The position numbers and the translations under genes are program-made. Under the pieces are notes generated by a model that saw only the letters and a list, made by a program, of their open reading frames with translations, ran no database searches and was not told the origin of the DNA. Positions 1 to 64,000 of a stretch of DNA of 64,000 nt are shown here, one piece after another; positions within the stretch are counted from its first letter, which is position 1; every line of letters starts with the position of its first letter. This DNA is from Akkermansia sp. (GTDB taxonomy: Bacteria; Verrucomicrobiota; Verrucomicrobiia; Verrucomicrobiales; Akkermansiaceae). The stretch lies in the NCBI GenBank assembly GCA_017415555.1, contig JAFQGF010000017.1, positions 1-64,000 on the forward strand. Direction: 5' to 3'.

Positions 1-77
1 AAATAAACATGTTATGCAATCACAATTCTTCTTTATGACGAATTTTAGTTTTTAATTTTTAATTATACCAACGCGTA
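1..77. other. AT-rich intergenic stretch at window edge
   Basis: No gene is visible. From about 37 the bases form an AT-rich run of near-repeated TTTTTAATT units that directly abuts the point where IS66 similarity begins (about 75). A related AATTCGTAATT run occurs near 55,457. Confidence 0.4.
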
Positions 78-338
78 ATGAACTGTTTGTTTATAGGTGC
101 CCCGGAAGCCGGGCAGAGAGCAGCAATCATCTATTCGATGGTGGAGGAATGCAAGCGCACGGGAACAGATTTTAACCGCTGGCTTACGGAAGTCCTGCGG
201 AAGCTGCCGACTTACCGCGTTTCAGATGGGTATCTGAACTTGCTTCCTGGAATGCTGAAACTTGAGTCACCGGCTCAGAACGGCCGAAATGTCACGCTTT
301 AAGCATGGCGTCAACAAGGCTTTTGGTTGAGTGCTTAC
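78..338 (+). pseudogene. IS66-family transposase, C-terminal remnant with right IS end
   Basis: The 74-residue reading frame (78-302) matches the C-terminal part of IS66 transposases: the LFIGAPEAGQRAAIIYSMVE segment and the following W-L--VL block are typical of the IS66 C-terminal domain. Catalytic residues and the N-terminal 85 percent or so are absent, so this cannot be active. After the stop codon the sequence runs into GAGTGCTTAC (329-338), which resembles an IS66 right terminal repeat, so the remnant probably ends at 338. The left break is near 75, beside AT-rich repeats. The ATG at 78 is probably accidental. The family call is from recalled motifs. Confidence 0.7.
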
Positions 339-368
339 TTTTCAACACTACTACCAAACAATAAAATG

Positions 369-2018
369 TTAATGTATGATGCTCCTTGCGTAATCTAATA
401 ATGATTTCAAATTTTCAATTTGTTCAATTTTTCTCCGCCTACCCTCCCCTATTGTAAATTGTTTAATCAAACGTAACTTTAAATATTGAATCTGTAGTTT
501 TCTGTAAAAAACACTCAAAACATCAGTAATTTGGTATCGATTTTTATAAAAGCTCTCGCCTGTAATAAAAGCCGTTTTTAACATTTTTATTACTAAAAGT
601 ATATCTCTCTGTTGCTCATGTTCTGTTTTTGTGGATATAGATTTTAAAACACTCAATAATATTTCTCGCCTTAACAAATGAGGCACACTGTCGGATTCGT
701 TATGCATAAATGCATTTTTATAAATATTCTTATCGCTAACAACGTCCCCCAACTCCACAAGGTGTATGTATTTACCAGAGGCTTCTTTTAATATATGCCC
801 ACAAGCCTCATACATAGTACATTTGACGGCAATATATCTTAATGCACCTAATTCTTTGCATTTATTAAGTAAATCACGAGTACCATCAGAAGATTCATTA
901 TCTATTACAAGAATCTCAAATAATGAAGTTTGAAGTTTGCAAAGCGACGTTAAGGTTTTAATAAATTTATCCGCGGCCTTATTACGAACTATGTTGTCAG
1001 TAAAAAGCGTTACCGTAACCAATTTTTCAAATACAGGAAGAGCAGAGGAGGGATTCCCCCCACTAGAACAATCAATGCTCCGTTTTAGTGTAAGAATCTC
1101 CCTCGGAAGATATGGCAGCCTGTTATGCCAAGGAGATTTCCTCCAAAATTCAAAAAATGGCTCTTCGTTCTTGAAAATTGGTTTTCTGAAAACTATTGGC
1201 TTCAATCCTGCATAATGGATAATTGCTGGCTTTTCATAAGCGTTTCGAAGATTATCTGACGATTCAAAGTTTTCTATATCGTTATAGTTTATATCAAAAT
1301 CGGAATAGTAATGCGTTTCAAACTGAGGAACAGAGCAGTATCGGGATGATACACGCTTAATATTTCCAAAGCATGCAATATTCATAAAGTCCTGATCATA
1401 ATATTGTATCTTTGATGAAAAATTACTTTGAGCCAACTTGAAGATTTTTTCCGTGAAGTTACCAGCAGTCCACAATTCACAATTAAACAACAGAAAACCA
1501 CTATGAAAATACAGATTAGAATCTTGATAAAAGCAAATACCATATTCCTCCTCAAGTAGGTTAAAATAATGTCGTTGGGATTTTCTCGCCATGTTAATGT
1601 CTGGACATGCGGCTACAACCATGCTTTCCATATCCGTATTAAATAGGGGCGCTAAATCTTCTCTGAAGAGTACGTCTGCATCTGAATATAGGACTTTTTC
1701 TTTGTGAGGAAGAAGTTGAGGAATCAGGAAACGAGCGAATGCAACCCTGGGGAAGTATATTGAAGATGGGACATTATCTATTATTTCCGAAACATCGATG
1801 TATGTTATATTAAAATGATATAATCCAGCAAATCCATCTATCTGTTGTTTAATTTCATTATCTACGCTGTCATCGAGTACATAGATGTCATATTTTGTTG
1901 TAGACGCAGCGGTTTCTAAAAGCGATAGAACAGCCATCCCCAGCGGCACTGAAAAATTTTTGTCTGCGGCGATAACTACTGTCAGCACGTTCTCTATTTC
2001 ATCATTATTTATCGTCAT
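369..2018 (-). CDS. Two-domain glycosyltransferase: GT8 followed by GT2-like domain
   Basis: The first half is a GT8 (LgtC/GspA-like) retaining glycosyltransferase. It begins with a VVIAADKNF strand, carries the metal-binding DAD motif at residues 113-115 (YSDADVLF), and has the HYAGLKPI end motif. From about residue 330 a second GT-A fold begins (LVTVTLFTDN, then LVIDNESSDGT), resembling family 2 transferases, but its later DxD is not evident (VELGDVV). It probably adds sugars to a surface polysaccharide. The ATG at 2018 is preferred: the reading frame runs on to an ATG at 2117, but those codons lie in the inserted IS630 end, and the reconstructed pre-insertion sequence has an in-frame stop upstream and no other ATG. 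It is AT-rich compared with the genome core. Confidence 0.82.
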   Translation of the reverse strand: MTINNDEIENVLTVVIAADKNFSVPLGMAVLSLLETAASTTKYDIYVLDDSVDNEIKQQIDGFAGLYHFNITYIDVSEIIDNVPSSIYFPRVAFARFLIPQLLPHKEKVLYSDADVLFREDLAPLFNTDMESMVVAACPDINMARKSQRHYFNLLEEEYGICFYQDSNLYFHSGFLLFNCELWTAGNFTEKIFKLAQSNFSSKIQYYDQDFMNIACFGNIKRVSSRYCSVPQFETHYYSDFDINYNDIENFESSDNLRNAYEKPAIIHYAGLKPIVFRKPIFKNEEPFFEFWRKSPWHNRLPYLPREILTLKRSIDCSSGGNPSSALPVFEKLVTVTLFTDNIVRNKAADKFIKTLTSLCKLQTSLFEILVIDNESSDGTRDLLNKCKELGALRYIAVKCTMYEACGHILKEASGKYIHLVELGDVVSDKNIYKNAFMHNESDSVPHLLRREILLSVLKSISTKTEHEQQRDILLVIKMLKTAFITGESFYKNRYQITDVLSVFYRKLQIQYLKLRLIKQFTIGEGRRRKIEQIENLKSLLDYARSIIH

Positions 2019-2085
2019 GATGTAATTATATATGTAATTAGATTGATAAGCCCCAAGATACTTTTTATCGGTTAAACATAAGCTA

Positions 2086-3310
2086 GTATAGCGTCCATCA
2101 AGTATTTGGACTCTCATCAGAGGATGAAAGCTTCAAGTCTTTCATTTTGTATGTCCATCGAAATACAACGGGCTCTTTGTTGATTTCGTCAAAGTATTTG
2201 TATATGCGGTTCTTCAATTCTTCTTTGTTTTCCACTCGTATGCCCCTGAGCATCTGTTTTGTCATCTTGCTGAAAAAGCTTTCTATCAGGTTTAACCATG
2301 AACCATGCTTAGGGGTATATACAAACTCGAATCGGTCGTTCTTAGTCTGCAAGTATGCCTTTACCTGTGCACTTGTATGAACAGATAAGTTATCTAAGAT
2401 TAGCCTGATTTTGTCTCCTTCGGGATACATAGCATCAACTTTTTCAAGCCATTCTATAAACACGCTGCTGTTGTGTTTCTCATGGACATGGGGTATTGCC
2501 ATACCTGTTTGTAAATCAATGCCGGCAAGTAGAGTCAATGTGCCATGCCGAGTGTATTCGCAGTCTCTTTGCCACTGACCTTTTCCCTGTATTGGCGCTC
2601 TGTCTTTAGCTCCCCCGATGGCTTGAATGTTTGGCTTTTCATCGTATGAAATTGTGTGAGTAAACTGCCCTTCGTAGGGCAGTAGGTTCCCATCCTTATC
2701 AAACAGCATTTCGACTTGCTTATATACTACAAGAACGTCATGCATCTTCTCCTCAAACTGTTCGTCTCGTTTTTCGCAGTAGTATCTAATCTTAAATGGT
2801 TTTATACCTTGCTCATTTAAGATGATATGCAATGTACTCTTAGCAATAGTAGAAAGACGAGGATATCCCGCATGCACTGCATTGCTTCGTATATACTCTG
2901 AAGCAGCTTGTATGTCCACAGCTCAGCGGCGTAGCCACATTCGGATGGCTTCATGTAAGCAATGTGGGTAATCCAAGCTTTATCCTCATCGCTTATTTCT
3001 GTCTTTCTTCCCCGACCAAGAGCATCATACAATGCATAGCTTAAACCTTGTTTGTCAAACTTAGACAGAGTTAACAGAACAGTATTCTTGTGAACATCCA
3101 AAGCTTCCGCTATACTCTCTATAGTCTTTCCCTCATGGCGAAGCTTGAGTGTCTTTGCCCGGGTTACCACTTGGTAAGATTCTGTGCGGGCGCGGCAGAT
3201 TTTTTCGATTTCGGCTAAATCCTCGGGACTAATTTCGGTCTTAATCATGGCTGATGCCTTATTATAGCCCCTTTGTTTAAAAATGTCTAGTTATTTATCG
3301 GACGTTATAC
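2086..3310 (-). mobile_element. IS630-family insertion sequence, 1,225 bp, complete ends
   Basis: The ends read GTATAGCGTCC at 2086-2096 and, inverted, GTATAACGTCC at 3300-3310, a 10/11 match. Both are flanked by TA (2084-2085 and 3311-3312) inside a C-TA-G context, the usual IS630-type TA duplication at CTAG. Removing the element and one TA restores the sequence upstream of the glycosyltransferase at 369-2018. The insertion thus lies 66 bp before that gene's start codon, and the element is transcribed in the same direction. Confidence 0.88.
2098..3248 (-). pseudogene. IS630-family transposase, split by a -1 frameshift
   Basis: Two overlapping reading frames make up one transposase. The first (2817-3248) has the helix-turn-helix region (IESIAEALDVHKNTV) and a GRGRKTEIS linker. 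The second (2098-2919) has the DDE catalytic core: SYDEKPNIQ, LILDNLSVHTS and WLNLIESFFSKM. Similarity passes from WTYKLL in the first frame to SEYIRSNAV in the second, which needs a -1 shift at about 2904. The local sequence CTGCTTCAG is not a recognisable slippery heptamer, so a one-base deletion seems likelier than programmed frameshifting. Either way the two frames are one gene. If the shift is not programmed, the element can move only with help in trans. Confidence 0.85.
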
Positions 3311-3313
3311 TAG

Positions 3314-3692
3314 TTTCGATGACTGCTTAAAGTTTTTTCGCATATAACAAAACATAACATAAAGCAATATAGGTATTTTCCGCGAATGCTGTATTTCATT
3401 ATCCATGACCTCTTACAAGCGATGTGTCAGTCTCCCCAATTATGGATGTCCTTTCACAAAAGACTTCTATCCACCATATTACAATCTATTCCTCATTTAC
3501 TTAGCGTGAACGCACCAAAAGCAAAAAAAAGCGATTTGCGGTCAAAACTTTTCCAAGCTGATGGCTCGTTAATTCCAGACGAGGCTCCCGGATTCTTAAT
3601 GATTTAAGACTTCTTGCACATAAAGTATCACGGCGATTCTACCTTTGGAGCACTAAATATGCTCGAATCTACACTCTGTTGATTCTGCATAG
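3314..3692. other. Unassigned 380-bp stretch with broken frames
   Basis: A 73-codon plus-strand frame (3386-3607) is present but matches no family I recognise. A second frame, from 3562 to a stop at about 3690, reads like a basic, Arg- and Tyr-rich protein tail (RLLAHKVSRRFYLW). The two overlap in different frames, which would fit a decayed gene of the glycan locus. I do not call either as a gene. Confidence 0.3.
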
Positions 3693-4724
3693 TTAAGTAT
3701 TTTTCTTAGTAAAGATGGAAGAAGTTTTGGCTGATACATATTTAAGATATATGGATGCAAGTACAGATGCGGCAAGTGCACATGTAAATATTAGCCAACC
3801 AGAATCAAACATTTTTCTTGCGTATGGAAAAATGGCGGAGTGAGCAAGAAAGATTTCTAATGAATAATTACCGATCCATTCTAGAGTTGATTTTATATAT
3901 TCACCCAAAAGTTTTAAAATAAAAATAGCAACGTAAAAGAGAATGGGTAATATAGGAATAATCATTACTTTATGTCCTATGAGAATACGCAGGAACTTGT
4001 AAATCGAATATGATTGGAAATGATTTAATTTGTATATATAAGGTGTCGTTAATAGAAGGCCTGCGCATGCAATAGCAAACATAATAAACTTCCAGTTTAG
4101 GAAGTTTATTCTATCCGGATTCATGTGAGCAAATAGCATACCGAATGCGAATGCTGGGAAACGCTCTATTGTCCATACGATGGTTTGTCGCAGGTAAAAT
4201 GAATTACCGCAGACATTCCCGACAATCCAACTGCATCCTTTGCCAATGAAGGGAATAACTAGACAGAGCACAATCAGTGTAGTAATTGTAAACTTGGAAG
4301 ATTTTATAATGCTGTACAAAAACGGAGCTAGTAAGTAGTATATCATAATAGTGCGGATATACCATACATCCAATCCTATGAACGCACTACAGAAATTAAG
4401 AGATCCTGAAGAATACAAATCAGGGGTACTTACCATCCACAGGTATAGAAAAGATATTCCGGCTATGATGCAAGTAGGCATCATTCGTAGCATACGACGT
4501 TTAAAAAAGGAGAGGATATTTTCTATGTTAATGGTGTTATATTTGTTCAAAGAAAAGTATATTCCAAACCCTGAAATAAATAAAAAAGCATCTACGCCTA
4601 AATAACCGGTCTTATGAAAGAAGAAAGGGATTGGTCCAGATATGAATCCTTGATGAAACATGATTACAAATACCATGCTAATACCCATTATAGCAGCGCG
4701 AAATTGAGATAAAATGGAGTTCAT
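3693..4724 (-). CDS. Acyltransferase-3 family membrane protein
   Basis: This is a 343-residue integral membrane O-acyltransferase of the OafA/NodX/acyltransferase-3 family, which moves acetyl or similar groups onto surface sugars. It shows about ten hydrophobic segments, an early MFHQGF segment that would carry the family's catalytic-type histidine, the LGVDAFLFISGFGIYFSL motif in the second membrane segment, and the following KRRMLRMMP loop. The length is typical of the membrane-only form, with no SGNH domain fused. It sits among glycosyltransferases in AT-rich DNA, so acylation of the locus polysaccharide is the probable job. The acyl donor and target cannot be read from the sequence. Confidence 0.87.
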   Translation of the reverse strand: MNSILSQFRAAIMGISMVFVIMFHQGFISGPIPFFFHKTGYLGVDAFLFISGFGIYFSLNKYNTINIENILSFFKRRMLRMMPTCIIAGISFLYLWMVSTPDLYSSGSLNFCSAFIGLDVWYIRTIMIYYLLAPFLYSIIKSSKFTITTLIVLCLVIPFIGKGCSWIVGNVCGNSFYLRQTIVWTIERFPAFAFGMLFAHMNPDRINFLNWKFIMFAIACAGLLLTTPYIYKLNHFQSYSIYKFLRILIGHKVMIIPILPILFYVAIFILKLLGEYIKSTLEWIGNYSLEIFLAHSAIFPYARKMFDSGWLIFTCALAASVLASIYLKYVSAKTSSIFTKKNT

Positions 4725-4852
4725 TGGTTAGAATGCGCAAGAATTTCTTATTTTAGTGATTGATAATTATTAAACTGGCGCCATTCTTTCGACACTTAGG
4801 TAGCCAATTTAAGCCCCTTACTTGTGTGCATCTGGCGTGTGCAATCTTTATA

Positions 4853-5461
4853 TCATTCTATACCCTCTGATGTCAATCCATTTTTTGCGCGATTTTGAAG
4901 CGCAGGCATCGCGCGTCCCGAGCGAAGCGAGGGCGCGGCGCGTAGCGGCGCGAGCGGTGCCGGAGCGGAAAAATCGCTAAAAAAATTCGCCGGATGGGGG
5001 ATGGGGACTCCTTGCCCTCTTCGATATTCGGCCGGTGTTTGGTTTTTGAGTGTTGCATGCGAATGCTTGTTATTGTAATAATCGATCCACTTAGCCGTAA
5101 TGATTTGTAGCTCTATTATGTTGGCCGGCTCGTGAATGAAAAAGAACTCATACTTGTAGGTGCGCCAAAGGCGTTCCATGACTATATTATCCACCCAACG
5201 ACCTTTGCCGTCTTGGCTGATAATTATGCCGTTCTCCTCCATGCATTCCTGCCAGTCTCTCGAGGTGTACTGGCTTCCTTGGTCTGTGTTAAAGTATTTA
5301 GGAAGTCGACCTCGGCTCAGTGCCATTTCCAGGGCCCTCAAACAAAGGCTTATGTCCATTTTTTCTGCTATACTCCACCCTAAAACATAACGACTTGCCC
5401 AATCCATTACTAGGCGGCGCAATTTTTTTGCTGTAAAATCTCTGTCATCGGGGCAAAACAC
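4853..5461 (-). pseudogene. IS3-family transposase OrfB, C-terminal remnant
   Basis: The frame carries the second half of an IS3-type integrase core: VMDWASRYVLGWSI, the second catalytic Asp in YFNTDQGSQYTS, and the catalytic Glu in NIVMERLWRTYKYE. The first catalytic Asp and the whole N-terminal half plus OrfA are missing. Similarity stops at about 5405, and upstream codons to 5461 look unrelated. The apparent first codon is GTG at 5461, which is not a real start. The C-terminal tail (4853-4985) is encoded by a GC-rich repeat-like stretch with GAGCGAAGCGAG-type units, unlike the AT-rich surroundings. Confidence 0.8.
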
Positions 5462-5475
5462 GCTTGCGAGTTAGT

Positions 5476-6039
5476 TTAAGCAGCGGAGTTTTTCGGTTGA
5501 GATGAGGCTACTTTCAGCACCTCAGCCGTTTGTTGGAGCTTCTCCGGCGAAATGTAAGCCTTACCATTAAGCCCCTCCCATTCATCGGAGAGATCCATGG
5601 CTTTGGCAGTTACGATTCTGAGCAAAGAGGCTTCAGAGGGGAAGATGGAAATATCGTTTGTTCTGCGTTTGAGCTGTCTGTTGATGCTTTCCATGATATT
5701 TGAGGTTCTGAGGCGTTTTTGAACCTCCGGCGGGCAATCAATGACAGTGAGGCATTCTTCAATGTTATTTTCAAGCCAATCTGCGAGCTTGTTCTGTCCG
5801 TCAGTGCGGAAAACAGATAAGACGTTTGAAATCATGATATTTGCTATTTTTCGACTACCTGCATTAAAAATGGTACGGATGTGGGCAGCGGCAATGGTTT
5901 TGTAACGCGAGGTTGTAATATAGGCTTGTGCATTCTGTTGAAAATGGAATTGGCAACGCTGCCAAAGCACCCCCGTAAGTGTCCGGGCTAAGGCTGCACG
6001 AATCCCCATATGGTCATCACTTGTAACAGTAAGAGTCAA
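5476..6039 (-). pseudogene. IS256 (mutator)-family transposase, C-terminal remnant
   Basis: About 187 codons match the C-terminal half of IS256-type transposases: VTSDDHMGIRAAL with the second catalytic Asp region, the WQRCQFHFQQNAQAY block, LRTSNIMESINRQLKRRT with the catalytic Glu, and IFPSEASLLR. The N-terminal half with the first Asp is missing beyond 6039. Only about 14 bp separate its stop codon from the IS3 remnant, too little for a normal IS end, so a deletion or recombination joined the two. Not functional. Confidence 0.85.
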
Positions 6040-6104
6040 TTATAATTTAAGCAAAATCTGATTTTTTACAACTTGCAACTTACCGACGGAGCAGCAGAAA
6101 AATC

Positions 6105-6133
6105 TTTACATTGCCACTACATAGTGCTAGAAT
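6105..6133 (+). promoter_or_regulatory. Promoter of the PEP-CTERM gene
   Basis: TTTACA at 6105-6110, a 17-bp spacer and TAGAAT at 6128-6133. The predicted transcript starts near 6140, about 47 bases before the ATG at 6187. Confidence 0.6.
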
Positions 6134-6186
6134 ACGCAGCGTAGGTAAGCCGATATAAAAACATCAACAATTTTCCACCTTTCCTG

Positions 6187-6981
6187 ATGATTAAACGCAT
6201 TCTCTTTCTTCTCTCACTCTCCGGCATGCTTTTTGCCGACCAGACCATTGTGCTGACTTTTGGGGTAGAAAATAACAATTCCATCGTCACAAAGCAAGCT
6301 ACAGAAATATTTGGCAGTGCAAATGCCCTAACTTACAACGTAGTCTCAGCCAACAATGATTACTACATAAGTACCCTTTTATGTGTCAACGGTATAAAAT
6401 CGGATATCAGCTTGAACATATGTCATGCAGAGAAGCAAAACGCAATAACTACTACAAGAGGAAAAATTACCACCATTGGTGGTGATTCTGCGAATTTGTC
6501 AAGCCTTGTTGCGATATTTGGGAATGCTCAAATTAACGGTGTACTCACAACTACCAACGACAACACATTTCATATAAAATTTTCAGGATTACACGAAAGT
6601 TCATATACCCTCTACGTACTGGGTACAAGAAGTGGATCTGACTGGGATGTCCCCACAAATTACTCATTAACCGGAACAAAATCTTTTACAATTTCCGAAG
6701 AAAAACAAGTATATAATGGCGCTTCGAAACCATCCATATCGGGTAATGTTATAACAGCAGCAACATATAATTCTCAAGGAAATACTATCTCTAATTGGCT
6801 ACTGATGCAATTCGACTTCTCTCCAAATGAGGACAATCAAAGCGTAGTACTCTCATCATGGGGAAATTATGGCAACATTGCCGCCATTGCATTAGTTGAG
6901 CATTCAGCCCCCGAACCTACTACAGTTACATTGGGCCTGCTTGCACTTACCGCGCTGGCAGCCCGCCGCAAACGGAAATAA
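6187..6981 (+). CDS. PEP-CTERM sorting-tail secreted protein
   Basis: A 264-residue exported protein. It has an N-terminal signal peptide (MIKRILFLLSLSGMLFA) and ends in the short Verrucomicrobia-style PEP-CTERM tail: APEPTT, a hydrophobic stretch (LGLLALTALAA), then RRKRK. Such tails are known to direct proteins for processing at the membrane by exosortase-like enzymes in organisms that make extracellular polysaccharide. The body has beta-rich, Asn/Thr-rich sequence without a domain I recognise. Its stop codon overlaps the ATG of the next glycosyltransferase (TAATG at 6979-6983), so the two are probably co-translated. It is the first gene of the rightward part of the glycan locus. Confidence 0.8.
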   Translation: MIKRILFLLSLSGMLFADQTIVLTFGVENNNSIVTKQATEIFGSANALTYNVVSANNDYYISTLLCVNGIKSDISLNICHAEKQNAITTTRGKITTIGGDSANLSSLVAIFGNAQINGVLTTTNDNTFHIKFSGLHESSYTLYVLGTRSGSDWDVPTNYSLTGTKSFTISEEKQVYNGASKPSISGNVITAATYNSQGNTISNWLLMQFDFSPNEDNQSVVLSSWGNYGNIAAIALVEHSAPEPTTVTLGLLALTALAARRKRK

Positions 6982-7949
6982 TGCTACTGATTCAATATAT
7001 GCCTTTCAGACCAGCAATTTCCGTTATCGTCCCTGTTTACAAAACGGAACTATACCTTCAAGAATGCATTGACAGTATCCTTGCCCAAAATTTTACTGAT
7101 TTTGAGCTTATTTTAGTAGATGACGGAAGTCCTGATAAATGTGGGAAAATTTGTGATTTAAATGCTGAACGAGATGAGCGGGTTCGAGTCATACATCAAA
7201 TTAATTCAGGAGTAACTCGAGCCCGAGCCAATGGAGTTGCAGCAGCAAAAGGCGAGTTCATCACATTCGTTGATAGTGATGATACTATTCCTCCGCATTC
7301 ACTGGCAATCCTTCACCAGCATGCAGAAGATGGCATAGATATTATATTGGGTAGGTTTGAAGGAGGTTATGGCCCTGCAACCGGTATAATAGGCAAAAAA
7401 GAATATCAAAAAATGAGTGCTATTATGGAAGCCTACCATGTAGGACCATATGCAAAGCTATATAGACGTCATCTTTTTGATTCTGAAACATTTAATATTC
7501 CTCGAGAATTGATAATTGGTGAAGATGCCATCATGAACATACGGATAGCATACAAACTCGCAGGAAAAGTTTATAGTACTGATAAAGTCGTATATTACTA
7601 CAGAAAGAATGATTCCAGCATAACTCAAACTTTTGTACGCAATCCAGAAATGGATATGCTCCTTCAAAAGCTGCGGCTGAGTTCGATACCTGCTGATGAT
7701 GTTGAGCGCTTTCTTCCCATGGGACTAGCAAACAATCTGATACTATTCTGGATGTCAGCGTCATGCCATGTGAAGAAACTTCCACCGTCGACCGAAGCTC
7801 ATCAAAAATACCTTTGGCGCATCAGAAAGTATTCCAATTTAAAATTGGGACTCTATCCAACCCTCTTGTTTTATAGCCGCAACACATTATTACGAACTGT
7901 CGTTATTAGCCTTCGAAATTTGGCACATTGCCTCATGGTGAAACATTGA
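6981..7949 (+). CDS. Family 2 glycosyltransferase
   Basis: A GT2 (GT-A fold) inverting transferase. The nucleotide-sugar site is clear: ISVIVPVYKTELYLQECIDS, LILVDDGSPDKC, and the metal-binding DSDD in GEFITFVDSDDT. The remaining 200 residues are acceptor-side sequence typical of EpsJ/CpsJ-like enzymes, with no membrane span. The first ATG (6981) shares bases with the stop codon of the PEP-CTERM gene; a second ATG at 6999 would give a start closer to the conserved first strand. It is followed after 53 bp by the fucosyltransferase. The donor sugar cannot be predicted. Confidence 0.9.
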   Translation: MLLIQYMPFRPAISVIVPVYKTELYLQECIDSILAQNFTDFELILVDDGSPDKCGKICDLNAERDERVRVIHQINSGVTRARANGVAAAKGEFITFVDSDDTIPPHSLAILHQHAEDGIDIILGRFEGGYGPATGIIGKKEYQKMSAIMEAYHVGPYAKLYRRHLFDSETFNIPRELIIGEDAIMNIRIAYKLAGKVYSTDKVVYYYRKNDSSITQTFVRNPEMDMLLQKLRLSSIPADDVERFLPMGLANNLILFWMSASCHVKKLPPSTEAHQKYLWRIRKYSNLKLGLYPTLLFYSRNTLLRTVVISLRNLAHCLMVKH

Positions 7950-8002
7950 ATGCATACAATGAAAGAAATCGTTTAGCGATGATGTAATTAAATTACATAA
8001 AT

Positions 8003-8995
8003 ATGAAAGGAAGAACCATCAAAGTAGCAATAGTTGATTTTTCGGATTTTTTTAATGAAGAATTAATTTTGAAATTTCTGAAACCAGATTTTTCACCGAT
8101 TATAGACAATAACAATCCTGATTTCGTATTCTATTCCACATTTGGAATAAAACATTTGGAATATAAAAATGCAATAAAAATCCTAATTAATGTAGAATCT
8201 TTTATTCCTGATTTTAATGATTGCGATTATGCGATAAGTACCATCAAACAGGAACTACTTGGGAGAACCCTATGGATTCCAGCAAGCTTCTGGTTTATGA
8301 AAGGCATTACTCTTAATGCCCCTGAAATCACAAAAGAAATAGCATTAAATAGGAAATTCTGCGTATTTTTGTATTCGCAAGATTATTACGGAGACGGTGC
8401 AAGTCTTCGCAAACACTTTTGTCAAGAGCTAATGAATAAATACAAAAAAGTTGAATGTCCTGGAAACATCCTAAGGAATGTATATGCTAAAGAGCTTTCT
8501 GACAGATCATCCCATGACTGGATAGATAGCAAAAGAAAATATTTCTCCAACTTTAAATTCTGTATTGCATTTGAAAATATGGACTTACCTGGTTACATAA
8601 CAGAAAAATTAGTTGATTGTTATTTATCAAATACAGTACCAATATATTGGGGTTCATCAAAAGAACTCGTACCATTTCCAAAAGAATCGATAATATGCGC
8701 TCATGATTTCAGCAGTTTGGATGCCTTGATTGATTACATTAAAATAATCGATCAAGATGAAAACTTGTATATGAGTATATTGAACGCAAATCCATTCAAA
8801 AATAACACTATTAACAATTTTTTCGAAAATGAGTTACGAGCCTTCATGGCTCATATTATAACGAATGGAAGCCATCTATTCAAAAATGTACATCCCCTTT
8901 CCACTGCACAACGATGTCAACAATTGAACACAACTATCAACAAAATCTATTTGAAGCTAAAGAAAATATTAAAAAAAATAATTTTCCCGAACTAA
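8003..8995 (+). CDS. GT10 alpha-1,3/4-fucosyltransferase
   Basis: The 330-residue protein carries the GT10 signature at residues 186-207: FCIAFENMDLPGYITEKLVD followed by CYLSNTVPIYWG. Family members move fucose from GDP-fucose onto GlcNAc or glucose residues, as in Lewis-type antigens of Helicobacter and Bacteroides. The N-terminal half is the acceptor-binding domain, and the tail is basic (KLKKILKKI), as often seen for peripheral membrane attachment in this family. No heptad repeats like those of Helicobacter FucT are visible. It is strongly AT-rich and probably acquired by transfer. The acceptor linkage (alpha-1,3 or alpha-1,4) is not predictable. No GDP-fucose synthesis genes occur in the window. 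Confidence 0.92.
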   Translation: MKGRTIKVAIVDFSDFFNEELILKFLKPDFSPIIDNNNPDFVFYSTFGIKHLEYKNAIKILINVESFIPDFNDCDYAISTIKQELLGRTLWIPASFWFMKGITLNAPEITKEIALNRKFCVFLYSQDYYGDGASLRKHFCQELMNKYKKVECPGNILRNVYAKELSDRSSHDWIDSKRKYFSNFKFCIAFENMDLPGYITEKLVDCYLSNTVPIYWGSSKELVPFPKESIICAHDFSSLDALIDYIKIIDQDENLYMSILNANPFKNNTINNFFENELRAFMAHIITNGSHLFKNVHPLSTAQRCQQLNTTINKIYLKLKKILKKIIFPN

Positions 8996-9066
8996 TCCCA
9001 GCATATAGCAACAAGTGATGCCCTCATTATATCTTGCAGATAATTTCAAGAGAGCTACACATAATC

Positions 9067-10200
9067 TCAAGTTAACAGCCCTTGGAGGAACTTTTGCGCT
9101 ATTACTCGATTAGCTTCAAAAACATCCAAATTACTTGTACCAGATTGCAATACTTTGAAGCGACCATGACTTGCCTTGATTTCTTCGATTTGCTCAACTT
9201 GTAGACCAAAATATCTAAACAAAGAATCGAAGCGACTGTTCCTATGATTTGATTTCAAAGAATCACCAAGCATTATGTGTAGTTCTTTACGAAACAGTAG
9301 ACCAAACGCCGAGCCATGAAAAGACGTTGTCACAATTGCTCTAGCATGACGCATTAGCCACAGAAACTCAGCAGGGCCAACTCCAGTCAAACGGTAATCT
9401 TTGCTATAACTCGTAGTGCTCACAATAGGGGGTTGAATTGTATATACAACACAGTCTAACTGTTCAGCCAATTTATCAGCATAGGAAAGAAGAGCTCGTC
9501 CACCTCCCACAGTATACACAAGAATGTAATTTTGTTGAGGCAACGAATAAGCAATCTCATATTGGCCCCACTCCTCCGCTGACAACAATAAGACCGGGTC
9601 ACAAACGGCACTTACAGAGCGTTTTAACATGCCAGACAATAGCTTTGCGGCCTCATGCTCTCGCACGCTAATATTCGAAAAATCTCTTAATTTCTCACTA
9701 TAAAGCCTCCTAATTTCGTCCGACAATACTGATATTCCAATACTTGCTGCATAGGAGTTTTTCTTGCTCCCTGACTCTACAAAATCCAAGAAATATGATA
9801 AATCATCATCTTTTGGGTTTAGATTTAATATATCGGGATTCCATATCTGATCACTCCCAGCAATAAAGATATCATAAAGGTTATTGGAACGCTTTAGTTC
9901 TGAACGCGAACTGTATATTAAAGATGAAATATGCATCACATTCCGGCGAAATTCATCAAAACGTCTGCGTGTTTTAACATCTCGAAATATCCTATATAAC
10001 AGCAATACGAAAAAGGCCTTAATATTCTTTGTATTTGGTATAAACGAATGATAAAACCTCTCCATTTTTCTGGGACGATAATCAAGTATTTCTGACTCAG
10101 CACCTAGTTTATTTATTGCATGAGATAAGGCATGCGCCTGCAGCACAGCCCCATAATTATTAGCACGATGAAAAGTTACTATCGCCACTTTTTTCATCAC
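9067..10200 (-). CDS. Polysaccharide pyruvyl transferase family protein
   Basis: The protein has the family's N-terminal signature VAIVTFHRANNYGAVLQAHAL, a DIFIAGSDQIWNP motif near residue 110, SYAASIG, and the C-terminal TTSFHGSAFGLLFRKE motif. The family (CsaB/WcaK/EpsO-like) adds pyruvate ketals from phosphoenolpyruvate to surface sugars, though many members of this GSDQIWNP type are uncharacterised. Length (377) is typical. It is transcribed towards the convergent fucosyltransferase and lies 28 bp downstream of the Caps_synth gene, probably in one transcript with it. ATG at 10200 or the adjacent ATG at 10197 may be the start. Confidence 0.9.
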   Translation of the reverse strand: MMKKVAIVTFHRANNYGAVLQAHALSHAINKLGAESEILDYRPRKMERFYHSFIPNTKNIKAFFVLLLYRIFRDVKTRRRFDEFRRNVMHISSLIYSSRSELKRSNNLYDIFIAGSDQIWNPDILNLNPKDDDLSYFLDFVESGSKKNSYAASIGISVLSDEIRRLYSEKLRDFSNISVREHEAAKLLSGMLKRSVSAVCDPVLLLSAEEWGQYEIAYSLPQQNYILVYTVGGGRALLSYADKLAEQLDCVVYTIQPPIVSTTSYSKDYRLTGVGPAEFLWLMRHARAIVTTSFHGSAFGLLFRKELHIMLGDSLKSNHRNSRFDSLFRYFGLQVEQIEEIKASHGRFKVLQSGTSNLDVFEANRVIAQKFLQGLLT

Positions 10201-10228
10201 AATCCCCTTCCAACTATAATATATCGAC

Positions 10229-11173
10229 TCATTTCTCTGATATTAAATAGCCAAAGTACGTTAATCGACCATCATTAGTATACCCCCGAAAAGACGACTT
10301 ATAGGTCAGCTTAAACCATCGACTTTCACTACACATTTTCTCGTACGTAGGAGAACTATACTCTTCACCAGCGATTTTTTCAAATTTTAAAATATAAGAA
10401 TCCAACTCTGTATGAGAATCAACAGCAAACTTTATATCATGATTACGATCATATATTAACAACAGAATATAATCAACGATTAAATAATCAATGAAATAAT
10501 CCATCTCTTTCCAATACGCATAAATTATATCTCTAGCACAAGAGAACCATAGAGAGTTAGGTGCTGCACCAAGCAAGAAACATTTCCACAAACATCTATT
10601 CACGCCAGGATAGTTTGAATCAAATGTGGTTCTAGCAGAATAATACTCTCCTTCAAAAATACGTTCCGGTATAGGAGAAGCTACATATACAGTGCTATCT
10701 ATCCACAACCCGCCATGCTCAGCTAACAAAGCGAAACGCAAAATGTCAGAAAAATGAGTGTACGTAATTATTCCTTGCTTTACTTTTCTCTCTATATACT
10801 CTGGAATATGTACATATTGATTTAAATTTTTCCAATGAAGAAATATTACTTCTCGCCCCTTGGGTGCCATTTTTATTAGCCTATTGTAACACAAACTTAC
10901 AATTGGCGGCATATTTTCTTTTCCTTGTAGCCAACAAAACCATATTGGACCTGTATTGACATTATTCCCAAACTTATTTGAACGATATTCATCAACAATA
11001 CTAGAAAAATTACGTTCAAAAAAGCCCATTTTTATATATCTAAGTGCTTTATTTCTTTCTCGAAAATTTCGATATTTAATATACACAAAGAAAAAAGCCA
11101 GCTTATATTCCCAATCTGTATCTTTAAAAAAATTATATATTTTTTTTGAGAACATTAGCATTTTTTTCATCAT
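10229..11173 (-). CDS. Caps_synth / GT32-like glycosyltransferase
   Basis: The core matches capsular polysaccharide synthesis transferases: GPIWFCWLQGKENMPP at the first strand, then FSDILRFALLAEHGGLWID with the metal-binding D-x-x region, and a C-terminal aromatic block. Cytoplasmic, probably membrane-associated through its basic N-terminus. A longer frame extends to 11260, but a strong rho-independent terminator (11212-11242) lies inside that extension, so translation must begin downstream of it. The tandem ATGs at 11173 and 11170 are the best starts. It is the first gene of the leftward pair with the pyruvyl transferase. Confidence 0.82.
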   Translation of the reverse strand: MMKKMLMFSKKIYNFFKDTDWEYKLAFFFVYIKYRNFRERNKALRYIKMGFFERNFSSIVDEYRSNKFGNNVNTGPIWFCWLQGKENMPPIVSLCYNRLIKMAPKGREVIFLHWKNLNQYVHIPEYIERKVKQGIITYTHFSDILRFALLAEHGGLWIDSTVYVASPIPERIFEGEYYSARTTFDSNYPGVNRCLWKCFLLGAAPNSLWFSCARDIIYAYWKEMDYFIDYLIVDYILLLIYDRNHDIKFAVDSHTELDSYILKFEKIAGEEYSSPTYEKMCSESRWFKLTYKSSFRGYTNDGRLTYFGYLISEK

Positions 11174-11198
11174 GGCACTATTTATTTTGATAACAAAG

Positions 11199-11242
11199 AC
11201 TACAAGAAACAAATCAGGGCAGAGACACCCCCTGCCCTGATT
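11199..11242 (-). terminator. Rho-independent terminator of the SlyB-like gene
   Basis: A perfect 11-bp stem (11212-11222 with 11232-11242, arm AATCAGGGCAG) and a 9-base loop, followed on the minus strand by a T-rich tract. It lies 31 bp after the stop of the lipoprotein gene and marks the border between GC-rich core and AT-rich glycan locus. Confidence 0.88.
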
Positions 11243-11272
11243 GAAATAAATAACATTCAACGCCCCCCGCTA

Positions 11273-11749
11273 TTAATAGCCATCGGGGGTGAAGTGGGCG
11301 TCGGAGCCGTGGTGGTAGTTGCCATGCATGCCGGCGGACAGGGGGCCGAACTCGGAGTACACGGGCTGTACGAAGGAGTAGGTGGGGCCATTCTTGCCAT
11401 CAACCTTCACGGTGACGCGCTGGCAACGGGTGTTGCCCATGGAGTCGGTGAGGTAACGACCGGCAAGAGCACCGGCTACACCAAAACCAGCGGCGGAAAC
11501 AATGCGGCCGGAGCCACCACCCAGCATCTGGCCAAGGCCGGCGCCCAGAACGCCACCGGCTACGGTGCCAACGTTCTTGGCGGTGGAAGAGGTCTCACCC
11601 TTCACCTCGTAGGCGGAGATAACGGTTGCGGGCAGCACCTGCTGGGTGACGCCAATCTTGTTGGAGGCAACGGAGCCATAGCTAGAATCCCAAGCGCAGG
11701 AGGAAAGCCCCAGCGCTACAGCAACGAGAAGAAGTGTGGACTTGTACAT
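11273..11749 (-). CDS. SlyB-like glycine-zipper outer-membrane lipoprotein
   Basis: The ATG at 11749 gives a clean lipoprotein signal (MYKSTLLLVAVALGLSSC) with the lipobox cysteine at residue 18. The mature protein contains the glycine-zipper pair typical of SlyB/17-kDa antigen proteins: VAGGVLGAGLGQMLGGGSG and AAGFGVAGALAGRYL. Such proteins sit in the outer membrane and support envelope integrity. The tail is rich in His, Gly and Tyr. A longer frame to 11800 is unlikely because it destroys the signal sequence. It has its own promoter at 11822-11850 and terminator at 11212-11242, so it is a single-gene unit. Confidence 0.85.
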   Translation of the reverse strand: MYKSTLLLVAVALGLSSCAWDSSYGSVASNKIGVTQQVLPATVISAYEVKGETSSTAKNVGTVAGGVLGAGLGQMLGGGSGRIVSAAGFGVAGALAGRYLTDSMGNTRCQRVTVKVDGKNGPTYSFVQPVYSEFGPLSAGMHGNYHHGSDAHFTPDGY

Positions 11750-11821
11750 AATCTTGTAAATGAGGTTCAGATTCTCCGAAAAAACGGAGCAATGCGGCAC
11801 CGCCCTTCGGCTTACAGGTTC

Positions 11822-11850
11822 ATGCTACTCTTTTTAATAGCAGGCGTCAA
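11822..11850 (-). promoter_or_regulatory. Promoter of the SlyB-like gene
   Basis: On the minus strand, TTGACG (11845-11850), 17 bp, TAGCAT (11822-11827). The leader of about 65 bases contains a small CTCCG-TTTTTT-CGGAG hairpin. Confidence 0.6.
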
Positions 11851-11910
11851 GCAGAAAACGTCAAATTGTTAAAAATCATTAGTTAATATGTCATACAATC
11901 TTTGTATAGT

Positions 11911-11949
11911 ATAACAAAAGAACAGAGCACCTGCACGGCACCCTGCTCT
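11911..11949 (-). terminator. Terminator of aspS
   Basis: Imperfect hairpin with outer arms AGAGCA (11924-11929 and 11944-11949), followed on the minus strand by GTTCTTTTGTT. It lies 26 bp after the aspS stop. Confidence 0.6.
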
Positions 11950-11975
11950 TTGATAACAAATAGTCTAGCAAGTCT

Positions 11976-13820
11976 TTACTGCTGCTCAGCGGCTGCCTTT
12001 TCAGCCTCCAGCTTCTGGCGGAGTTTTTCCGGCAGTTTGACCTGGATGTGGATGTCGCGCAGCTGGTTGGGCTCTGCAGGAGCGGGGGATTCGCTCATGA
12101 GGTCGGCGCCACGGTTGTTCTTGGGGAAGGCAATCACCTCGCGGATGGACTCGCACTGCCCGATGAGCATCACCACGCGGTCCAGGCCCAGAGCCAGGCC
12201 ACCGTGGGGCGGAGCACCGAAGGAGAAGGCAGCCAGCAGGTGCCCGAACTGCTCCTGGATGGTGGCATCGTCCAGCCCCAGAGCGCGGAAGGTGGCGTCC
12301 TGGAGTTCTTTCTCGTGGATACGGATGGAGCCGCCGCCCAGCTCGTTGCCATTGAAGATAACATCGTAGGCCTCGGCGCAGAGGTCGGTGGAAATCTCGC
12401 CTTTGAGCACCTTCTCCACGTCCTCCGGCACGGGGCGGGTGAAGGGATGGTGCACGGCACAGAAGCGCTGTTCCTCGGCGTCCCAGCCAAAGAGGGGGAA
12501 GCGGTTCACCCAGAAGAGGTCGATGTCGGTGTTGCCCTTCAGCAGCTCCATAAACTCGCCGCAGGCCAGGCGCACGCGGCCGAGGATGGTGCAGCTTTGC
12601 TCCCACTCACCGGCGGCAAAGAAGATGCAGTCCCCGCTCTCAATATTGAGGCGCTCCACCAGGGCATCGATTTCTGCCTGCGAGAGGCGCTTGGTGATGG
12701 GGCTCTTCCACTCCTTGGTGTTATTGACATCACGCACCTTTATGTAGGCCAGGCCCTTAGCGCCAGCCTCGATAGCGGTCTGAGTAAGCGAATCCACCTG
12801 CCCGACGGAGGGGTTGAAGCCCTTGGCATTGATGGCCTTCACCACGCCGCCATTGGCCACGGCCCCGGAGAACACACGGAACTCGCTGTTGGCAAAGATG
12901 TCGGAGCAATCCGTTATCTTCATCTCGAAGCGGCGCTCGGGCTTGTCGGAACCGTACTGATTCATGGCGTCCTTCCAGGTCATGCGGGGGAAGGGAGTAA
13001 CGATATCACGCCCCACGGATTCCTTAAATACGCGTTTGAGCATGTCTTCAATCCATGCGTACACATCTTCCGGGGTAATGAAGGAGGCCTCGATATCTAT
13101 CTGAGTGAACTCGGGCTGGCGGTCTGCGCGCAAATCTTCATCGCGGAAGCAACGAGCCACCTGGAAGTACTTCTCCATACCGGCCACCATGAGCAGCTGC
13201 TTGTACTGCTGGGGAGCCTGGGGCAGAGCATAGAACGTGCCGGGATTCAAACGGCTGGGCACCAGGAAGTCACGTGCACCCTCGGGAGTGCTCTTGGAGA
13301 GGATGGGGGTCTCAATCTCCAGGAAGCCCTGCTCATCGAGATAATCGCGCATTGTTTTGGTGATGCGGTGGCGCAGAATCATGTTGCGCTGCATGTTGGG
13401 GCGGCGCAGGTCGAGGAAGCGGTACTTCAGGCGAATATCCTCGTTGGCGATGTTGCGATCCAGCTGGAAGGGAAGCACGGCAGCACGGTTCAGCACCGTC
13501 ATAGTGGCGGCATCCACCTCAATCTCACCGGTAGCCAGGTCGGGGTTGGTGGCGTCCACCTCATCGGTTTTCAGGCGAGCCACCACGGTGCCGCACACCT
13601 GGATGACGGATTCTGTGCGGAGATTCTCGGCTTCCTCTGCAAGCTGAGCATTATTCTCAGGGTGGAACACAACCTGAGTTTTGCCAGCGCGGTCACGAAG
13701 GTCGATAAAAATCACACCACCGTGGTCGCGAACGGTATCCACCCAGCCCACAAGCGTTACTTGCTTGTCGACGTCAGAAAGGCGGAGCTCATCGCACGTA
13801 TGGGTACGGTAACTGTTCAT
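11976..13820 (-). CDS. aspS: Aspartyl-tRNA synthetase
   Basis: Class IIb synthetase that charges tRNA-Asp. Order of parts: N-terminal OB-fold anticodon domain (VTLVGWVDTVRDHGGVIFID), motif 1 region, motif 2 (RCFRDEDLRADRQPEFTQID), the bacterial GAD insertion, and motif 3 (GGLALGLDRVVMLIGQCESI). Full length is 614 residues, about 20 longer than usual, because of a charged C-terminal tail ending EKAAAEQQ. The HLLAAFSFGAPPHGG block is typical of bacterial AspRS. Whether it also charges tRNA-Asn cannot be told from this window, since no gatCAB is present. Promoter at 13887-13914. Confidence 0.98.
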   Translation of the reverse strand: MNSYRTHTCDELRLSDVDKQVTLVGWVDTVRDHGGVIFIDLRDRAGKTQVVFHPENNAQLAEEAENLRTESVIQVCGTVVARLKTDEVDATNPDLATGEIEVDAATMTVLNRAAVLPFQLDRNIANEDIRLKYRFLDLRRPNMQRNMILRHRITKTMRDYLDEQGFLEIETPILSKSTPEGARDFLVPSRLNPGTFYALPQAPQQYKQLLMVAGMEKYFQVARCFRDEDLRADRQPEFTQIDIEASFITPEDVYAWIEDMLKRVFKESVGRDIVTPFPRMTWKDAMNQYGSDKPERRFEMKITDCSDIFANSEFRVFSGAVANGGVVKAINAKGFNPSVGQVDSLTQTAIEAGAKGLAYIKVRDVNNTKEWKSPITKRLSQAEIDALVERLNIESGDCIFFAAGEWEQSCTILGRVRLACGEFMELLKGNTDIDLFWVNRFPLFGWDAEEQRFCAVHHPFTRPVPEDVEKVLKGEISTDLCAEAYDVIFNGNELGGGSIRIHEKELQDATFRALGLDDATIQEQFGHLLAAFSFGAPPHGGLALGLDRVVMLIGQCESIREVIAFPKNNRGADLMSESPAPAEPNQLRDIHIQVKLPEKLRQKLEAEKAAAEQQ

Positions 13821-13877
13821 GGTATTAAAAGCTTGCAGATAAGTGATAAGAATCAGCCGGCTAACGAGAAAGCCGAA

Positions 13878-13914
13878 GCGGCAGAGATTCTACTCTCTGC
13901 CGCCTGATTGTCAA
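13878..13914 (-). promoter_or_regulatory. aspS promoter with a 26-bp palindrome over the -10
   Basis: On the minus strand, TTGACA (13909-13914), 16 bp, TAGAAT (13887-13892). The -10 lies within a perfect inverted repeat with 10-bp arms (GCGGCAGAGA at 13878-13887, TCTCTGCCGC at 13894-13903) and a 6-base centre. It could be a repressor site, or a terminator for the upstream UDP-glucose gene that shares bases with this promoter. Confidence 0.6.
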
Positions 13915-13992
13915 GACAAATTTACACCACCGGTGAGTGTTGCCGCAAAAAGGTGGCGCATACCTCTGCCGGATGGCTCGGGAGCGCCGGGT

Positions 13993-15324
13993 TTACACGA
14001 AAACCTCGCCGCTCAGCGGTTCTCCCGGGGCAAAGCGGTGAGCCCCGGAAACCACAAGCCTGCTCACATTTTTGAGACTGGGTACCCCCAGTTCCTCCAG
14101 AGAATCCACAAGCTTGTACAACTTGCTGTCCAGCTGCACAATGGGCGCCCTCCCCCCGCACTCCGGAGCGAGGGACATGAGGCCGGCCTCGTTTATTTCC
14201 ACCGCGTCCGAGCGCAGCAGCAGCAGGTCGCTGCATGTCTTTACCGGGAAGAAACGGCTACGCGGCACACAGACAGCGCGGGCTCCGGGGAAGCACTGTA
14301 TAGCGGCCCCCATAGCCGTCTCCAGCTGGAACACCTCCGGCGTTGCAGCATTGCGCGGGTCGAGCGTCTTGCGGTTGCAGATAACCGGCAGCGGCAGCAC
14401 GCCACTGTTGGCCTCCAGATAATCGCGCAAGGCATCCAGACGAATCCAGAGGTTGTTGGTATTGAAATAGCGGTGTTTTTCAATATCCTGGAAAGCGGGC
14501 ACATCCTCCTCCGGGCACTGCGCCACCTCGCGCAGCAGGGGCTGACCATCTGCCGCACGTGTTGCCAGGTGGCCGCCCTTCTTGTCGGCCTCGGTGCGGC
14601 GGGTCACCTCCATCACGAAGGGAGAGCCGCTCTGCGCGAACCAGCGCAGGAAACGCGTATCCATCTGTGCGCCAAGGTTGTCCGAGTTAGAAACAAATGC
14701 ATACTTCACTCCGTCATCCAGTAATTTATCCAGCCAGCCGCTCCCCACCAGAGCGGGGTAAATATCTCCGTGGCCCGGTGGGCACCACTCCAAATCCGGA
14801 TTCTCCGGGAAGGACGCCGGCTCCAGCGTAGTGGCCAGCAGCTTAGGCACGCGGTTCTGGAGCATTTCCACCTGCTGAGGGTCGGCAAAGCCGGCCTCGG
14901 CATAGCGGCTCAGGTAAGCCATCGTATCAGCACTGGTAGAGAAAGAGTTCATCAGCAGCAGATTCACCGGGCAACCCGCAACAGCCCTCAGGCTCTGCAC
15001 CTGGCGCACGATAAGGTCCAGAAAAGTGACGCCGGGCTTAATCTCCAGCAGGCTCTTGGCCTTCTGCAACCCCATGCTGGTACCCAAGCCTCCATTCAGC
15101 TTAATGAGTACCGACTGAGAAAGCAGCTCCGCATCGGCAGCCGGAGTAGCCTCCACCAGAGATTCCCATTCGGCCACCCCCTCGGCGGGCACAATATCCG
15201 CCTCCGGAATCAGCATACTCTGTCTGCTTTCCAGCACCTGCACACAATGGCGGAAGGCATCTATTGCGGCACAGGATAGCCCCACGCCCTGCATCTTACT
15301 CTTGATAACGGCAAATCGGCTCAT
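13993..15324 (-). CDS. UTP-glucose-1-phosphate uridylyltransferase, UDPGP (eukaryotic-type) family
   Basis: Makes UDP-glucose (or another UDP-sugar) from UTP and sugar-1-phosphate. It belongs to the UDPGP family rather than the GalU family: the nucleotide-binding LNGGLGTSMGLQKAKSLLEI, the PPGHGDIYPALVGSGWLD block, FVSNSDNLGA, and YFNTNNLW are all family hallmarks. 443 residues. The start is the ATG at 15324: a near-consensus promoter has its -10 at 15332-15337, so the ATG at 15333 overlaps the -10 and anything further upstream is not transcribed. The mRNA is then essentially leaderless. It likely feeds the surface polysaccharide and glycogen pools, together with malQ and rfbB elsewhere in the window. 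Confidence 0.93.
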   Translation of the reverse strand: MSRFAVIKSKMQGVGLSCAAIDAFRHCVQVLESRQSMLIPEADIVPAEGVAEWESLVEATPAADAELLSQSVLIKLNGGLGTSMGLQKAKSLLEIKPGVTFLDLIVRQVQSLRAVAGCPVNLLLMNSFSTSADTMAYLSRYAEAGFADPQQVEMLQNRVPKLLATTLEPASFPENPDLEWCPPGHGDIYPALVGSGWLDKLLDDGVKYAFVSNSDNLGAQMDTRFLRWFAQSGSPFVMEVTRRTEADKKGGHLATRAADGQPLLREVAQCPEEDVPAFQDIEKHRYFNTNNLWIRLDALRDYLEANSGVLPLPVICNRKTLDPRNAATPEVFQLETAMGAAIQCFPGARAVCVPRSRFFPVKTCSDLLLLRSDAVEINEAGLMSLAPECGGRAPIVQLDSKLYKLVDSLEELGVPSLKNVSRLVVSGAHRFAPGEPLSGEVFV

Positions 15325-15331
15325 GCCCCGC

Positions 15332-15360
15332 ATTATAAACGGCAAGCTGTGTACTTTCAA
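15332..15360 (-). promoter_or_regulatory. Promoter of the UDP-glucose pyrophosphorylase gene
   Basis: On the minus strand, TTGAAA (15355-15360), 17 bp, consensus TATAAT (15332-15337). Only 7 bases separate the -10 from the start codon at 15324. Confidence 0.8.
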
Positions 15361-15425
15361 TACTAAAGTGAGAGAAGCAACAAAAATCGGCAGATACGCA
15401 ATTGGCAGAATAATTGCGAGGCTGG

Positions 15426-16298
15426 CTAGTCGAGCAGGTAATCCACAATACGCAGCCGCACAGAGTCATAGAAATTCGCCTCACGCAGGCGCTTGCGCTG
15501 ACTCACAAATACGGGATAAACCCGATTTAGCTGTTCACCAAAGTGCTGCAACAGGAGCCTTTGCTGCTCCGGCTCAGCGAAATGCCGAGTACCGGCAGTT
15601 GCTGCATAGCGAACCAGCAGCGGCAGCAGTTTTTCCACAGCGGCATCTGCCTGCTCGCCGCTCTGAACAGAGGCTAAAACAGCGGAAATCTCGGCCGACA
15701 GCGTCACATAATCAGCAAAATCCGCTTCCTGCTTCTCTGCAGTCAGCTCACTCTTTTTCGTAAGGTTAAATAAGCCGGCCAGCGGTAGCCATTCAGCCGC
15801 TTCCAGCAATTCCTCAGCCGACAGATGCGAACCTTCCACAAAATAGCGCAGAGCCAAGGTATCCACCCTATAGCTCTCGTACAGCAGGTTCAGAGCCTCG
15901 CGCACAACATAGCCAGCCCGGGGCGACAACTGGCCGGCAGCCTCCAGCTGCAGGTAAAGAGCAAAGACCTCAGGGGCCTCCAGCTCCCGGGCAAGCCCGG
16001 CGCAGTATTCAAGGTTCTCCGTTGTAACACGGTGCCGCGCCTCACGAGCGCGCACCATCTGCTGCAGCAGGACTTTTTTGATTGCCACAGCATGAGCCTC
16101 CCGCAGCTCCGGCGGCAAAGCCTCCACCTCCTCCGGAGTATTCAGCAACGGCAGGCCATACTCTACCAGCGAGGTAAATGGCTCATTGCCCGCAATGGCC
16201 TCCAGCAGCGCAGGCGGCATGGATTGCTGGGGCTCAGCCCCCTGCACTGCCGACAGGCAGAGGACTGAGAGAAAAGCTATGGCACCGGCTCGCAGCAT
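15426..16298 (-). CDS. Exported helical protein of unknown function
   Basis: 290 residues with a signal peptide (MLRAGAIAFLSVLCLSAVQGA) and a mature part that is almost wholly alpha-helical, rich in Leu, Ala and Glu, with possible helical-repeat character (blocks such as EEVEALPPELREAHAV and LSAEELLEAAEWLPLA). I recognise no family. Its ATG overlaps the tyrS stop codon by one base (TGATG), so it is translationally coupled to tyrS, although a functional link is not obvious. The next gene downstream has its own strong promoter, so this gene ends the tyrS unit. Confidence 0.8.
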   Translation of the reverse strand: MLRAGAIAFLSVLCLSAVQGAEPQQSMPPALLEAIAGNEPFTSLVEYGLPLLNTPEEVEALPPELREAHAVAIKKVLLQQMVRAREARHRVTTENLEYCAGLARELEAPEVFALYLQLEAAGQLSPRAGYVVREALNLLYESYRVDTLALRYFVEGSHLSAEELLEAAEWLPLAGLFNLTKKSELTAEKQEADFADYVTLSAEISAVLASVQSGEQADAAVEKLLPLLVRYAATAGTRHFAEPEQQRLLLQHFGEQLNRVYPVFVSQRKRLREANFYDSVRLRIVDYLLD

Positions 16299-17518
16299 CA
16301 GAACTCGCCCAGGTAGAACTTCTTCTTTCCACGGCGGATAACCAGCAGCTCGCCACCAATGGCCTGCTCCGGCAACACCTCGAAGGCCGGATCCTTCACC
16401 ACCTCGCCATTCAGAGAAATTGCGCCATTGTTAATGAACTCGCGAGCCTCGCGCTTAGAAGCACACACCTTGCTGTTCACCAGCACATCCACAAGCGCGC
16501 CGGGAGCCAGCTTCACATGCGGCACATTGCTCATGCCGGCCTTCACATCCTGCAGGCTCAGGCTCTTAAAGTCCCCGGCAAAAAGCTTGCGGGAAATATC
16601 CACAGCCTTCTCAAACTCCTCCGCACCGTGCAGGTCTGTAATAATCTCGCGTGCGAGAGCCTGCTGAGCCAGGCGCAGCTCCGGGTGTGCGGCATGCTCC
16701 GCCTCAATTTCAGTAATCTGCTCCGGCGTCAGGAAGGTCAGGCGCTTCAGATAGGTAATAACCTGAGAATCCTCCGCATTGATAAGGAACTGGTAAAGCT
16801 GATAGGGAGAAGTCTTGTTCTTATCCAGCCAGAGGGCATTCCCCTCGCTCTTGCCGAATTTGTTGCCCTGAGAATCCGTCACCAGCGGCATTGTCAGCGC
16901 GTACACCTCATCACCGGTTGTCTTGCGAATAAGCTCAATACCGGTGGTGATATTGCCCCACTGGTCACTGCCGGCCACCTGCAGATCCACACCACGGTTC
17001 TCATGCAGGTATTTGAAGTCAATCGCCTGAATCAGCATGTAAGAGAACTCCGCATAAGAGATACCACTCTCCATCTGGCGGCGCACATGGTCCTTGGTCA
17101 GCATGTAGCCCACGTTGATGTACTTGCCGTAATCCCGGAAGAAATCAATAACGTTCAGCTTGTTAATCCAATCGTAGTTATTCACCACCTCGAAACCGAA
17201 AAGCTGCTCCACCTGAGCTTTCAATGCCTCATAGTTGCGGAACACCTCTTCCTTCTGCTTGAGCTCGCGCTCCACGGTACCACGCGGGTCGCCAATCAGC
17301 CCGGTTGCCAGCCCCACCAGCAGAATGGGGGTATGCCCGGCATTACGCAGACGCCTCGTAATAAGGAAACTGGAATAATGGCCCAGATGCAGGCTGTCCG
17401 CCGTCGGATCTGTGCCGATGTAGAAGGTCAGCCCGCCCTTGTTGAGCTTTTCAATCAGATCGGGGCTGGAAATCTGATTCACCAGCCCGCGCCATTCGAG
17501 TTCTTCGTAAAAAGTCAT
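16298..17518 (-). CDS. tyrS: Tyrosyl-tRNA synthetase
   Basis: Class I synthetase that charges tRNA-Tyr. Visible parts: FYIGTDPTADSLHLGHYSSF with the HIGH-type motif, GDPRG, the tyrosine-binding region (GSDQWGN), a KMSKS-type KFGKS motif, and a C-terminal S4 domain (KREAREFINNGAISLNG). This TyrRS type has the short-tail S4 form. The ATG at 17518 is the start: the next upstream ATG (17548) shares bases with the -10 box at 17547-17552 and cannot be used. Co-transcribed with the coupled exported protein at 15426-16298. Confidence 0.97.
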   Translation of the reverse strand: MTFYEELEWRGLVNQISSPDLIEKLNKGGLTFYIGTDPTADSLHLGHYSSFLITRRLRNAGHTPILLVGLATGLIGDPRGTVERELKQKEEVFRNYEALKAQVEQLFGFEVVNNYDWINKLNVIDFFRDYGKYINVGYMLTKDHVRRQMESGISYAEFSYMLIQAIDFKYLHENRGVDLQVAGSDQWGNITTGIELIRKTTGDEVYALTMPLVTDSQGNKFGKSEGNALWLDKNKTSPYQLYQFLINAEDSQVITYLKRLTFLTPEQITEIEAEHAAHPELRLAQQALAREIITDLHGAEEFEKAVDISRKLFAGDFKSLSLQDVKAGMSNVPHVKLAPGALVDVLVNSKVCASKREAREFINNGAISLNGEVVKDPAFEVLPEQAIGGELLVIRRGKKKFYLGEF

Positions 17519-17546
17519 AAGCGGTTCTATGTTTTTAAGCCGCGGC

Positions 17547-17575
17547 ATATTAGCACAATCCCACCGCCAAGTCAA
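17547..17575 (-). promoter_or_regulatory. tyrS promoter
   Basis: On the minus strand, TTGACT (17570-17575), 17 bp, TAATAT (17547-17552). The predicted leader is about 22 bases before the ATG at 17518. Confidence 0.75.
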
Positions 17576-17660
17576 CCGCAATCCATGTCAGACCCAAGGC
17601 ATTTGGAACAGCGCATCCTTTGCCGGACACATCAGGGTAATTGGGCATGCCCACTCAACA

Positions 17661-18872
17661 TCACCTCAGCATGGAGAGAGCGCGTTCCGTAGCAGAGAGC
17701 GCATCTGCCACATCCTGCTCCGTGTTGTACAGGGCGAAGGAATAGCGTGTAGTGCCGGTGGTACCGAGATATTGCATGAGCGGCTGGCAACAATGGTGGC
17801 CGGTGCGAACGGCAACCCCCATCTGATCCAGCAGAGTACCAAGATCGTAGTGGTGAACCCCGGGAATAATAACGGAAATAAGCGCACCGCGTCCCTCTTT
17901 CGGGCCGAGAATGTTAATCCCGCCCATGGCCGCAAGACCATCGTACAAAGCATGGGTCAGCCGCTGCTCATGGGCATCGATTGTCTCCGGACCGATGCTG
18001 AGCACATAGTCCAGCGCAGCGGCCAGCACAATATTGCCGCAGATATTCGGCGTGCCCGCCTCATACTTAAAAGGCAGCTCATTGTATGTGGTACCGGTGA
18101 ATGAGACTTCCTTAATCATCTCGCCTCCCCCCTGCCACGGCGGAAGCTGAGAGAGCAGCTCCTCGCGCCCCCACAATACCCCCGTGCCGGTGGGCGCATA
18201 CACCTTGTGACCGGAAAAAGCATAAAAATCGCATCCCAGGCGCTGCACATCCACCGCCATGTGGGCCGTGCTCTGAGCACCATCTACCAGGAAAATACAA
18301 TCCGGGCGGTTTCGTTTAGCGGCCTCAATCATCCGGGGAATAGGGTTCACAACTCCCAGAGCATTGGAAATATATGGGGCAGCCACAATTCGAGTGCGAG
18401 GCCCGAGCAAGGCAAGATAGGCCTCCATATCCAGAGTAAGAGCCTCGGTAAGCGGGATGGGGCGCAGTATAGCTCCGCAGCGGGCACAGAGCATTTGCCA
18501 GGGCACTATGTTGGAGTGGTGCGCATCTGTAGTCACCAGCACTTCATCCCCCTCGCTCACCATACCGGAAAGAGCCAGCACCTGCGCCACCAGATTGATA
18601 GCCTCCGTACATCCGCGAGTGAACACAACCTCACGCTCCGAGGCCGCGTGCAGAAAACGCGCCACCGAGCTACGCGCCGCCTCATGAGCCTCCGTAGCCA
18701 TGCGGCTGAGATAATGAGCACCACGATGAATGTTGGAATTAAGTTTCTCGTAATAATCCCGCTCTGCCTGCAGAACAGCGAGGGGCTTGTGGGTCGTGGC
18801 CGCATTGTCCAGATACACCATGCGACGTTTCCCGATTCTGGTGGCAAGGATAGGAAAATCTTGGGTATTCAT
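17661..18872 (-). CDS. sufS: Cysteine desulfurase, SufS type
   Basis: Group II cysteine desulfurase that takes sulfur from cysteine for Fe-S cluster assembly, using PLP. It starts with the SufS-like VYLDNAATTHKPLAV, has DAHHSN, the PLP lysine in FYAFSGHKVYAPTG, and the catalytic cysteine in RTGHHCCQPLM. Length 403 is typical. No sufBCD or sufE/sufU genes lie in the window; SufS genes usually sit beside them, so this one is either isolated or its partners are elsewhere. It lies 21 bp after the conserved unknown gene, as the third gene of a probable pbp-unknown-sufS transcript. Confidence 0.95.
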   Translation of the reverse strand: MNTQDFPILATRIGKRRMVYLDNAATTHKPLAVLQAERDYYEKLNSNIHRGAHYLSRMATEAHEAARSSVARFLHAASEREVVFTRGCTEAINLVAQVLALSGMVSEGDEVLVTTDAHHSNIVPWQMLCARCGAILRPIPLTEALTLDMEAYLALLGPRTRIVAAPYISNALGVVNPIPRMIEAAKRNRPDCIFLVDGAQSTAHMAVDVQRLGCDFYAFSGHKVYAPTGTGVLWGREELLSQLPPWQGGGEMIKEVSFTGTTYNELPFKYEAGTPNICGNIVLAAALDYVLSIGPETIDAHEQRLTHALYDGLAAMGGINILGPKEGRGALISVIIPGVHHYDLGTLLDQMGVAVRTGHHCCQPLMQYLGTTGTTRYSFALYNTEQDVADALSATERALSMLR

Positions 18873-18893
18873 CTGCTGTTATCTCTATAGATG

Positions 18894-20303
18894 TCAGTGA
18901 ACGCCGCGAATGTGTTCCACCATACGGCAAGCCTCTTTCGGCACATACTCCTGCCAAGCGTTATCGCCTTCATGAATCATGCGGATAATATCACGAGGAG
19001 TCCGGAAAAGAAGTTTCTGGTTGAAGTATGGCACCGAAATAATATCCGCATTATCCAGCAAATACTTGTAAAGATGCACATACTTGGTGGGAGCCACGTA
19101 TGTACCGGCTGTCACAAACTCGCCCGTGCGGCGGTTAATCCACGGAGTGACGTAAAGTTTGGTGCGGTTGAGGAAGAGGCTGCCCATATCACTGAGGATA
19201 CCGCCGGGACTATCCGTTGCCCACTTATCCTTAAACAACTCGTTCAGCAGGCCGATAGAAAGCGCAATAGCAATGGGCTCCCGGGTAAACTGATTGAGCA
19301 AGGCAGAGATTCGGTGGAAGTGGGTGATATTCGTCACCATCACCGTCTTGCCACAAGCGGCCAGAGCATCTGCCCTGTCGATAAACTCCAGCAAATCGAC
19401 CTCCCTTCCCTCGCCTCGGAGAAGGTTGGAAAGGGATATTTCGCAGATATCCACCACGCGCTCGTGCTGAGCCTCCGGCAGAGACTCCGTGAATTTGGTA
19501 CGCACGGCATCCATCATCTCCAAGTGAATATTGCAGAGCGGCAGGAAGCTGCCACGCATCAGCACAATGGGGCGTTTGTACAGGAAATCGGCAGGCTGGG
19601 CCACCGTGCCATCCGGGCAGAAAAGTGTAGCCTTGCTGAGCCCACTACGCACAAGCTGCAGTGCCAGAATGCGGTTATCGAACATACCAAACCCATTGCC
19701 GGAGAAGCGCATATAATCCACCTCGAACATACTCAGGTCGAGATTATCACCCACCCCCTTCACGAACGCATCCATGTGCTCCCGATTATAGAAAAGAGAA
19801 TGCAACAGATTGACCCCCAGCACCCCCAGAATACGCATCTGCACATCGTGATCCGGCACCAGCAGGCGCACATGCATCACCAAGTCACTGGGCTCGGCCT
19901 GCGGACGCAGTTGAAAACGCACACCAATCCAGGCGCTCCAGGGACCATTGTCGCGGTAGCCCTTGCATTTGACGGTATTACAGAAAGAGAAGAAGCAGCT
20001 TTCCGCACCACGCTTTTCTCCCAAGCGGTTAATGAGCTGAGCATACTCATAATCCATCATCTGCAACAAACGCTCCTGGGACACATAGCGGCGCACCGGG
20101 CCATAGAGCGTGTCGCTCACCGTCATATCGTAGGCAGAAATCGTCTTAGCCACGGTGCCGGCAGCACCACCACTGCGAAAGAACCAGTTAGCGGTCTCCT
20201 GGCCGGCGCCAATTTCTGCGAAAGTACCATATAAAGCCTTATCCATGTTGATTCGGAAGGCCTTTTCCTGAGTTGCGGCAAGGGTTTGAGTATCGGAAGA
20301 CAT
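18894..20303 (-). CDS. Conserved cytoplasmic protein of unknown function
   Basis: 469 residues with no signal peptide or membrane span. The N-terminal block ALYGTFAEIGAGQETANWFF followed by GTVAKTISAYDMTVSD recalls a family spread over Planctomycetes, Bacteroidetes and Cyanobacteria that databases label inconsistently (some as a nucleotide adenylyltransferase, some even as a TonB receptor); I treat these labels as unproven. Other conserved-looking parts are DYMRFSGNGF, FCPDGTVAQP and the VMVTNITHFHRISALL segment. No P-loop or HxGH nucleotidyl-transfer motif is seen. It lies between the class A PBP (19 bp) and sufS (21 bp), probably in one transcript. Confidence 0.8.
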   Translation of the reverse strand: MSSDTQTLAATQEKAFRINMDKALYGTFAEIGAGQETANWFFRSGGAAGTVAKTISAYDMTVSDTLYGPVRRYVSQERLLQMMDYEYAQLINRLGEKRGAESCFFSFCNTVKCKGYRDNGPWSAWIGVRFQLRPQAEPSDLVMHVRLLVPDHDVQMRILGVLGVNLLHSLFYNREHMDAFVKGVGDNLDLSMFEVDYMRFSGNGFGMFDNRILALQLVRSGLSKATLFCPDGTVAQPADFLYKRPIVLMRGSFLPLCNIHLEMMDAVRTKFTESLPEAQHERVVDICEISLSNLLRGEGREVDLLEFIDRADALAACGKTVMVTNITHFHRISALLNQFTREPIAIALSIGLLNELFKDKWATDSPGGILSDMGSLFLNRTKLYVTPWINRRTGEFVTAGTYVAPTKYVHLYKYLLDNADIISVPYFNQKLLFRTPRDIIRMIHEGDNAWQEYVPKEACRMVEHIRGVH

Positions 20304-20322
20304 GGCAGAAAATAATAAATAA

Positions 20323-22926
20323 TCAGAAGGGAAGCGGCATCACAGGCATAGTACGCATCTGCCTGGGAGGCGTGAGTTGAATGGAATTATCGATAGCGGG
20401 CTGGTCTGTATCCTCAGCCACATCGTCCATAGAAATGTTCATATCCTCGGCACCGGAGGAAGCAGACTGCGCGAGGTCATCCGCGCTTTTATAGCGAGGA
20501 TTCAGAGTAGTAATACAGCCATAGGGGTCTTCCCCCAGCAGAGCCGAGGCCTTGGGAAGCACCGGCACAATGGGCAGAACTCGGGAGGAACCGGTGTGGC
20601 TGGTCCCCACCTCCAGAAAGTCTCCGAGCGAGGGGCTGCCGTCTCCATGCACTGTGCACATGCCAAGCGTCACATCCCCTTTTGGGAAAAACTCCCGGTA
20701 TGTGGGGCGTGCGTAAGTAGGCTTCCCATCCTTCATTGTTTTCTCGAAGCAGAAATTCGTGGCAAGGTGGCCGGAGGAAAGGCAAATCTCCACCTCCTCC
20801 GTATCCTCCGGTATGTTGATATCAGCATTGGGATAGGAACTCTGGGCCGCCTTGGCTTTGAACACGGCTCCCAACACCGGTGCGCAGGTATCGCCGGCAA
20901 ACGCTTCCGGGTAAATGGCACTGTGGTCGTTGAGGAACCCCATCCAGATACCGCAGGTCACGTCAGCATCGTACCCAAAGAGCGTTGTGTCCGAAAAGTC
21001 ATAATTCGTTCCACTCTTGACGGCCCCCTTGAAAGAATCCGGCAGATAGGGGCGCACACGCACAGCAGAACCTGACGTCATGGATTCCTGCATAATGGAA
21101 TGCAGGCGATAGGCCGTACAGGGCGTGGTACTCTTCACCTGGCTACGCGTCAGGTCATGCGGATTCTGCCAGAGCACCTTTCCGTTGCTGTCCGTCACTT
21201 TGCTCACGATGTAGGGAACCACGGGGCGACTGCCGCAGTTGGGAAACACCGTGTAGGCCAACACCATTTCGCGCAGGCTCATAGGCTCCGTACCCAGGTA
21301 CACACGGGGGTAGTACTGCGGGCGGGCCTCGGTACTGCTCGGATTTCTGTTCGGCGGAGTAATGCCCACATTGGTCAGAGTCGTCACAAAGGGCTTGGCC
21401 GCAACTTTAGGATTGGACGACAGAGCAATTCCCAGGCGTGCCGAGGCGGCAATCTTGGACCAGCAAAGAGCCTGCCGTGCCGTCACCGTATCCAGATAGC
21501 GTCCTTTCTCCACCTCCATACCCCATTCACCCAGAATACCTTCCGTACCACCGATACCGGCCAGACGGTTATCCAGCGCATCGTCCACCAGTCGGCTGCA
21601 GGGGGTATAGCCATTGTCGAAGGCGCACATGTAAAGGAACGGCAACAACGATGTACCCACCGGTCTGCGGCCGCTCTCAATAAAATCGTAATTATCGCGC
21701 CCGAAACTCCGGCCGGCCACATATACCAGAGTAGCACCGGTCTTATTGTCCAGAGCATACACGGCCCCATCCAGATAGCGATGCTTGTTAGCGTCCGGGT
21801 GCTTCCTGTCATCGAACTTCACATGAGCGTAGTCCGGGCGGGCTTCAATCTCGCTCAGGCGGGTACTGAGAGCATCCTCTGCGGCCTGCTGCATGCGTTT
21901 ATCAATAGTGGTATACACCTTCAACCCGGCACTTTTCACGATTTCCTCACCGCGAACGGGATCCTGGAAAAGATCGATAGTCTGCTGCTGAACAAGAGCG
22001 TGCAGATGCGAGGTCTGTCGGCTCAACGGCTTGGGGTTGAGCACCATGGGTTGTTTCTTAAGGCGTTCGGCCTCCTGCAGCGTCAGATAATTCAGGCGTT
22101 GCATGCGGTCTATCACGTCATTTCTCCACTTAAAATTCAGCTCAAAATTACGGATGGGGTTGTAATTCTCCGGGTTCTTGATAAGAGCCGCAATACTGGC
22201 ACTCTCGCGCACAGTAAGATCTGCCGGCTCCTTGCCGAAATACCCCAGAGAAGCCGCGCGAATACCATAATAACCGCGTCCGAAATAGATACGGTTGAGG
22301 TAGAACTCCATAATCTGGCGCTTGTCGTACTTCTGCTCGATACGCATAGCGAGGAAGATTTCCACAATCTTGCGCTCATATTTGCTGCCACCGCGTGCCC
22401 GAGTGCGGTGCTCCAGGTCATACGCATTGCGAGCCAACTGCTGAGTGATGGTAGAGGCTCCCTGATTAGCCCCACCGGCCACAAGAGCCTCTCGTGCAGC
22501 TCGCACAATACCGATGGGGTCGTAACCATTGTGTTTCCAGAAGTTCTTATCCTCCTGTGCCACAAGAGCATCAATCATGCTGTGGGAAATTTTATCGTAG
22601 GTTACATAGCTTCGGTTCTCATCGAAAATGCGCCCTATCTCCTCGCCATTGCGGTCGTAGATGATGCAGGGGTGGTCCAGATTATTGATATCCTCCAAAT
22701 CGAACTCATTGGCCCACTTCTGGTACTTGGCTGTAAAAACATTAAAGCCAACATAGCCCCCCACGGCACAAACGAGAACAAATACACCGAACACAACGGA
22801 GAGGCGAATCAGAAACCGCTTCCAACGGCTTCCCCCACGCGCGACAGCCTCCTTACGGGGAGTCAGGCTGCGCCTGCGGGTCTCCGCCTCCTTGCGGCGG
22901 TTCTGATACTCATCTAAGTCGTCCAT
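20323..22926 (-). CDS. Class A penicillin-binding protein with degenerate transpeptidase site
   Basis: A membrane-anchored peptidoglycan synthase, 867 residues. After a charged N-terminus and one membrane span (about 37-60) comes an intact GT51 transglycosylase: catalytic Glu125 in EDKNFWKHNGYD, then GASTITQQLARN, and RKIVEIFLAMRIEQKYDKRQ. The penicillin-binding domain keeps its overall layout but not its active site. The SxxK position reads TSLL (425-428, in PVGTSLLPFLY), so both the nucleophile Ser and the Lys are lost. The SxN position reads SKI (490-492). Only KSGT (637-640) remains. It may be a transglycosylase only. ATG at 22926 is preferred over a GTG at 22950. Confidence 0.93.
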   Translation of the reverse strand: MDDLDEYQNRRKEAETRRRSLTPRKEAVARGGSRWKRFLIRLSVVFGVFVLVCAVGGYVGFNVFTAKYQKWANEFDLEDINNLDHPCIIYDRNGEEIGRIFDENRSYVTYDKISHSMIDALVAQEDKNFWKHNGYDPIGIVRAAREALVAGGANQGASTITQQLARNAYDLEHRTRARGGSKYERKIVEIFLAMRIEQKYDKRQIMEFYLNRIYFGRGYYGIRAASLGYFGKEPADLTVRESASIAALIKNPENYNPIRNFELNFKWRNDVIDRMQRLNYLTLQEAERLKKQPMVLNPKPLSRQTSHLHALVQQQTIDLFQDPVRGEEIVKSAGLKVYTTIDKRMQQAAEDALSTRLSEIEARPDYAHVKFDDRKHPDANKHRYLDGAVYALDNKTGATLVYVAGRSFGRDNYDFIESGRRPVGTSLLPFLYMCAFDNGYTPCSRLVDDALDNRLAGIGGTEGILGEWGMEVEKGRYLDTVTARQALCWSKIAASARLGIALSSNPKVAAKPFVTTLTNVGITPPNRNPSSTEARPQYYPRVYLGTEPMSLREMVLAYTVFPNCGSRPVVPYIVSKVTDSNGKVLWQNPHDLTRSQVKSTTPCTAYRLHSIMQESMTSGSAVRVRPYLPDSFKGAVKSGTNYDFSDTTLFGYDADVTCGIWMGFLNDHSAIYPEAFAGDTCAPVLGAVFKAKAAQSSYPNADINIPEDTEEVEICLSSGHLATNFCFEKTMKDGKPTYARPTYREFFPKGDVTLGMCTVHGDGSPSLGDFLEVGTSHTGSSRVLPIVPVLPKASALLGEDPYGCITTLNPRYKSADDLAQSASSGAEDMNISMDDVAEDTDQPAIDNSIQLTPPRQMRTMPVMPLPF

Positions 22927-22990
22927 GCTCTTGTGTGGATAGAATAGCACAAGAGCATGGTTATTTCAAGGCACAAATGGCGGGATTCCG

Positions 22991-24487
22991 TCAGTTTTTA
23001 GCGGGCGGGGTTCCCGTCCGCACATAAATGAGCACCGCGAGAATGAGGAGCGAGGCAACGCCGCCAACGGCAGAAGAAATACCAACAGGCAGGCGGATAC
23101 CACAATCCGGAGCACTGAGGAGGTAGGTCGTGCACATCGTGGTCATGAACATAGCGGGCAGAGTCACCAGCCAATGGCAACGGCCACGCATGCGGAGCAG
23201 TACCGCCAATGTCCACAGAGTAAAGCAGGACAACGCCTGATTGGCCCAACCGAAATAGCGCCAGATAACGCTGAAATCGATATTGGCTATCAGGATGACC
23301 AGCGCAAACAAAGGAACCGCCAGGGCGAGACGACGCATTGCCGTAGTCTGCGGCATACGAACCATATCCGCCACCATCAGACGGCAGCAGCGCATAGCCG
23401 TATCTCCGCTGGTAATGGGCAGCACAACTACACCCAACACAGCCAGCCAGGCACCGGTGGGCCCCAACAGAGTAGTGCAGGCCTGATTCACGGCAATGGC
23501 CGGGTTGGCCAGAATAAGCTCCCGGAAAGACATGCCCAGCTGCCCGGCAGCGGCCAACTGCGGCACCATCTTACCATTAGCAGCTTGTGCCAGAACATAC
23601 TCCGTCTCCAGAGACCCCAGACTGAGCCCTACCGTGCACCAAATCAGAGCCACGAGCCCCTCCATTACCATCGCGCCGTAGAAAACCGGGCGCAGTCGGC
23701 GCGCCTGCTGCAGGCAACGCACCATCATAGGACTCTGCGTGGCATGAAAGCCGGATATGGCGCCGCAGGCAATTGTTACGAATATCATGGGCCACACCGA
23801 CAACCCCTGCGGATGCTGATTGAGGGAGAACTCCATCTCGGGCAGCACCCCCACCGCCGAGCAGGGAAGAGACACCGCCATACTGGCCGCCATCAGAATG
23901 AAAAGCACACCGAAAATGGGATATATTTTCCCGATAATGACATCAATGGGCAACACAGTTGCCAGGAAATAATACACCAGGATGATAACGCACCACCAGA
24001 TTACCGGCACCTCTGCCACCAGCGCATGCAGCATACCGGCCGGACCAGTGGTGAAGACAACGCCTACCAGCAGCATCAGCAGCACACACAGACAACGCAT
24101 CAGATACCGGGCCGGTCGCCCCAGATACCGCCCAACCAGTTCCGGCAGGTTTTCGCCACCATGCTCCGCACTGGCAACGGCCGACAGAAAATCATGCACA
24201 GCACCGGCCAGAATGCAGCCCACAACAATCCATACCAACGCGACCGGCCCGAACAAACAGCCGGCAAACGCCCCGAACACCGGCCCCAGACCGGCAATGT
24301 TGAGCAGCTGAATCAGGAACACACGCCAAGTCGGCATAGCCACATAGTCCACCCCGTCAGCCTGCCGCCGGCAAGGCATCACCATACGAAAATCCACCCC
24401 GTACACGCGCTCCGCCAGCCGGCCATACAACAAGTACCCCAACACCAGCAACAAGGCGCAGGCACCGAAAATCAAAACGCCAGTCAT
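22991..24487 (-). CDS. cstA: CstA-family transporter
   Basis: A 498-residue inner-membrane carrier with about 14-16 hydrophobic segments. CstA hallmarks are present: LNIAGLGPVFGAFAGCLFGP, the HDFLSA motif, and GAISGFHATQSPMMVRC. E. coli CstA and BtsT import pyruvate and possibly peptides; this shorter form is typical of many gut bacteria and its substrate is not established. The true start is the ATG at 24487, seven bases after the stop of the thioredoxin-like gene; an upstream extension to 24574 only reads through that gene's end. It is last in a run of tightly spaced minus-strand genes. Confidence 0.92.
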   Translation of the reverse strand: MTGVLIFGACALLLVLGYLLYGRLAERVYGVDFRMVMPCRRQADGVDYVAMPTWRVFLIQLLNIAGLGPVFGAFAGCLFGPVALVWIVVGCILAGAVHDFLSAVASAEHGGENLPELVGRYLGRPARYLMRCLCVLLMLLVGVVFTTGPAGMLHALVAEVPVIWWCVIILVYYFLATVLPIDVIIGKIYPIFGVLFILMAASMAVSLPCSAVGVLPEMEFSLNQHPQGLSVWPMIFVTIACGAISGFHATQSPMMVRCLQQARRLRPVFYGAMVMEGLVALIWCTVGLSLGSLETEYVLAQAANGKMVPQLAAAGQLGMSFRELILANPAIAVNQACTTLLGPTGAWLAVLGVVVLPITSGDTAMRCCRLMVADMVRMPQTTAMRRLALAVPLFALVILIANIDFSVIWRYFGWANQALSCFTLWTLAVLLRMRGRCHWLVTLPAMFMTTMCTTYLLSAPDCGIRLPVGISSAVGGVASLLILAVLIYVRTGTPPAKN

Positions 24488-24494
24488 CTTCCTG

Positions 24495-25430
24495 TTATTC
24501 CTTGGTCGTATTCCCGAGAGCCGTCTTGCCGGGCGAGGAGTTGCTTGCGGGAGCGGCCTCGCCCCGAGCCTCACGAGGCTCCACCCAGAGCTTTATAGCA
24601 CCTTCTGCATATGCAGCGTAAATGGAAGTGGGGTCGATGTTGCGCATTTCGTTATAAATGGCACGCAAACGCGCAGCAGAACCGCCATTACGCCGGACAT
24701 GGCCGGAATATGCTGCAAGAATTTCCTGGCGCTGACGGCGAGAATAATAGCCATCAGAAATCACGGAACGCATATATTTGGCAGCCTGCTCCAAGCTCAT
24801 TGTCTGCATTTTCTGCCCCACCTCCAACATGCCGGTATCATTGGTAGCCAGAGAGCCCAGCCCCGTAGCGGCACCCTGCCCCAGGGGATTGGCGGGCATG
24901 CGAATACCGGGCATATCAGCGGCCTCTGCCAGGGCATTAGTCTGGCGCTTACCATTGGCTCCGCGAGCTTTCTTGAGCAGTTTTTCCTGCTCGGTGTATG
25001 AATCCAGAATCAACTCCAGAGCAGCACCGGCCGTTTCGGGGTCCTTCATCTCATCTGCGCTCTGTACCACACCGCGCAGGTTTCCCTGCCCATCCACCAC
25101 AGCCAGACAGGGATAGCTCCATATGCCCCCGGGCAGATTCCCATCCCCCATCACTTTTTTATACTCACGCTGCTCTTTTTCGTTGGGAAGCTGATATATC
25201 GGCACAGCCAGAAAGATAGCCCCGCGGGCATACTTCATGATTTTGCGCTTTTTTACGAAGAGTTCATACTTCGCCTCGCTCACCTTGTCGTAATTAGCGC
25301 CATAACAAAACAGCACCACGGGTTTGCGTTCGGTAGCTTTGGCAAGGGCATTCTGGTAGTCCGCGCCCTCCGCGGGGGTGATAGCGAAGGGAGCCAACAG
25401 CATTACAGCAGTTAATAAATACTTCAACAT
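24495..25430 (-). CDS. Exported thioredoxin-fold-like protein
   Basis: A 311-residue protein with a signal peptide (MLKYLLTAVMLLAPFAITPAEGA). The first 150 mature residues look like a thioredoxin-type fold without the CxxC pair: KPVVLFCYGANYDKVSEAKYE, then a strand FLAVPIYQLP and YPCLAVVDGQGNLRGVVQS. The rest is helical with a low-complexity end (APASNSSPGK). A redox role is unlikely without CxxC, so it may be a binding or scaffold protein. ATG at 25430 is chosen because it begins the signal peptide; the frame is open to 25559. It lies 16 bp downstream of the large transglutaminase-like gene and 7 bp before cstA. Confidence 0.75.
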   Translation of the reverse strand: MLKYLLTAVMLLAPFAITPAEGADYQNALAKATERKPVVLFCYGANYDKVSEAKYELFVKKRKIMKYARGAIFLAVPIYQLPNEKEQREYKKVMGDGNLPGGIWSYPCLAVVDGQGNLRGVVQSADEMKDPETAGAALELILDSYTEQEKLLKKARGANGKRQTNALAEAADMPGIRMPANPLGQGAATGLGSLATNDTGMLEVGQKMQTMSLEQAAKYMRSVISDGYYSRRQRQEILAAYSGHVRRNGGSAARLRAIYNEMRNIDPTSIYAAYAEGAIKLWVEPREARGEAAPASNSSPGKTALGNTTKE

Positions 25431-25446
25431 AACATTGGGGAAAGGT

Positions 25447-28146
25447 TCAGGATTCTCCGCGCTCTTTCTTTTCCTTGAGCAACTTGCCATATACATAAAA
25501 ACCGACAATGGTAGACTCCCATTTATCGCCGTCACGACGCAGGCGCACAAAGCGCGCACAGGGGGCAGCCTTTCGCAAGTCTGCCCTCAGCACAGCCCCG
25601 GAAACCTCGGGTTTCACGCGCACTGGCTCCCAGTTCTGGCCATCATCGGATACGTCCACGATGAAATCACGGTCGTTGCGGGCAGCCTCGGCAAAGAGAC
25701 AGACCAACCCGCTGAGGCGGGAGTTATCCTCCAACTCCAGCGTCATTGCAGCGTTACCCTCAAACTTGGCAGGGATGTTACCGCCCCCCTTCTGCAACAC
25801 GCCCCAATGCAGGCATGCATGAGCCGTCTGCGCCTCCGTGAGAGTGGCAGCAGAACGAATAATCCCCTTAGCAGACACTATCTTACCCGGGAACGCGCGG
25901 AACTTAAACTTATTCTTGGGGAACATCTTCTTACACTTGCGCTGTGCCAGCTTACCGATGGCCTGGAAGGTGCGCTTATCACCATTCTTACCGGCAGCGT
26001 AGATAGCCTCGCCCAAAGCAGTCCATGTGGCATCCATTGTTTTCTTCGTTGCGCGGGCGCGACTCATCGTCTTGATAATCAACTCACTGAATTCTTCTTG
26101 CAGTTTCTCATTTTCTGCATCCGAGCCGGGCACGGAGGCGATAAACTCCAACCCCCAGGACAGCACGGCGCCAGAATAATCCGGCTTATCCATCAGCGTA
26201 TTGAGAGCCTCCTTCATATATGCAAGCTGCTCTTCGGGCGTGTTACAACCGGCCATCTGGGCACTCAGCAGCGGGGCAATATCCCAGCGATTTGTACCAA
26301 AACTCTTGCATTTTTTGAAGAACGCTTCGTACATCTTGTTCCTGGCTCGGCGTTCCGGCACCAGCGGCAGCAGATGCGGGTACACATAGCGGCTCAACAT
26401 AGTGGCAGCGCAGTTGTGGAACTTCACAGCCAGGGTATCCACCACACGGTCGTGCATTTCCTTCCACTTCTCCTTATTCTGCGGAGCCTTCTGCTTCAGA
26501 TAACCGGCATACGCCACCCAAACTGGCCAGTTAAGCGGCTGAGCCACCACCGCAGCATCAAAGCAATCGATGGCACTCTTGGTCATGCGGCGGGAAGCCA
26601 GCAGCTCCGCAAGTGCCGCCAGTTGGTCAGACACCATCGTCTTGTGGCGATCCGTGTACAAGTCCTGCATCAGAATGAGGAAATCCCAATCATGCAGCCC
26701 CCAGAACACCTTGTGCATACCATGCTGCCAGTAAATGGAATACCCCTTCCGCCACTCATTCCCCACGCGCACAGTGTAGGCGCAGTGCCCGGGCTCGCCC
26801 ATAGTCATAGCCGGAATACCGGCTGCCAGTGCTCCATAGGCGCCATAATGCGAACATGCGCCACAAACACCACCTATTTCCCGATGCGCCCAGGCTGTCG
26901 TGTTCTTGGTATACTCCATAATAGGCCCAAGATAATCTGCCGAGAACACAGAATCCCCCGCCACATTGCGAAGGCGGTATACCAGCTGGCCACTAGCCCC
27001 CAGATAGCCTTCTGCCGGCAGACGAACATTATCCCGCTGCCAGGCCAGAGACTGCGGACTCCCCCATCCACCGGGCTCCCTATTACCACAGACGATACGG
27101 GTCTCCCAGTATTGGAGCGTATCGAAAATCACATTCAGCTTTCCATCCTGATAACTGCTGAAATAGTAGGCAAAGCGAGCCAGCATGTCCTTCTCCGAGA
27201 AATGCTCGCGTGCAAACTCCGTGGCCGTAGTGGCGCAGATACGGCGAGCTACCGGGTCCTGCATATCTTCCGAATACAGAGAGTAAATTTTCGCCATATA
27301 GATGAGCCCCTGCCCAAGGCGATCCGTGGGACCGGAGAACATAACCCCATTAATCCAATCCAAATCGCTGCTCAGCTCAAACAGCAGTGCAGCCCCCATC
27401 TTCTGCTCCACCACTCGCTGAATTCCCTCGTACCCCACCTTGCGAATGAGACTGATGCGCGCCAGGTCCAGACGATTGGCAGGCTCCTTCAGGAATGCCC
27501 ATATTGCCTCATCATCCCCCTTGCCTATTTTACCGAGCACGCGTTCCAGCAATGCCTTGTAGATAACATCCGGGTTTTTCCAATGGTCCGGTGTAAAATC
27601 CTCGCTGCGGAAATTGGTACGCCCCTTCCCCTTGGTCTCTTCTTTTTCATACAGCTCGGCTATGCGTTTGGCATTACGCGCCACAGAGCCATTGCGAGCC
27701 GCATCACACACACCGGGGATAACCTGCTGGGCGGGGTCTACCGGGACATCGGCCTCCTTAACATCCTTGAGCTTAGCGGGGGTCTGTTCCTTGGGCATGA
27801 AGGAATCCGGGTCGCGCTCCACCAGGGCGGGTCCATCATCCGTCGCTTCACCCCAAGCGCCATCATCCTCATCATCGACCTCCATGTCGGCCATATCGGA
27901 ATCGTTTGCGCTCACTCCGCCACCTTCATCAATCACCACGCCCTGCACAGGCGTAACATCAGGTGCAACCTGGGGTGTTTGCTGAGGCTTCCCGGTTGCC
28001 ACCGCGTGAGCGGGAGACGGAGCGGAGGGAGCAGAAGCTACCTCCAGCAGCCACGCAGTCAGATAGCCGCCCACCATTGCTGCAAGAACTCCACAAAGCA
28101 GTTGTACAAGTTTTGTTGACATATCAGGTATTATGAAAGGTTTCAT
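25447..28146 (-). CDS. Large membrane-anchored transglutaminase-like protein with discoidin-type C-terminus
   Basis: 899 residues. An N-terminal membrane span (LVQLLCGVLAAMVGGYLTAWLL) leads into a Pro/Ala- and acid-rich linker (about 35-110) and a long helical region. A transglutaminase/protease-like core follows: Cys428 in GGVCGACSHYGAYGALAAG, then GIPAM, and His454 in EPGHCAYTVRVGNEW; the third catalytic residue is not certain. After more helices, residues about 760-890 look like a coagulation-factor F5/8 (discoidin) carbohydrate-binding domain (FIVDVSDDGQNWEPVRV and ARFVRLRRDGDKWE). It probably acts outside the inner membrane on a peptide or glycan. ATG at 28146 is two bases after the preceding stop codon. 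The function is unknown. Confidence 0.8.
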   Translation of the reverse strand: MKPFIIPDMSTKLVQLLCGVLAAMVGGYLTAWLLEVASAPSAPSPAHAVATGKPQQTPQVAPDVTPVQGVVIDEGGGVSANDSDMADMEVDDEDDGAWGEATDDGPALVERDPDSFMPKEQTPAKLKDVKEADVPVDPAQQVIPGVCDAARNGSVARNAKRIAELYEKEETKGKGRTNFRSEDFTPDHWKNPDVIYKALLERVLGKIGKGDDEAIWAFLKEPANRLDLARISLIRKVGYEGIQRVVEQKMGAALLFELSSDLDWINGVMFSGPTDRLGQGLIYMAKIYSLYSEDMQDPVARRICATTATEFAREHFSEKDMLARFAYYFSSYQDGKLNVIFDTLQYWETRIVCGNREPGGWGSPQSLAWQRDNVRLPAEGYLGASGQLVYRLRNVAGDSVFSADYLGPIMEYTKNTTAWAHREIGGVCGACSHYGAYGALAAGIPAMTMGEPGHCAYTVRVGNEWRKGYSIYWQHGMHKVFWGLHDWDFLILMQDLYTDRHKTMVSDQLAALAELLASRRMTKSAIDCFDAAVVAQPLNWPVWVAYAGYLKQKAPQNKEKWKEMHDRVVDTLAVKFHNCAATMLSRYVYPHLLPLVPERRARNKMYEAFFKKCKSFGTNRWDIAPLLSAQMAGCNTPEEQLAYMKEALNTLMDKPDYSGAVLSWGLEFIASVPGSDAENEKLQEEFSELIIKTMSRARATKKTMDATWTALGEAIYAAGKNGDKRTFQAIGKLAQRKCKKMFPKNKFKFRAFPGKIVSAKGIIRSAATLTEAQTAHACLHWGVLQKGGGNIPAKFEGNAAMTLELEDNSRLSGLVCLFAEAARNDRDFIVDVSDDGQNWEPVRVKPEVSGAVLRADLRKAAPCARFVRLRRDGDKWESTIVGFYVYGKLLKEKKERGES

Positions 28147-28148
28147 GT

Positions 28149-29675
28149 TCAGTCCGCCCGATGCTGAAGAATATCGTTAAGAATTCTGTCGGCCTTATGT
28201 TTCACGAGAGAATCGGGATGCTTCTGCAACATCTGCAGCGTCGGAACGGCTCGCTTTGTGCCGAAATCTGCCAGATACTTCAGCACGGCATCCAGCAGTT
28301 GCAAATCCGTTTCCAGAGAAATACCGGGCAGCAACACCTCTTCCGCACGGCTTCCCAGAGCAGCCATCATTTCATTCCACACAACAGGGTTGGCAGACCA
28401 CAACTGTACCACCGGCTCCACCATGGCATCCGGGTCTTCTGCAATAAGTCTCCGCATCACCTTGGGCGATACCCCTTTCCCCTGGCTCCTGCTGGCTTCA
28501 AAATATTCTCTCAAACGAGCAAGTGCCACACCATCCCCATTTGGCGCATAGACAACAAGAGCCTCCAGCAGAGACTGTAATGTCTCGGGTTCAGACTCCC
28601 ATGGATCGTTGAGCACCTGCAGAATAGCATCCCTTATATCCCGGCGCAGCACCTGTACATTGGCGGAGGCCAGCATATTGGCCGCGGCACTCACACGCAT
28701 GGGATCCATGCACATCAACTCGCTGACATTGGCTACAACAAAGTTGGGATTATGGGGCGTAGTAAGCACATCTGCAGAATAGCAGCTGACAAGATTTGCC
28801 TTTTCCGCATCGAAGTCCACCTCATACACACCGGCAGCGGAGTTGGCATATACCACCTGGCCGTAGCGGGATGCAATGCGGGACACATTTCCCCCGCTGA
28901 CCCGCACATTCGCAACAACAAACAACGCCCCTTCCGCCCGGGTATATGCACGGGCATATTCCGCCTGCAGCAGGCGAGTCAGAGACTCCCGTACCATCGT
29001 ACGCGTTGATGAGTTCTGGCGCGTCATATAGATGGCATAGTGCCGCTGGCGAGGCGCTTCTGCCTGCAGGGCACGAAATACCTCCAAATCCTCAGCGGAA
29101 AGTCGGCCGGCCTTTGGCGCCTCCGGCTCCGGATGCGGAGTAGCAACCTCCGCAACAGGCACCTCTTCATCTGCCGGAGCGGACTCAGGAACACGGGCAT
29201 GCCAGAACAGAGGCATTGTCCCGCCCATTGAGAGCATCAGAAGCACGCCCAAAGACACAGCAACCCGATGTCTGCGGAAAGATGGCAGCAAAAGTATGGC
29301 CGACACCAAACATATCCCCACCGACACCACAAACTGGTACTCCGGCTCAAGCTGATTAATGGGTGTCTTGTATGTCTCACTGTCACCCAGCATGAAGACA
29401 AAAACGCATATCAGAAACAGCAAAACAGACAAGCTGCAACGCACCTTACCGGCCATGCTGTATGGCTGCTCGGCCTGCAAAGCCCGGCTCATACGCCGCG
29501 CGCGCGCAGCCTGTCGTATGTACAGACGCCGATTCTGCGCCACAACCGCTTCCACAGCCGGTGTTTTAACGGTTGACGCAGCAGGGAACTCCACACTCAC
29601 ACAGTCCGAACAGACGGCCTGAGCTTCTGCAGACGCCTGAAACTTCTTTCCACACCTTATGCACTCTTTTTCCAC
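28149..29675 (-). CDS. Zinc-ribbon membrane protein with helical-repeat domain
   Basis: 508 residues, unknown function. A short zinc ribbon opens the protein (Cys5, Cys8, Cys22, Cys25 in CIRCGKKF and CSDC). About three membrane spans follow near residues 78-155 (VLLFLICVFVFMLG, VSVGICLVSAILLLP, VAVSLGVLLMLSMGG). A long Glu/Pro linker and a soluble part follow, with HEAT-like helices near the end (LLDAVLKYLADFGTKRAVPTLQML). The start is a GTG at 29675: it puts the zinc ribbon first and sits 7 bases after a strong -10 box, so the mRNA would be leaderless. The next gene begins two bases after its stop. Confidence 0.75.
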   Translation of the reverse strand: MEKECIRCGKKFQASAEAQAVCSDCVSVEFPAASTVKTPAVEAVVAQNRRLYIRQAARARRMSRALQAEQPYSMAGKVRCSLSVLLFLICVFVFMLGDSETYKTPINQLEPEYQFVVSVGICLVSAILLLPSFRRHRVAVSLGVLLMLSMGGTMPLFWHARVPESAPADEEVPVAEVATPHPEPEAPKAGRLSAEDLEVFRALQAEAPRQRHYAIYMTRQNSSTRTMVRESLTRLLQAEYARAYTRAEGALFVVANVRVSGGNVSRIASRYGQVVYANSAAGVYEVDFDAEKANLVSCYSADVLTTPHNPNFVVANVSELMCMDPMRVSAAANMLASANVQVLRRDIRDAILQVLNDPWESEPETLQSLLEALVVYAPNGDGVALARLREYFEASRSQGKGVSPKVMRRLIAEDPDAMVEPVVQLWSANPVVWNEMMAALGSRAEEVLLPGISLETDLQLLDAVLKYLADFGTKRAVPTLQMLQKHPDSLVKHKADRILNDILQHRAD

Positions 29676-29682
29676 AAGGTGT

Positions 29683-29711
29683 TATATAGCAAAAATCGCC
29701 TTCGAATGCAA
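29683..29711 (-). promoter_or_regulatory. Promoter of the zinc-ribbon membrane protein gene
   Basis: On the minus strand, TTGCAT (29706-29711), 17 bp, TATATA (29683-29688), ending 7 bases before the GTG start. Confidence 0.65.
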
Positions 29712-29768
29712 GCACGGAATGCGGCAAAACCCAAAATAGAATACCTCGCAACGGCGGAACGCCAATGC

Positions 29769-30371
29769 TTATTCGGCATCGGCATACTCTACCGGGGTAA
29801 ACACGGCAGGAACTACATCCGCAAACGGGCTGCTCTGGGCAGAAAACACATCGCGCCCCAACTCGTACACGATAACAGAATCCGACTCGAAGATACGCAC
29901 TGCCCCTTGCAGGGCACGGTGATTGTGAGTGAAGGGAGTACGGCTCTCACCGGAAACAGATATGCAGGTAAACTTATCCGGAGACGCCGGGGCACAAAGG
30001 CGGGCAAAAGAGGTATCCGATACAGGAATGGCTACCGAAGCGACGGGAGACTTAACGGAAGCCACAGCCAGCGGGGCACCCTTGGGCTGCGGAACCAGGA
30101 GGCTGACACCCAACACACCTACACCACAGCAAATGCCGGTTCCCCACACCCACTTTCTCAGGGAAATATTGCTGATGCGCTGCTTTATATGCTCCCAGAG
30201 CAAGGTACGGGCGGGGCGACACACGGCATCACGAGCGATGCGATCACGAAGATTCTGTACGAAGCGTTCCTCGTAATCTGCCTCTGCCACGGGTTCCTCC
30301 CGCAACAGCACCAGCAGTTCGACCAGACGCTCCTCAGTAATGCCATCGACATCTGTTTCCTTCTTCGCCAT
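29769..30371 (-). CDS. Anti-sigma-factor-like single-span membrane protein
   Basis: A 200-residue protein with an acidic cytoplasmic N-terminus (about 70 residues, EERLVELLVLLREEPVAEA), one membrane span near 75-92 (WVWGTGICCGVGVLGVSLLVP) and an extracytoplasmic domain of about 105 residues. This layout is that of anti-sigma factors and FecR-like regulators, but no zinc-binding HxxxCxxC motif is present and no sigma-factor gene is adjacent, so the role is only inferred. It stands 93 bp before the zinc-ribbon gene, which has its own promoter in that gap. Confidence 0.65.
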   Translation of the reverse strand: MAKKETDVDGITEERLVELLVLLREEPVAEADYEERFVQNLRDRIARDAVCRPARTLLWEHIKQRISNISLRKWVWGTGICCGVGVLGVSLLVPQPKGAPLAVASVKSPVASVAIPVSDTSFARLCAPASPDKFTCISVSGESRTPFTHNHRALQGAVRIFESDSVIVYELGRDVFSAQSSPFADVVPAVFTPVEYADAE

Positions 30372-30480
30372 AATTGTGAGATTGTGTACGTGCGTTAGAG
30401 TAATGACGTCTAATAAAAACTATTTGTTCAAAAAAAATGCAAAAAAAGAAAAATAATGCTGAAGGGGCGAAAAAACGGAC
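30372..30480. other. AT-rich gap after hemA
   Basis: Contains poly-T runs on the minus strand (30430-30455) that could serve as a weak terminator for hemA, but I see no clear stem before them. Confidence 0.3.
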
Positions 30481-31539
30481 TCAGGAAGAAGCAAAGCGCT
30501 TTCGCCGCAACAAATCCGGGGCATTCTCCAACACCCATTCATGTACCAGTTTCTCTCCACCGGCAATCTCCGCCCCTCTCAAACGACGCGTATCTGCCAC
30601 CATGGCCTGCAAGTCGTCCATATCATACACATGCACCCCCTGCACCCGGGAACAGGCCGGATCCACATTCCGGGGCACGGAAAGGTCGATCAGGAAAAGC
30701 GGGCGCCCCTCCCGGGTTTGCTGAGTACCCTGCAATACAGATGGCGAAACCACATAAACCGGAGAAGCAGTTGAGACGATGACAATATCTATCTGCTCCA
30801 GGTATGGCACCCATTCGGCAAAACGTATAACACGTCCCCCCACCTGTTCTGCCAGAGCCACGGCGCGGTCGTAGGAGCGGTTGGCGACAAAGATACTCTC
30901 CGCACCGCGGGAGCACAGACTCTGCGCTGTGCTGCGTGCAATTTCCCCGGCACCTACCACCAGTACATTCGCACCGGCCAGCCCGCCAAGAACACGCTGA
31001 GCCAGCATCACCGCCACCGCCCCCACAGAGGTAGGGCCGGAAGTAATGCGAGTCTCACTGCGTACCTTCTTTCCTATGCTGAAAATTCTCTGGAAAGTAC
31101 GGTTGGCGCAGGTGGACGTTGTAGCAGCTTCCTGAGCCGCCCGGTATGCATCTTTCAGCTGCCCGAATATTTCCGTTTCGCCCACCACCATAGAGTCCAG
31201 CCCAGCCGCCACACAAGCCAGATGCTCCAGAGCCTCATCCTCCGCATATCTGTAAAAACAGGCAGAAATCTCTCCCGCACAGGGTACACAGCCCAGCATG
31301 TGTGCCAGAATGCCGCTATGAGCCGCTTCCGCATCGTGGGTCCAGTAGTACAACTCTGTACGGTTGCAGGTAGACAGAAGCACACACTCCTCCACACCGG
31401 GCAACGCAGCCAGCTCCGCATTACGCAGTGCCAGATGCTTTCGGGATACTGAGAATTTTTCCCGCACCTCCAGCGACGAGGTGCGATAATTCAGCCCCAG
31501 ACAATGTAACTGGGGCAGTTCTGCAAAATCAGGCTCCAA
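30481..31539 (-). CDS. hemA: Glutamyl-tRNA reductase, shortened C-terminus
   Basis: Reduces glutamyl-tRNA(Glu) to glutamate-1-semialdehyde, the first step of C5-pathway tetrapyrrole synthesis. The catalytic cysteine lies in VLLSTCNRTELYYW; GLDSMVVGETEIFGQLKDAY and the NADPH-binding VLVVGAGEIARSTAQSL follow, then LIDLSVPRNVDP. At 352 residues it lacks most of the C-terminal dimerisation domain (usual length 410-460); no continuation is visible in other frames after the stop. Its ATG overlaps the end of the cobA-hemD fusion gene by 11 bases, so translation is probably coupled. No hemL or hemB is present in the window. Confidence 0.94.
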   Translation of the reverse strand: MEPDFAELPQLHCLGLNYRTSSLEVREKFSVSRKHLALRNAELAALPGVEECVLLSTCNRTELYYWTHDAEAAHSGILAHMLGCVPCAGEISACFYRYAEDEALEHLACVAAGLDSMVVGETEIFGQLKDAYRAAQEAATTSTCANRTFQRIFSIGKKVRSETRITSGPTSVGAVAVMLAQRVLGGLAGANVLVVGAGEIARSTAQSLCSRGAESIFVANRSYDRAVALAEQVGGRVIRFAEWVPYLEQIDIVIVSTASPVYVVSPSVLQGTQQTREGRPLFLIDLSVPRNVDPACSRVQGVHVYDMDDLQAMVADTRRLRGAEIAGGEKLVHEWVLENAPDLLRRKRFASS

Positions 31540-33055
31540 GGTTTTCTACAATCGTTTGTACCAAGTCCTCTATATTATGTGCGGCACTTTCCATAGCCGG
31601 AGCTATACCATACTCGCGCAGAGTTGTCGTGGTAACCGGTCCTATGCTGGCCACCCGGCATGCCTCCGGCAGCGGGATATCGAGTGCCATGAAGTTATGC
31701 ACCGTACTGGAACTGGTGAAGGTGATGAGATCAGCCCCGGCCTCCAGCAGGGCGGCTCGTGCCCCTGTAGGGTCTTCCGTCTCGGGGACTGTATTGTAAG
31801 CAATACACTCATCCACAATAGCTTGACGTTTCATCAGTTCTTTATAGACAACATCCCGCCCCTTTTCGCTGTGTACCCAGAGCATCGTCACATTGGCCAC
31901 TCCACCAAACTCCTCGCCCTTGCGGTCAAACTCTGCAATAAGCTCTTCGGCCACCGCCTTTTGGGGCATAATATCCACCATCAGCCCAAATTTCTTCAGC
32001 TGAGCCGCGGTTCCCGGCCCCACAGCGGCAATGCGGGCACCCCCCAACTCCCGGATATCCTCGTAAACAGCAAAAAATGCCTCAAAGAACTTCTTGACTC
32101 CATTGGGGCTGGAGAATACAAGCCAGTCGTAATGAGGGCTGTCCACCACAGCAGCAGCAAAATCTTTGCGATCTGAAGGCGGCACAATGCGAATAGTCGG
32201 CAGCTCGAGCACCTCCGCCCCCATAGCGGAGAGGCGGTCAGAAAGCGCACTGGCCTGCTCGCGCGTGCGGGTAACAACAATGCGCTTCCCGGCCAATGGC
32301 AGGCGATTTCCGGCACCGAGGCATTTCCGCAGACTCACCACATCCCCCAGAACCACAACAGCAGGAGCGCCAAGAACGCCCTCCACTGCATCTGCCAACC
32401 CGCCCAGCGTAGACTCCACCCATTTCTGGCGCGCAGTGGTAGCCCACTGTACAGCCGCCGCCGGGGTTGCGGGGGACATACCGGCCTGCATCAGAGCATC
32501 CAGAGTTGCCCTCAGACGGCTCATTCCCATCAGTATAACCTTTGTGCCACCGGTAGCCGCAATAGCAGCAATATCCAAATCGCTGCTTTCCTTACCGGGC
32601 ATCTCATGCCCGGTAAAAACGGTAAATTGAGCACTCATGCCACGGTGCGTCAAGGGGATACCCACAGCGGCCGGCCCCGCCAATGCAGAGCTGATACCCG
32701 GCACAACTTCAAACGGCACCCCAGCATCCAACAAAGCCAGAGCTTCCTCACTACCACGCCCGAAAATGTAAGGATCCCCCCCCTTCAGGCGCACCGTGTG
32801 CTCATACTTCCCGGCACAGGCTACCAGCAGAGAATTGATTTCTTCCTGCGGCATGGCATGATTGCCGGCTCTTTTCCCGACATACACTTGCTCACATCCG
32901 CTTTTGCAGCGGCTCAGCAACGCAGCATCCGCCAGAGCATCGTATACCACGCAATCCGCCAGTTCCAACAGGCGTGCGCCTTTCAGAGTGATAAGTTCCG
33001 GGTCGCCCGGGCCTGCCCCCACAAGATGAACCATACCGATATGGGCTGTCTTCAT
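31529..33055 (-). CDS. Fused uroporphyrinogen-III C-methyltransferase and uroporphyrinogen-III synthase
   Basis: Two enzymes in one chain of 508 residues. Residues 1-245 are a SUMT/CobA methyltransferase: VHLVGAGPGDPELITLKGA, YVGKRAGNH, and VRLKGGDPYIFGRGSEE, with VVPGISSALAGPA. Residues about 255-508 are HemD: RIVVTRTREQASALSDRL, VFSSPNGVKKFFE, and ITFTSSSTVHNF. Such fusions are known in Firmicutes and others. It links closure of the uroporphyrinogen III ring with the first step towards sirohaem or cobalamin. It lies 18 bp after the NodB lipoprotein gene and overlaps hemA by 11 bp, in one transcription unit. Confidence 0.95.
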   Translation of the reverse strand: MKTAHIGMVHLVGAGPGDPELITLKGARLLELADCVVYDALADAALLSRCKSGCEQVYVGKRAGNHAMPQEEINSLLVACAGKYEHTVRLKGGDPYIFGRGSEEALALLDAGVPFEVVPGISSALAGPAAVGIPLTHRGMSAQFTVFTGHEMPGKESSDLDIAAIAATGGTKVILMGMSRLRATLDALMQAGMSPATPAAAVQWATTARQKWVESTLGGLADAVEGVLGAPAVVVLGDVVSLRKCLGAGNRLPLAGKRIVVTRTREQASALSDRLSAMGAEVLELPTIRIVPPSDRKDFAAAVVDSPHYDWLVFSSPNGVKKFFEAFFAVYEDIRELGGARIAAVGPGTAAQLKKFGLMVDIMPQKAVAEELIAEFDRKGEEFGGVANVTMLWVHSEKGRDVVYKELMKRQAIVDECIAYNTVPETEDPTGARAALLEAGADLITFTSSSTVHNFMALDIPLPEACRVASIGPVTTTTLREYGIAPAMESAAHNIEDLVQTIVENLGA

Positions 33056-33073
33056 ATATAGCGTAAGATGTGA

Positions 33074-34114
33074 TTATTGTTCCACTGCTGCGGGCAGAGC
33101 AACGATTTCCGCGGCCCCTTCCCCGCCGGGGGTAGCCTCAGTCGGCAACGCTTCCGGAGCCACGCCCTCTGTCGCCGGCAACGGCTCAGCCGCCGGTTCT
33201 GCAGCACGCCGCCCCATCTCCACAAGCTGGGAAACCGTCACCAGCTTAAATCCCCGTGCCTGCAGTCCGGTTACGATACTCTCCACGGCTTCCAGCGTAG
33301 AAGCATGAATATCATGCAGCAGAATAATCGACCCCGGGCGAGCCTTTCCTACGGCTCGCTCCACCACTTTGTCGACACCGGGACGCTGCCAATCCCGCGT
33401 ATCCACATCCCACAGCACAGAGTGCATGCCATAATTCCGGCTCACCATCTCCACAAGGGAGGCATTTGTGGCGCCATATGGCGGACGCATGGCAGTGGGA
33501 TAATACCCGGTTGCCGCCTTGATAGCCTCATTCGTGCGCTCAATTTCGCGGGCAATGGTCTGCTTGCCACTGGCAGTCATTTTAATGTGAGTATAGGTGT
33601 GATTCGCCACCTCATGCCCCTCGGCCACGGCTCGCGCCAGTATCCCGGGGTAGCGGGCGGCATTCCTGCCCACCACAAAGAAAGTGGCACGCGCCCCATG
33701 GCGCTGCAGTATATCCAGAATCGCCGGCGTATAGGCAGAGCTGGGGCCGTCATCAAATGTGAGCGCCACATACATGCCGGGAACATTCACCTGCGACACC
33801 CGGATGCCGGGCTTCTTGGGCTGAAACTTACGGGGAGCCTGCGTTTCCACCGCAGCTGCCCCCTCAGAAGTAAGGGGAGCCTCCCGGTGAATGGTTGCAG
33901 GCGGAGCCGCGGGTGTCGTTATTTTCGCAACCTTGCTCGGAGTCTCCGGCTTCGGGCGCGTCAATTCCTCATTCTGCACAACCGGCTCAGCCGTCTCGGC
34001 AGGCCCAAGCATATCCGCCGGGCGTATCACATTGGCAGTATGCTGATTCTGGCTGCATGCAGCAAACATCATCATCGCTGCCAGAATGCACGTGTATTGA
34101 CTGAACTTTCTCAT
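33074..34114 (-). CDS. NodB-type polysaccharide deacetylase lipoprotein
   Basis: 346 residues with a lipoprotein signal (YTCILAAMMMFAAC, Cys20). A Pro/Thr/Ala-rich linker leads to a complete NodB domain (about 110-300): metal-binding TFDDGPS, the HTYTH zinc site, RPPYGATNASL, and the DTRDWQRPG and LLHDIH motifs. The family de-N-acetylates peptidoglycan or other GlcNAc polymers at the cell surface, and this one would be tethered to a membrane by its lipid. The tail is low complexity (Ala/Glu/Pro). A promoter precedes it (34133-34161), and it heads the unit with cobA-hemD and hemA, for which no functional link is apparent. Confidence 0.93.
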   Translation of the reverse strand: MRKFSQYTCILAAMMMFAACSQNQHTANVIRPADMLGPAETAEPVVQNEELTRPKPETPSKVAKITTPAAPPATIHREAPLTSEGAAAVETQAPRKFQPKKPGIRVSQVNVPGMYVALTFDDGPSSAYTPAILDILQRHGARATFFVVGRNAARYPGILARAVAEGHEVANHTYTHIKMTASGKQTIAREIERTNEAIKAATGYYPTAMRPPYGATNASLVEMVSRNYGMHSVLWDVDTRDWQRPGVDKVVERAVGKARPGSIILLHDIHASTLEAVESIVTGLQARGFKLVTVSQLVEMGRRAAEPAAEPLPATEGVAPEALPTEATPGGEGAAEIVALPAAVEQ

Positions 34115-34132
34115 AAATTTCCTGCTGCCCCC

Positions 34133-34161
34133 ATTCTACCCACCCGCCCCACTTTTGGCAA
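34133..34161 (-). promoter_or_regulatory. Promoter of the NodB lipoprotein-haem gene unit
   Basis: On the minus strand, TTGCCA (34156-34161), 17 bp, TAGAAT (34133-34138). The leader is about 12 bases. Confidence 0.65.
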
Positions 34162-34249
34162 CACCTTTTGAAGTCATGACGGTGCAAATTCTGTTTTTCC
34201 GAACCTCCGACACGCATAAGAATTCGGCATACATAGACTAAGAATAAGC

Positions 34250-34278
34250 TTGACTTCTGATGCAAGAAATGGTAGTAG
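34250..34278 (+). promoter_or_regulatory. Sulfatase promoter
   Basis: TTGACT (34250-34255), 17 bp, TAGTAG (34273-34278). The -10 ends 10 bases before the ATG at 34289, leaving a leader of only about 4 bases. Confidence 0.6.
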
Positions 34279-34288
34279 TGAAGGTGCT

Positions 34289-36100
34289 ATGACTCGACCA
34301 CGCACACTGACCGCGATAGCGGCATTGTTCATGGGGTTGCTCACAGCAGCAACTGCTGCGGATGAGCGACCGAACATCCTGTTTATTATATCGGATGACC
34401 ACGGCACCAATGCACTGGGAACCTGCGAGGCAGACAGCCCGGTTCCCCTGCCCGGTTTCCGACGACTGGCCAACGAAGGCATGGTATTTGACCGCGCCTA
34501 CTGCGCCAACTCCCTCTGCGGACCGTCCCGCGCCTGCATGCTCACAGGGCGTCACTCGCACAACAATGGGTTCCTTTACAATTACGGAGGTCCCGCCTTC
34601 AATGAAGACCAGCCGACATACCCCAAAATGCTGCAGAAAGCCGGTTACCAAACGGGCATCGTGGGTAAATGGCACCTCATTTCCCGCCCCACCGGCTTCG
34701 ACTCCTGGCAAGTATTCCCGAGCCAGGGTGACTACCTCAACTCCACCTTCCTTTCCGCCGGCCCCAATAACAGCACCCGCTCGAACCGCATGCGTGGGTA
34801 TGTGACAGACGTTGTCACCAACATGGCAATCACTTGGATGGAAAGCCGCGACCGCAGCAAGCCTTTCGCCCTCATTGTGGGGCATAAGGCACCGCACCGC
34901 AACTGGCTGCCCGCAGTACGCCACCTGGACATCATCAAGAAGCATGTAGCCAAAATGACGCCCCCCGCTACACTGCATGATGACTGGAGCGACCGCCCCG
35001 AGTTCCTGCGCCACAACCGCCAGAGCGTTGCCTGGGATCTCTGCAACTGGAACGATAACCACCTGGTGTACGACCGCATTCCGTTCGACGTCATGAAGGA
35101 AATTGTTCCCAAATGGCAACTGAGAAACAAGATTAAGAACGGCGAATTCAAAGGGCAGATTCCTGCGGACTTCAACATCGACAAACATGAGCCCAAGTTT
35201 GCCCCCAAGACAAACCTGGGCTGGAATATGAACTGGATTGAACCCGGCCTGCAGGACATCTACCGCAACCACTTCAACACCCGCACCGATGAGTTTGTGG
35301 CCAATATGCGCGCCGGCAAATACAAGACGCAGCGCGATATGACCGAACAACGCTGGCGCTGGTATATGGAGGATTATCTGGGCTGCATTCTGTCGCTGGA
35401 TGAGTCCATCGCCTCCCTGCTGGATTATCTGGACAACGCCGGACTGTCCGAAAACACACTTGTCGTCTACGTGGGAGACCAGAGCTTCTACCTGGGTGAA
35501 CACGGGCTGTATGATAAGCGCTGGATTTTCGAGGAATCCCTCCGCATGCCACTCATCATGCGCTGGAAAGGCAAAATACCGGCAGGCAAGCGCAGCCAGG
35601 CCATGGTGCAGAACATCGACTATGCCCCCACCCTGCTGGAGATAGCCAAAGCCGACACCCCGGAAAACACCTCCACCATGGAGGGCTGCTCCCTCGTGCC
35701 GCTCTTTGCCACCGGAGAAGCACCTCAGTTTACCGACCGCCCGCTCTACTATGCCTTCTACGAGCAACCCGGCGAGCACAACGCCCCGCGCCACGACGGT
35801 ATACGCACACAGCGCTACACCTTCGCACGCATCTGGACTCCGCTGGATTACGAGCGTAAGAGCGGCCAGCGCAAACCGGAAAATGAGTGGCTGCTCATCG
35901 ACAACGAGAAAGACCCACAGCAGCTGCACAATGTTTCCCAGGACCCGGCCTACGCCGATGTCATGCGGGAGCTTACGGAGAAATACCACGCCGCCCGCCG
36001 ACAGTACCGAGTGCCGGCAGATTGCCCGGGCTCCGGCAACCGCATCCCGGACTTCCTGCCATCCTGGGGGCCCGGCGAAAACGACCGCATTAAGAAATAA
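34289..36100 (+). CDS. Secreted family S1 sulfatase
   Basis: Hydrolyses sulfate esters, probably from host mucin or glycosaminoglycan sugars. The signal peptide is MTRPRTLTAIAALFMGLLTAATA. The formylglycine site is C77-G-P-S-R (LCGPSRACMLTGR), the C-type motif matured by formylglycine-generating enzyme or anSME. Metal- and sulfate-binding parts are NILFIISDDHG, GKWH, and the late GDQSFYLGEHGLYDKRW; the last has Gln where many sulfatases have Asn. 603 residues. The ATG at 34289 is used because upstream codons (from 34250) overlap the promoter. No maturase gene is in the window. A terminator follows directly. Confidence 0.95.
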   Translation: MTRPRTLTAIAALFMGLLTAATAADERPNILFIISDDHGTNALGTCEADSPVPLPGFRRLANEGMVFDRAYCANSLCGPSRACMLTGRHSHNNGFLYNYGGPAFNEDQPTYPKMLQKAGYQTGIVGKWHLISRPTGFDSWQVFPSQGDYLNSTFLSAGPNNSTRSNRMRGYVTDVVTNMAITWMESRDRSKPFALIVGHKAPHRNWLPAVRHLDIIKKHVAKMTPPATLHDDWSDRPEFLRHNRQSVAWDLCNWNDNHLVYDRIPFDVMKEIVPKWQLRNKIKNGEFKGQIPADFNIDKHEPKFAPKTNLGWNMNWIEPGLQDIYRNHFNTRTDEFVANMRAGKYKTQRDMTEQRWRWYMEDYLGCILSLDESIASLLDYLDNAGLSENTLVVYVGDQSFYLGEHGLYDKRWIFEESLRMPLIMRWKGKIPAGKRSQAMVQNIDYAPTLLEIAKADTPENTSTMEGCSLVPLFATGEAPQFTDRPLYYAFYEQPGEHNAPRHDGIRTQRYTFARIWTPLDYERKSGQRKPENEWLLIDNEKDPQQLHNVSQDPAYADVMRELTEKYHAARRQYRVPADCPGSGNRIPDFLPSWGPGENDRIKK

Positions 36101-36112
36101 CCTTCAACAGAA

Positions 36113-36150
36113 CAGCAGCCGTGACAATGTCCGGCTGCTGTCTTCTTTCC
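36113..36150 (+). terminator. Terminator between sulfatase and rfbB
   Basis: A 9-bp perfect stem (CAGCAGCCG at 36113-36121 with 36132-36140), then TCTTCTTTCC. It ends only a few bases before the rfbB ATG, so it would cut transcription into rfbB unless read through or bypassed by an internal promoter. Confidence 0.75.
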
Positions 36151-36155
36151 CGAGC

Positions 36156-37211
36156 ATGCGCAACATTCTCATCACTGGTGGTGCCGGGTTCATTGGCTCA
36201 CACGTTGTCAGGCTCTTCGTCCGGAAGTATCCCGAGTGCCGCATCATTAACCTCGATGCCCTTACTTACGCCGGCAATCCTGCAAACCTGGCAGACATAG
36301 AGCACAGGCCCAATTACTGCTTTGAACGAGCAGACATAGCAGACTTCGATACCATCTGCCGCATTTTCAGGCAATACGATATCGATGCCGTTATCCATCT
36401 GGCAGCAGAAAGCCATGTCGACCGCTCCATTAAGGAGCCCTTCACCTTTGCCCGCACCAATGTACTCGGCACCCTCAGCCTGCTGCAGGCGGCCCGCCAA
36501 TTCTGGAACGGACATTGGGAAAACAAGCTTTTTTACCACATCTCCACGGATGAGGTATATGGCTCCCTGCACCCGCAAGACGCAGCCTTTACCGAGCTAA
36601 GCCCGTATACCCCCCATAGCCCGTACAGTGCCTCCAAGGCCGGCAGCGACCACTTCGTGCGAGCCTTTCAGGATACCTATGGGCTGCCGACAATTATCAC
36701 CAATTGCTCCAACAACTACGGCCCCTACCAATTCCCCGAAAAACTCATTCCACTCACCATCAACAACATTTGCCACAACATCCCCATCCCGGTGTATGGC
36801 AGTGGAGAAAACGTACGCGACTGGCTTTATGTGGAAGACCACGCCCGCGCCATCGACCTCATTTTCCACAAAGGCACCATCGGTAGCACCTACAACATCG
36901 GGGGCGGCAATGAATGGCGAAATATTGACCTCATCCGTGTCGTCATTGCCACCACCGACCGCCTCCTCGGCAGGGCACCGGGCAGCAGCGAGCCCCTCAT
37001 CACCTATGTAGCGGACCGCGCCGGACACGACCTGCGCTACGCCATAGATGCCACCAAACTTCAGCAGGAACTGGGCTGGCGCCCCACCCTTCAATTTGAG
37101 GAAGGCATTGAAAAAACAATCCGTTGGTACCTCAGCAACAGCGACTGGCTGCAGAACGTCACCTCCGGGGCATACAGGCAATACTACGCGGAGCAATACG
37201 CCCGGCGATAA
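36156..37211 (+). CDS. rfbB: dTDP-glucose 4,6-dehydratase
   Basis: Short-chain dehydrogenase-type enzyme making dTDP-4-keto-6-deoxyglucose, precursor of rhamnose and other deoxysugars in surface polysaccharide. NAD-binding ILITGGAGFIGSHVVRLF opens the protein; the catalytic TDEVYG and YSASKAGSD (Tyr-Lys pair) follow, with the NCSNNYGPYQFPEKLIPL block that marks RfbB. 351 residues, full length. The start at 36156 is set by the Rossmann strand; the frame is open much further upstream but only as a shadow of the sulfatase gene. rfbA, rfbC and rfbD are not in the window. Confidence 0.96.
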   Translation: MRNILITGGAGFIGSHVVRLFVRKYPECRIINLDALTYAGNPANLADIEHRPNYCFERADIADFDTICRIFRQYDIDAVIHLAAESHVDRSIKEPFTFARTNVLGTLSLLQAARQFWNGHWENKLFYHISTDEVYGSLHPQDAAFTELSPYTPHSPYSASKAGSDHFVRAFQDTYGLPTIITNCSNNYGPYQFPEKLIPLTINNICHNIPIPVYGSGENVRDWLYVEDHARAIDLIFHKGTIGSTYNIGGGNEWRNIDLIRVVIATTDRLLGRAPGSSEPLITYVADRAGHDLRYAIDATKLQQELGWRPTLQFEEGIEKTIRWYLSNSDWLQNVTSGAYRQYYAEQYARR

Positions 37212-37227
37212 CCCTACCCCCGGGCGT
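37198..37227. terminator. Bidirectional hairpin shared by rfbB and coaC ends
   Basis: An 8-bp stem (ACGCCCGG at 37198-37205 with CCGGGCGT at 37220-37227) spans the last codons of rfbB and the stop of convergent coaC. Tails on both sides are poor in T. Confidence 0.5.
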
Positions 37228-37763
37228 TACAGCACGCTCAGAATCTCATCCACAATGCGCTCCACCGGCACCAGGCGCCCCTGGCCTTCAGCCCCGCAGG
37301 CAAGCATACCGGCATCGTCGGGGCCGATGATGCGGTGACCTTCCCGCCCCAGAAGGATGGAAGCATTCTGCTGCGTAGCGGGGTGATTCCACATATTGCC
37401 GTTCATCGCCGGGAAAATCAGCACCGGGGCACGATTGGCCAGGTAAAGACTCGTCAGAGCATTGGGCGCCAATCCATGAGCCATGCAGGCCATCGTGTTG
37501 GCACTAGCCGGCACAATGGCCAGCACATCGGCACGCTGTGCCAGGTCTATATGCACCGGCACCCAGCTGCCCGTTTCATCTTCAAAAGACGAAATAACCG
37601 GGTTGCGGGAGAGAGTCATGAGTGTGAGCGGTGTCACGAACTGCAAAGCCGTGGGAGTACAGACGCAATGCACCTCGTGCCCCAGCTTCGTGAGGCGCGA
37701 AGCGACATCTGCCGCCTTATAGGCAGCAATGGAACCACACACGCCCAGCACAATCGTAGACAT
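37227..37763 (-). CDS. coaC: Phosphopantothenoylcysteine decarboxylase (stand-alone CoaC)
   Basis: FMN-dependent decarboxylase of the HFCD family in coenzyme A synthesis. It opens with IVLGVCGSIAAYKAADV, has the catalytic His in VPVHIDLAQRADVLAIVPAS, the substrate-clamp PAMNGNMW motif, and the reducing Cys region (GMLACGAEGQGRL). At 178 residues it is the decarboxylase alone, whereas most bacteria carry a CoaBC fusion; the CoaB ligase must lie elsewhere. It is 32 bp downstream of ridA on the same strand, so the two are probably co-transcribed. Confidence 0.93.
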   Translation of the reverse strand: MSTIVLGVCGSIAAYKAADVASRLTKLGHEVHCVCTPTALQFVTPLTLMTLSRNPVISSFEDETGSWVPVHIDLAQRADVLAIVPASANTMACMAHGLAPNALTSLYLANRAPVLIFPAMNGNMWNHPATQQNASILLGREGHRIIGPDDAGMLACGAEGQGRLVPVERIVDEILSVL

Positions 37764-37795
37764 ACCCCTCTCCCGCGTACCAGATTCCGGGAAAA

Positions 37796-38254
37796 TCAGG
37801 CGATTTCCACAATCATGTTAATCTCCACAGCCACTCCGAGCGGCAGGCTCACCACCCCCACGGCAGAGCGGGAGTGCGCCGCCTCCGGCCCGAAGAGCTC
37901 TACCAGCAGGTCAGAGGCACCATTGAGCACCTTGGCCTGGTCTGTAAAGTCCGGCGTGCAGTTCACAAAGCCATTCACAGCCACAATCTTCGTCATCTTC
38001 TCAAACCCACCCAGCTCAGCCTGAATAACGGCCAGACGATTGAGGATGGCAGCCTGAGCAGCCTTCTGGCCGTCCTCAATGCTCACATCGGCTCCCAACT
38101 TACCATAGACAGCCACATCCCCGTTCACGGAGATACCACCGGAAAGATGCAGGTAATTGCCGGTGCGGATGCACTGCACATAGGAACCGACCGGAGCGGG
38201 AGCGGGGTTAAGCTTCAGCCCCTTCTTCTCGAGTACTTCTGAATTGAGCTTCAT
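37796..38254 (-). CDS. RidA/YjgF family protein
   Basis: 152 residues matching the YjgF-like subgroup of the RidA family (YjgF_endoribonc): LHLSGGISVNGD, GQKAAQAAILNRLAVIQAEL, and the C-terminal RSAVGVVSLPLGVAVEINMIVE with a conserved Arg and Glu. Canonical RidA enzymes destroy reactive 2-aminoacrylate and related enamines; this longer subgroup is less well characterised. The first gene of a ridA-coaC pair, with its own promoter and an inverted repeat between the -10 and the start codon. Confidence 0.88.
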   Translation of the reverse strand: MKLNSEVLEKKGLKLNPAPAPVGSYVQCIRTGNYLHLSGGISVNGDVAVYGKLGADVSIEDGQKAAQAAILNRLAVIQAELGGFEKMTKIVAVNGFVNCTPDFTDQAKVLNGASDLLVELFGPEAAHSRSAVGVVSLPLGVAVEINMIVEIA

Positions 38255-38266
38255 GATGATGATAAT

Positions 38267-38315
38267 AAAATGCCGTTACGCATTTTAAAATACACGCAGC
38301 GGCAGCATTTTGCAA
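38267..38315 (-). promoter_or_regulatory. ridA-coaC promoter with adjoining inverted repeat
   Basis: On the minus strand, TTGCAA (38310-38315), 17 bp, TATTTT (38287-38292). Directly after the -10 is an inverted repeat with 7-bp arms (AAAATGC 38267-38273, GCATTTT 38280-38286) that would cover the transcription start, a typical repressor-site position. Confidence 0.5.
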
Positions 38316-38357
38316 GCAAATTGAGTGCAGAATTTCCGTGCATGACGCAGCACCCCC

Positions 38358-40082
38358 TCAGTCTGCCCGCTTTGTTTCGACGCAGAGTTGCTGCATCCAG
38401 CGGCTTTGCGGCATCTGCGCAGCCTGAGCCGCAGTAAAGGACATACGCGGTCGCCAGTTGGCACCGCCTTCTGTACCGGGAGTATTCAAGCGCACCGGCA
38501 CATCAAACAGCTCCGTCCACATCAGTGCAGCATACGCCGAGCGACACTCCAGCAAAGCACGGAATAGCGCCTCCTTTACTACCGGCCCCCAGGGTTGTAT
38601 GCTCTCCCGGGCACTCATGCCGGCATAGTCCCCCAACCAGGCCAGTACGCGGGCGCAATTCCGCCCGGTTGTCAGCAACTCACGCCGCTTATCCGGCGGC
38701 AGGGTGGAATCCGTTGCAGCAGCCTGACCGGCCTGCACATGGGCATACCAATCGTTCCAGTCATTGCAGATGGGCGGGAAATCGTGCGTGGCATAGGTAG
38801 CAAAAGAACAGGGGTTGTACATGCTCCCCTTCACGATGTGCTGCTGCGCATCTATCTCCCAGTGCGGTATTTTAAAGCCGGCTATGCGCAAGCGCGACAA
38901 ATCCGGTCGCACATAGTCCGGCACACAGCCGAGATCCTCGCCTATCACCTTCAGCCCCGGGGCGGCCTGCAGCAACCGCTGCAGCAAATACCCACCCTGC
39001 ATCAGGTTGGCACGGCGGTTCTCCGGCGTATCATCCGGCCGCGGCCGGAAGCCCGGGCGTCGCCCCTCGCAACGCGCTGCGGCTTCGTCCGCCGAGAGGG
39101 GGAGGAACTCCGGATTGCGATCCGGCATCCAGGGGAAGGCATATATGCGGTAAAAGCCCAGAATGTGGTCGATGCGGTACATGCCGAAAATCTCCGCCAG
39201 CTTACGGATACGACGGTTCCACCAGGCAAAGCCGTCCTTCTCCATCACATCCCACCGATAGAGCGGGATTCCCCAGTTCTGGCCCCATTTGGCCGTGAAG
39301 GGGTCCTCCGCAAAGTTTCCCTCGGCGGGAGCTCCACCGCTCCAGTCCATATCGAAGAGATGCCGCTCGAAGAACACATCCGCACTCGCCACAGAAATGC
39401 CGATAGGCACATCCCCCATCAGCTGCACACCGCAGGCATCTGCCACCCGGCGCACTTGCGCCCATTCTCTCGCACACAGCCATTGCAGCCAACACACATA
39501 GCGCATAGCCCGCCGGGACTCTTCACTACTGTGAACCAGACTACACGCGGTGGCGGGCTCTTGCACCGGCCAGTGCCACCAGGCATGCGTGCCATACGCA
39601 TTGCTCAGCACAGAAAATACGGCAAAATTTTCCAGCCAGGCTCCCTGCACCTGCACCCAGGCTGCGAACTCCTGCCGCAATGCGGCAAAAGCATCTGCGG
39701 ACTCAAAACGCGCAAATGCCCGCTGCAAGTGATAGCGTTTGTATGCACGCACGCGCGCGTAGTCAACATAGTCGGGTCCACCGGGCTGTTGCAGGGGGGG
39801 CAAATCATCCCTGTAGGCCGGCAGAGGCTCCTCCATGCCCGGCACGCGTTCCAGCGAAAGATACAATGGCTCCAGTGCAACAGAGCTGATAGCTGAATAG
39901 GGAGACGGCGTATCGTCCTCACCCACAGCATTCACCGGCAACAACTGCAGAAATTTCACACCATACTCCGCTGCCCAGTGAACCCATTCCTCCAGTGCCA
40001 TAAGGTCGCCAATACCGGCATCCCCATCCCGCCGCATGGAAAACAGGGGAATCAACACTCCGCTCATTCGTTGCATCAGCAT
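38358..40082 (-). CDS. malQ: 4-alpha-glucanotransferase (GH77 amylomaltase)
   Basis: Transfers alpha-1,4-glucan segments between maltodextrins, in starch or glycogen use. GH77 features: SPYSAISSVALEPLYLSLE, LMGDVPIGISVASADVFF, the nucleophile Asp in MYRIDHILGFYRIY, the acid/base Glu in VIGEDLGCVP, and a third acid in TYATHDFPP. Length is about 574 residues. The ATG at 40082 is the start: a promoter -10 at 40092-40097 overlaps the longer frame, and the ATG is 9 bases after it. Later in-frame ATGs at 40076 and 40067 are possible. It stands alone, without other mal genes. Confidence 0.95.
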   Translation of the reverse strand: MLMQRMSGVLIPLFSMRRDGDAGIGDLMALEEWVHWAAEYGVKFLQLLPVNAVGEDDTPSPYSAISSVALEPLYLSLERVPGMEEPLPAYRDDLPPLQQPGGPDYVDYARVRAYKRYHLQRAFARFESADAFAALRQEFAAWVQVQGAWLENFAVFSVLSNAYGTHAWWHWPVQEPATACSLVHSSEESRRAMRYVCWLQWLCAREWAQVRRVADACGVQLMGDVPIGISVASADVFFERHLFDMDWSGGAPAEGNFAEDPFTAKWGQNWGIPLYRWDVMEKDGFAWWNRRIRKLAEIFGMYRIDHILGFYRIYAFPWMPDRNPEFLPLSADEAAARCEGRRPGFRPRPDDTPENRRANLMQGGYLLQRLLQAAPGLKVIGEDLGCVPDYVRPDLSRLRIAGFKIPHWEIDAQQHIVKGSMYNPCSFATYATHDFPPICNDWNDWYAHVQAGQAAATDSTLPPDKRRELLTTGRNCARVLAWLGDYAGMSARESIQPWGPVVKEALFRALLECRSAYAALMWTELFDVPVRLNTPGTEGGANWRPRMSFTAAQAAQMPQSRWMQQLCVETKRAD

Positions 40083-40091
40083 AACTCTGCA

Positions 40092-40120
40092 AGTGTAGCA
40101 CACTCCATGGCGTTAGACAA
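40092..40120 (-). promoter_or_regulatory. malQ promoter
   Basis: On the minus strand, TTGTCT (40115-40120), 17 bp, TACACT (40092-40097), 9 bases from the malQ ATG. Confidence 0.6.
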
Positions 40121-40178
40121 CTAAAAAACCGTGGCAAAAAATGTCTTTAAATGATGCTCTCGGCTCAACAATGGGATT

Positions 40179-40193
40179 TTGTCCGCCGGACAA
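40179..40193 (-). terminator. Possible weak terminator of the lipoprotein gene
   Basis: A small perfect hairpin TTGTCC-GCC-GGACAA 30 bp after the stop codon, with an AT-rich but not T-run tail. Confidence 0.35.
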
Positions 40194-40222
40194 CAACTTA
40201 AAAAGTAGGGCATACCGTTTGC

Positions 40223-41017
40223 TCAGAGCACCCACAGCATGATCCACAGCGGCAGGGTCAGCACATGCGAGGCCAGCGTAACAGGGGCATCCGGCACCAC
40301 CCAGCACACACCGGCCAGCGGATAGGCAAACACCGCACGCACACCATCCACCCTCGGCGCACTACGTTCACTCAACAGAATCTTCGGCACTCCGACCTCG
40401 CCCTTCAGCACCGGGTGATTCGCTATTTCCTCGGCAGTCAGGCGAACCGGGCGAGCACCAGCAGGCAAAGACTCCCGCCACTCCTCATCGTAGCGCCGCA
40501 AGTGGTAATTATCAATCTTAGGTTCATACCACGCCACAATCTCCCCTTTGGCGTTGCGGTATGGCCACCATCCTTTTGCCTTCCTGTCGCCGGCTCCAGT
40601 CCATGTCGGGGCATCATACGCGGGCAGTTTTTTGCTGTTGAGCCTCGCATAATAACTCGGGGCAAACGGAGCCTTTCCATATCGCATACGGAAAGCGCAA
40701 TAAACCGTCTTGCGCGGAGCCCCCGGCAGAATGGTGTACTCCCCGGTTATCTCGGGGTGTGTTCCCAGTTCAGACATGAACGTGCCTCGCATCGGCATTC
40801 GCCCACTGCGGCGTACAGTCGTCTGCACCCCCTGCACGTAAAATCGATTCCCTTTTTGGTACACAGCATCATGGAGAATCACGATGGCATCGTACTCCTT
40901 TGCCATATCCAGCGCAACCTGGTGCGTCTGCATCACACAGGAGGAGAGCCCCGGTACCCACAGGACAAGAAGCAACAGATAAAAAACGAAAAGAGGCTGC
41001 CGCATGATGTTATACAT
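40223..41017 (-). CDS. Lipoprotein of unknown function
   Basis: 264 residues with a lipoprotein signal (FVFYLLLLVLWVPGLSSC). The mature part is beta-rich, basic and Trp/Tyr-rich, with a late hydrophobic stretch (VFAYPLAGVCWVVPDAPVTLA) and another at the very end that may be membrane-embedded. I recognise no family. The start is probably the ATG at 41017 (MYNIMRQPL), 10 bases after the consensus -10; the ATG at 41029 overlaps the -10, and the ATG at 41005 is a shorter alternative. It is a single-gene unit between malQ and the DksA-like gene. Confidence 0.72.
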   Translation of the reverse strand: MYNIMRQPLFVFYLLLLVLWVPGLSSCVMQTHQVALDMAKEYDAIVILHDAVYQKGNRFYVQGVQTTVRRSGRMPMRGTFMSELGTHPEITGEYTILPGAPRKTVYCAFRMRYGKAPFAPSYYARLNSKKLPAYDAPTWTGAGDRKAKGWWPYRNAKGEIVAWYEPKIDNYHLRRYDEEWRESLPAGARPVRLTAEEIANHPVLKGEVGVPKILLSERSAPRVDGVRAVFAYPLAGVCWVVPDAPVTLASHVLTLPLWIMLWVL

Positions 41018-41027
41018 ACCTGCCCTC

Positions 41028-41055
41028 ATTATACCTCGCCCCCATGTTTTTACAA
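41028..41055 (-). promoter_or_regulatory. Promoter of the lipoprotein gene
   Basis: On the minus strand, TTGTAA (41050-41055), 16 bp, consensus TATAAT (41028-41033). Confidence 0.65.
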
Positions 41056-41125
41056 GCAAATACGATAATAAGTCGCCAGTTTCCGCGTTGCTGTCACAGA
41101 TATACAATAAAGGCGCAATTTTTTC

Positions 41126-41154
41126 TTGCATTTATGGCATGATTATGATAATAG
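41126..41154 (+). promoter_or_regulatory. Possible promoter of the DksA-like gene
   Basis: TTGCAT (41126-41131), 17 bp, TAATAG (41149-41154), about 80 bases before the ATG. Confidence 0.4.
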
Positions 41155-41233
41155 CAGACAAGCGTTCGCGTAACGTTACTGACGCGCTGCGATTTTCACC
41201 AGCCAATTAGTTACTCTTACACATATCACACCA

Positions 41234-41872
41234 ATGTCCACCAGCAAGAAATCCACCGCTGCAAAAGACAAGAAAAATCCGGAAAAGAAAACTGCACCCA
41301 AAGAAAGCAGTAAGAAATCCACCGGCAAGGAAACCCTCACCCCCGAGGAAAAAGCCCGCAAGGCCAAACTGAAGGAGACGCTCGCTCTGTTGAAGGCCGA
41401 CCCCGAGTGGCCTGCTTTCCTCGCCGCCCAGAAACAGGCCCTGCTCGACCTGCGTGACAACCTGCTGCCCAACATGCAGGACGTCACCCGCGACCACCTG
41501 CGCAGCGGCGCCTCCAACGTTTCCTCCTCCTCCGGACAGCATATCGGCGATGCCGGCAGCGAGGCCGAGGTGCGAGACCTCACCCTCCGCCTCCTCGGCA
41601 AGGATCGCGAGCAGCTCTTTGAAATCGACGCAGCCCTGGAGCGCATCCGCATGGGTTACTACGGCATTTGCGAAATCTCCCTCGAACCCATCCCCAAAAA
41701 ACGCCTTCAGGTGCGACCCTTCTGCCGCCTCACCGTGAAATGTCAGGAGGAATTCGAGAAAAAATACGGCTCCTACGCCTCCTATCTGGCCAAAAAAAGC
41801 GACGATGTAGGCTATTCCGGACTGCAAAATGACATGGAAAACGTTTTTGCGCTTGACGAATCCGAAGAATAG
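41234..41872 (+). CDS. DksA/TraR-family protein with degenerate zinc finger
   Basis: 212 residues. A Lys/Ser-rich basic N-terminus of about 35 residues precedes a coiled-coil region (EEKARKAKLKETLALLKAD, then the LLGKDREQLFEIDAALERI helix) and a C-terminal DksA/TraR-type finger: YGICEISLEPIPKKRLQVRP followed by FCRLTVKCQEEFEKKYG. DksA binds the RNA polymerase secondary channel in the stringent response. Here the second zinc ligand is Ser (CEIS instead of CxxC), which is common in Planctomycetes-Verrucomicrobia-type relatives, and zinc binding is doubtful. The rpmG promoter lies in its last codons, linking it physically to the ribosomal protein pair. Confidence 0.83.
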   Translation: MSTSKKSTAAKDKKNPEKKTAPKESSKKSTGKETLTPEEKARKAKLKETLALLKADPEWPAFLAAQKQALLDLRDNLLPNMQDVTRDHLRSGASNVSSSSGQHIGDAGSEAEVRDLTLRLLGKDREQLFEIDAALERIRMGYYGICEISLEPIPKKRLQVRPFCRLTVKCQEEFEKKYGSYASYLAKKSDDVGYSGLQNDMENVFALDESEE

Positions 41873-41880
41873 TGTATCAT
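41853..41880 (+). promoter_or_regulatory. rpmG-rpsR promoter inside the end of the DksA-like gene
   Basis: TTGACG (41853-41858), 16 bp, TATCAT (41875-41880). The leader is about 26 bases. Confidence 0.65.
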
Positions 41881-41912
41881 AGGCGCCCGCAAGTCAACAT
41901 TAATCACCGAAT

Positions 41913-42086
41913 ATGCCTAGAGATATCATCATCCTGGAATGCACGGAGGCTAAGGCCGAGGGTAAGACCCCCTCTCGCTACGTCACCACCCGCAACAAGA
42001 AGAGCCAGCGCACCCCCGGTCGTCTGGAGAAGGTTAAGTTCAACCCCTTCCTGAAGCGCCGCACCCTGCACCGCGAGATGCGCTAA
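41913..42086 (+). CDS. rpmG: Ribosomal protein bL33
   Basis: A 57-residue protein of the large ribosomal subunit. Recognised from [20 protein letters not shown] and the C-terminal [13 protein letters not shown]. It has a single cysteine, so it is the zinc-free (C-minus) form. It is followed after 29 bp by rpsR, a pairing that is common in bacteria. Confidence 0.95.
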
Positions 42087-42115
42087 ACCGCCGTCACCCA
42101 GAAAGATTAAGCATT

Positions 42116-42361
42116 ATGATTACCGAATTCAAGAGCGTTGAGCGCCGTATCCGTTTCCGCACCTGCAACAAGACGATGCCTCGTCGTCGCATCGACATCC
42201 CCGCCGGTGCCGTTGATATGTGCAATCCCGAGTTCCTTTCCAAGTTCACTTCCGAGACGGGCAAGATTCTTCCCCGCCGTGTGACAGGTGTTTCTGCCAA
42301 GATGCACCGCAAGATCACGCGCGAGATTCGTCGTGCTCGTGCCGTGAACCTGCTCCCCTGA
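42116..42361 (+). CDS. rpsR: Ribosomal protein bS18
   Basis: An 81-residue protein of the small subunit platform, next to bS6 and the mRNA exit. Identified by [19 protein letters not shown] (the S18 signature) and the basic C-terminus [16 protein letters not shown]. The N-terminus is shorter than in E. coli. rpsF, ssb and rplI, common neighbours elsewhere, are absent here. A strong terminator follows at 42411-42457. Confidence 0.97.
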
Positions 42362-42410
42362 TTCATCCCCGCATGGAGGAGTTCTCGACGGCAGATTGTC
42401 GTTGATTAAA

Positions 42411-42460
42411 GGGAGCTTGTATGCGCCGTCAAGAGCCGCTGCAAGCTCCCTCTATTTTTA
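42411..42460 (+). terminator. Terminator of rpmG-rpsR
   Basis: A 9-bp perfect stem (GGGAGCTTG 42411-42419 with 42442-42450) with a long loop, followed by TCTATTTTTATTT. Confidence 0.8.
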
Positions 42461-42481
42461 TTTCCACGGTTTGCACACACC

Positions 42482-43270
42482 ATGAAGGAGCTCAGAGACA
42501 CTCAGAGCGAACACGACACGCGCCAGATTTCCATCGACCGCGTCGGCGTTCGCGGGGTTCGTTACCCCATTATTGTGAGTGATAAAGAGAACCGAACGCA
42601 GTCCACTGTTGCGACACTGGCGCTCATGGTCGACCTGCCCGAGCAGTACAAAGGCACGCACATGAGCCGCTTTGTCGAAGCACTGCACGAGCACCGTCGT
42701 TACCTGGATGTTCACTCCGCCGTGCGACTTCCCGCCCGCCTCCTGCGCAAACTCCCGGCGCAGAGAGCGCGTGTCGAGATTGAATTTCCCTTCTTCCGTC
42801 TCAAAAAAGCCCCGGTCTCCGGGATGGAGGGGATGATGGATTATGACGTCCGCTTTGAGATTGATGCAGAGCGCGACCAACCGGGAACTTTCACACTCAC
42901 CATTAAGGTACCGGTCACTACCCTTTGCCCCTGCTCCAAAGCCATGAGTGAGCGCGGCGCCCACAATCAGCGAGGCATCGTCACTTATTCCGTGCGTTTC
43001 TCCGGGGCGGCCGTGTGGATTGAAGACCTCATCGACATGATAGAAGGCTGTGCCAGCTGCCAGCTATACAGCCTCTTGAAACGCCCGGATGAAAAATACG
43101 TCACGGACAAAGCCTATGACAACCCCGTCTTCGTGGAAGACCTCGTCCGCAATGTTGCCGTAGCCACAGAACGCTACAATGCCTTCTCCTGGTACCGGGT
43201 AGAGGCAGAAAACTTTGAGTCCATCCACAATCACAGTGCCTACGCCTGTGTGGAGCGCACTCTTGTGTAA
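42482..43270 (+). CDS. folE2: GTP cyclohydrolase I type 2 (FolE2)
   Basis: Converts GTP to dihydroneopterin triphosphate at the start of folate or queuosine synthesis. The FolE2 signature is clear: the catalytic metal-binding Cys in TTLCPCSKAMSERGAHNQRG, SRFVEALHEHRRYLD, and the C-terminal NHSAYACVE. 262 residues, full length. FolE2 enzymes can use metals other than zinc and often serve where classical FolE is absent or zinc is short; no FolE is in the window. No promoter is obvious in the short gap after the ribosomal-protein terminator, so some read-through may express it. Confidence 0.96.
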   Translation: MKELRDTQSEHDTRQISIDRVGVRGVRYPIIVSDKENRTQSTVATLALMVDLPEQYKGTHMSRFVEALHEHRRYLDVHSAVRLPARLLRKLPAQRARVEIEFPFFRLKKAPVSGMEGMMDYDVRFEIDAERDQPGTFTLTIKVPVTTLCPCSKAMSERGAHNQRGIVTYSVRFSGAAVWIEDLIDMIEGCASCQLYSLLKRPDEKYVTDKAYDNPVFVEDLVRNVAVATERYNAFSWYRVEAENFESIHNHSAYACVERTLV

Positions 43271-43360
43271 TTTCCGCCTTCCCCGGACTACTGCCGGAAG
43301 CCCCCTGTCCGAGGCATAAAATTACAAGGCTCCTTTCTATAATTCACTCCAGATGAGAGG

Positions 43361-43389
43361 TTGACACATTCGGGGTTCTATGCTAGATT
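43361..43389 (+). promoter_or_regulatory. Promoter of the small exported protein gene
   Basis: Consensus TTGACA (43361-43366), 17 bp, TAGATT (43384-43389). It overlaps an in-frame ATG at 43380, which therefore cannot be the start. Confidence 0.65.
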
Positions 43390-43409
43390 TACTCAGACGC
43401 TCCATTTTT

Positions 43410-43868
43410 ATGTTAAGACTTCCTTTCTGGCTTTTTGTCCTGCTCTTGGTATGTCCTTGTACAGCCGAGGTGACTATAACACATGACGATAGCGTAGATG
43501 CGGCATATTACCACGCCGGAGACTATAAGAATTACTACTTGTCTGACAGCGCTAACGAGTTATACATTGGAACATATCGCCAAGCTCCAATATTGCACAA
43601 GTTTGATACTGTCTGTCTGATTGAGTGTGGCAATAGGGGGCATGAGTTGTTTCTAGTAACAACTACCAATGGAAGCATTAAACTTACAAACCTCATACCT
43701 CAGGTGTATGAATTGTATCCGACATCAAAAGAATTCGCTTTATTTGTGGATGAAGTACGGCGAGAGCCTGATGGGAAAATATCAATCAGACTCTATTCTC
43801 CCACGGAGGATAGAGAACTAGTCGTTCAGCTCGATGAAAATCTTAAATTAGTCTCGCCGGATATCTAA
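43410..43868 (+). CDS. Small exported protein of unknown function
   Basis: 152 residues with a signal peptide (MLRLPFWLFVLLLVCPCTAE) and a beta-rich mature domain rich in Tyr and Asp (HAGDYKNYYLSDSANELYIG). No family recognised. The ATG at 43410 is preferred because the promoter lies across the earlier ATG at 43380. Its lower GC content than its neighbours suggests recent acquisition. It is a single-gene unit. Confidence 0.65.
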   Translation: MLRLPFWLFVLLLVCPCTAEVTITHDDSVDAAYYHAGDYKNYYLSDSANELYIGTYRQAPILHKFDTVCLIECGNRGHELFLVTTTNGSIKLTNLIPQVYELYPTSKEFALFVDEVRREPDGKISIRLYSPTEDRELVVQLDENLKLVSPDI

Positions 43869-44194
43869 ACTCCCATTTATCAACATGTTTTTGCAACTAG
43901 ATAAAGGTTTTCTTTCTTATTCGTAAAATTCTGAAAAGCAGGCTGATTCATATAGACTTTCCCTCAAAAAAGTTTAGGATTTTTTGCCTATCAATGTTGC
44001 AAAAGTAGAATATTCTGAAAGTGGAGGCAAGGCGCAATTGTCTATTGCAGGCGAAGGGGCGGGGGTTGGGGATGCAGTCTGCTACAGAAACTTTCCAGGG
44101 CACATCTTCCTGCCGGAGCGGAGGTGGCCGGAATTTCCGCAAATGTTATGACGGAGTACAAAAAAATGCACCGGATGGAGCATTGTGCAGAAAG
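43869..44194. other. 326-bp intergenic stretch
   Basis: AT-rich to 44010, then mixed. I see no gene or clear RNA; the only feature is the terminator hairpin at its right edge. Confidence 0.4.
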
Positions 44195-44222
44195 GCCCCT
44201 GCACCGCAAGCGGCACAGGGGC
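44195..44222 (-). terminator. Terminator of the efflux operon
   Basis: A 7-bp outer stem (GCCCCTG 44195-44201 with 44216-44222) plus an inner CCGC/GCGG pairing, followed on the minus strand by CCTTTCTGC. It lies 14 bp after the tolC-like gene. Confidence 0.65.
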
Positions 44223-44236
44223 ATGATATTTAAAAA

Positions 44237-45619
44237 TCAGTTCTTCCAGCCGCCGCCCAGCTGGGTATAGAGCGTGGGGATGCAAGCCGCATACTGGTAG
44301 CGGTAGTTAGCAAGCTGCTTCTGAGCCGGGAAGAGACGCAGCTGGTTATCCAGCACCTCGAAATAGGCAGAGTACCCCTCCTTGTAGCGCTCCTTTGCAA
44401 GAGATACCGTTGTTTCGTAAGCAGCCACGGCCTGCTCCTGGCGAGCAATCACCTCGCGGAGCTTCTGGCGCTGCACCAGAGTGCTGGCCACCTCGGACAT
44501 TGCATTCAGCACAGCCTGCTCGTAGTCTGCCTTGGCTGCAAGGAATGCCTCTTTCTTGGCAGCCTCGTTAGCCGTGAGGCGCCCGGCCTGGAAGAGCGGC
44601 CCCGTCAGGTTGGCACCTATACCCCAGCCATCCACAGAGCGCTTCAAGTTCGGGAAGGCATAGCCCCCGGTAGCCGTCAGACTGATAGAGGGGAAATACG
44701 AGGCTATGGCCACCCCCACCTCCGCATTAGCTGCACGCAGAGCCTGCTCCTTAGCACGGATGTCCGGGCGGCGGGAAAGCACATCGGCAGGAATACCGGC
44801 AGCCACGCGAGAGGCATTCTGATATGCCTTCAAGCTGCCACTGCGGGCTATATGACCGGGTGCACGACCTGCCAGCATGCTCAGCGAGTTCTCCAGAGTG
44901 GCAATCTGCATTTCCAGAGCCGGAGCCTCTGCCTCGGCAGCAGCCAGAGCCGCCTGGGCACTAGCAACCTGCAGCTTATCTACCACACCCTCCTTGAACT
45001 GGTCGTTAAAGAGGTTGAGCGTATCGCGGTAGGAGCTCATACTCTCGCGGGTGATACGCAGCTGCTCATCCAGCATCAGCAGCTGCAGGTAGCCCGTAGC
45101 CACCTGGCGCATGAGGGAAATACGCAGGTTGTTGAGCTGCTCTGCAACCTCCTCGGCAGAAGCCTCTGCACTCTCTACCTCGCGACGGGTTTTCCCCCAG
45201 AGGTCGAGTTCCCAGCTGGCACTCACGCCGGCCATACCGGACTTGGTATGAGCATCCCCCATATCCACAACAGCCGTACCACCGGAGGTATTCACACCAT
45301 TGCTGGCAGTACCGGCATAGCCCAGAGTGGGGAAGAGGGGCGAACGAGCCATAATCACATACTGGCGGGCAGCCTCCACATTGTGCTTCAGTGCTTCCAG
45401 ATTGCGGTTACTATTGAATACATCTGTCAGGAGAGACTGCAGATTCTTGTCCCTGAGAACATCCTGCCACGGCAGGTCTGCCATATTACCTTCTCCGACA
45501 CCGGCACCGCGGAACACGGCGGGCACCTCCATCACGGGTTTCTCCCAGCTGGGGCCGAATGTGCAGGCCGTAGTCATCACCACGGCACCGGCAAGGGTCA
45601 TCAATGTGCTTTTTGTCAT
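44237..45619 (-). CDS. RND efflux outer-membrane lipoprotein (TolC/NodT family)
   Basis: The exit duct of a tripartite efflux pump. The ATG at 45619 begins a lipoprotein signal ending at MTTAC (Cys19), as in OprM/NodT proteins. Mature features: FGPSWEKP, the LPWQDVLRDKNLQSLL segment after the signal, two OEP repeats with long coiled-coil helices (LWGKTRREVESAEASAEEVA and LTANEAAKKEAFLAAKADYE), and the RRPDIRAKEQALRAANAEVG motif. 460 residues. It is the last gene of marR-acrA-acrB-tolC, 28 bp after acrB, with a terminator following. Confidence 0.93.
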   Translation of the reverse strand: MTKSTLMTLAGAVVMTTACTFGPSWEKPVMEVPAVFRGAGVGEGNMADLPWQDVLRDKNLQSLLTDVFNSNRNLEALKHNVEAARQYVIMARSPLFPTLGYAGTASNGVNTSGGTAVVDMGDAHTKSGMAGVSASWELDLWGKTRREVESAEASAEEVAEQLNNLRISLMRQVATGYLQLLMLDEQLRITRESMSSYRDTLNLFNDQFKEGVVDKLQVASAQAALAAAEAEAPALEMQIATLENSLSMLAGRAPGHIARSGSLKAYQNASRVAAGIPADVLSRRPDIRAKEQALRAANAEVGVAIASYFPSISLTATGGYAFPNLKRSVDGWGIGANLTGPLFQAGRLTANEAAKKEAFLAAKADYEQAVLNAMSEVASTLVQRQKLREVIARQEQAVAAYETTVSLAKERYKEGYSAYFEVLDNQLRLFPAQKQLANYRYQYAACIPTLYTQLGGGWKN

Positions 45620-45647
45620 ATATCTATTGGTATTTAAGATGTTAAGT

Positions 45648-48600
45648 TCAGTAAGAATCGTTTTCGTGCTCCACGAGATAACGGCGGGCGCCCTCCTCAT
45701 CCGGGTCTTCAGCCAGGGTCTTTTTCGCGAAGGTAATGCGGAAGAGACGCATGATGAATACATAGGAACAGGGAATCAGGAACACACCTACCAGCGTGGC
45801 AACCGTCATACCGGCCACTACCACCACACCAATGGCGTTGCGAGCCAGAGCGCCCGAGCCACTGGAAAGCAAAAGCGGCACACAGCCCAGAATGAATGCC
45901 AGTGAGGTCATGATGATGGGGCGCAGACGCAGGCGGGCTGCCACCAGTGTGGCCTCCATCAGCCCCTTGCCACGCTCCATCTCCAGGTTGGCAAACTCCA
46001 CAATCAGAATCGCATTCTTGGCCGCAAGACCCACCAGCATGATGAGTCCCACCTGTGCATAGAGCGTCAGATCCAGCTTCCACACATACAGGCCCATGTA
46101 GGCACCCAGCACGGCAATCGGCACGGTCATGAATACCGAGATAGGCAGCGTCCACTTCTCATACAGAGCCACCAGGATGAGGAAGGCGAAGAACCCGGAC
46201 ATGCAGAAGATAGTGCCCAGGCCGGTGCTGTTGCGCACCTTGTTTTCCTGGAAAGACATATCCTGGTAGTCCATGCCCACCTTGGTCTTATCCATCGTCT
46301 CCTCGAACACCTCTTCCATGGCATCCATGAGCTGCTGGGTGGAGTAGCCGGGCTTGGGCATCACGCTGAGCTTGGCTGCGTTGTAGCCGTTGTGGTGCAT
46401 CACGAACTCCGTATCTGCCATATCATCAACGCTCACAATGGCATCCAGCGGCACGCGGTCACCCTTCTTGTTGATAACGAAGAAGCCGTTCATCTGCTCC
46501 AGATTACGGCGGTCGGCACCACGAGCCTGCATGTATACCTGCCACTGCTGACCGAAGGCATTGAAGAAGTTCACAAAGCTGGAACCGTAGTAGGAAGCCA
46601 ACACCCCATAGGCATCGCCGATGTTCACGCCATACTTCTGGCACTTTGCGCGATCCAGCGTCAGGTACTTCTGCGGCACATCAGCCATCATCATATCGCG
46701 GCACATGGCCACCTCTTTGCGGGTGCTGGCCACCTGCTCAAATTTCTTCACCTGCTGGTAGAGGAACTCCACGCCCTGCCCTTCCAGATCTGTCAGCACC
46801 ATGCTCACGCCATTGGCCGTACCCACACCGGGAATAGCAGGCGGAATCAGCACCATGGAAATACCATCCAGCCCGGCCTGAGCACAACGGGCAGAGAGAC
46901 GCTGCTGCACCTGCTCCGCAGTCTCACTACGCTCACTCCAGTCCTTCAGCTGCACGAAGGCAATGGCAGCACCGGGAGTCTGCACCATGTTGAGAATATT
47001 GATACCCACAACAGCGGTCAGGTTCTTAATGGCGGGATCCTGCTGTCCGACGGGGCCGGCCAGAGCGTCCTCAAACTTCTTAGCCTCCACCATGGAACGC
47101 TGGAGGGAGTTCTCCGGCTTCATCACCAGAGCCGCCAGCAGGAAGCCCTGGTCCTCATCCGGAAGGAATGCGCCGGGCACCTTGCTGCTCACCGGAGCGA
47201 TAGCCGCCCACAGCAGCAGAAGAATGGGCATGGAAATGATGAGCTTGCGAGCCAGGCTACCGCAAATGCGGGTATACACGCTCGCGGTGTTGTCATAGCA
47301 GCGGTTGAACACACGGAAGAACGGTTTGGCAATACCGTGGTTCAGCCTGTACACCAGCAGGCGCAGCGGATTTTGCGGTGGTGTGTTCTCCTCCTCCTTA
47401 CTCTTGAGCATCAGGGCACACAATGCCGGCGAAAGCGTCAGAGCATTGAAAGCCGATATCAACATGGAAATAGCAATCGTGATGGCGAACTGCTTAAAGA
47501 GCGTACCGGTAATACCCTCCAGCATCAACGAAGGAAGGAACACCGCTGCCAGAACGAGAGCAATGGCAATAACGGGACCACTCACCTCCTGCATGGCAGC
47601 AAAGGCAGCCATGCGTGGATTGAGCCCCTTTTCAATGTGGTGCTGCACGGCCTCCACCACCACGATGGCATCGTCCACCACCAGACCAATAGCCAGTACC
47701 ATACCCAGCAGGGAAATGGTGTTAAGAGTAAAGCCCAGAAGCGGGAACACACAGAAAGTGGAAACAAGTGATACCGGCACGGCAATCAGCGGAATTACCG
47801 TCGCACGCCAGCTCTGCAGGAACAGGAACACCACCAGAGCCACCAGCACAATAGCCTCGATGAAGGTCTGCTTAATCTCCTCGATGGAATAGCGCACGGC
47901 AGTCGTAGTATCCAGCGATACATTGCCCTCAATACCCGGGGGCAGAGCCTTTCCGGCCAGCAGTGCACTCACGCGGTCAACCGTCTCGATGGCGTTGGAA
48001 CCGGGGGACTGGAACACCACCACGGTGGCACAGGGCTTGCGGTTCAGGCGCCCCGTCACGGAGTAGTCAGCAGACCCCAGCTCGATGGTGGCAATATCTT
48101 TCAGGAATACCACCTCATTGCCCTTCTGGCGCACAATAATCTGTTCGAACTGCTCGGGAGTGGACAAACGCCCTTCAGTTCGGATGGTCACGGTCGTCTC
48201 CTGGCCGTCCGGCACGGGGTCGGCACCCACCTTACCACCGGGATTCGTCACATTCTGCAGGCGGATGGCGCCCTGCACCTCGTTAAGAGAAATGCCGAAG
48301 TGCGACATCTTCACCGTGTTGAGCCATATACGGATGGCATAGCGGCCTGCGCCGTACACCGTCACCTCACCGACTCCCGGCACACGCTTAATCTCGTCCA
48401 GCAGCTTCACCTGCGCGTAGTTGGACAAATCCACCACATTGTAAGAGCCATCCGGCGAGGTGAGCGAGTAGAGCATCAGCGGAAGTCCGGGTTGCTGGCG
48501 AATGGTGATGCCGGAGTTGAGCACCTCCGTCGGCACCTGGGACTGAGCTTGCCCGTAGCGCATGTTGGTGAGCACCTGATCCAGGTCCGTATCCGAGCCG

Positions 48601-48887
48601 GGCTCGAACACGACCTGAAGATTGTACACACCATTGTTGGAAGACACCGAAGTCATGTAGTCCATGTGGTTCACGCCATTCATCTGGCGCTCAATGGGCG
48701 TACCGACAGAATCCGCCACAGCCTGAGCATCTGCGCCAGGATACACAGCGGTCAGGTTAATGGTGCGGGGGGTAATCTCCGGGTACTGCTCCACGGGCAG
48801 AGTCATCAGACAAACCACGCCGAGCATGGTCGTCAGCACGGCAATGACCGTTGCTATAACCGGGTGTTTAATGAAATAAGCACTCAT
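45648..48887 (-). CDS. RND efflux transporter, HAE1 (AcrB) family
   Basis: The inner-membrane proton-driven pump of the tripartite system, 1,079 residues, in the usual range. It starts FIKHPVIATVIAVLTTMLG and has two copies of the twelve-span layout. Proton-relay residues are present: the Asp pair in GLVVDDAIVVVEAV (span 4) and the Lys in VGLAAKNAILIVEFA (span 10). The porter domain carries the usual PGADAQAVADSV and GVNHMDYM motifs. HAE1 members export drugs, bile salts, detergents and dyes; bile is a plausible substrate in a gut organism. acrA precedes it by 24 bp and the tolC-like gene follows by 28 bp. Confidence 0.96.
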   Translation of the reverse strand: MSAYFIKHPVIATVIAVLTTMLGVVCLMTLPVEQYPEITPRTINLTAVYPGADAQAVADSVGTPIERQMNGVNHMDYMTSVSSNNGVYNLQVVFEPGSDTDLDQVLTNMRYGQAQSQVPTEVLNSGITIRQQPGLPLMLYSLTSPDGSYNVVDLSNYAQVKLLDEIKRVPGVGEVTVYGAGRYAIRIWLNTVKMSHFGISLNEVQGAIRLQNVTNPGGKVGADPVPDGQETTVTIRTEGRLSTPEQFEQIIVRQKGNEVVFLKDIATIELGSADYSVTGRLNRKPCATVVVFQSPGSNAIETVDRVSALLAGKALPPGIEGNVSLDTTTAVRYSIEEIKQTFIEAIVLVALVVFLFLQSWRATVIPLIAVPVSLVSTFCVFPLLGFTLNTISLLGMVLAIGLVVDDAIVVVEAVQHHIEKGLNPRMAAFAAMQEVSGPVIAIALVLAAVFLPSLMLEGITGTLFKQFAITIAISMLISAFNALTLSPALCALMLKSKEEENTPPQNPLRLLVYRLNHGIAKPFFRVFNRCYDNTASVYTRICGSLARKLIISMPILLLLWAAIAPVSSKVPGAFLPDEDQGFLLAALVMKPENSLQRSMVEAKKFEDALAGPVGQQDPAIKNLTAVVGINILNMVQTPGAAIAFVQLKDWSERSETAEQVQQRLSARCAQAGLDGISMVLIPPAIPGVGTANGVSMVLTDLEGQGVEFLYQQVKKFEQVASTRKEVAMCRDMMMADVPQKYLTLDRAKCQKYGVNIGDAYGVLASYYGSSFVNFFNAFGQQWQVYMQARGADRRNLEQMNGFFVINKKGDRVPLDAIVSVDDMADTEFVMHHNGYNAAKLSVMPKPGYSTQQLMDAMEEVFEETMDKTKVGMDYQDMSFQENKVRNSTGLGTIFCMSGFFAFLILVALYEKWTLPISVFMTVPIAVLGAYMGLYVWKLDLTLYAQVGLIMLVGLAAKNAILIVEFANLEMERGKGLMEATLVAARLRLRPIIMTSLAFILGCVPLLLSSGSGALARNAIGVVVVAGMTVATLVGVFLIPCSYVFIMRLFRITFAKKTLAEDPDEEGARRYLVEHENDSY

Positions 48888-48911
48888 TTCTTCTTGCTCA
48901 CAGAAAAAGGG

Positions 48912-50345
48912 TTACTCGCCTTCTGCCGTCACCGAGGGTGTGGTAGACATCGGCTTGCGGTAATCGTAGGCAGCGGGGTTACGAACTATCTCTGCAAAGC
49001 CGGCCTTCGCCTTTTGGGCCTTCATCCCCATGTTGATATTGGCGTAAATCTGTGCCATCTGGCTACCCTCCACAATCACAGGAGCATCCAGCGGGTTGTC
49101 GTACCCCATCTCCTTGAGTATGGCAGGCAAATCGCGCACCTCACCACTCTCGCTATCGGCCGGGCGGGCAGTCACCACCTGCATCGGCATCTTAGCAGTG
49201 CCATCACCACTGGGCATCTCCATCTCAACCTCCTGCCCCAGTATCACGTCAATACCATAGGGCTGGTTATCCTTACCCACCACATAGATGAAGCGGTGAT
49301 TCATGGAAGAAAGAATTGCCCCCTTCGGTACCAGGAAAGCGTCCTTCACCTCAGACACCTTGGCGCGCACCTGCACAGACGCACCGGAGCGCAGGCGCAG
49401 CTCGCTGTTAGGAATCTCTCCAATGAAATTCACCGTACCGGTAGAGGTATTCACCTCGCTGTCCATCGTCTTCACAAAGCCCTTCTGCCCATACAATGAG
49501 CCATCCTCCAGTATCACATCAAACTCCGTGAAGGGAGAGGCCATATTCTCCCCGGCGCGGAAGGCTGTCTCCGTCACAATATCAAGCACATGCTTACCCG
49601 TCACCACAAAATCGACACGGATGGGATCTATCGAGCTCATACGCGTAAGCGTTATAGCTCCGGGGGACACATGGTCACCCACGCTCACCGTGGCAACCGA
49701 GGCATAGCCATCAAACGGCGCACGAATACTGCAGCGATTCAGATTAATCTGGGCATTCTCCAGTGCCGCCTCCGCCTGCTTCACCTGAGCGCAGGCGGCA
49801 GCCAACGCCGCAGCAGAGCGGCGCACAGCGTGCTCCGCATCGCGGAAAGTCTTGTCAGACACAGAACCGCTCTTCACCAGCTCTGTAAAACGATTCAAAT
49901 CCTGCCTGTTCTGCATATCCACCACCTCGGCCTGCATCACGGCAGCCTTCGCAGCCTCAAGATTGGCCTTTGCCATTTCCACCGCTGCGCGATAGGTCAC
50001 ATCATCAATGCGGAATAACACCTCACCCTTCTCGCAGGGAGAGCCATCTATATACACCTTCTCAACAATTCGGCCACTCACCTCGGGCTTAATATCCGCC
50101 TGTTCCACACCTCGCAATTGGCCGAACCACGTTGCATACACTGGTACATCAGCCTGCTGCAGCTTCATCACGCTCACCTGCAGTGGCGGCATCCCCTGAT
50201 GCTGCTCGGGAGCCTCTCCTCCCAGGAAATCCCGGTATATGCGAGTCATCAATCCGGGCTCCCCGTTCTCTCCATCCCCGCAGCCGGACAGGCCGACTAC
50301 CATCGCGCCGCTCAGCACCATTGTCACTATATTCTTTGCTTTCAT
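48912..50345 (-). CDS. RND efflux periplasmic adaptor lipoprotein (AcrA family)
   Basis: The membrane-fusion subunit that joins pump and outer duct, 477 residues. A lipoprotein signal ends at VGLSGC (Cys22). Order: first half of the lipoyl domain (GQLRGVEQADIKPEVSGRIV), the coiled-coil hairpin (KANLEAAKAAVMQAEV to QVKQAEAALENAQINLNR), the returning lipoyl half (CSIRAPFDGYASVATV), the beta barrel and the membrane-proximal domain. It is longer than AcrA (397) because of an extra C-terminal segment after the barrel (residues about 385-470), whose role is unknown. Lies 22 bp after marR. Confidence 0.94.
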   Translation of the reverse strand: MKAKNIVTMVLSGAMVVGLSGCGDGENGEPGLMTRIYRDFLGGEAPEQHQGMPPLQVSVMKLQQADVPVYATWFGQLRGVEQADIKPEVSGRIVEKVYIDGSPCEKGEVLFRIDDVTYRAAVEMAKANLEAAKAAVMQAEVVDMQNRQDLNRFTELVKSGSVSDKTFRDAEHAVRRSAAALAAACAQVKQAEAALENAQINLNRCSIRAPFDGYASVATVSVGDHVSPGAITLTRMSSIDPIRVDFVVTGKHVLDIVTETAFRAGENMASPFTEFDVILEDGSLYGQKGFVKTMDSEVNTSTGTVNFIGEIPNSELRLRSGASVQVRAKVSEVKDAFLVPKGAILSSMNHRFIYVVGKDNQPYGIDVILGQEVEMEMPSGDGTAKMPMQVVTARPADSESGEVRDLPAILKEMGYDNPLDAPVIVEGSQMAQIYANINMGMKAQKAKAGFAEIVRNPAAYDYRKPMSTTPSVTAEGE

Positions 50346-50367
50346 TGAGTTATCTGAGTGTTAAATC

Positions 50368-50802
50368 TTATTTAATGTTGCGGTATACGCGGCGCAGCAA
50401 CTCGAATAGCTGACCCTGCTCCTGTGCATCCAACCCGGCTACCATCTGCCCCGTTATGTCGGATATGTGTTCGGCCAACTCGTCCCGACACTGCCGCGAC
50501 TTATCCGTTATGTAGGCATTCTTCACGCGCCCATCTCTGCTGTCAAATGCAGTGCGTACAAACCCCTTCTCCTCCAATCGCTTCAGCAGTCCTTTTGCCG
50601 TCGTGTGCGTCACATTCAGGTACTGCTCCAATTCTTTCTGGGACACCGGGCCGCCGCCGCACGCTTCCAGATACATCAACACCCGGCTCTGCGCCGCAGT
50701 CACCGGAATCTCCGCGCGCAGAGAGAATAAGGTCTCTACGCGGTCCGTTATCAGCTTAATCAGAAACGATATCGCCTGCCGTGTCTGTATCTCATCATTC
50801 AT
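50368..50802 (-). CDS. MarR-family transcriptional regulator
   Basis: A 144-residue winged-helix dimer protein. The DNA-binding part is VSQKELEQYLNVTHTTAKGLLKRLEEKGFV, and the wing is RDGRVKNAYITDKSRQ. MarR proteins usually repress a neighbouring efflux or stress operon and release DNA when bound by aromatic or phenolic ligands. Here the gene opens the efflux operon, so self-repression of the whole unit is likely. The operator candidate at 50807-50824 begins 5 bases before the start codon and lies just after the predicted transcription start. Confidence 0.93.
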   Translation of the reverse strand: MNDEIQTRQAISFLIKLITDRVETLFSLRAEIPVTAAQSRVLMYLEACGGGPVSQKELEQYLNVTHTTAKGLLKRLEEKGFVRTAFDSRDGRVKNAYITDKSRQCRDELAEHISDITGQMVAGLDAQEQGQLFELLRRVYRNIK

Positions 50803-50806
50803 ATTT

Positions 50807-50824
50807 TATGAAGCACGCTTCATA
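50807..50824. promoter_or_regulatory. Probable MarR operator
   Basis: A perfect 18-bp palindrome, TATGAAGC-AC-GCTTCATA, placed between the -10 box and the marR start codon. It is the right size and position for a MarR dimer to block transcription start. Confidence 0.75.
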
Positions 50825-50835
50825 TCTCTGCACAA

Positions 50836-50863
50836 AGTATATCGCCCATCCCATAAAAGTCAA
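50836..50863 (-). promoter_or_regulatory. Promoter of marR-acrA-acrB-tolC
   Basis: On the minus strand, TTGACT (50858-50863), 16 bp, TATACT (50836-50841). The predicted start near 50829 is directly beside the operator. Confidence 0.72.
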
Positions 50864-51872
50864 GAAAAATTGTAAAACTTTTCTCTATCACGCCCCCAGC
50901 ATCTCCAGGACGGCCACATGCAACTTCCTGTATCTCAGCAAATTTCAGTGACGAAACACGGCTTAATCTCAGCGTGGATACAACTCCCACCTTTCGTTTT
51001 CGAGGAATACGAAATCGGAGTTTGAGTAAGAATTCGTGAACACAAAGCAAGCCAAGCCTCGCCACACTCCAGCGCAGTTCGCCACCCCGAAAACGGCACG
51101 CCGCCTTTGCTGCACCTATTCGAAGAGCACCCATCACTAATCAGGCTCCCTCATCTACCTCATTCAACTTCTACTCAATAGCTCTATCCACTTACACATC
51201 AAGCATTTGTAAAAAAATCCAATCATTTGCAGCAGCTCTTGTCATAAAGCACCTTTTATCTTTTTCTTTACATTATAGCCTTTTTTACAAGAATAAAGCA
51301 TGAATTTTGGTATTTTTTTCAACAGAGCTCCTTCAATACTGTCAGCTCCGCTCCATAAGCCTTCGTGTCGAAATTTTGTAATAAAATTGTCTTTATTGTT
51401 TAAAAAAGTTGAAAATGAGTTGATTTTTCCCTTTTTCTTCTCAAAATTGCTCATTTTTTTATAAAAATACAAATAAGGGTCACATCATGAGAATTGCATA
51501 TTTACTATAAGCTGCCCATAAAAACGAGTCGGAGCCCAAAATACTCCTACTTGTTTAATAGGTACTTTTTTCTTTCTCACCTCTTCCGGAAAACCGAGTT
51601 TTGGACAGAATTGAACACAGTAGCCGATATTCCACTTTTCTTATATGATTATTTTAGATGAAGAACGAAGTATTTCTCATATATTTTTTCGATACATATA
51701 TAGATAATAAATAGAGCATATCTTTTCCACAAATATAATATATTTTATAATTTTTCCATCATAATATTCACATATCTCGGCAAGCTTTATTGCAGAGACA
51801 ACATTCGATGAGATAAACAATATATTCAAGTAAGAGAGCTAAGGACAAAAATGAGGCTTACAGAATTTGCCA
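50864..51872. other. About 1 kb AT-rich region with no supported gene
   Basis: The left part (50880-51140) is of mixed GC and has a 105-codon minus-strand frame of implausible composition (rich in Arg, Gly, Cys and Leu). From 51150 the DNA is very AT-rich with long T and A runs; a 76-codon minus-strand frame (51242-51472) is low complexity and Lys-rich. Neither looks like a real gene. No tRNA, structured RNA or CRISPR pattern was recognised. Confidence 0.5.
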
Positions 51873-51901
51873 TTGCAGGATGGGAGCGTTTATGGTAGAA
51901 T
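51873..51901 (+). promoter_or_regulatory. pheA-holB-yicC promoter
   Basis: TTGCAG (51873-51878), 17 bp, TAGAAT (51896-51901), ending 12 bases before the pheA ATG. Confidence 0.68.
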
Positions 51902-51913
51902 ACGTGCACGCAT

Positions 51914-52978
51914 ATGACCTTGGACGAGCTGAGACAGGAGATTGACCGCATCGATGCAGAAATCGTGGAGCTGCTGAAGCAGCGCATGGGCTGCGTACAT
52001 GCCGTGGGAGAAATCAAGAAAGGAGCCAACAGCCACATCTTTGTACCCGAGCGTGAGAGTAAGCTTTTTGCCAAGCTCATGGCCAACAATGCCGGAGTTC
52101 TGCCGGAAAAAGGATTGCAGAGCGTATACCGCCAGATAGTGAGCATGAGCTTCGCCCTGGAAGGCGGGATGAAAGTTGGCTACCTGGGGCCGGAAGGGAC
52201 TTGGAGCCACCAGGCAGCGCAGTCGCGTTTCGGCGATAGCGTCGAGCTGATACCCTACCCCTCCTTCAACCACATTTTCCACGCGGTGGACCGCAAGGAA
52301 GTGGACTACGGCATGGTGCCCATCGAGAACAGCACGGACGGCAAAGTATCCCAGGCTCTGGATTTGCTGGGAGCCAAGGGCTTACGCATCTGCGCCCAAG
52401 TGCATCAACCTGTTCTCAACTGCCTGATGAGCAATGTTGAGTCCGCAGACATCCGCATCATATACTCGCACCCGCAGGCTCTGGGCCAATGCCGCGAATG
52501 GCTTCTGCAACACTACCCGAATGCTGCGCTGGTGGCCACCCCCTCTACGGCGGCTGCAGCTCGCCGCGCAGCCATCGAGGCGGAACAGGGAGCCGCGGCC
52601 ATCGGCAGCGAAATGGCCGGCCGCCTTTACGGACTCAGGCTGCTCAACGCCAACATTCAGGACAAATCCGACAACACCACGCGCTTCGCAGTCATCGGCC
52701 GCCAGCGCAACGCCCCCAGCGGCAAGGACCGCACCACCATCTGCTTTGGGGTCCCCCACACGGCCGGTAGTCTGGTAGACGTGCTCAATGTCTTTAAAAA
52801 CCATGGCGTAAACATATACTGCATGGACTCCCGCCCCAACCGCGACACAGCCTGGGAATACCTCTTCTACATCGATGTAGAAGGACACGAGGAGGTAGAG
52901 CCGCTCAAGACCTGCCTGAGCGTCCTGCACGACCACACGCCCATGTTCAAAGTATTGGGTTCTTACCCCGAACACTGA
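51914..52978 (+). CDS. pheA: Bifunctional chorismate mutase / prephenate dehydratase
   Basis: Makes phenylpyruvate from chorismate in two steps. Residues 1-80 are an AroQ-type chorismate mutase (LDELRQEIDRIDAEIVELLKQR, with the catalytic Arg/Lys set). Residues 87-265 are the dehydratase: VGYLGPEGTWSHQAA, MVPIENSTDGKV, and the catalytic DNTTRFAVIG. The C-terminal ACT domain (GSLVDVLNVFKNHGVNIYCM) has DSRP in place of the usual ESRP, the phenylalanine feedback site. 354 residues. The leader is only about 5 bases. It starts a compact unit with holB and yicC. Confidence 0.96.
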   Translation: MTLDELRQEIDRIDAEIVELLKQRMGCVHAVGEIKKGANSHIFVPERESKLFAKLMANNAGVLPEKGLQSVYRQIVSMSFALEGGMKVGYLGPEGTWSHQAAQSRFGDSVELIPYPSFNHIFHAVDRKEVDYGMVPIENSTDGKVSQALDLLGAKGLRICAQVHQPVLNCLMSNVESADIRIIYSHPQALGQCREWLLQHYPNAALVATPSTAAAARRAAIEAEQGAAAIGSEMAGRLYGLRLLNANIQDKSDNTTRFAVIGRQRNAPSGKDRTTICFGVPHTAGSLVDVLNVFKNHGVNIYCMDSRPNRDTAWEYLFYIDVEGHEEVEPLKTCLSVLHDHTPMFKVLGSYPEH

Positions 52979-52985
52979 CTACGCC

Positions 52986-53963
52986 ATGGCTTTCACCTAC
53001 GAACAGGCGCACACCCTGCTGCGCAATGCCCGGGCTAATGGCAGACAGCCGCACGCCCTCCTCTTCACCGGTGCCGCAGATGCCGGCACACACCGCCTGG
53101 CACTGGCTCTGGCCGCAGAGCTGAATGGAGCCCGCGCCGACACCCTGGAAAACCTGCATCACCAGAGTTGCCGCGTACTGCGCCCCGGCTCCAAGATTCG
53201 CACCATTTCCATCGATGCCGTGCGCAGTGTGGAGCCTTTTCTGGCTCTGCGAGCGGCCGAGGGCGAGACTAAGCTCGTCATCATTGATGAGGCCGACCGC
53301 CTGCTGGATGAAGCCGCCAACGCCTTTCTGAAAACACTGGAAGAGCCCCCGCCGCAGACCCTCATCATCCTCATCACCGCCCTGCCGCAAAAGCTCCTGC
53401 CCACCATCCTCTCCCGCTGCGTGCGGCTGGATTTGCGCGACTCCCGCCGTGGCGTGCGCCTTACCAATGCCCAGCAGGCTTTCCTGCCCACCGTGCGTGC
53501 CGCCCTGCCCCGCCTCGGCAACGATGTGGCGGCCCTCGCCCTGCGAGCGGACTTCCAGAGCCTGCTCACCAAACGGAGGGAGGAAATTACCGAGCGCATC
53601 ACCGCTGCCCTGAAAGCCGAGGCCAAAGCCGTGTCCGAGGGTACCGACATCCGCAACTGGGAAGCCATGCAGAAGGACGTGACCAACGCCCGCATTGAGA
53701 GCGAGTACCTGGGGGAGCGTGCCCAGATGCTGGAGCTGCTCTCCCTGTGCCTGGGACAAGCCGTATTACTGGCCTCGCACGCGCCGGATGCAGAACCGCT
53801 GGCACCGGAGCTCGCGGCCGTAGCCACCGCCCACAGCGTGCCCGACCTGCTGCGCCGCATGCGCGCAGTGGATGACCTGCGAGCCGACCTCAATTTCAAC
53901 GTCAACGAAGCACTCGCGCTCGACTCGCGCCTGCTCGACATCATCGGAAAATCCCCCTTATGA
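52986..53963 (+). CDS. holB: DNA polymerase III delta-prime subunit
   Basis: A clamp-loader component, 325 residues, AAA+ fold. The first ATPase region (ALLFTGAADAGTHRLALALA) lacks the P-loop Lys, as is normal for delta-prime, which does not hydrolyse ATP. Then come IRTISIDAVRSVEPFL, the LVIIDEADRLLDEAANAFLKTLEEPP block (Walker B-like, typical of HolB), and ILSRCVRLDL with the SRC sensor motif. The zinc-binding cysteines of E. coli and B. subtilis DnaX/HolB are not present. It lies 7 bp after pheA and overlaps yicC by four bases (ATGA). Confidence 0.92.
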   Translation: MAFTYEQAHTLLRNARANGRQPHALLFTGAADAGTHRLALALAAELNGARADTLENLHHQSCRVLRPGSKIRTISIDAVRSVEPFLALRAAEGETKLVIIDEADRLLDEAANAFLKTLEEPPPQTLIILITALPQKLLPTILSRCVRLDLRDSRRGVRLTNAQQAFLPTVRAALPRLGNDVAALALRADFQSLLTKRREEITERITAALKAEAKAVSEGTDIRNWEAMQKDVTNARIESEYLGERAQMLELLSLCLGQAVLLASHAPDAEPLAPELAAVATAHSVPDLLRRMRAVDDLRADLNFNVNEALALDSRLLDIIGKSPL

Positions 53964-54835
53964 ACAGCATGACCGGATTCGGGGCTGCCACCGCCCCGCT
54001 TAATAACGCCTCCCTCCGTGTGGAAATCGGCGGCGTCAACCGCAAACAGACAGAAATCGCCATCTCCCTGCCCCGCGCCTGGGCCGAGCTGGAAACCCGC
54101 GTACGCGAGCTGGTGGCAGGCTGTGTGTCCCGCGGTCGCGTCAATATCACCATTTCCCTTCAAACCTCAGCCGCCGGCGGCGGTACACTTACCGTCAACA
54201 GAGCCAGGCTCGCAGCCCTGCAGGCATGCACAGCCGAGGTAGCCAACACCACCGGCAAGTGTGTGGAGCTCACGCTGGATGCCCTGTTGCGCCTGGGCAT
54301 CATCGGCGAAGAGACCGAAGCCGACATCTCACCGGACACTGCCTGGGGCGCTGCAGAACCCGCCATCCGCGAGGCCTTGGCTGCCTTCCTCGCCCTGCGT
54401 GCACAGGAAGGAGCCAACATGCGTACCGACCTCCTGCGCCGCATCAACACCCTGCGAGAATACCGCGAGCAGCTCATCGCCCGGGCAGCCGGCGTGCCTG
54501 CCCACTATCGGGAGCAGCTCCTCAAGCGTCTGGAAGAAAGCGGCCTGCCCATCCCGGCGGACGATGAGCGCCTCATTAAGGAAATCGCCCTCTTTGCTGA
54601 CCGCTGCGATGTGAGCGAGGAAACGACCCGCCTCGCCTCCCACCTCGATCAATTCGAGAAAATCTGCGACAAGCCCGAAGCCGTTGGCCGCACGCTGGAC
54701 TTCCTCTGCCAGGAAATCTTCCGTGAGCTCAACACCACCGGCTCCAAGGCAAACGATGCGGCCCTTGCACAGCTCGTCGTTTCCGCCAAAACAGAGCTGG
54801 AAAAAATCCGCGAACAGGTTCAGAATATTGAATAA
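53960..54835 (+). CDS. yicC: YicC-family endoribonuclease
   Basis: 291 residues. It opens with the family hallmark MNSMTGFGAA and ends with FLCQEIFRELNTTGSKANDA, the highly conserved C-terminal motif, followed by KTELEKIREQVQNIE. YicC proteins are RNA endonucleases reported to act on small RNAs in E. coli. The start overlaps the holB stop (ATGA), which implies translational coupling. gmk follows after 35 bp, a common pairing of yicC and gmk in bacteria. Confidence 0.95.
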   Translation: MNSMTGFGAATAPLNNASLRVEIGGVNRKQTEIAISLPRAWAELETRVRELVAGCVSRGRVNITISLQTSAAGGGTLTVNRARLAALQACTAEVANTTGKCVELTLDALLRLGIIGEETEADISPDTAWGAAEPAIREALAAFLALRAQEGANMRTDLLRRINTLREYREQLIARAAGVPAHYREQLLKRLEESGLPIPADDERLIKEIALFADRCDVSEETTRLASHLDQFEKICDKPEAVGRTLDFLCQEIFRELNTTGSKANDAALAQLVVSAKTELEKIREQVQNIE

Positions 54836-54870
54836 TCTCCTTCCTCTCACCCCTTAATTCGTCCTTCTCC

Positions 54871-55455
54871 ATGCTTGGTACTCTTCTTATCGTTTCCGGC
54901 CCATCCGGCTCCGGCAAGACGACTCTCTGCCGCCGTGCTGAGGCCGATGGTCTTACCGCTTACTCCATCTCCTGCACCACCCGCCAGCCCCGCCCCGGCG
55001 AGCAGGATGGTGTGGACTACCACTTCCTCTCCCCCGAAACCTTCTCAGCCAAGGTCGCGGCCGGCGAATTCCTGGAGCATGCCACCGTACACGGCAACTC
55101 CTACGGCACCCTCAAGGCCGACATCATCGACCTGCTGCAACAGGGAAAGAACGTCGTGATGGATATTGACGTTCAGGGCGCTGCCTCCATCCGCGCCTGC
55201 ACGGATTCCATCATTCGCCGTGCTTACGCCGACGTCTACATCCATGTCCCCGCCGCCGAGCTGGAAGCCCGACTGCGCGGTCGCCAAACCGACAGCGAGG
55301 AAGTCATTCAACTCCGCCTGCACAACGCTGCCGCAGAAGATGCCCGACAGGGCGAGTACCAGTTCGCCCTCGTTTCCGCAGACCGCGAGCATGACTACGC
55401 ACGCTTCCTGGCCCTCCTCACCACACTCTCCATGCGTACCACACTCGCCCAATAA
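54871..55455 (+). CDS. gmk: Guanylate kinase
   Basis: Phosphorylates GMP to GDP with ATP. The P-loop is GPSGSGKTT at residues 9-17; the GMP-binding part is SCTTRQPRPGEQDGVDYHF (with the R-x-x-R-x-x-E pattern) and EFLEHATVHGNSYGT; VVMDIDVQGA is the Walker B-like segment; the lid region is RLRGRQTDSEEVIQLRL. 194 residues, typical. It is the end of the pheA-holB-yicC-gmk run and converges with the exported protein gene, with only eight bases between the two stops and no clear terminator. Confidence 0.97.
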   Translation: MLGTLLIVSGPSGSGKTTLCRRAEADGLTAYSISCTTRQPRPGEQDGVDYHFLSPETFSAKVAAGEFLEHATVHGNSYGTLKADIIDLLQQGKNVVMDIDVQGAASIRACTDSIIRRAYADVYIHVPAAELEARLRGRQTDSEEVIQLRLHNAAAEDARQGEYQFALVSADREHDYARFLALLTTLSMRTTLAQ

Positions 55456-55463
55456 TTCGTATT

Positions 55464-56585
55464 TCACACCTCGTAATTCGTAATTAAAAAATCCCCCATC
55501 CCGTAGGCAATCAGCCACCTATTGACGAAGGAATCGGGCTTTTTGGAGATTTCTACCGTCTGGCCGCTGCTCACATTCAGCCCGGGTGCCGGAGCCGGTG
55601 CGCTGCCACCGGCGCTGCCGCTGCCGGACGGCGCAGTGCTGCTGCCACTTACCAGATAAATGTAGGTAAGTCCGCCCTCGCCGGTGCGGGCTTCAAACTC
55701 GTAATCGGAAAGGAACTTGATTTGAGTGTAATTCTCGATAGGATATATTTCACCCTCATATTCCTCGTAATCCGTTATCTCCGTCTTAACAGCGTATGGC
55801 TTAAGTTTGTTCAGGCTTGCCTGATTTTCCAGCTTTCCGCAAATGAACAGAGCCTCGCCGGAGGATGGAATATAATATCCACCTGTCTCATCATCATTCC
55901 AGAAGGTTACGGCAGTATCCGCTTTGAGGGTAAGAGTACCGGTAATGGTAATTGTAGGAACATTTTCCCACACTATATAATCTACGCCACCGAAGTATTT
56001 TTTTGCCTCGTTGGCATTCATCATATACTGGAAGACATTGCCGGATATGGGCTTTCTGCCACCGTTAAGCACGAGATTGCCCTGTATGGTCAGTTCTCCA
56101 GACGCTTCCAAACATACATTGTTGTTCACCTCCAGATTGGGGCGAATAAAGGTGGTGCTCTCCCCTGCTAACAAACATGTCTCAATTTTAGCATCTGTTA
56201 TGTCTATAGTTGCATCGGATGAGTCAATATATGAATAATTTTTGAACGTAGCGTCAACATTGAAATTGCCGTACTCTAAGTAAAATCCGGCATAGCTCAT
56301 TGTGATACCGGAGCCGATATTTACCGTCCCCGATGTTTCGCCGATATACAAATCTGTCTGGTAATCAAATTGTTTACACGCGATGGTTCCATTTCCGGTA
56401 AGATTTGCATCTCCTCCGGATGGGCTCCATGCATACTCATAGTCAGGGGCAAGATTGACTGTTCCGGATACTGTCAGAGAGTTGCCGTAGTATTCGTATA
56501 CATTGGATGAAAGTGTTGCGGCCTGCGACATACTGCCAAGCAGCAAAACAGCCGTGAGTAATAATTTAGGTAATTTGAGTTTCAT
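55464..56585 (-). CDS. Exported beta-rich protein, possibly truncated at the C-terminus
   Basis: 373 residues. The signal peptide starts at the ATG of 56585 (MKLKLPKLLLTAVLLLGSMSQA). The mature part has short repeating strands rich in Gly, Thr and Asn (LTVSGTVNL, TITITGTLTLKADTAVTF), as in the passenger part of autotransporter-like adhesins. A Ser/Gly/Pro/Ala linker follows near residue 320, then VSSGQTVEIS. Instead of a barrel or sorting tail it ends abruptly in residues encoded by an AATTCGTAATT-type repeat (55,457-55,490), which suggests the gene lost its 3' end there. The signal start rules out the longer frame to 56726. Function unknown. Confidence 0.7.
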   Translation of the reverse strand: MKLKLPKLLLTAVLLLGSMSQAATLSSNVYEYYGNSLTVSGTVNLAPDYEYAWSPSGGDANLTGNGTIACKQFDYQTDLYIGETSGTVNIGSGITMSYAGFYLEYGNFNVDATFKNYSYIDSSDATIDITDAKIETCLLAGESTTFIRPNLEVNNNVCLEASGELTIQGNLVLNGGRKPISGNVFQYMMNANEAKKYFGGVDYIVWENVPTITITGTLTLKADTAVTFWNDDETGGYYIPSSGEALFICGKLENQASLNKLKPYAVKTEITDYEEYEGEIYPIENYTQIKFLSDYEFEARTGEGGLTYIYLVSGSSTAPSGSGSAGGSAPAPAPGLNVSSGQTVEISKKPDSFVNRWLIAYGMGDFLITNYEV

Positions 56586-56813
56586 AATTAGGTGAGAGTT
56601 TTTAAGGTTATGTATCAGAATGCATCTGGTACGTCCTGTAATACAACTCATTCGAAAAGCGTTTGCAAGCAAAAAAAGATACGCAAATCTCGTTATGAGA
56701 CAGCAAAGAAATCCCCCGACTGTCATTTTAGGAGTTTCAGATACGCCTCCGATTAATCCTAAGTCTCAGTTATTCAACAGGTGAGAAGTATATCGCATTT
56801 ATAATGAGATATA
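56586..56813. other. Intergenic stretch before the exported protein gene
   Basis: Upstream of the gene at 55464-56585 there is a weak minus-strand promoter match (TTGCAA, 17 bp, TGTATT, about 56640-56670). Nothing else is recognised. Confidence 0.35.
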
Positions 56814-56814
56814 C

Positions 56815-56873
56815 CCCCCCTCTCAAAAAGGGGGGAACGGGCAAATCGAGAGCCTGCCTGCCGACAGGCAGGC
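56815..56873 (-). terminator. Tandem hairpins after the M3 peptidase gene
   Basis: A perfect 9-bp stem GCCTGCCTG/CAGGCAGGC (56852-56860, 56865-56873) with a 4-base loop, then a second stem of six C/G pairs (56815-56820 with 56830-56835). Neither has a strong T tract after it on the minus strand, but together they sit 41 bp past the peptidase stop. Confidence 0.55.
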
Positions 56874-56913
56874 AGGCGAAATTCGGGTACTCCGAACAAT
56901 GGTTCGGAGCGCA

Positions 56914-58995
56914 TCAGCAGATACCATCGCGGCGCAGCATAGCCTCAGGGTCGGGGTCTCGCTGCATAAAGTCGCGGTAGAGCTCGGCTGCGGGGCGACT
57001 GTTGCCCTGTGAGAGAATGCAGCGGCGGAAGTCGCGCCCGGTGGAAGGATTGAAGATTCCTTCCTTTGCGAAGCGGGAGAAGGCATCGGCCTCCAGCATT
57101 TCTGCCCACTTGTAGGAGTAGTAGCCGGACTCATACCCACCGTCAAAAATATGGCTGAAGCAGCGCAATGCGCTGTTGGCCTGCTCTGTGGTGGGAATGC
57201 GGTAGTCTGCCAGAATTTCGCGGTCTACCTCCTCCACGTCCCGGCCGGCGTAGGTGGCGGTGTTGGTGTGGAGCTCCAGGTCGAGCTTACCGAAACAGAG
57301 CTGGCGCATGGCGAAGGTGGCCGCGCCACAGTTGCGGGCGGCGAGCATTTTCCGCTTCAGTTCTTTGGGCATGGGTACACCGGTCTGCCAGTGGCGAGCG
57401 AAGCGGTCCAGAGCTTCGCTTTCCCAGCACCAGTTTTCGTTAATCTGGCTGGGCAGCTCCACAAAATCCCAGGCCACATTGCAACCGGCCAGACTTTCCA
57501 CCTCCACATCACTGAGAATCTGGTGGAGCAGATGGCCGAACTCGTGGAACACGGTTTCCACTTCCCGGTGGGTGAGCAGTGCGGGTGTATCGCCCACCGG
57601 GCGGCTCATATTACCGCACATGAGTGCCAGGTGCGGCACGCGGGCCTCGCCATTCATGGGCGGGCGACCGCAGGATAGGCAGTTCATCCAGGCTCCGCCG
57701 CGTTTGCTGTCGCGCGGGTACCAGTCTGCATAGAAGGAGCCGAGGTGCTCGCCGCTTTCCACATCGTACACCTTGTAGAACAGCACCTCCGGGTGCCACA
57801 CTTCCACAGTATCCGCTGGCAGGGCGTCGCCCTCCTTTATGCAGGCAGTGGGACATTGCTCCAGACGTATGCCATAGAGGCCGGAGTATATGGAGAACAT
57901 GCCATCCAGCACTCCCTGCATGGGGAAGTACGGGCGCAGTTCCTCACTGTCGAAATCGTAGAGCGCCTTGCGGCGTTTCTCGCTCCAGTAGGCGATATCC
58001 CAGGGCTTCATGATGGGCATAGCGGTGCCGGAGGCCTGCTCGGCAAAGCGGCGGATTTCCTCCTGCTCTGCCAGGAAGGGGGCTTTGACCCTCTCGTGCA
58101 AACGGTTGATGAAACTGAGGGCGTTGGAGCCGCTGCCTGCCATGCGGCGGGAGGTCACGTAGTCGGAGTATCGCTCATAGCCCAGCATAGCAGCTTTCTC
58201 GGCACGCAGAGCCATAATCTCATGAATCAAGGACTGGGTATCGTATTTACCGGTTCCCTTCTCGTTCATAGCGTGCCAGATGCGGCTGCGCAGACCTTCA
58301 TTCTCCGCAAAAGTAAGCACCGGCTGCACGGAGGTGAATTGCAGGGTGAAGCGCCAGGCCGGGGCTTCCGCAGTGCCATGGCCTTTGCTGAAGGCATCTG
58401 CCTGTGCAGCAGCCAGGGCTGAGGCCGGCAGGCCTTCCAGTTCTGCGGCATCTGTTGTGATGTATTCCCAGGAGTTGGTGGAATCCAGCACATACTCGCC
58501 GAAGGTCTGGGAGAGCTGGGCCAGTTTGGTAGTCAGCTCGGCGTAGCGCACTTTCTGCTCATTGCTGAGTTCGGCTCCGTTTTCCCGGAAGTCCGCCAGA
58601 GTTTCAGAGATGAAGCGTTGTTTGACGGCGCTGAGCTCCGCCACCCAGGGCTGAGCCGCGGCTTTTTTGAGCACGGCATAAAGTTGCGGGTTGAGGGTAA
58701 CGCTCGAAGAGTAGATGACGACCTCCGGCATCAGCTCATTGACAACATCGCGCAGCTCGGGGGAGTCCATGACGGACTGAAGATGCGAGAGGCGCTGCCA
58801 GCCGCGCATAAGCTCTGTCCCACTGGCCTCGAGGGCGGCAAATGTGTTGTCGTATGTGGGCTCCTGCACAGCGCAGATGGCTGCCACAGCATTTTTGGCG
58901 CTTTCGATGGCGCTGCGGATTTCCGTGCGGGCGCGCTCCGGGGTGAGCTGAGACCAGGCGACGTGAAGCTCTTTGTTGAGGAATGGTGTGCTCAT
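56914..58995 (-). CDS. M3 family oligopeptidase (PrlC/Dcp type)
   Basis: A cytoplasmic zinc metallopeptidase of 693 residues that breaks down short peptides. The zinc motif is HEFGH at residues 484-488 (ETVFHEFGHLLHQ), with the third ligand Glu in FVELPSQINENWCWE. The family block FDGGYESGYYSYKWAEMLEAD follows near the C-terminus. It resembles oligopeptidase A more than peptidyl-dipeptidase Dcp in length and start (FLNKELHVAWSQLTPE), but the distinction is not certain. No signal peptide. A promoter lies 150 bp upstream, with a perfect 20-bp palindrome in the leader. Confidence 0.94.
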   Translation of the reverse strand: MSTPFLNKELHVAWSQLTPERARTEIRSAIESAKNAVAAICAVQEPTYDNTFAALEASGTELMRGWQRLSHLQSVMDSPELRDVVNELMPEVVIYSSSVTLNPQLYAVLKKAAAQPWVAELSAVKQRFISETLADFRENGAELSNEQKVRYAELTTKLAQLSQTFGEYVLDSTNSWEYITTDAAELEGLPASALAAAQADAFSKGHGTAEAPAWRFTLQFTSVQPVLTFAENEGLRSRIWHAMNEKGTGKYDTQSLIHEIMALRAEKAAMLGYERYSDYVTSRRMAGSGSNALSFINRLHERVKAPFLAEQEEIRRFAEQASGTAMPIMKPWDIAYWSEKRRKALYDFDSEELRPYFPMQGVLDGMFSIYSGLYGIRLEQCPTACIKEGDALPADTVEVWHPEVLFYKVYDVESGEHLGSFYADWYPRDSKRGGAWMNCLSCGRPPMNGEARVPHLALMCGNMSRPVGDTPALLTHREVETVFHEFGHLLHQILSDVEVESLAGCNVAWDFVELPSQINENWCWESEALDRFARHWQTGVPMPKELKRKMLAARNCGAATFAMRQLCFGKLDLELHTNTATYAGRDVEEVDREILADYRIPTTEQANSALRCFSHIFDGGYESGYYSYKWAEMLEADAFSRFAKEGIFNPSTGRDFRRCILSQGNSRPAAELYRDFMQRDPDPEAMLRRDGIC

Positions 58996-59094
58996 ACTGA
59001 TGTTTTCTGTGAAAGGTTAGTGATTGCAGGGGGGGGAATCCTCCGTTGCTTTCCACTCCCCCCGGCTGGCGGCTTTCCCCGGCGTTTTCTGACG

Positions 59095-59114
59095 GGGTAT
59101 AAGGCCTTATACCC
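59095..59114. promoter_or_regulatory. 20-bp perfect palindrome in the M3 peptidase leader
   Basis: GGGTATAAGG-CCTTATACCC, uninterrupted. It lies about 25-40 bases after the predicted transcription start of the peptidase gene. A possible protein-binding site; no regulator is adjacent. Confidence 0.5.
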
Positions 59115-59142
59115 GGAAAGGGAGGAAGATTTTATGCGCTGC

Positions 59143-59171
59143 ATTCTACCTGTAGCCATCGCCGATGTAAA
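59143..59171 (-). promoter_or_regulatory. M3 peptidase promoter
   Basis: On the minus strand, TTTACA (59166-59171), 17 bp, TAGAAT (59143-59148). Confidence 0.6.
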
Positions 59172-59214
59172 GAGAAAAAGCCACGAGCCGCAAGATTAGG
59201 GGATCTTCGGGTAT

Positions 59215-59245
59215 CATGCCCGACAATTTGGGCTTGCCGGGCATG
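59215..59245. other. Hairpin in the divergent intergenic region
   Basis: 8-bp perfect arms CATGCCCG/CGGGCATG with a 15-base loop, between two divergent promoters. No T tract; its purpose is unclear. Confidence 0.4.
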
Positions 59246-59304
59246 TACGAATATGCTCCCCTCTGCGCACGGCCCAAGTCCTGCCGTTTACAGCGGATAT
59301 ATGA

Positions 59305-59333
59305 TTGACATCCACACCGAAGGGAGCTAGAAT
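59305..59333 (+). promoter_or_regulatory. Promoter of the lipoprotein/DegT-like pair
   Basis: Consensus TTGACA (59305-59310), 17 bp, TAGAAT (59328-59333). The -10 ends 9 bases before the ATG at 59343. Confidence 0.72.
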
Positions 59334-59342
59334 AACCGAAGC

Positions 59343-59987
59343 ATGAGACTGCGGCACATTCTCCCCCTGATGATTCTCGGTTCCACTCAGCTAACCGGCT
59401 GCACGGGTCTGTTGGATGCTGTGCTGCACAAACGCATAGCCCCCGAGGTACAGCAGGCGGCACAAAAGGAGGATAACTGGTACACCTATATGCCGCACCG
59501 AGCCCCGGGCTTCTGCCTGCGCACACGCCGGGCCATCGTATGGAAGGATTCCGGCATGAACCTGGGCTACTGGCGCGGGCTGCATCCGCAGGCTCCGCAC
59601 CGGGTGCTCATGGAAGCCCGGGGAGATACCCTCATCCTGCACCGCCGCTATGTGTGGGATGGCAACAGCGTGGGCACCACCCACGCGGAGGATCTTATGC
59701 CCAGCCTGCGGCACGATGTGCTCTACCATGCACTGAAAGAAGGGGCCCCTCTCTCCCGGGCGGCCATCGACCGCGCCTACCGGGCAGATTGCCAACGCTA
59801 TGGTGCCACCTTCAACCGCCTCCACTTCATCACCCTGCGCCTTTTCGGGGGGCTCTTCAATCGCCTCGGCCAACACGGCACCCTCATTATCCGCCCCATT
59901 ACACCGCAAACACCCCCTACCCCACTGGAGCCCAATCGATTCGATGACCCATACGATGACCTGGGGTACACGCCTCCCGATGCCTGA
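59343..59987 (+). CDS. Lipoprotein with DUF1353-like core
   Basis: 214 residues. Lipoprotein signal MRLRHILPLMILGSTQLTGC (Cys20). The middle reads like the DUF1353 family seen in phage and bacterial genomes: HRRYVWDGNSVG, then SLRHDVLYHALKEGAPLSR and an AIDRAYRADCQRYG helix. That resemblance is from memory and tentative. The tail is rich in Pro and Asp. The reading frame ends eight bases inside the next gene, so the two are translationally coupled. Predicted leader of about 3 bases. Confidence 0.7.
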   Translation: MRLRHILPLMILGSTQLTGCTGLLDAVLHKRIAPEVQQAAQKEDNWYTYMPHRAPGFCLRTRRAIVWKDSGMNLGYWRGLHPQAPHRVLMEARGDTLILHRRYVWDGNSVGTTHAEDLMPSLRHDVLYHALKEGAPLSRAAIDRAYRADCQRYGATFNRLHFITLRLFGGLFNRLGQHGTLIIRPITPQTPPTPLEPNRFDDPYDDLGYTPPDA

Positions 59988-60957
59988 TACCAACGCCTCA
60001 GATATGATGGGCGGCCCCATCGGATTGGCTCTGCCCCGGTACGACAACTTTCCCTACCCCGAAAGTGTCGGATGTGCTTGGCTGAGCAGCGGTCGCGCAG
60101 CCCTGGAGTGCCTCCTCCGCAACATGCCACGCCCGCAGCGCGTGCTCGTCCCCCGCTATGTGTGCGACACCATTCTGCAACCGATAGAACGCCTGGGGCT
60201 CCCCGTCCATTGCTATGCAACCGACTCCCGGCTGGCCCCCCATCCCCCGCCAGATGCGACTTCCGGGGATTTGCTCCTGCTGGTCAATTATTTCGGGCTT
60301 ACCGGCGATGCCGTTCGTGCAGCTGCCCTGCGACACCCCGGCCCGGTGGTGGTAGATGCCACCACCGCTCTGTATAGCCCGCCACAGCCCGGGCTCCCCA
60401 CTTTCTACAGTCCTCGCAAATTTGCAGGTCTGAGCGATGGCGGCGTGGCTTGTGCCCCTTTCCCGCTGCAACTACCTGCTGCAGAAGATGTCTCTGCTCC
60501 CAGAGCCACATGCCTGCTGCAGCAACTGGAAGCAGGCACATGCGCCGCAGCCCCCGCATTCGATGCTGCGGAGACCGACCTCTGCCACTCGTTCCTCCGC
60601 ATGTCTCCCCTCACCCGCCGACTCCTCAGCAGCATCGACTGGGAGGCCGCCGCTCGCCGACGACTGGAAAACTACGCTATTCTGCACCGGGAGCTCGCGC
60701 ACATCAACCGCCTGCAGCTCCCCGATGCCCCTGCCGCGGCACCTATGTGCTACCCCCTCGTCTGCGGCATTCCCGGCCTGCGGGATGACCTTATCGATGC
60801 GGGCATAGCGCTGCCTCTCTATTGGCCGGAGGTAATTACCGCCACCACTCCCGACCAACCGGAAAACGACCTGGCTCGCACCCTCCTGCCCCTCCCGTTG
60901 GACCAACGCTACACCCCCGCCGATATGCGGCGGCTCCTGAGCCTCATCCTGAGCTGA
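59980..60957 (+). CDS. DegT/DnrJ-like PLP-fold protein
   Basis: 325 residues resembling sugar aminotransferases of the DegT/DnrJ/EryC1 fold. Features: LSSGRAALECLLRNM, the VLVPRYVCDTILQPIERLG segment, a GDLLLLVNYFGL strand, VVVDATTALYS at the cofactor-aspartate position, and the possible PLP lysine K147 in FYSPRKFAGLSDGG. It is shorter than true DegT enzymes (about 370) and lacks the usual C-terminal GxGGH-type blocks, so the activity could be changed. It starts eight bases before the end of the lipoprotein gene (overlap at 59980-59987). Surface-sugar modification is possible but unproven. Confidence 0.7.
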   Translation: MPDTNASDMMGGPIGLALPRYDNFPYPESVGCAWLSSGRAALECLLRNMPRPQRVLVPRYVCDTILQPIERLGLPVHCYATDSRLAPHPPPDATSGDLLLLVNYFGLTGDAVRAAALRHPGPVVVDATTALYSPPQPGLPTFYSPRKFAGLSDGGVACAPFPLQLPAAEDVSAPRATCLLQQLEAGTCAAAPAFDAAETDLCHSFLRMSPLTRRLLSSIDWEAAARRRLENYAILHRELAHINRLQLPDAPAAAPMCYPLVCGIPGLRDDLIDAGIALPLYWPEVITATTPDQPENDLARTLLPLPLDQRYTPADMRRLLSLILS

Positions 60958-61027
60958 TTCAGCAAAAGAATCTCTCTCTGCATTACACCATACAACCGGT
61001 GTGGCAGGAGACTCTTACCAGGCAGAC

Positions 61028-62968
61028 TTACAGCTCGTAGTACGTGTAGCCATTCAGGCCGGTGCGGTAGGCTTCCAGTGCGTCGCGGCGCTGGCGGGGG
61101 GTGATGAGCCCCTCCTCCACGGCGCGCTCGGCCAGGTTGCGGAACTGAGCCACCAGGTCGCGGCCGTCGTACTTCACATAGGAAAGCACATCTGCCACGC
61201 TGTCACCTTCCTCTTCCTGGGTGTAGACAGGTCGCCCATTCTCCAGGTGCACACTCACCACGTTGGTGTCGCCCAACAGGTTGTGGATGTCACCCAGCGT
61301 CTCCTGGTATGCCCCAATCAGGAACACGGCCACATAGTAATTCTCTGAGCCCTCAAACTCGTGCAGCGGCAGGGAATGTGCCACGTCCTCGCGGTCGATG
61401 AAATTATCAACCTTCCCATCGCAGTCGCAGGTGATATCCACCAGCACAGTCTTCTGCGTGGGGCGCTCGCACAAGCGCTGAATCGGCATCACGGGGAAAA
61501 GCTGGTCAATGGCCCAGGAATCCGGCATGCTCTGGAAGAGGGAGAAATTGCCGTAGTAGAAGTCCACCATGTTGTCAGACACCTCTTTGAGATCCTCGGG
61601 GATTTCGCTCATCTCGGCAATGCGGCGAGATATAAGGCCCATGATGTGCCAGTAAATAGCCTCGCCCACGCCGCGCTCGCGCAGGTTGGCATTGCCATAG
61701 AAGAACTGCATACGCAGCTGGTCGCGGTAGTAGTTGGCATCGTTGTAGCACTCCTGTATGTTTTTGCGGGTCAGCATGCGGCGCGTCTCATCCAGGGCTT
61801 TGAGAATCTCGCTCGGGTTTTCGGGCAGTTCCGGCGGCAGAGCATCCTGCCCCGGGGCACTCGCTACATCCAGTATATTGAACACCAGCACTGAATGGAA
61901 TGCAGCTATCGCACGGCCACTTTCCGTCACCAGCGTGGGGTGCGCCACACCGCACTTGCTGCACAGCTCGCCCACCACCTCCACAATATCTCGGGCGTAC
62001 TCCTCCATGGTATAGTTGCAGGAGGAGTGGAAGTTCGTCTGCGAGCCATCGTAGTCCACAGCCAGGCCACCGCCCATATCCAGCGTGCCCATGGGAGCCC
62101 CCTCGCGCACCAGGTCAATGTACATGCGGCAGGCCTCAGTGAGCCCCTCGCGCACCACGGAGATGTTGGGAATCTGGGAGCCCTGGTGGTAGTGCAGCAC
62201 CTTGAGGCAATGCAGCTTATCCGCTGCTTTCAGTGTATCCACCACCTCGATAACCTGTGCCGTATTGAGGCCGAATACGGAGCGATCCCCGGCGGATTCG
62301 CTCCAGTGGCCGGCCCCCTTGGCAGCCAGGCGCACACGCACACCCAGGTTCGGATCGATACCCAGCTTGCGGGCGCGCTCCAGAATGGCCGGCAGCTCGT
62401 TGGGCATCTCCAGAATCAGGCAGATATTAATCCCCATGCGCTGGGCCATCAGTGCCAGATCGATAAACTCGTCATCCTTATAGCCATTGCACATCAGGAA
62501 GGCCTCCGGGTCGCGCATCTGAGCCATGGCTGCAATCAGCTCCGGCTTACTGCCGGCCTCCAGCCCGTAGTGGTAACGGGAACCATAGGAAACAATCTCC
62601 TCCACAATCTCGCGCTGCTGATTCACCTTCACCGGGTACACGCCACGGTACACGCCCTTGTAATCAGCCTCTTTAATGGCCTTAATGAAGCTCTTGTTCA
62701 GCTCATCGATACGCGCACGCAGCAAATCGCGGAATCGCAGCAGCACCGGCGCATCCGTGCCACGCTCGGCCAGCCCCTTCATGATGGTATGCAGGCTCAC
62801 GGCTCGAGTTTCGCCATCAGTATCCACCAGATTCACCGTCACCTCCCCGGTGCGCGACACCCCGAAGTAGCCATTACTCCAGGCGTCAATACAGTACAAC
62901 TCCGCTGAGTCCGCCGCCGTCCAATTCTTTACCTTACGTTTGATGGTGGTGTGTTTGCGAGATACCAT
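61028..62968 (-). CDS. speA: Biosynthetic arginine decarboxylase
   Basis: PLP enzyme of the alanine-racemase fold that converts arginine to agmatine, the first step to putrescine. 646 residues, as in the SpeA family. PLP lysine lies in GVYPVKVNQQREIVEEI; other family blocks are HYGLEAGSKPELIAAM, the GSQIPNI loop, the cofactor-phosphate LDMGGGLAVDYDGSQ, and TLVTESGRAIAAFHSVLVF. The C-terminus includes PVMPIQRLCERPT and VDITCDCDGKVDNFID, the conserved catalytic Cys-Asp. No speB or aguA lies nearby. It has its own strong promoter. Confidence 0.97.
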   Translation of the reverse strand: MVSRKHTTIKRKVKNWTAADSAELYCIDAWSNGYFGVSRTGEVTVNLVDTDGETRAVSLHTIMKGLAERGTDAPVLLRFRDLLRARIDELNKSFIKAIKEADYKGVYRGVYPVKVNQQREIVEEIVSYGSRYHYGLEAGSKPELIAAMAQMRDPEAFLMCNGYKDDEFIDLALMAQRMGINICLILEMPNELPAILERARKLGIDPNLGVRVRLAAKGAGHWSESAGDRSVFGLNTAQVIEVVDTLKAADKLHCLKVLHYHQGSQIPNISVVREGLTEACRMYIDLVREGAPMGTLDMGGGLAVDYDGSQTNFHSSCNYTMEEYARDIVEVVGELCSKCGVAHPTLVTESGRAIAAFHSVLVFNILDVASAPGQDALPPELPENPSEILKALDETRRMLTRKNIQECYNDANYYRDQLRMQFFYGNANLRERGVGEAIYWHIMGLISRRIAEMSEIPEDLKEVSDNMVDFYYGNFSLFQSMPDSWAIDQLFPVMPIQRLCERPTQKTVLVDITCDCDGKVDNFIDREDVAHSLPLHEFEGSENYYVAVFLIGAYQETLGDIHNLLGDTNVVSVHLENGRPVYTQEEEGDSVADVLSYVKYDGRDLVAQFRNLAERAVEEGLITPRQRRDALEAYRTGLNGYTYYEL

Positions 62969-62997
62969 AGTGCTGCTCTTGGTTAATGTGTGCGCGC

Positions 62998-63026
62998 GTT
63001 ATATACCATAAGGCAGCAATTGTCAA
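62998..63026 (-). promoter_or_regulatory. speA promoter
   Basis: On the minus strand, TTGACA (63021-63026), 17 bp, TATAAC (62998-63003). Confidence 0.78.
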
Positions 63027-63044
63027 CGACAAAATACATCCATC

Positions 63045-63086
63045 GGGGGGAATTTCCAGCTCGTTGCGGAGCTTTCAGAGCCCCCC
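63045..63086 (-). terminator. Terminator after the WecG-family gene
   Basis: A two-part hairpin: outer GGGGGG (63045-63050) with CCCCCC (63081-63086), inner AGCTC/GAGCT. It lies 9 bp after the stop codon; on the minus strand GATGTATTTTGTC follows. Confidence 0.55.
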
Positions 63087-63095
63087 ATCGCAGAC

Positions 63096-63842
63096 TCATA
63101 TTTTCCGCGTCAGGCAATACCAGAGAAACAGGGAGTTGTGCACCAGATAACGCCTCAGCAGGCGCCGGGGCTCGCAGCAAAGGCGGTAGAGCCACTCCAA
63201 CCCATGGGCGCGCACCCACCGGGGTGCCTGCCGCACCAGCCCGGCATGAAAATTGAAGGCTGCCCCAACAGCAAAATACACAGCCGGCGGCAATTGAGGC
63301 AAGTTTGTATACAACCACCGCTCCTGCTTGGGGCACCCCAGAGCCACCCACACACAGTTGGCTCCGCTCCGGGCAATGTGTTGGCAGATGCGCTCGTCCT
63401 CCCCCTCCGGCCAGCTCCCCATGGGCGGGCAATAGTGCCCCACCACCTCCACCCCGGGAAAACGAGTTCCAAGCTTCTGCCGCAGCAGAGCTACAGCCTC
63501 CTCCGAGCCCCCCAGCAGAAAATGGCGCAGCCCCCGTGCTCGCCCACAATCCCACACACATTCCATCATATCCGGGCCATACAGGCGATGGGCCGCAGCT
63601 CCCTTACGCCGCAACAACCATACAAGAGGCATACCATCCGGGCAGATGTAATGAAAACGCGTCATCCCCTGCCCATACTCCGGGTCGCACAGCATCCGCG
63701 TCAGCACATGCACGTCCGAATGCGCCACTAGCACAGCACTCTGCGTATCAGCTGCCACCCCGGCCAGATACCCCCCGGCATCCGCCAGAGAAGCCACCAC
63801 ATAGGGAATGCCAAATATTGACTGAATACCAAGAGCCTGCAT
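63096..63842 (-). CDS. WecG/TagA/CpsF family glycosyltransferase (GT26)
   Basis: 248 residues. GT26 features: VAHSDVHVLTRML, the FHYICPDGMPLVWLLRRKG segment with the catalytic-type Asp, LYGPDMMECV, FLLGGSEEAVALLRQKL, and VWVALGCPKQERWLYTNL. WecG adds N-acetylmannosaminuronate in enterobacterial common antigen; TagA adds N-acetylmannosamine in wall teichoic acid. In this organism it probably extends a lipid-linked surface glycan; the sugar is not predictable. A basic C-terminus (HNSLFLWYCLTRKI) may attach it to the membrane. It is the gene downstream of the partial frame at the window edge. Confidence 0.93.
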   Translation of the reverse strand: MQALGIQSIFGIPYVVASLADAGGYLAGVAADTQSAVLVAHSDVHVLTRMLCDPEYGQGMTRFHYICPDGMPLVWLLRRKGAAAHRLYGPDMMECVWDCGRARGLRHFLLGGSEEAVALLRQKLGTRFPGVEVVGHYCPPMGSWPEGEDERICQHIARSGANCVWVALGCPKQERWLYTNLPQLPPAVYFAVGAAFNFHAGLVRQAPRWVRAHGLEWLYRLCCEPRRLLRRYLVHNSLFLWYCLTRKI

Positions 63843-63872
63843 ACCTTCCCCTCCGGATATCTATTCACGCCT

Positions 63873-64000
63873 TCACAACCCGGCAGGCAGAGCATGCAAA
63901 GCCGGTGCTGCCTGAATCGCAGCAGGCGGCGGGTCGAACTTCGGCAGCACCGTGGGAGTGTACGAGCGTATCGTCTTTACCTTTTCCATTGGTATCGTTA
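63873..64000 (-). CDS. Partial frame, C-terminal end of an unidentified gene
   Basis: A minus-strand frame is open from the window edge to a TGA at 63873-63875. It ends in a Pro/Ala-rich tail (LPKFDPPPAAIQAAPALHA). The stop lies 30 bp before the WecG-type ATG, which suits the last codons of an upstream gene in the same unit. There is an in-frame ATG near the edge, so a very short protein cannot be excluded. No family is recognisable from 42 codons. Confidence 0.4.
   Translation of the reverse strand, partial: TIPMEKVKTIRSYTPTVLPKFDPPPAAIQAAPALHALPAGL

Follow-up and report, generated by a model that had tools for sequence, protein, structure and literature searches.

Class A penicillin-binding proteins (aPBPs) are defined by two activities, transglycosylase and transpeptidase, and are counted in this way in genome surveys. 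The roles of the PBP motifs have been reviewed (PMC4810414). The PBP1A-type enzymes of P. aeruginosa and A. baumannii are built of a membrane anchor, a GT51 domain, a linker and a PBP-fold domain carrying KTGT; PBP1C (PbpC) also combines GT51 with a PBP domain, whereas the monofunctional GT51 enzymes (MtgA/MGT, SgtB) have no PBP domain. Non-catalytic roles of PBPs are known for B. subtilis PBP2B (PMC9426605) and C. difficile PBP3 (PMC12539705), which are needed or act without transpeptidase activity of their own, but both are class B proteins in which the catalytic motifs are kept. In a survey that traced the loss of aPBP, Akkermansia was counted as simply retaining it, motif loss going unmentioned in the parts of the paper available (PMC8406291). 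In the openly accessible literature searched, no paper was found that describes an aPBP of Verrucomicrobia as degenerate, and a transposon study of V. spinosum names no aPBP in the portion of its main text available. Genes of V. spinosum can be deleted in a targeted way (PMC12283558).

The window, that is, the whole stretch of 64,000 nucleotides analysed here, belongs to a 2.0-Mb draft genome of Akkermansia sp. (79% complete), the nearest named relatives of which are Akkermansia assemblies mostly from the gut of cattle, sheep, goat, deer and buffalo. It carries a gene of the aPBP type, with the features listed below. Residues are counted from an in-frame GTG at 22950, which adds 8 to the numbers of the earlier note and opens a frame of 875 residues; nevertheless, the ATG at 22926 is the likelier start, since it is the one at which the orthologues begin (MDDLDEYQ-type start), so that the reading frame and coordinates first given for the gene were right.

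20323..22926, minus strand: class A PBP-like gene with a putatively dead transpeptidase site (ATG start, 867 aa)
22708..22830, minus strand: predicted N-terminal membrane helix, residues 41-81 (AlphaFold helix; hydrophobic on reading)
22099..22647, minus strand: GT51 transglycosylase domain with catalytic Glu133 (Pfam PF00912, E 2e-59; conservation)
20746..21786, minus strand: penicillin-binding/transpeptidase-fold domain, residues 389-735 (model pLDDT mostly >90; match to the PonA1 transpeptidase domain)
21643..21654, minus strand: SxxK position, T433-S-L-L436 (alignment and conservation)
21514..21540, minus strand: clade-specific GxxGEWGxE motif, residues 471-479 (conservation)
21451..21459, minus strand: SxN position, S498-K-I500 (alignment and conservation)
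21007..21018, minus strand: KTGT position, K645-S-G-T, retained (alignment and conservation)

A perfect 13-bp inverted repeat (CCATGCTCTTGTG / CACAAGAGCATGG; window 22923-22960) ends over the start codon. It is partly present in two relatives (L040 and L042) and absent from the others, and was discarded as a conserved element, not being kept beyond the closest relatives.

The earlier note had described a protein with an intact GT51 domain and a lost transpeptidase site, and the motif states on which this description was based hold across the Akkermansiaceae. In addition to the PF00912 match, the catalytic Glu133 of GT51 is invariant in 124 of 124 sequences, and GT51 should be active because its residues are conserved. 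The transpeptidase profile PF00905 gave no match to the protein at E 1e-3. A phmmer search of solved structures matched the region to the PBP1a proteins of P. aeruginosa, A. baumannii and H. influenzae, with T433 in the place of the SxxK nucleophile Ser and L436 in that of its Lys; G-T-S-L-L-P is aligned with G-S-S-F-K-P and G-S-T-I-K-P of the P. aeruginosa and A. baumannii proteins, and SKI with their SRN. Among 42 sampled Akkermansiaceae the nucleophile column is always Thr, Lys never occupies the base position, SK[IVL] is always found at the SxN position, and K645 and G647 are each present in 41. All 67 Akkermansiaceae orthologues have Thr433 and Ser498 and lack Lys436 and Asn500, position 436 being Leu, Phe, Ile, His or Tyr across the family. 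The alignment with PBP1a and orthologues that had been proposed as a check has thus borne out the reading of SxxK as TSLL, with both Ser and Lys gone, of SxN as SKI, and of KSGT as kept. An SxxK located elsewhere in the PBP domain was also looked for, and none of the strings at 512, 588 and 603 is conserved; in a few relatives S-G-x-K-P occurs immediately upstream of the SxxK position, out of register. Of the marks of a bifunctional class A PBP, GT51 with its catalytic Glu, the PBP transpeptidase fold and KTG(T) are present, while SxxK with Ser and Lys (0/67 Akkermansiaceae) and the Asn of SxN (0/67) are missing.

The single protein of the earlier note is one of an entire clade, of ancient origin, in which intermediate stages are preserved. 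Matches at E < 1e-118 were obtained in 112 of the 117 genomes of the family; in the remaining five (G015, G029, G062, G091, G106), some of them incomplete drafts, the matches were weaker and comparable with those of the active paralogue. Some match was found in all 142 genomes sampled from the order, and clade members occur in at least six more families of the class. No match was obtained outside the class at E 1e-90 among 240 sampled genomes of the phylum, the samples of class and phylum being a draw and not a census. The wider Verrucomicrobiia clade as collected comprises 149 members from 12 families. Position 433 is Thr in 145 of these and Ser in 4, which may be retentions or reversions; because it is common to 145 of 149 members, the shared change from Ser to Thr is far from chance. 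Position 436 is Lys in 24 members and Leu, Thr, Phe, Ile, Met or, in a few, some other residue in the rest. The Lys-bearing relatives consist of 21 with T-x-x-K and 3 with Ser, and the latter (L092, L161 and L162, from one genus of the order) have a complete set of S-x-x-K, SKN and KTGT, so that, judged by the motifs, not every member of the clade is dead. Outside Akkermansiaceae, Asn is common at the SxN position, and 31 of 82 relatives have Gly at residue 498.

Trees built without the motif columns recovered the clade with support of 99 (FastTree) and 100/99 (IQ-TREE) and placed it as sister (96/89, IQ-TREE) to the active paralogue, which is intact (Ser 16/16, Lys 16/16) and includes a protein of the same genome (L116). 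The fewest changes required inside the clade are 2 for Ser/Thr, 7 for Lys and 7 for Asn. These results fit a succession in which D,D-transpeptidase catalysis would have been lost early in Verrucomicrobiia, with Ser changed to Thr at the base, followed by repeated loss of Lys and then by loss of the SxN Asn in Akkermansiaceae, an order of losses that depends on the provisional branching among order-level lineages.

An AlphaFold2 model computed on 106 aligned relatives has a mean pLDDT of 87.5 and exceeds 90 over most of the GT51 and PBP domains. Among the matches listed by VIA-align, the best by Z is A. baumannii PBP1a (Z 45.3, rmsd 8.0, 491 residues, both domains), and for the PBP domain the closest is M. 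tuberculosis PonA1 (5crf; Z 40.9, 2.5 A over 347 residues). The model thus predicts with confidence that the PBP fold is retained, fold likeness being no proof of function. PDB entry 7u4h is labelled PBP1A of Chlamydia trachomatis, a source label that may be wrong; Chlamydia is reported to be without class A PBPs (PMC8406291).

Compared with the systems mentioned above, the protein shares the architecture of the PBP1A type, but it lacks the nucleophile Ser, the base Lys and the SxN Asn, and GxxGEWGxE replaces the usual segment. The NCBI models place it near PBP1A, below the cut-off: TIGR02074 (PBP_1a_fam) gives 364 bits against a cut-off of 508.75, which the active paralogue L116 (465) also fails to reach and L109 (540) exceeds. 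The score for TIGR02073 (PBP1C) is far below the cut-off (241.7 against 494.2 bits), which sets the protein apart from PBP1C, and that for TIGR02070 (monofunctional glycosyltransferase) falls short as well (128.5 against 182.65 bits), the PBP domain being present. The expected activity, glycan polymerisation without cross-linking, is that of the monofunctional enzymes, from which the protein differs in keeping a full PBP domain under selection. It would resemble PBP2B and PBP3 in acting without transpeptidase activity of its own, with the difference that here catalysis appears to have been lost in nature.

Other enzymes capable of cross-linking are encoded in the same 2-Mb genome. They include the intact aPBP L116 (GSLFKP, SRN, KTGT), further PF00905 proteins and seven candidate L,D-transpeptidases of the YkuD type (L138-L144); a PBP1C-like protein with an intact GSTLKP (L004) is encoded by a separate gene, and one FtsW/RodA is present. 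Thr at the nucleophile position and Leu at the base position should abolish acylation. Since the catalytic residues are absent, established PBP chemistry (PMC4810414) argues that transpeptidation is lost, and with Ser and Lys missing the protein would not bind beta-lactams covalently. As the cell has other cross-linkers, we regard the protein as a glycosyltransferase whose PBP domain is non-catalytic, and it is probable that an ancient aPBP subfamily has become a GT51 polymerase of this kind, the strands of which are cross-linked by other enzymes. It would be a membrane-anchored peptidoglycan polymerase whose PBP-fold domain serves as a non-catalytic module; its cleft, in which KTGT and the serine of SxN are still present, would most likely hold stem peptides non-covalently or dock partner proteins, such binding would position or gate the attached polymerase, and the cross-linking of nascent strands would fall to the active aPBP, class B PBPs or L,D-transpeptidases that the cell also has.

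It could also be the case that only GT51 is needed and that the rest is a decaying pseudo-domain, kept merely for folding or stability. Such a course is indeed taken in the same genomes by a second GT51 lineage of about 600-640 residues (G000:C53:13843-14820, which is L123; L124-L127; L233-L241), in which GT51 is intact and the PBP domain is shortened and without SxxK, SxN and KTG. This lineage appears still more decayed than the protein in question; with it, dead PBP domains are present in two of the four GT51 proteins found in the genome. In genome G006 the second-lineage gene (L125) adjoins the intact paralogue (L114). Selection was compared by median pairwise omega among nine human-gut-type Akkermansia genomes (dS ~0.4, unsaturated). 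The values were 0.060 for the dead PBP domain and 0.062 for its GT51, 0.031 and 0.040 for the respective domains of the active paralogue, and 0.085 and 0.026 for those of the second lineage. The PBP domain of the active paralogue is thus tighter than the dead one, as decay would have it, but the dead domain is under purifying selection as strong as that on its own GT51 and, relative to GT51, is far more constrained than that of the second lineage. Moreover, T433, P437, S498, K499, K645 and G647, columns of the former active site, are among the 30 most conserved of 346 in Akkermansiaceae, and GxxGEWGxE is nearly invariant clade-wide, the active paralogue having there the usual WxPxN-type segment, with only the Trp in common. 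Decay therefore seems unlikely. The earlier note had also argued against it, from the intact frame, and is strengthened on this point by the class-wide conservation, the equal omega and the confident fold; a stepwise loss throughout a clade under strong selection points instead to a maintained non-catalytic role.

A further reading is that catalysis has been rewired, with Thr433, or Ser498 with Lys499 or Lys645, serving as nucleophile and base of a slow transpeptidase or carboxypeptidase. Thr433 is nearly invariant, S498, K499 and K645 are invariant or nearly so in Akkermansiaceae, and 21 relatives keep T-x-x-K, all of which would suit this reading, but the variety of residues at the base position throughout Akkermansiaceae, the Gly at 498 in many relatives outside the family and the drop of the PF00905 score from an S-x-x-K member to the protein of the window make it highly improbable. 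A sequencing or assembly error, or a mutation of one strain, might be suspected in a draft of this completeness, but the chance of it is negligible and it is refuted by the orthologues, since 67 Akkermansiaceae sequences share the motif state and come from independent assemblies, single-contig genomes among them.

With regard to the preferred non-catalytic role, what the dead domain binds, whether stem peptide or partner protein, is a matter of speculation; peptide sensing or partner docking would fit, since KTGT and Ser498 are kept and a new invariant motif is present. It is possible, and we suggest it tentatively, that the domain acts as a sensor that binds uncross-linked stem peptides non-covalently and switches GT51 on or off, the polymerase not being inhibited by beta-lactams. 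Speculatively, the contacts might be made by KTGT and the SxN serine, both of which are kept, and by the GEWG loop, which is new. If so, Verrucomicrobiia would have a class A polymerase whose activity follows the state of cross-linking and which is itself insensitive to beta-lactams.

A lineage found throughout a class would thus have dropped one of its activities and kept the domain under strong selection. The series S-x-x-K, T-x-x-K and T-x-x-L plus the change from N to I would amount to a natural separation of function, with which the role of an aPBP's PBP domain apart from catalysis can be studied, and it bears on the reading of beta-lactam targets in Akkermansia from annotation.

The gene neighbourhood was considered as a clue to function and set aside, since the recurrent neighbour supports orthology only. 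This neighbour is a divergent gene that on reading is methyltransferase-like, and it occurs at 12 of 18 loci outside Akkermansia. Downstream in the window (18894-20303), a gene of 469 aa without a Pfam match adjoins the PBP gene in the ruminant-type Akkermansia, and it is found nearby in some other Akkermansiaceae.
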